A stretch of 12,367 bases of DNA, from positions 1-12,367 of the forward strand of contig JALWEZ010000114.1 of NCBI GenBank assembly GCA_027039165.1, read 5' to 3'. Position numbers and translations under genes: made by a program. Under the pieces are notes generated by a model. It did not search any database and was not told the DNA's origin. It saw nothing but the letters and a program-made list of their open reading frames with translations. This DNA is from Candidatus Moraniibacteriota bacterium (GTDB taxonomy: Bacteria; Patescibacteriota; Minisyncoccia; Moranbacterales; GCA-2747515). Positions 1 through 12,367 of this stretch are shown piece after piece. The stretch's first letter is position 1, and every line of letters starts with the position of its first letter.

Positions 1-39
1 AGTCCACACTTCACACTTTGTTCTTTTTGAATTATTCAT
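1..39 (-). CDS. Probable separate glycyl-radical domain of class III ribonucleotide reductase (partial, runs off window)
   Basis: An ATG at 39 opens a frame of 13 codons, MNNSKRTKCEVWT, that continues past the window edge. The stretch KRTKCEVWT resembles the segment that normally lies between the zinc-binding CPKC motif of NrdD and its glycyl-radical motif (RVxGY), which the upstream nrdD gene lacks. The radical glycine itself would lie just outside the window, so the assignment rests on the lead-in sequence and on what is missing from the neighbour. The frame differs from that of nrdD: it has its own in-frame stop at 55-57 and starts 35 nt after the nrdD stop, so one frameshift cannot rejoin the two. 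No clear ribosome-binding site precedes the ATG; translation may depend on coupling to nrdD. Alternatively it is a remnant after a real disruption. Confidence 0.6.
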   Translation of the reverse strand, partial: MNNSKRTKCEVWT

Positions 40-74
40 ATATTTTTTATTATTTTATTATTTAAATTAATTAT

Positions 75-2189
75 TTATTTTTCTGGATGCTCACTTGTAT
101 GCTTTTTCCTTAATTCACTTTCTTCTTCTTTTACATTTTTAATTCCCAGTTCCTCATCACACTTTGGACAATACTCATGTTCTCCTGAGAGATAACCATG
201 CTTTGGACAAATTGAGAACGTTGGCGTTATCGTGATATAAGGAAGATGAAACTGAGTCAAAACTTTTTTTACCAAGTTTGCACAAGCTTTTGCAGAACTA
301 ATCTTCTCATTCATATAGCAGTGAAGTACAGTGCCTCCAGTATACTTTGTCTGCAATTCATCTTGAAGCTCAAGTGCTTCAAACACATCATCAGTATATC
401 CCACTGGTAGCTGAGAAGAATTAGTATAATAAGGAGCTTCTTTTGTGCCTGCTTGCAATATATCTGGATACAACTCTTGATCTGTTTTTGCAAATCGGTA
501 AGTTGTTCCTTCTCCAGGAGTCGCTTCTAGATTATACAGATTTCCAGTTTCTTCTTGGAATTCTGACAATTTATCTCTCATGTATTCCAAAACTTCAATA
601 GCAAATTTCTGCCCAAATTCTGTAGTTATATTATCACTGTCTTTTGTGTAGTTTCTAATTGCTTCATTTAGACCGTTTATACCAATTGTAGAAAAATGAC
701 TGTTTAGACTATTTAAATATCGCTTAGTAAAGGGAAATAAACCTTTATCTAACCATTTTTGAATAACCTTTCTTTTTATTTCTAATGAAGTTTTGGCAAG
801 TTCCATTAGATAGTCAAGTTGCTTATAAAATCCTTCTTTGTCTCCTGCATATACATATCCAAGTCTTGCAGCATTTATTGTAACCACACCAATTGAACCA
901 GTCATCTCAGCAGAACCAAACAATCCCCCACCTCGTTTTCTAAGTTCTTTTAGATCGAGTTGTAACCTGCAACACATAGAACGCACGTCACCTGGATCTA
1001 AATCTGAATTTATAAAGTTTTGAAAATATGGAGTACCGTATTTTGCAGTCATTTCAAATAAAGGCTGGGTTTTTGGGTCATCCCAATCAAAATCTTTGGT
1101 AATATTGTAAGTTGGAATTGGAAAAGTAAATGTTCTACCTTTTACATCCCCTGCCTGCATTACTTCTATAAAAGCCTTGTTTATAATGTCCATTTCTTCT
1201 TGAAGTTCTCCATAAGTATACTTAAACGGCTTTCCACCAAGAAGTAATTTTTTATCTTTCATATCCTCTGGACACTTCCAGTCAAGTGTAATATTTGTAA
1301 AAGGAGTTTGAGTTCCCCATCTTGATGGAATATTTAAATTAAACACAAATGACTGCATGTTTTGAAACACATATTCGTATAGCTTATCATAAACATATTT
1401 TTCAAACTTTTCTTTGTTCTCCGCCCTCCCACAATAATCACTTATATCTTTTTCTATTTCTTCTTTCTTCTTTTTTACAAATGGAGCTAAATATGTATCA
1501 AAACTAGAGAATGCCTGTGCTCCAGCCCATTCGTTTTGTAAAGTACCCAAAAAATTCACCATTTGAGCCACTGCACTACTTAAATGTTTTGGCGAACCTG
1601 ATTCAATTTTGTTGTCAACTCCATTAAATCCCTCTTCAAGCAAAGCCCGCAAGCTCCATCCAGCACAGTATCCTGTAAACATACTCAAATCATGAATATG
1701 ATAATCAGCGTTTCTATGAGCCTCACCTACTACTTTTGGATATACATGAGAAAGCCAATAATTCGCAGTTACTTTACCAGAAGTGTTGAGAATCATACCT
1801 CCGACTGAATATCCTTGATTTGCATTTTCGTTAACTCTCCAATCCAGTTGATCAAGGTACTCTTCCATAGTATCACTAACTGTTACCATCACATCTTTAT
1901 CAAGTCTCTCCTCTGCTCTTTTTTGTCTATACAGAATATATGATTTAGCAACTTCTGAATATCCATTGTCTATCAAAACATTTTCTACTGTGTCTTGAAT
2001 TTGCTCTACTGTTGGTTTTTCTAGATTTTTCTTAGTAATTTTTCCTACAATGCTTTTTACTAGCTCATCAATGTCTATTTTTTTAGAGCTTTTTGATACC
2101 GCAACAGCTTTTTTTATAGCTTCTTTTATTTTTGTTTTATCAAACGACACTACACTACCATCTCTTTTTCTTACTTCTTTTATGTTCAT
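75..2189 (-). CDS. nrdD: Anaerobic (class III) ribonucleoside-triphosphate reductase, large subunit, lacking the C-terminal glycyl-radical segment
   Basis: Reduces ribonucleotides to deoxyribonucleotides without oxygen; a partner activase (NrdG, not in the window) normally makes the glycyl radical. Counting 704 residues from ATG 2189, an N-terminal ATP-cone (about 3-100, RKRDGSVVSFDKTKI) is followed by the catalytic barrel with YCAGWS (Cys175), NIPSRWGTQTPFTN (about 286-299) and MCCRL (Cys406/407, the usual thiyl-radical position). Near the end are zinc-site motifs CPKHG (Cys661) and YCPKC (Cys674/677). The protein then ends in a charged tail with no RVxGY radical motif. A separate downstream ORF seems to carry that segment. 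A longer reading would start at TTG 2222, but neither start has a ribosome-binding site; I chose the ATG because the ATP-cone begins just after it. NrdR boxes lie upstream. Confidence 0.93.
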   Translation of the reverse strand: MNIKEVRKRDGSVVSFDKTKIKEAIKKAVAVSKSSKKIDIDELVKSIVGKITKKNLEKPTVEQIQDTVENVLIDNGYSEVAKSYILYRQKRAEERLDKDVMVTVSDTMEEYLDQLDWRVNENANQGYSVGGMILNTSGKVTANYWLSHVYPKVVGEAHRNADYHIHDLSMFTGYCAGWSLRALLEEGFNGVDNKIESGSPKHLSSAVAQMVNFLGTLQNEWAGAQAFSSFDTYLAPFVKKKKEEIEKDISDYCGRAENKEKFEKYVYDKLYEYVFQNMQSFVFNLNIPSRWGTQTPFTNITLDWKCPEDMKDKKLLLGGKPFKYTYGELQEEMDIINKAFIEVMQAGDVKGRTFTFPIPTYNITKDFDWDDPKTQPLFEMTAKYGTPYFQNFINSDLDPGDVRSMCCRLQLDLKELRKRGGGLFGSAEMTGSIGVVTINAARLGYVYAGDKEGFYKQLDYLMELAKTSLEIKRKVIQKWLDKGLFPFTKRYLNSLNSHFSTIGINGLNEAIRNYTKDSDNITTEFGQKFAIEVLEYMRDKLSEFQEETGNLYNLEATPGEGTTYRFAKTDQELYPDILQAGTKEAPYYTNSSQLPVGYTDDVFEALELQDELQTKYTGGTVLHCYMNEKISSAKACANLVKKVLTQFHLPYITITPTFSICPKHGYLSGEHEYCPKCDEELGIKNVKEEESELRKKHTSEHPEK

Positions 2190-2265
2190 AATCAAACATT
2201 TAGGTAAATAATTTTTAGTCAAAAAAACAGCAGGTTATACAAAACCTTTCTATTGACCTAAACTT

Positions 2266-2274
2266 AGTATAACA
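2266..2274 (-). promoter_or_regulatory. Candidate extended -10 promoter of nrdD
   Basis: Read on the minus strand this is TGTTATACT, a TGn-extended -10 element about 77 nt before the ATG at 2189. No good -35 lies 16-18 nt upstream, which is tolerated for extended -10 promoters. It would place the NrdR boxes upstream of the start site. The alternative promoter is the TTGACA-type one at 2315-2341. Confidence 0.45.
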
Positions 2275-2312
2275 CACTTTTTAAAAAATGTTTTCCACAT
2301 ATAAACTAATAA

Positions 2313-2357
2313 ACACTATATATAGTGTTTTATTTTGTCAAATACCACAAGTAGTGT
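2313..2357 (-). promoter_or_regulatory. Tandem NrdR boxes upstream of nrdD
   Basis: Positions 2313-2328 read ACACTATATATAGTGT, a perfect palindrome matching the NrdR box consensus. A second, degenerate box at 2342-2357 reads ACACTACTTGTGGTAT on the minus strand, with one intact half-site and 11 of 16 matches to the first box. The gap between boxes is 13 nt, slightly shorter than the 15-16 nt typical for NrdR pairs. NrdR is the ATP/dATP-sensing repressor of ribonucleotide reductase genes, so nrdD is very probably NrdR-controlled. nrdR itself is not in the window. Confidence 0.85.
2315..2341 (-). promoter_or_regulatory. Candidate nrdD promoter overlapping the NrdR box
   Basis: On the minus strand TTGACA (2336-2341) is followed after 15 nt by TATAGT (2315-2320). 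The -10 lies inside the perfect NrdR box, a classical arrangement for repression. The spacer is shorter than the ideal 17 nt, so the extended -10 at 2266-2274 remains an alternative start. Confidence 0.45.
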
Positions 2358-2382
2358 TTTCTAAAATTTATCCACAGATACA

Positions 2383-2413
2383 AAAAACTTCGAGTATACG
2401 CCCCGAAGTTTTT
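2383..2413 (-). terminator. Rho-independent terminator of the transporter operon
   Basis: AAAAACTTCG (2383-2392) pairs with CGAAGTTTTT (2404-2413), a 10-bp stem with an 11-nt loop. On the minus strand the stem runs into a tract of six T residues. It lies 30 nt after the stop codon of the transporter gene and upstream of the nrdD promoter region. Confidence 0.8.
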
Positions 2414-2442
2414 CATTGAAATGACAGTTTTAAAAACCTGTT

Positions 2443-3393
2443 TTAAAAAATTTTATGTACGAATTTTGTGTACCACGCCCCTATTTTTATTTGAAATACA
2501 AACGCAATTGAAATTATAATAGCCATCCTAAAACCAACTTCTCCAAAAGACGTTACAGCTACAGCTAGAGCAATTGCTAAATGTCTAAGAGATGTTCCAA
2601 AAACTAAAGCTAGTGCATCTTTTCTGTTAAAAAACATTTTGCCTATTATAGTACTTATTGTATAATTCAATCCATAAAAAAACAAAAGTGGAATTATATA
2701 AAATAAAATTTTCGTTGGATTATCTACTATAAACTCTGCTTTCATAGCCATCACAGAAAAAACCATTCCAAGAACTCCAATAACTGAAACTGATCCCATT
2801 TTTTGACCAAATTTTTCTTTATAATCTTTTTGACCTGTCTTTTTTATAACAAAATATCTAGTTATGACTCCCAAAATCAAAGGTAAAAGTATAACTAATA
2901 AAATCTTTTTGGTTATAAGTAAAAAATTAATTTCTATCACTTCACCCATAAATTGATACAAATAAAGCGGTGCTAAAAACGAAGCAGTAAGTAAGCTAAA
3001 TACTGATATTCTGATAGCTGCAGGGAGATTTCCTTTTGTAAGTCCTGTAAAAGCAAGAGTCATACTACCTGTTGGTAAAAGTGCGATAAGGAATAGCCCC
3101 ACAGCATCTAAATGTGAGTTTGCAAAAAATATTCTACCAAGCCCAAAAGCTATGAGAGGAATTACTATGAAATTAAGTACAATTGATGCTACTTTCAGCT
3201 TAGTATTTGGTTTTTCAAATAATTTTGCTAAATTTAAATTTACCATTTGAGGATAAATCATCAAAAACGTAAAAGGCAAAATAAAAGATTTGAGAAATGA
3301 AGTATTTATTGAATTTCCAGCAATTATTCCTATCACAATTGCAATAGGAAGCATATACACCAAATTCTTTTGTAAATATTTTAATATCTTCAT
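2443..3393 (-). CDS. BASS/ACR3-like membrane transporter (bile acid:sodium symporter or arsenite permease superfamily)
   Basis: A 316-residue, very hydrophobic protein with about nine to ten membrane segments and short polar loops, close to the usual 300-350 residue size of this superfamily. The segment LPTGSMTLAFTGLTKGN (about 106-122) resembles the conserved mid-protein motif of BASS/ACR3 transporters. A second conserved stretch, SLRHLAIALAVAVTSFGE, near residue 265 corresponds to the other crossover region. The Cys used by ACR3 arsenite permeases in the first motif is not present here; the position reads PTGS. Arsenite export is therefore not established, and an organic anion or other metalloid is equally possible. 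The gene follows a CsoR-family repressor gene by 14 nt, indicating one operon in which the transporter is the regulated output. No Shine-Dalgarno sequence is visible before the ATG. Confidence 0.75.
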   Translation of the reverse strand: MKILKYLQKNLVYMLPIAIVIGIIAGNSINTSFLKSFILPFTFLMIYPQMVNLNLAKLFEKPNTKLKVASIVLNFIVIPLIAFGLGRIFFANSHLDAVGLFLIALLPTGSMTLAFTGLTKGNLPAAIRISVFSLLTASFLAPLYLYQFMGEVIEINFLLITKKILLVILLPLILGVITRYFVIKKTGQKDYKEKFGQKMGSVSVIGVLGMVFSVMAMKAEFIVDNPTKILFYIIPLLFFYGLNYTISTIIGKMFFNRKDALALVFGTSLRHLAIALAVAVTSFGEVGFRMAIIISIAFVFQIKIGAWYTKFVHKIF

Positions 3394-3407
3394 TTTTATA
3401 AAATTAT

Positions 3408-3689
3408 TTATTTATTCTGCGCATTTTGGACAATTTTTATAATTTCTTCTTTCATTTTTAGAAGGTCTTCTTTGCTTTTTTGTTTATCTGCAACATTTTC
3501 TATATAATCATCTACATATTTTTCAAGTATATGATTATTTGCATTTTTCATAAGACCTATCACACTCAAGCTTTGTTGAATTGTATCAAAACACTGCGAA
3601 TCATCATTTTCAATTCTTGCAATTATCTTGTCTAAGCTAGTACGTGCTTTTTTAAGCGCAATTATTATTTTTTTCTTATTTTCCTGCAT
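3408..3689 (-). CDS. CsoR/RcnR-family (DUF156) transcriptional repressor with altered metal-site residues
   Basis: A 93-residue all-helical protein of the size and pattern of CsoR-family repressors, which bind DNA as tetramers and release it on binding copper, nickel, sulfur species or formaldehyde. The first helix (ALKKARTSLDKIIARIE, 11-27) and the Cys-containing second helix (SQCFDTIQQSLSVIGLMKNA, 31-50) align well. Cys33 matches the first CsoR ligand, but the positions 25 and 29 residues later, normally His and Cys in the copper sensor, are Tyr58 and Tyr62. A classical Cu(I) site is therefore missing, and the inducer is unknown. It is the first gene of an operon with the BASS/ACR3-like transporter. 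Its promoter is overlapped by a palindrome, which suggests autorepression. No clear ribosome-binding site is seen. Confidence 0.8.
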   Translation of the reverse strand: MQENKKKIIIALKKARTSLDKIIARIENDDSQCFDTIQQSLSVIGLMKNANNHILEKYVDDYIENVADKQKSKEDLLKMKEEIIKIVQNAQNK

Positions 3690-3722
3690 AAAAGTAAAAT
3701 ATTATTAAATTACCAACACCAC

Positions 3723-3761
3723 TGGTATAGGTATTATACCAAAAATATAAAATAATGTCAA
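3723..3761 (-). promoter_or_regulatory. Consensus promoter with overlapping operator palindrome
   Basis: On the minus strand TTGACA (3756-3761), a 17-nt spacer and TATAAT (3733-3738) form a fully consensus sigma-70 promoter. A palindrome, TGGTATA (3723-3729) and TATACCA (3735-3741) around GGTAT, covers the -10. Its position suits a repressor that blocks polymerase, most simply the CsoR-like protein encoded just downstream. The spaced GG/CC dyad in an AT-rich frame resembles operators of that family. Confidence 0.85.
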
Positions 3762-3774
3762 ATTTTTGTAAATT
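3755..3774. repeat. Repeated AT-rich -35 region, copy 1
   Basis: The 18 nt ATGTCAAATTTTTGTAAA at 3755-3772 recur exactly at 4943-4960. In both places the sequence supplies the TTGACA -35 element and the AT-rich stretch upstream of it, and lies just beyond a terminator hairpin. It may be an UP-element-containing promoter module shared by the repressor operon and the 308-codon gene. Confidence 0.6.
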
Positions 3775-3806
3775 AAAAAGGAGTTACCACGTTGTGATAA
3801 ACTCCT
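3774..3806 (-). terminator. Rho-independent terminator of the 308-codon gene
   Basis: AGGAGTT (3779-3785) pairs with AACTCCT (3800-3806), with a further CAC/GTG pairing inside the loop. On the minus strand the stem is followed by TTTTTAATTT. It begins about 5 nt after the TGA stop of the gene ending at 3812, which supports TGA as a true stop. Confidence 0.85.
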
Positions 3807-3811
3807 ATTAG

Positions 3812-4738
3812 TCAGTAACCATCTGGAAATATTTCATCCAGAATATCTGACAGTTTCCTGTCATCATAGCCCTTCACCCAGTCCCAGAAGATTTTCCGAG
3901 CTTCTTCTAGAGTAAATTTGGAAAACTCACTCCAATCTGCATCTTGAGAAAATCTTCTTCTATTGTATCTAGGTTGCAGCCTTCCAAACTTCTCACTAGA
4001 TATAATAATACCAGTCGGTTTAGTAACATACTTGACCATTAACTTGATATCTCTATCCTTTAGGGTCCTATAAGACTCCATATAATAACCGATATCAGGA
4101 GCACCATCTCCCTTTTCACCGAAAAGACGAGTTACAGGTGTCCAGTTATCCTGGTTTTCATGATTAGCCACACTCCACATTGGACCCATTAATGGTACTT
4201 GATAAGTTGGTATAGCATCATAAATTGAGTCTGCTGTTGCCGGTTTAAACTCAACGTCTTCTGGGATGTAGCGCTCTCCGAAATCATCTGCTACATACTC
4301 CCAATCCTCGTAACCCATATGAGCTACCTGGGATCTCTCTTCGAAATACCCCTCTCTAGGATTTACCCAGTATGGAGTAAATTCCACATTATTGAAAATT
4401 CTAACATCAGCTAGATCATATAGATCTTTGCATTCAGAAATTTTCACCTCTACAGGACCATCGCTCTCATCTAAGACCTTAGCGTCTCTTATAAGAGTAA
4501 CTCTTGTAGAATCTGGTATCTCAGCGATACCTATCAGAACATCGTTCCATGTGTCCACATACCAAGGTCTATTATGAGACGCTCCAAGTGCTATTAGCCA
4601 CTGAGCAAGTGACTCAATTGTGGTACAAACGTGCACCACACCAAATTCTTCGTTTGGAAACGCAACCACGTTTCCATTCTCTAATATGGAACAGTTTCCT
4701 GTTCTCAAATTATTAGTTAATATTCTAAACACTTTCAT
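3812..4738 (-). CDS. Unrecognised 308-residue cytoplasmic protein, compositional outlier
   Basis: I do not recognise a family. There is no signal peptide or membrane segment, so it is probably soluble and cytoplasmic. The protein is acidic, with many Trp and Tyr residues (RPWYVDTWNDV, YEDWEYVADDFGERY, MGPMWSV) and a C-terminal region (WSEFSKFTLEEARKIFWDW, then a short DDRKLSDILDEIF helix). In hand-counted 60-nt lines its GC is about 35-48%, against about 28% in a sampled neighbouring gene line. It uses more C/G-ending codons, which suggests transfer from another genome. It is a single-gene unit: its own promoter, a leader of about 175 nt and a terminator immediately after the TGA stop. The start is well supported by AAAGGAT placed about 5 nt before the ATG. 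Confidence 0.85.
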   Translation of the reverse strand: MKVFRILTNNLRTGNCSILENGNVVAFPNEEFGVVHVCTTIESLAQWLIALGASHNRPWYVDTWNDVLIGIAEIPDSTRVTLIRDAKVLDESDGPVEVKISECKDLYDLADVRIFNNVEFTPYWVNPREGYFEERSQVAHMGYEDWEYVADDFGERYIPEDVEFKPATADSIYDAIPTYQVPLMGPMWSVANHENQDNWTPVTRLFGEKGDGAPDIGYYMESYRTLKDRDIKLMVKYVTKPTGIIISSEKFGRLQPRYNRRRFSQDADWSEFSKFTLEEARKIFWDWVKGYDDRKLSDILDEIFPDGY

Positions 4739-4914
4739 TTCTTATCCTTTTCTGAAAATTTAATCTGATATGGAATATAAACTATTTTACTTGCTTTTAG
4801 CTTTCCCGTGAAACCTAACTAAACAAGGGTAAATTCTTCCTAAATCTTTTACCGAGACACTTCTTATTCTTTTTTTAAATAACTATCTATTTCCCCTATT
4901 TCAGGTACTTTATT
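4739..4914 (-). other. Long 5' leader of the 308-codon gene, with possible coding relics or leader peptide
   Basis: The predicted transcript start near 4914 leaves about 175 untranslated nt. Read on the minus strand they contain two protein-like frames without ATG: one ends ...VPEIGEIDSYLKKE at a TAA, and the other, in the -1 frame (4787-4882), contains VKDLGRIYPCLVRFHG before a TAA at 4787-4789. They overlap at a run of seven A residues, so a slippage or an old frameshift could join them. A GGTAAA/TTTACC hairpin lies in the middle. This could be a translated regulatory leader or the tail of a gene carried in with the 308-codon gene. I do not match it to a known riboswitch. Confidence 0.35.
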
Positions 4915-4920
4915 AAATAT

Positions 4921-4949
4921 AATATAACACGAAATATAGGCTATGTCAA
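4921..4949 (-). promoter_or_regulatory. Promoter of the 308-codon gene
   Basis: TTGACA (4944-4949), a 17-nt spacer and TATATT (4921-4926) on the minus strand form a strong sigma-70 promoter. The -10 is preceded by TGT. The -35 lies in the 18-nt sequence shared with the repressor operon promoter. Confidence 0.75.
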
Positions 4950-4960
4950 ATTTTTGTAAA
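4943..4960. repeat. Repeated AT-rich -35 region, copy 2
   Basis: Exact 18-nt match to 3755-3772, again located between a terminator and a promoter. See that entry for its likely role. Confidence 0.6.
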
Positions 4961-4967
4961 ATTTAAA

Positions 4968-4993
4968 AGAACGTTTTGTGTTAAAAACGTTCT
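4968..4993 (-). terminator. Terminator overlapping the stop codon of the DUF1294 gene
   Basis: AGAACGTTTT (4968-4977) and AAAACGTTCT (4984-4993) form a perfect 10-bp stem with a 6-nt loop. The hairpin includes part of the TAG stop codon at 4992-4994 and is followed on the minus strand by TTTTAAATTTT. Confidence 0.8.
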
Positions 4994-5423
4994 AAAAAAC
5001 TATCAAACTTTTGAATGTAAAAAATAATATAATCAAATGAAACCAAAGAGCTAATTTACTTATAAATCTAAAAGATTCTTTCTGTGTTTTATGTCTCAAT
5101 AAAGATTGTACAAAAAATGTAGAAAGACTTCCACCAAAAAACTCAATTAGATGTAGAGTTTTCTCTGGTACTCTCATATTTCTATGTAAAGCTAGAGCTT
5201 TATCTAGCGCAAACATTATAAATGTTGTAATGTTTATAGCTATGTAATAAAGAGAAAACGCACTACTTAATTTTGTTATACGAAGACTAACCAAAAAGGC
5301 TACTATAAACACACCTATAGCTATAAAGTTATATTTAGATATTATAGAAAAACCTTTATAAGTTATTGGTTGCTTAAAATATCTTTTTTGTTTTGAATAT
5401 TTTTTTCTTTTTTTTCTTGCCAC
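4992..5423 (-). CDS. DUF1294-family membrane protein
   Basis: A 143-residue protein with a very basic N-terminus (ARKKRKKYSKQKRY) and about four hydrophobic segments. The central signature matches DUF1294: FIMFALDKALALHRNMRVPEKTLH (about 67-90) with the DK and RxPEKxLH motifs, then a GGS segment and SLLRHKTQKESFR (about 107-119) with the conserved RHKTxKxSF motif. The biochemical role of this family is not established. The start is GTG; no ATG is available upstream in frame, and AAAGGAT lies 5 nt before the GTG, so this start is well supported. It is transcribed alone, with the cassette terminator at 5543-5566 upstream and its own terminator at the stop codon. No convincing promoter was found in the 119 nt before it. 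Confidence 0.85.
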   Translation of the reverse strand: MARKKRKKYSKQKRYFKQPITYKGFSIISKYNFIAIGVFIVAFLVSLRITKLSSAFSLYYIAINITTFIMFALDKALALHRNMRVPEKTLHLIEFFGGSLSTFFVQSLLRHKTQKESFRFISKLALWFHLIILFFTFKSLIVF

Positions 5424-5542
5424 TTTTTATCCTTTTTTTTTAAAATTTTTGAAATATACTGTTAAAAAACACTGCGTTCCTAAGTCAATATTAGACTAAC
5501 ATAATCTTTGGATATAATCAAATTTCGTTTGTAAATAAAAAA

Positions 5543-5566
5543 ATAACCACTAAGTTTAGTGGTTAT
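5543..5566 (-). terminator. Strong terminator closing the downstream cassette copy
   Basis: ATAACCACTA (5543-5552) pairs perfectly with TAGTGGTTAT (5557-5566) around AGTT. On the minus strand the stem is followed directly by a run of seven T residues. It lies 7 nt after the TAG stop of the gene at 5573. Confidence 0.93.
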
Positions 5567-5572
5567 ATAAAA

Positions 5573-6655
5573 CTACTCTATTTTCACTGCTTCTCCTCTC
5601 TCAAGAGCTTCCTTTTGCTCATCAGATAATCCGTCTAATGCATCATCTAATATCACATTATCATCTTCATCGTCATCTTCTTCATAATCTATTTTTGGTT
5701 CTTCTTTTTTAGCTTCAGAACTCTGAGCGCCTTCTAGAATATCCAACTGCTCTTCAGTTAAAAGATTTTTTAATTTATCTTTATAAGTTTTTTCTATTTC
5801 TTTTTTTCTTTCACTTGCCCAAGTATAGTTATTGTTTTCTTCTAATTGCGCAGATGTTTTGAAATTCTCTTTCATCTTCCACTCAGCTATTTCTATAACT
5901 TTTTTCTTTTCTTCTTCTGAGAAATAGTTATCTAAATCCTCAGCAGACTCAATACCATACTTTTTCTTATTTATACTTGGAAAAGCTAACAAAAGCTGAT
6001 TCTTTTTCATAGATTCTATATCAATTAGACCTGAATTTTCTTCATCTCCATACATTTTTTGAAATTCTTCTTCTGACAAAATTTCTCTCTCTTTTGCATT
6101 TGCAATTCTTATAGCTTCATTTAAAGCTTCCATGTATTGAACATATGATAATTTATCATACATATAATCATTTATAATAATCTCACCTTTATATGCTATC
6201 TCATATGAAGTTTCCATAAGTTTTCGCATCTTTTCTTTACTTAAATCATCTCCAAACATCTCTTTAAAATTTCTTTTAATCTCAAACTCAAACCCATCGT
6301 CTCCATATCTTGATGCATGATTTATTTTATCTTTTTGCTTTTTGTTTGGCGTACCGATTTGCGCTACATAATTTTTGATAAAATTAACACTGGAATTACT
6401 GTTAGACTTAGCTTTTGAAGTATTTTTATCTGAAATCACAATTTTTTTTGATTTAGTTTTGTTTAAATCTAAATTTCTAGAATCATGAACTAAATTTTGT
6501 GAATCATTTACTTCAGTAACTATTTCTGCTACAACTTCTTTTTTAGAAGACTTATTTGCATCAGTTTGCTTTGCATTTGCATCATCTTTGTGCATTATTA
6601 CTCCTGTAAGAAGTGCTAGAGCTACAATTGAGCTTATTGTTATTGTCTTTTTCAT
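5573..6655 (-). CDS. Secreted acidic helical protein with LTxEQ-like motifs (cassette copy 1, third gene)
   Basis: I recognise no named family. Residues 1-28 form a Sec signal peptide (ISSIVALALLTGVIM, cleavage after ANA28), then a Ser/Asn/Lys-rich linker runs to about residue 110. A helical domain follows that is clearly shared with the protein at 8307-9359: ARYGDDGFE-type start (about 114-123), a hydrophobic helical middle and LLLAFPSI (221-228). Three motifs of the form L(S/T)xE(E/Q) sit at 193-197 (LSEEE), 299-303 (LTEEQ) and 343-347 (LSDEQ); the middle one has the same residue number in both paralogues. LTxxQ motifs occur in the periplasmic Spy/CpxP family, but overall similarity to it is unproven. 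The C-terminus carries a strongly acidic run (about 322-334). AAAGGA precedes the ATG by 6 nt. It follows the membrane gene by 104 nt and ends the cassette. Confidence 0.85.
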   Translation of the reverse strand: MKKTITISSIVALALLTGVIMHKDDANAKQTDANKSSKKEVVAEIVTEVNDSQNLVHDSRNLDLNKTKSKKIVISDKNTSKAKSNSNSSVNFIKNYVAQIGTPNKKQKDKINHASRYGDDGFEFEIKRNFKEMFGDDLSKEKMRKLMETSYEIAYKGEIIINDYMYDKLSYVQYMEALNEAIRIANAKEREILSEEEFQKMYGDEENSGLIDIESMKKNQLLLAFPSINKKKYGIESAEDLDNYFSEEEKKKVIEIAEWKMKENFKTSAQLEENNNYTWASERKKEIEKTYKDKLKNLLTEEQLDILEGAQSSEAKKEEPKIDYEEDDDEDDNVILDDALDGLSDEQKEALERGEAVKIE

Positions 6656-6683
6656 TGTTTTTTCCTTTCAATAAATATTTTAA

Positions 6684-6694
6684 TGTACGACAAA
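6684..6694 (-). promoter_or_regulatory. Conserved leader motif before the helical secreted gene, copy 1
   Basis: The minus-strand octamer TTTGTCGT (6687-6694) lies about 31 nt before the ATG at 6655. The same octamer lies about 28 nt before the ATG of the paralogue (9388-9395), and TCGTCAAAATT precedes the membrane gene at 9899. Both paralogous leaders then end in AAGGAAAAAACA(A)TG. This suggests a conserved cis element or RNA target rather than ordinary spacing. Confidence 0.4.
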
Positions 6695-6708
6695 TTTAAC
6701 ATTTTTCC

Positions 6709-6732
6709 AGAAATTATTTTATAATTATTTCT
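6709..6732 (-). other. Imperfect hairpin between membrane and helical genes, copy 1
   Basis: AGAAAT (6709-6714) pairs with ATTTCT (6727-6732), extended by three more pairs after one mismatch, around TTTA. No T-tract follows on the minus strand, so it is not a good terminator; it could be an RNA processing or stabilising element. Evidence is weak because the region is very AT-rich. Confidence 0.3.
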
Positions 6733-6759
6733 AGAAGAATATTTCATTTTTAACAATGC

Positions 6760-7257
6760 TTATTTCCATAAATACTTTATATCAAATTCACGTTTATTCA
6801 AAATAATATGACCACAAAAAGCAGATGCTAAAAACACACTAAGTGCTGGAAATAGAAGTAATAAGGAACCTGCCATAGTTTCAGATAAATAAGCTACAAA
6901 ACTAGAGTTGCATTTAATTAAATTAAAAACATCATACATAAAAGCATAAACAAATTCTACACTAAAAGCCAAACCTAATAATGCTGATATTATAACAAAA
7001 ACAAACCTATCCTTTTGAAAAATGTGTGCAAATATAAAACCCCATATAGATACATATATAATTCTCATGATAAAATTTAAAAAAATTTCATTCCAAGAGA
7101 GTGGTGGAATTGGTTTAGGAGTTACCACATAATGAAATAAATTACTAAAAAATGCTGTAAAAAATAAAACAAACACACCTATAAATACCATAGCTATGCT
7201 AAGTTTTACTATTTGTAATATTATAAAACTAAAGTCCTTTTTTTGTAATTTTGACAT
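6760..7257 (-). CDS. Four-helix membrane protein (cassette copy 1, second gene)
   Basis: A 165-residue protein with four predicted membrane segments (about 13-42, 58-80, 84-110 and 125-150), short cytoplasmic-type ends with Lys (MSKLQKKD and LNKREFDIKYLWK) and a proline-rich loop (TPKPIPPLSW, about 46-55). I recognise no family. It stands between the secreted basic gene (76 nt upstream) and the secreted helical gene (104 nt downstream), as does the 132-residue membrane protein in the other cassette copy. The two membrane proteins share size class and topology but little sequence that I can align. It could be a transport, anchoring or protective partner of the secreted proteins; that is inference from position only. 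The ribosome-binding site is weak. Confidence 0.75.
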   Translation of the reverse strand: MSKLQKKDFSFIILQIVKLSIAMVFIGVFVLFFTAFFSNLFHYVVTPKPIPPLSWNEIFLNFIMRIIYVSIWGFIFAHIFQKDRFVFVIISALLGLAFSVEFVYAFMYDVFNLIKCNSSFVAYLSETMAGSLLLLFPALSVFLASAFCGHIILNKREFDIKYLWK

Positions 7258-7294
7258 TTCACTACTTTATATAATTATTAGATAAAAAATCTAT

Positions 7295-7324
7295 TAGCGA
7301 TAATTATTGCTATAATTACCGCTA
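7295..7324 (-). other. Strong intercistronic hairpin after the basic secreted gene, copy 1
   Basis: TAGCG (7295-7299) pairs with CGCTA (7320-7324), continued by a G-U pair and by TAATTAT (7301-7307) with ATAATTA (7312-7318): 13 pairs around a 4-nt loop. On the minus strand six T residues follow 6 nt after the stem, so it could be a partial terminator that lowers expression of the membrane gene, or it could stabilise the first cistron's mRNA. It lies 9 nt after the stop of the basic gene. Confidence 0.6.
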
Positions 7325-7333
7325 AATTACCTA

Positions 7334-7864
7334 TTATTTATGATAACACGCTCTTTTGCAAGCTTTCCAATTATGACCATATGTACCAAATAAATCAAAA
7401 GAATGTACGCGATTCATATATCCTCTTGTATTACTACTTATTCTAGCATATTTATTTATTCCATACAAAAACATATTAGTTGCTTGGTGACAAAGTCCCC
7501 ATATTGCATAATTATAATCTTGAGTCTTTAAAGAACACGCTGGATGTCTAGTGGTACATTTTGAACCTCTGAAGCCTTTTTTAGATTTACTGTTTCTTAT
7601 CGCAAGAAATCTAGATACAGTATGACCTCCCCTATTTTCTCCTACTTGAGAAAAACATCCATAATTTCTGATGGTTCTCATATGATGATGTTTTTTCTTC
7701 TTTCTCTTTACACATGCATATGTATGATCTCCAAATGCACCCAACCATCCATTTGCGCGTCTGGCCTTTACCTTGTATTCATAGACCTGTTTACCTGCAT
7801 TAGCTTGTGTTAGAGTAAGAATTGATATAAGAGCTGAGCTTATCAATAATTTGTTAAGTTTCAT
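7334..7864 (-). CDS. Secreted basic Cys/His-rich protein (cassette copy 1, first gene)
   Basis: A 176-residue protein of no family I can name. A Sec signal peptide (LLISSALISILTLTQANA) is cut after Ala23. The mature chain is very basic, with KRKKKKHHH at 53-61 and seven Cys. Residues shared with the paralogue at 10055-10594 are GDHTYxC (45-51), RNYGC (66-70), a Cys in the middle region, GLCHQxxN (123-130) and RGYxN, YGxxW and a late Cys near the end. His47 ahead of a helix headed by Cys125 resembles the His-then-Cys order of permuted papain-like folds, so a secreted cysteine hydrolase or transferase is possible but unproven; disulfide-stabilised binding protein is the alternative. AAAGGAT precedes the ATG by 5 nt. 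The strong promoter at 7969-7997 drives it. Confidence 0.85.
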   Translation of the reverse strand: MKLNKLLISSALISILTLTQANAGKQVYEYKVKARRANGWLGAFGDHTYACVKRKKKKHHHMRTIRNYGCFSQVGENRGGHTVSRFLAIRNSKSKKGFRGSKCTTRHPACSLKTQDYNYAIWGLCHQATNMFLYGINKYARISSNTRGYMNRVHSFDLFGTYGHNWKACKRACYHK

Positions 7865-7880
7865 TTTTTATCCTTTCAGA

Positions 7881-7896
7881 GTGTCTTTTGTGACAC
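7881..7896 (-). other. Small hairpin in the 5' UTR of the basic secreted gene, copy 1
   Basis: GTGTC (7881-7885) and GACAC (7892-7896) form a 5-bp stem about 5 nt upstream of the AAAGGAT ribosome-binding site. It may stabilise the leader or tune ribosome access. Nothing equivalent is seen in copy 2. Confidence 0.35.
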
Positions 7897-7920
7897 GGTA
7901 TTTTTTTAGCGTGACGTTGC

Positions 7921-7963
7921 ACGTAAAAATATTTACGTAATCGATGTTTGAATTTGATTACGT
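7921..7963. promoter_or_regulatory. Overlapping ACGT-containing inverted repeats in the leader of cassette copy 1
   Basis: ACGTAAA (7921-7927) faces TTTACGT (7932-7938) across 4 nt. ACGTAATC (7935-7942) faces GATTACGT (7956-7963) across 13 nt. The two dyads share the central ACGT, giving three related half-sites just downstream of the -10 element at 7969. This is a plausible operator for a dimeric or tetrameric regulator. The sequence is absent from copy 2. Confidence 0.5.
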
Positions 7964-7968
7964 TTCTA

Positions 7969-7997
7969 AGTATATATATATATATATATCTTGTCAA
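7969..7997 (-). promoter_or_regulatory. Promoter of cassette copy 1 with TA-repeat spacer
   Basis: On the minus strand TTGACA (7992-7997), a spacer of exactly 17 nt and TATACT (7969-7974) form a near-consensus promoter. The spacer is almost wholly a TA dinucleotide repeat, (TA)9T at 7971-7989. Its homologue at 10663-10681 has the same -35 and -10 hexamers but only 7 nt between them. Repeat-length change in such a spacer would directly alter promoter strength. Confidence 0.8.
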
Positions 7998-8029
7998 TAC
8001 CCAGTTTTCCACAGCTTATTCACTTATTT

Positions 8030-8082
8030 TAGACAGACTCTTAAATAGACTATCAATTCCACACTTTTTTTCGCATTCTTTA
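8030..8082 (-). pseudogene. Relic of the 3' end of the alpha-glucan phosphorylase gene
   Basis: Minus-strand sequence AAAGAATGCGAAAAAAAGTG and the following GGAATTGATAGT align with the last codons and stop region of the intact gene at 10725. No meaningful reading frame upstream remains, so only the tail was duplicated. It is a scar, not a functional gene. Confidence 0.65.
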
Positions 8083-8097
8083 AGTTATTGAATTAAA

Positions 8098-8118
8098 AAA
8101 AGGAACTAATTCCCTTTT
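8098..8118 (-). terminator. Rho-independent terminator in the inter-cassette gap
   Basis: AAAAGG (8098-8103) pairs with CCTTTT on the opposite arm (to 8118), 8 bp including a G-U pair, around a 5-nt loop; on the minus strand seven T residues follow. The previous gene already has its own terminator at 8263-8282, so this one is either a backup or ends a short transcript from 8119-8262. Confidence 0.7.
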
Positions 8119-8262
8119 ATTAGTTTTTTTCTTTGCTCAAATGAAATTGTGTCTGAAGAATGCAGATATTTTTGTTTTCGTTTAGTGTATGTTTATCTAT
8201 GATAACATTTTGTATTCAGATTTATAAAATAATCCAAAGTGTTACAATTAATAACAAAAAAA
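8119..8262 (-). other. Inter-cassette spacer with a short gene-like frame (8120-8215)
   Basis: No gene can be supported. A minus-strand frame of 31 codons (TGA at 8216-8218 to TAA at 8120-8122) contains DKHTLNENKNICILQTQFHL but has no ATG and no ribosome-binding site. It ends in two consecutive TAA codons immediately before the terminator at 8098-8118, the arrangement seen at real gene ends here. It may be the tail of a decayed gene or part of a small RNA bounded by terminators. Confidence 0.25.
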
Positions 8263-8282
8263 CACCTAGACGTTACTAGGTG
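8263..8282 (-). terminator. Terminator closing cassette copy 2
   Basis: CACCTAG (8263-8269) pairs perfectly with CTAGGTG (8276-8282) around a 6-nt loop. On the minus strand seven T residues follow directly. It starts 24 nt after the TAA stop of the gene at 8307. Confidence 0.92.
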
Positions 8283-8306
8283 CTGTTATAAATAAGTTTG
8301 CTACTA

Positions 8307-9359
8307 TTATTCAGTTGGTACAAATACACTACCATTACGCTCAAGAATTTCTTGTTGCTCTGGTGTAAGCATTGCATCCACTGTTTCTTCATCCAACTCT
8401 TCTTGCTCATGTTCTACTTCAACTTTAGGTTCATCAAAAAACAATTTTTGTTGTTCTGGTGTGAGTAATTGTCGTATAGCCATTTCAGAATTTTTCTTAC
8501 TTTTATTTAACTGTTCAATAACCTCACTTCCAGAAATTTCTCCCCTATTGAATTTTGCATCTAATCTTAATGAAAGTTTCATATTATTATCATCTATTTC
8601 AATAAGTTTTTCAACTACATCAACAGGAACATATTCATACAAATCTTCCAATACTTTAATATTAGGATTATTTTGTTTAATATTTGGAAAAGCTGAGAAA
8701 AACTCTTTTTCTCTATATGCTTCCATGTCTATTTCTGTTTCATCGGCATTATATTCTCCTACATACTTTTCATATTGTTCTTCTGTGAGAAATTCTCTAT
8801 GCTCAGCGTCTGTAAGTTTCATGTTTGTGTTTATCGCTTTTAAAAGAAATTCTTTTGTAATCTCTCCATTAGCGTATTGATTAATGAGTACATCATGACG
8901 ATAAGCACTAGACTTTGCAGATTTGATTATCTTGTTAATAACTTCACTACTTACATCTCCAAGTCTATCTTTTATCATTGTACGCAATCCAGCTTCAAAA
9001 CCTTCTTCGCCATAACGAGCATCCTTTTCCAAAATTGCAAAATCCTTTTCTGTAGGTTTCTTTATATCCAAAATATGTTTCATATAAATAGACTCTTCAT
9101 TCGAGTCATCAATTGCTTTATTTAAGCTACTATTTACTTCGTTTGAGTTATTACTTTCTCTTTTAGGAAAAACTTTAACTACAGTAATGTTTTTATCTAA
9201 TGAAGTACCCTCAACTTTATTTTGCTTAGGTAAGTATTTTTTCTCCTTAAAAACCTCTTTTGTTTTAGCCTGAGCGCTATTATTGTAATATAATGTTACA
9301 GAAGTAATAGAAACAAAAGCGACAACACTACCAACTAATAAAACTTTCTTTGATTTCAT
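8307..9359 (-). CDS. Secreted acidic helical protein with LTxEQ motifs (cassette copy 2, third gene)
   Basis: A 350-residue paralogue of the protein at 5573-6655. The signal peptide (KKVLLVGSVVAFVSITSVTLYY) is cut after AQA31. A low-complexity Lys/Asn/Ser linker leads to the shared helical domain, beginning DARYGEEGFE (113-122) and including FFSAFPNI. LTxEQ motifs are at 191-195, 299-303 and 331-335, here all canonical (LTEEQ, LTPEQ, LTPEQ), spaced like those of the paralogue. The C-terminal 50 residues are acidic (VEVEHEQEELDEE). Divergence between the copies is high, so the duplication is old or they evolved under different pressures. AAGGA precedes the ATG. The gene follows the small membrane gene by 141 nt and ends at a strong terminator. 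Function unknown; a periplasmic chaperone, inhibitor or immunity partner of the basic protein is a guess from charge and context. Confidence 0.85.
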   Translation of the reverse strand: MKSKKVLLVGSVVAFVSITSVTLYYNNSAQAKTKEVFKEKKYLPKQNKVEGTSLDKNITVVKVFPKRESNNSNEVNSSLNKAIDDSNEESIYMKHILDIKKPTEKDFAILEKDARYGEEGFEAGLRTMIKDRLGDVSSEVINKIIKSAKSSAYRHDVLINQYANGEITKEFLLKAINTNMKLTDAEHREFLTEEQYEKYVGEYNADETEIDMEAYREKEFFSAFPNIKQNNPNIKVLEDLYEYVPVDVVEKLIEIDDNNMKLSLRLDAKFNRGEISGSEVIEQLNKSKKNSEMAIRQLLTPEQQKLFFDEPKVEVEHEQEELDEETVDAMLTPEQQEILERNGSVFVPTE

Positions 9360-9380
9360 GTTTTTTCCTTATTGTTAATG

Positions 9381-9405
9381 AATTTTGACGACAAAATAAT
9401 CGCCT
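9381..9405 (-). promoter_or_regulatory. Leader element shared by two genes of cassette copy 2 (site A)
   Basis: AATTTTGACGA (9381-9391), 9 nt, CGCCT (9401-9405), about 22 nt before the start at 9359. The same arrangement with an 8-nt gap occurs at 9918-9941, 19 nt before the start at 9899. On the mRNA both read AGGCG...TCGTCAAAATT. It may be a repeated regulatory element acting on each cistron separately. A TATAAA -10-like sequence lies beside it (9407-9412). Confidence 0.5.
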
Positions 9406-9500
9406 GTTTATAATCTACGTTTTAAAGTAAATCCAAATTTTTACCAAAAAATCTAATTAAGAAAACATCAAACAGACTTTCACAAAATATAAACAGTCGA

Positions 9501-9899
9501 TTACTTTTTCTTTTTCTTGATAAAAACAGTTATCAAAGACAAAAACAAAAACACTGGAGTAAGCACAGCCACACAAAACAGATATCCAAATAAGAAAATT
9601 TCTGTTATTTTACTATACATCTCTTTTGAAACATGTTCTAATAATAGACTATCTGCCAACATATATAATATCTCTCTAGTAAAAATAACCGAAAATACAT
9701 ACACAATTGATATAATAATTACTTGAACTAAATCAGGTTTTCTAAAATGTGTATAAATAACTGATGTGAGTATTGCAATTATTGCAACAATATACTTTGT
9801 AAATGCACCTTTTAGAAAAACAAGTAAAGTACTTGGAACTAAAAACAAAAAAAGTAACATGAACAAAACCCAAAAAATATCTTTTTTATTAAATTTCAT
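9501..9899 (-). CDS. Small four-helix membrane protein (cassette copy 2, second gene)
   Basis: A 132-residue protein with four hydrophobic segments (about 8-28, 34-52, 57-80 and 99-126) and a run of five Lys at the C-terminus (IKKKKK), which places that end in the cytoplasm by the positive-inside rule. I recognise no family. It occupies the same slot as the 165-residue membrane protein of the other copy, between the basic and the helical secreted genes. Sequence similarity between the two is not evident by eye: this one lacks the proline-rich loop. Either it diverged fast or one copy was replaced. The leader carries the AGGCG...TCGTCAAAATT element instead of a Shine-Dalgarno sequence, so the exact start is only moderately supported. 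Confidence 0.75.
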   Translation of the reverse strand: MKFNKKDIFWVLFMLLFLFLVPSTLLVFLKGAFTKYIVAIIAILTSVIYTHFRKPDLVQVIIISIVYVFSVIFTREILYMLADSLLLEHVSKEMYSKITEIFLFGYLFCVAVLTPVFLFLSLITVFIKKKKK

Positions 9900-9917
9900 A
9901 AATTTTTATTATTTGTA

Positions 9918-9941
9918 AATTTTGACGAAAAACAACCGCCT
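9918..9941 (-). promoter_or_regulatory. Leader element shared by two genes of cassette copy 2 (site B)
   Basis: AATTTTGACGA (9918-9928), 8 nt, CGCCT (9937-9941), 19 nt before the start of the membrane gene. It is the partner of the element at 9381-9405. Confidence 0.5.
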
Positions 9942-9945
9942 ACTT

Positions 9946-9971
9946 ATGTTTTATAGTATATTATAAAACAT
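9946..9971. other. Palindrome containing a -10-like TATAAT
   Basis: ATGTTTTATA (9946-9955) pairs with TATAAAACAT (9962-9971) across 6 nt. On the minus strand the dyad contains TATAAT (9960-9965), so it could be an operator over an internal promoter for the membrane gene, though no matching -35 is visible. It could also act as an RNA hairpin. Confidence 0.45.
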
Positions 9972-10010
9972 AAATAATCAACTATTTTTAATATTTGTAA
10001 AAAATTTAAC

Positions 10011-10043
10011 TGTAGGAGGTGTATATTTATACACACTCCTACA
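10011..10043 (-). terminator. Terminator or attenuator after the basic secreted gene, copy 2
   Basis: TGTAGGAG (10011-10018) pairs with CTCCTACA (10036-10043), and inside it GTGTAT pairs with ATACAC, giving at least 14 pairs around a short loop with one bulge. On the minus strand GTTAAATTTTTT follows, and on the plus strand a direct run of six T. It starts 11 nt after the stop at 10055. As in copy 1, a strong hairpin separates the first gene from the next, suggesting the secreted basic protein is made in excess of the others. Confidence 0.8.
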
Positions 10044-10054
10044 TTTTTTAACCT

Positions 10055-10594
10055 TTAGTAAGCATAAAATTTACAACTCCACCACCCTTTGCCATATCTT
10101 CCATATTGATAATAAGAATATGTACGCCCATTGAGATAACCATGGATATTGCGACCAAATCCAGCATGCGCTTTTCTTGCACCATACAATACTCTATTAG
10201 CTTCTTGATGACAAAGTCCATGCCACCCATATACCATCTTACAAGCACCCTCATAACGAATTTTTTGAGCAGAATCTTTTCGATGTTCTGTATAGCTAGT
10301 TTTTTTAACAAGCATTCTTTGACGCGTTGAGCCTCCAGTATTTCCACCAAATTGATTATGGCAACCATAATTTCTTACAGTTTTCAACTTTCCACTCTTT
10401 TTACGCTTCTTTTTGATGCATACATAGGTATGATCTCCTAAAAAACGCCCTATATTCCACTTATAAATATACAATTCAGCGGGTCTAGCTTTTAGCTTAT
10501 ACTCGTAGTATTTACTACCAGCAATAGCTTGCGTTGGTGTCGATAACATTGTTATTACTGCCAATGTTAGAGCAGATGAAATTAATTTTTTCAA
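10055..10594 (-). CDS. Secreted basic Cys/His-rich protein (cassette copy 2, first gene)
   Basis: A 179-residue paralogue of the protein at 7334-7864. The signal peptide ends near AIA25. The mature protein is basic (KKKRKKSGKLK, 61-71) with five Cys, all at positions that also hold Cys in the paralogue: HTYVC (59), NYGC (78), EGAC (118), GLCHQ (128) and WWSC (174). Asp54-His55, Asn75, His129-Gln130 and Asn133 are conserved as well. Many Tyr and Gly residues fill the C-terminal part (GRTYSYYQYGRYGKGWW). The start is TTG: no ATG lies near the signal peptide, AAAGGAT stands 5 nt before the TTG, and the paralogue aligns from here. The promoter block upstream has only a 7-nt spacer, so expression may come by read-through from the phosphorylase gene 130 nt upstream. 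Function unknown; see copy 1 for the fold hypothesis. Confidence 0.85.
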   Translation of the reverse strand: MKKLISSALTLAVITMLSTPTQAIAGSKYYEYKLKARPAELYIYKWNIGRFLGDHTYVCIKKKRKKSGKLKTVRNYGCHNQFGGNTGGSTRQRMLVKKTSYTEHRKDSAQKIRYEGACKMVYGWHGLCHQEANRVLYGARKAHAGFGRNIHGYLNGRTYSYYQYGRYGKGWWSCKFYAY

Positions 10595-10662
10595 AATTAA
10601 TCCTTTGTTAATTTGAGCTATAAATATAAAACTAAGTTTAGTCTCATATCTACGCGTTTATT

Positions 10663-10681
10663 AGTATATATATCTTGTCAA
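10663..10681 (-). promoter_or_regulatory. Promoter-like block of cassette copy 2 with contracted TA spacer
   Basis: TTGACA (10676-10681) and TATACT (10663-10668) are both conserved relative to copy 1, but the TA tract between them is (TA)4T (10665-10673) instead of (TA)9T. The spacer is therefore 7 nt, 10 nt less than in copy 1, and too short for normal polymerase contact. No good replacement -10 is seen 16-18 nt from the -35. The promoter is predicted to be inactive in this state. Confidence 0.6.
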
Positions 10682-10755
10682 TACCAAGTTTTCCACAACT
10701 TATCCACTTATTTTAATTAAACTATCAAGTCCACATTTTTCTCTCATATTCTTTG
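10663..10755. repeat. Duplicated promoter and phosphorylase-tail block, copy 2 (source copy)
   Basis: Homologous to 7969-8082. Its right end is the living 3' end of the phosphorylase gene. Two DnaA-box-like nonamers, TTTTCCACA (10689-10697) and TTATCCACT (10700-10708), lie beside the -35; in the other copy the first is kept (8005-8013) and the second is TTATTCACT. Confidence 0.8.
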
Positions 10756-12362
10756 ACAACTCTGTGAGTGTTAAATTTTGAAAGAAGTGCAATTGCATAG
10801 CTCATTCTTTTTATCCAATGAGTTGGGTGATTATAATATTGATATATTGCATCTTCCAACTTAATTAGTAATTCATAAGCATCATCATGATTTAAATAGT
10901 CTCCTTTTTTGCATTCAATACCCAAGAAACTCCAACCTGCATAAGGAAACATATTATATCCTTCAATCCACCAACCATCTGCAACAGACAAATTAAGTAC
11001 TCCATTAAGAGCCGCTTTCATACCACTTGTACCACTTGCTTCTCTTGGTGGAACTGGAGTATTTAGCCATATATCTGATCCAGTTACCAGTTTTCTAGCA
11101 ATTTTTAGATTATAATTTGAAATTACAACAATTTTTATTTTTCCACGCAATTCTTTTGCATATCTATAAATAGACTCACGCACACTGTTACAATAATTAT
11201 CATCTTGATTGCAGTGTCCAGCAAATACAATTTGAACTTTTCCTTCTCCAATTTTTAATAATTTTTCTATATCTTGAAATATAAGCTCATGTCTTTTGTA
11301 CGGCACATATCTCCTTGCAAAACTAATTGTCAATATATCTGGATCAAAATAATCATTTTCAGTTACATCACCAAAAGCAAAAAACTCATAATGAGAATTA
11401 ATCCAATTACATAGCTCTTCTTTTTGTTTTCTATGTGCTTGTTTAATCTCGTCTTTTGGTACGCTGTGTGGCACATCCAAAAGCATTTCTGGATTTCTTG
11501 ACCATCCTGGCAAATGTTTATCTAATAATTTTTCTATCTCACTGCCAACCCAAGATTTAATATGGACACCATTTGTAATATTTAAAAAATTAAATTCTGG
11601 AAACATTTCCTCACAAACTTCCTTATGTCTCTCAGAAACACTATTAATTTTTTTACTTAATTTAAATCCAAGTCTAGCCATACCAAATTTTTCATTTATC
11701 ATAAATTCTGATACATCCTCTGGCAAAAAATCTGTTAACACTTGTCTCATCATGGGCATATTAAATCTATCAAAACCAGCTTTTACTGGTGTATGAGTTG
11801 TAAACGTAGAAACTTCTTTAACTTTAGAAATATCTCCAGAAAAACGATGTAATAATTCCATAGTTAATAAAGAGGAATGACCCTCATTCATATGATAGTG
11901 TTTTGTATCATATCCTAACTCAGCTAGAGCTCTCACACCTCCCACGCCAAGAATTGCCTCTTGAGAAATCCTTGTGTACTCATCTGGAGCGTATAAATGT
12001 TTTGTAAGATCTCTATCCCATTTTTCATTTTCTTTGAGATTTGCACTTAAGAATATAATAGGGACACTATAACCAGTTTCTCCAATTATATCCATTTTCC
12101 ATATTGCTATTTTTACATATCTATGCTCAATTTTTACTGTAATAGTTTTTCCTGTGTTTTTTAGATAAGTACCTATTGGAAATGCATAAGCTGCACTATC
12201 ACTTCTGTGATAAAAAAGAGTAACTCCTACAACTGGTAAACTCAAATCAGCACAAGATCTCATCATATCAGCAGCCAAAACTCCAAGTCCACCAGCATAA
12301 TTTGGCATATCACTATGAAAAGCAAATTCCATAGAAAAATAAGCAATATTTTTTTGTTCCAT
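10725..12362 (-). CDS. glgP: Alpha-glucan (glycogen/maltodextrin) phosphorylase, GT35 family, short form
   Basis: Releases glucose-1-phosphate from alpha-1,4-glucans using pyridoxal phosphate, in the cytoplasm. The 545-residue chain belongs to the short alpha-glucan phosphorylase type rather than the 800-residue animal and E. coli type. Visible signatures: NIAYFSMEFAF (5-15), YAGGLGVLAADMMRSCADL (22-40), HMNEGHSS in the middle, TFTTHTPVKAGFDRF, FARRYVPYKRHELI, and the pyridoxal phosphate site EASGTSGMKAALNG with the Schiff-base lysine at Lys449. The ATG lies 5 nt from the window edge, so upstream signals are not visible, but the N-terminus aligns with the family start. The stop is TGA. It lies 130 nt upstream of the duplicated cassette with no terminator between, so read-through is likely. 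Its tail also occurs as a relic at 8030-8082. Confidence 0.93.
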   Translation of the reverse strand: MEQKNIAYFSMEFAFHSDMPNYAGGLGVLAADMMRSCADLSLPVVGVTLFYHRSDSAAYAFPIGTYLKNTGKTITVKIEHRYVKIAIWKMDIIGETGYSVPIIFLSANLKENEKWDRDLTKHLYAPDEYTRISQEAILGVGGVRALAELGYDTKHYHMNEGHSSLLTMELLHRFSGDISKVKEVSTFTTHTPVKAGFDRFNMPMMRQVLTDFLPEDVSEFMINEKFGMARLGFKLSKKINSVSERHKEVCEEMFPEFNFLNITNGVHIKSWVGSEIEKLLDKHLPGWSRNPEMLLDVPHSVPKDEIKQAHRKQKEELCNWINSHYEFFAFGDVTENDYFDPDILTISFARRYVPYKRHELIFQDIEKLLKIGEGKVQIVFAGHCNQDDNYCNSVRESIYRYAKELRGKIKIVVISNYNLKIARKLVTGSDIWLNTPVPPREASGTSGMKAALNGVLNLSVADGWWIEGYNMFPYAGWSFLGIECKKGDYLNHDDAYELLIKLEDAIYQYYNHPTHWIKRMSYAIALLSKFNTHRVVKEYERKMWT

Positions 12363-12367
12363 AATTT

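What the first reader, a model, noticed from the sequence alone, without database searches (positions are those of the whole stretch)
1..140. NrdD appears split: the glycyl-radical segment is in a separate ORF
Seen: nrdD ends in a charged tail after its zinc motif and has no RVxGY motif. A new ATG 35 nt later opens NNSKRTKCEVWT, which resembles the lead-in to that motif. The new frame has its own upstream stop at 55-57, so a single indel cannot fuse them. Known: class III reductases need the C-terminal radical glycine, and the only familiar trans-acting glycyl-radical domain is GrcA/YfiD for pyruvate formate-lyase. Inference: this enzyme may use a detachable radical domain, perhaps replaceable after oxygen damage.
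Basis: partly seen in the sequence, partly recalled or inferred. Interest (0 to 1): 0.8.

Follow-up and report, generated by a model that had tools for sequence, protein, structure and literature searches.

The report
Ribonucleotide reductase with detachable radical domain
An oxygen-sensitive enzyme that makes DNA building blocks appears here as two genes, with the part that carries its reactive radical encoded as a separate tiny protein, and the same tiny gene turns up in many other bacteria and, without the rest of the enzyme, in phage sequences.

Summary
The window's nrdD stops after the zinc motif; a second ORF starts 35 nt later and is cut by the contig end after 13 codons. In the nearest relative (86% identical nrdD) the same ORF, also after 35 nt, is a 54-aa protein with the glycyl-radical motif (RVMGF). 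Pfam NRDD splits cleanly: 1-529 on the large ORF, 530-562 on the small one. Of 80 related loci, 60 have the radical domain (GRD) in a separate ORF, 19 fused, 1 elsewhere in the genome. Order, spacing and frame vary, and two genomes have the genes far apart, so recoding does not explain it. The GRD is under purifying selection. Eight of 54 relatives have nrdD with its own radical motif plus a stand-alone zinc-ribbon GRD: a spare-part layout. Of 50 viral records searched whole, 1 held an nrdD body; 48 held only the GRD. Cupriavidus necator H16, whose NrdDG is reported essential for denitrification, has the same split. A trans-acting GRD is well supported by comparison; its exchange after oxygen damage and the phage role are inference. 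No biochemistry was possible, and the 1999 H16 paper was not readable.

The parts
75..2189 (-). nrdD catalytic subunit (704 aa from ATG; one search lists 715 aa from an upstream TTG at 2222): ATP cone, class III barrel with MCCR finger loop, zinc motif C661/H664/C674/C677, then a charged tail and stop; no glycyl-radical segment
   Evidence: Pfam ATP-cone 16-103 and NRDD 132-690 = profile 1-529 of 562 (numbering of the 715-aa form); MCCR 405-408 and the Cys/His ligands invariant among 46 aligned sequences; 99% identical P0001 is 704 aa with the same end
40..74 (-). 35-nt AT-only intergenic gap
   Evidence: the same gap length in L010
1..39 (-). First 13 codons (MNNSKRTKCEVWT) of the separate glycyl-radical-domain gene, cut by the contig end just before the place of the RVMG(Y/F) motif
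   Evidence: 12 of 13 residues identical to the complete 54-aa ORF of L010; profile A1 match, E 0.0011; complete homologues match NRDD 530-562

Best explanation
This is a two-gene class III ribonucleotide reductase. NrdD supplies the ATP cone, the barrel with its finger-loop cysteines and the zinc ribbon. The loop that carries the radical glycine is a separate protein of about 54 residues. NrdG would put the radical on that glycine, and the small protein would sit non-covalently in the barrel where the fused C-terminal loop sits in T. maritima NrdD. Shown by comparison: two separately encoded, complementary pieces of one enzyme, a conserved radical motif, purifying selection, association with nrdG, and existence without linkage to nrdD. 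Inferred: the binding, the glycyl radical on the small protein, and its exchange after oxygen cleavage.
For: NRDD profile 1-529 on the large ORF, 530-562 on the small ORF of L010 and 530/531/532-562 on six others. 60 of 80 related loci have a separate GRD ORF, 19 fused, 1 none in the locus (two of the 60 read TGA as a sense codon). Fourteen columns invariant in 32 separate GRDs, including R, M and G of the motif. Window NrdD aligns to T. maritima NrdD up to residue 610 and the GRD profile to 616-645 with its Gly on 621, the radical Gly621 (PMC4493059, passage). GRD upstream of nrdD in L043; on different contigs in G430 and at about 1.89 Mb and 9.5 kb of one 1.95-Mb contig in G697; GRD beside an nrdG-like gene with no nrdD in the 7-kb stretch in L170, L172, L177, L180. 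dN/dS 0.15 (one type-A pair) and 0.05 (one spare-type pair). G181 (one contig, 99% complete): no PF02867 match, one nrdD body, one GRD. C. necator H16 pHG1: 676-aa nrdD, 66-aa GRD, nrdG; [quoted passage not shown]
Against: No binding, EPR or activity data. The GRD profile reaches solved NrdDs only at E 0.34. In the window itself the motif is cut off. The window's genome also holds a PF02867 (class I/II-type) reductase (C253), so the class III enzyme need not be essential there. L085 may be a plain frameshift inside the zinc motif rather than a split. The 80 loci are the best of 454 by likeness to the window's nrdD, and profile A1 was built from separate GRDs, so it favours them and may miss distant fused NrdDs; the fractions are no estimate for all NrdDs. 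Most genomes searched had no match to A1 at E 0.001: 9 of 54 relatives, 302 of 379 in the window's phylum, 168 of 298 in the phylum of G432, 380 of 398 in the phylum of G430.
Confidence: 0.88

Rival explanations
1. Obligate split subunit without exchange: the gene was simply cut in two, the small piece stays bound for the enzyme's life, and nothing is replaced after oxygen damage.
For: Most matching genomes show a single GRD match; fused, split and double layouts change often on the tree (at least 16 changes).
Against: Eight of 54 relatives have a cis radical motif plus a separate trans GRD, and one such trans pair shows dN/dS 0.05, which a plain split does not explain; lone GRDs in prophage-like stretches and viral records; GRD beside nrdG and away from nrdD in L170, L172, L177, L180.
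Confidence: 0.4
2. One polypeptide made by programmed frameshifting, bypass or readthrough over the gap.
For: In some genomes the two pieces lie in one frame with one or more stops between (G124; L154).
Against: Relative frames are 0 in 9, 1 in 29 and 2 in 20 of 58 loci, and motif distances run from -2605 to +866 nt; genes far apart in G430 and G697; stops in the window gap.
Confidence: 0.03
3. Pseudogene, frameshift or assembly error in this MAG.
For: The contig breaks inside the small ORF; the assembly has 265 contigs.
Against: Same layout and gap length in L010 and the same NrdD end in P0001; in the phylum of G432, 127 of 130 matching genomes have only stand-alone frames (hand count); low dN/dS.
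Confidence: 0.02
4. The phage copies are not spare parts but decoys or regulators of the host reductase or of NrdG.
For: No nrdD body in 49 of 50 viral records, so they would act on a host protein if on any; some lie among lysis genes.
Against: They keep the radical motif and flanks (82 of 84 distinct segments RVMGY; inflated by the search pattern), which a mere decoy would not need.
Confidence: 0.25

Closest known systems
Class III (anaerobic) ribonucleotide reductase NrdD with fused C-terminal glycyl radical loop (E. coli, phage T4, T. maritima)
   Same: ATP cone, barrel, finger-loop cysteines, zinc ribbon, RVxG(Y/F)-type radical motif, nrdG-like gene nearby in many relatives
   Different: The last about 33 profile positions, holding the radical glycine, are a separate gene
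GrcA/YfiD and phage T4 Y06I, spare parts of pyruvate formate-lyase
   Same: Small autonomous glycyl-radical protein acting in trans; a phage version exists; it is activated by the partner enzyme's own activase (PMC8683613, passages)
   Different: Different domain (NRDD 530-562, not PF01228); partner is NrdD; in most genomes found here it is the only radical domain detected, not a backup. That paper says only YfiD and Y06I were validated and that spare parts for other such enzymes are possible
Split phage RNR genes (introns, inteins, fragmented genes), incl. nrdD of phages phiAS4, 949 and c-st
   Same: RNR gene in pieces (PMC3653736, passages)
   Different: No intron or intein seen here; the cut is at one domain border in distant lineages and the small piece is also found alone
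Split class II RNR NrdJa/NrdJb of Pseudomonas aeruginosa
   Same: RNR expressed as two polypeptides (PMC4520616, listing; PMC4860495, passage)
   Different: Another class, no glycyl radical

Membership tests
Class III RNR (NrdD) | NRDD catalytic profile and ATP cone | tested here: met
   NRDD 602 bits, ATP-cone 84 bits; NCBIfam PRK08270 1087 bits, cutoff 548
Class III RNR (NrdD) | Finger-loop cysteine motif and zinc ligands | tested here: met
   MCCR 405-408 and C661, H664, C674, C677 invariant in 46 aligned sequences
Class III RNR (NrdD) | C-terminal radical glycine in the same polypeptide | tested here: not met
   absent from window nrdD; the glycine is in the separate ORF of L010 and of 31 other loci
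Class III RNR (NrdD) | NrdG-installed glycyl radical and NTP reduction | not testable with these tools
   needs EPR and enzyme assay; an nrdG-like gene lies near the pair in many relatives, but the window contig ends before it would appear
GrcA/YfiD (autonomous glycyl radical cofactor) | Gly_radical domain PF01228 | tested here: not met
   no PF01228 match in the genome at E 10; seven small ORFs of relatives match NRDD and list no PF01228 at E 1
GrcA/YfiD (autonomous glycyl radical cofactor) | acts in trans as a spare part for an oxygen-cleaved enzyme that also has its own cis domain | tested here: inconclusive
   cis + trans layout in 8 of 54 relatives, not in the window; repair itself not testable here
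Intron/intein-split gene | intervening self-splicing element | tested here: not met
   35-nt AT gap in window and L010; in 55 of 58 relatives the motif lies 20-250 nt after the nrdD stop

The most novel reading that the evidence does not exclude
The radical-bearing loop of class III ribonucleotide reductase is an exchangeable, mobile subunit. In many anaerobes it is the only radical domain; in others it is a zinc-ribbon spare part beside an enzyme that has its own; and phages carry it alone to plug into the host's NrdD and keep or restore DNA precursor synthesis through oxygen exposure, as T4 Y06I does for pyruvate formate-lyase.
Probability: 0.45. Interest if true: 0.92.

Novelty: new variant of a known kind. 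Interest (0 to 1): 0.83.

Why it matters
Ribonucleotide reduction is needed for DNA synthesis, and oxygen cuts the class III enzyme at its glycyl radical (PMC3019208, passage). Putting the fragile part on a 54-residue protein would let cells replace it instead of a 700-residue enzyme. The spare-part idea was raised as possible for other glycyl radical enzymes (PMC8683613), and these loci make it directly testable in culturable bacteria (Cupriavidus necator, Sulfuricurvum). Lone copies in phages would be a new way for phages to act on host DNA precursor supply. Surveys that require the radical glycine inside NrdD would misjudge such enzymes as broken (inference).

Tried and rejected

Literature: ten searches; no listed title or abstract start speaks of a separate NrdD radical domain, and the lists were capped. 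Of PMC9531940, PMC9669993, PMC11226230, PMC4390871, PMC11528403, PMC3322345, PMC3019208, PMC4860495, PMC8683613, PMC2864759, PMC2795772, PMC4493059, PMC3653736 and PMC12288474 I saw passages only, plus one full section of PMC4493059; no passage shown describes it, though PMC3653736 reports phage nrdD genes split by introns, inteins or fragmentation. Siedow et al. 1999 on H16 is not held and could mention it; its 76.2-kDa NrdD is recalled and equals the GRD-less ORF (76.2 kDa). Public annotation already labels small ORFs nrdD or anaerobic ribonucleoside-triphosphate reductase (among the named hits also hypothetical protein and oxidoreductase).

Rows dropped before counts: the tree leaves out L013, L045, L058 and L146, and L039 has no state; L163 is a very long branch there. 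Phage neighbours: 111 ORFs from 30 loci, chosen from the 150 printed of 260. Viral loci: best 80 of 177 plus 31 further from a second scan; several come from the same contig in both scans.

Full report
WHAT IS IN THE WINDOW. The window seems to start at the first base of contig C114 of a 1.15-Mb, 265-contig genome. On the minus strand nrdD (704 aa from ATG 2189) ends with TAA at 77-75. After 35 AT-only bases an ATG at 39-37 opens MNNSKRTKCEVWT, which runs off the contig; its frame has an upstream TAA at 55-57 and differs from nrdD's frame. nrdD matches the ATP cone and positions 1-529 of the 562-position NRDD profile; the last 33 positions, which hold the radical glycine, are missing. It is the only NRDD match in the genome. 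The finger-loop motif MCCR and the zinc ligands are invariant among 46 aligned sequences, so the barrel looks functional. A 99%-identical protein from another record ends the same way.

WHAT LIES BEYOND THE EDGE IN RELATIVES. In L010 (86% identical nrdD, titled a Moranbacteria MAG) the gap is also 35 nt and the small ORF is complete: 54 aa with RTKCEVWTRVMGF and the RP, FN, GK and R residues that follow. Small ORFs from seven loci match NRDD 530-562, 531-562 or 532-562, all above the curated cut-off, and list no PF01228. The window NrdD aligns to T. maritima NrdD to residue 610 and the GRD profile to 616-645 with its glycine on 621 (the latter only E 0.34); PMC4493059 names Gly621 as the radical site (passage). 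The cut thus falls between zinc ribbon and radical loop.

HOW COMMON. Of the 80 loci kept from a genome scan (best of 454), 60 have a separate GRD ORF, 19 a fused one, and one none in the locus. By record title the separate form occurs in Patescibacteria groups, Pseudomonadota (13 of 15), Bacteroidota (7 of 7), Campylobacterota (10 of 10), Actinomycetota (2 of 16; one of the two, L088, groups with Flavobacterium rows in the tree and may be misassigned) and others. Two of the 60 read TGA as a sense codon; their nrdDs, open frames of 737 and 732 codons, also lack the motif. Whole genomes with profile A1: window's phylum, 77 of 379 match, 43 with stand-alone frames only, 33 with long frames only, 1 with both; phylum of G432, the genome of the Arcobacteraceae locus L079, 130 of 298 match, 127 stand-alone only (counted by hand); phylum of G430, an alphaproteobacterium by title, 18 of 398 match: 12 stand-alone, 1 unclear (frame of 275), 5 long (counted by hand). 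A1 was built from separate GRDs, so these shares favour the separate form.

NOT RECODING, NOT DECAY. In 58 countable loci the relative frame is 0 in 9, 1 in 29, 2 in 20, and the distance from nrdD stop to motif runs from -2605 to +866 nt. The GRD lies upstream of nrdD in L043, on another contig in G430, and far away on the same contig in G697. In L170, L172, L177 and L180 it stands next to an nrdG-like gene with no nrdD in the 7-kb stretch; the L170 neighbour is a radical-SAM protein; elsewhere nrdG was called by a cysteine-motif pattern only. dN/dS is 0.15 for one type-A pair (55 codons) and 0.05 for one spare-type pair (73 codons); a third pair was saturated. Of 20 genomes tested for class I/II reductases (PF02867), five had no match: G181, G124, G224, G075 and G037. 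G181 is a single contig with one nrdD body and one stand-alone GRD. The window's own genome does have a PF02867 reductase (C253).

THREE LAYOUTS IN ONE ORDER. Among 54 relatives (the window's genome included, whose cut ORF falls just under the threshold), 45 match: 25 stand-alone only, 12 long-frame only, 8 both. The 25 fall into type A, a tiny GRD as in the window's family (12), and type B, about 90-120 aa open frames with their own CxxC...CxxC N-terminus (13). The 8 'both' genomes have nrdD with the cis radical motif (complete ORF in 6; cut by a contig end in L140 and by a run of N in L135), then a type-B-like GRD, then an nrdG-like gene in 7 of 8. In G024 (type B), G048 and G037 (both) the trans GRD matches NRDD from 505-510 on, i.e. 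it includes the zinc-ribbon part. In the 8, cis and trans motif cores resemble each other more within a genome (0.86) than between genomes (0.78); 2 of 40320 assignments, the real one included, do as well (relatedness not corrected). This layout is what a spare part predicts, and it suggests a route: duplicate the domain, then lose the cis copy. A tree of 132 nrdDs needs at least 16 changes of layout; the window sits in a well-supported all-type-A group of 21, and the 14 fused Actinomycetota form one clade among mostly split rows (quick method, midpoint root, so gain and loss are not told apart).

PHAGES. Extra stand-alone GRDs in G513 and G648 lie in stretches without nrdD or nrdG-like genes, among genes matching phage families (endolysin and tail fibre in G648, families of unknown function in G513). 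IMG/VR scans gave 177 and 32 related stretches. Of 111 loci examined, 109 hold a stand-alone GRD with no nrdD hit or nrdG motif in the fetched flanks (up to 4 kb), one has the GRD in a longer open frame without nrdD, and one (L266) has nrdD and an nrdG-like gene. Searching 50 whole viral records with NRDD: 49 match, 48 only at the C-terminal end, one (6.8 kb) with the body too. Records reach 211 kb but may be fragments. Neighbours include phage lysozymes, GH108 endolysins, integrases, capsid and tail proteins. One prophage GRD also matches phrog_4132, of unknown function. The named phage collection gave no clear lone copy.

A CULTURED CASE. Cupriavidus necator H16 pHG1 has nrdD (676 aa, 76.2 kDa, no GRD), a 66-aa ORF annotated nrdD, and nrdG. 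The same trio is in Bradyrhizobium diazoefficiens pNK6c and Sulfuricurvum kujiense pSULKU01; a Paracoccus denitrificans replicon has the large and the small ORF. [quoted passage not shown] metallidurans as Rmet_5137 and Rmet_5139, one number skipped (passages). The primary paper (Siedow 1999) was not available.

MECHANISM AND VERDICT. Most likely NrdG makes the glycyl radical on the small protein, which docks in the NrdD barrel as the fused loop does. It works like GrcA/YfiD but is not a member of that family. That the genes are separate and form one enzyme is well supported by comparison; docking, radical and exchange are inference. Automatic pipelines already name the small ORF, but in my ten literature searches, over an open-licence library with capped lists, I found no description of it.

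Noticed in passing
window 2443-3393 and 3408-3689, minus strand: Sodium/bile-acid symporter family protein beside a small protein of the metal-sensitive repressor family, upstream of nrdD.
   Followed up: partly
window 5573-6655 with 8307-9359, and 7334-7864 with 10055-10594, minus strand: Two pairs of look-alike putative secreted proteins, as if a two-gene unit had been duplicated (by eye).
   Followed up: no
window 10725-12365, minus strand: ORF that looks like an alpha-glucan phosphorylase (recalled resemblance), reaching the window's other end.
   Followed up: no
G000:C253:3477-5021: The window's genome also encodes a PF02867 (class I/II-type) ribonucleotide reductase.
   Followed up: partly
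L045, L058: nrdD opens only with TGA as a sense codon (22 and 35 TGAs), read here with NCBI table 25.
   Followed up: yes
L162 1961-5909: Two nrdD genes side by side; one has SRVVGK where the other has SRVVGY at the radical motif.
   Followed up: no
L163 3319-5499: A very distant nrdD (27% identity) whose end lacks the radical motif, followed by a small ORF with SRVVGYY: possibly an independent split.
   Followed up: partly
L172-L176: Genomes of the G432 phylum search with three GRD matches (G513, G648), some in prophage-like stretches; the IMG/VR locus L264 is identical to the L176 copy.
   Followed up: partly
L190, L196, L269, L274: Phage GRDs lie near endolysin or lysozyme genes in these four records.
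   Followed up: partly
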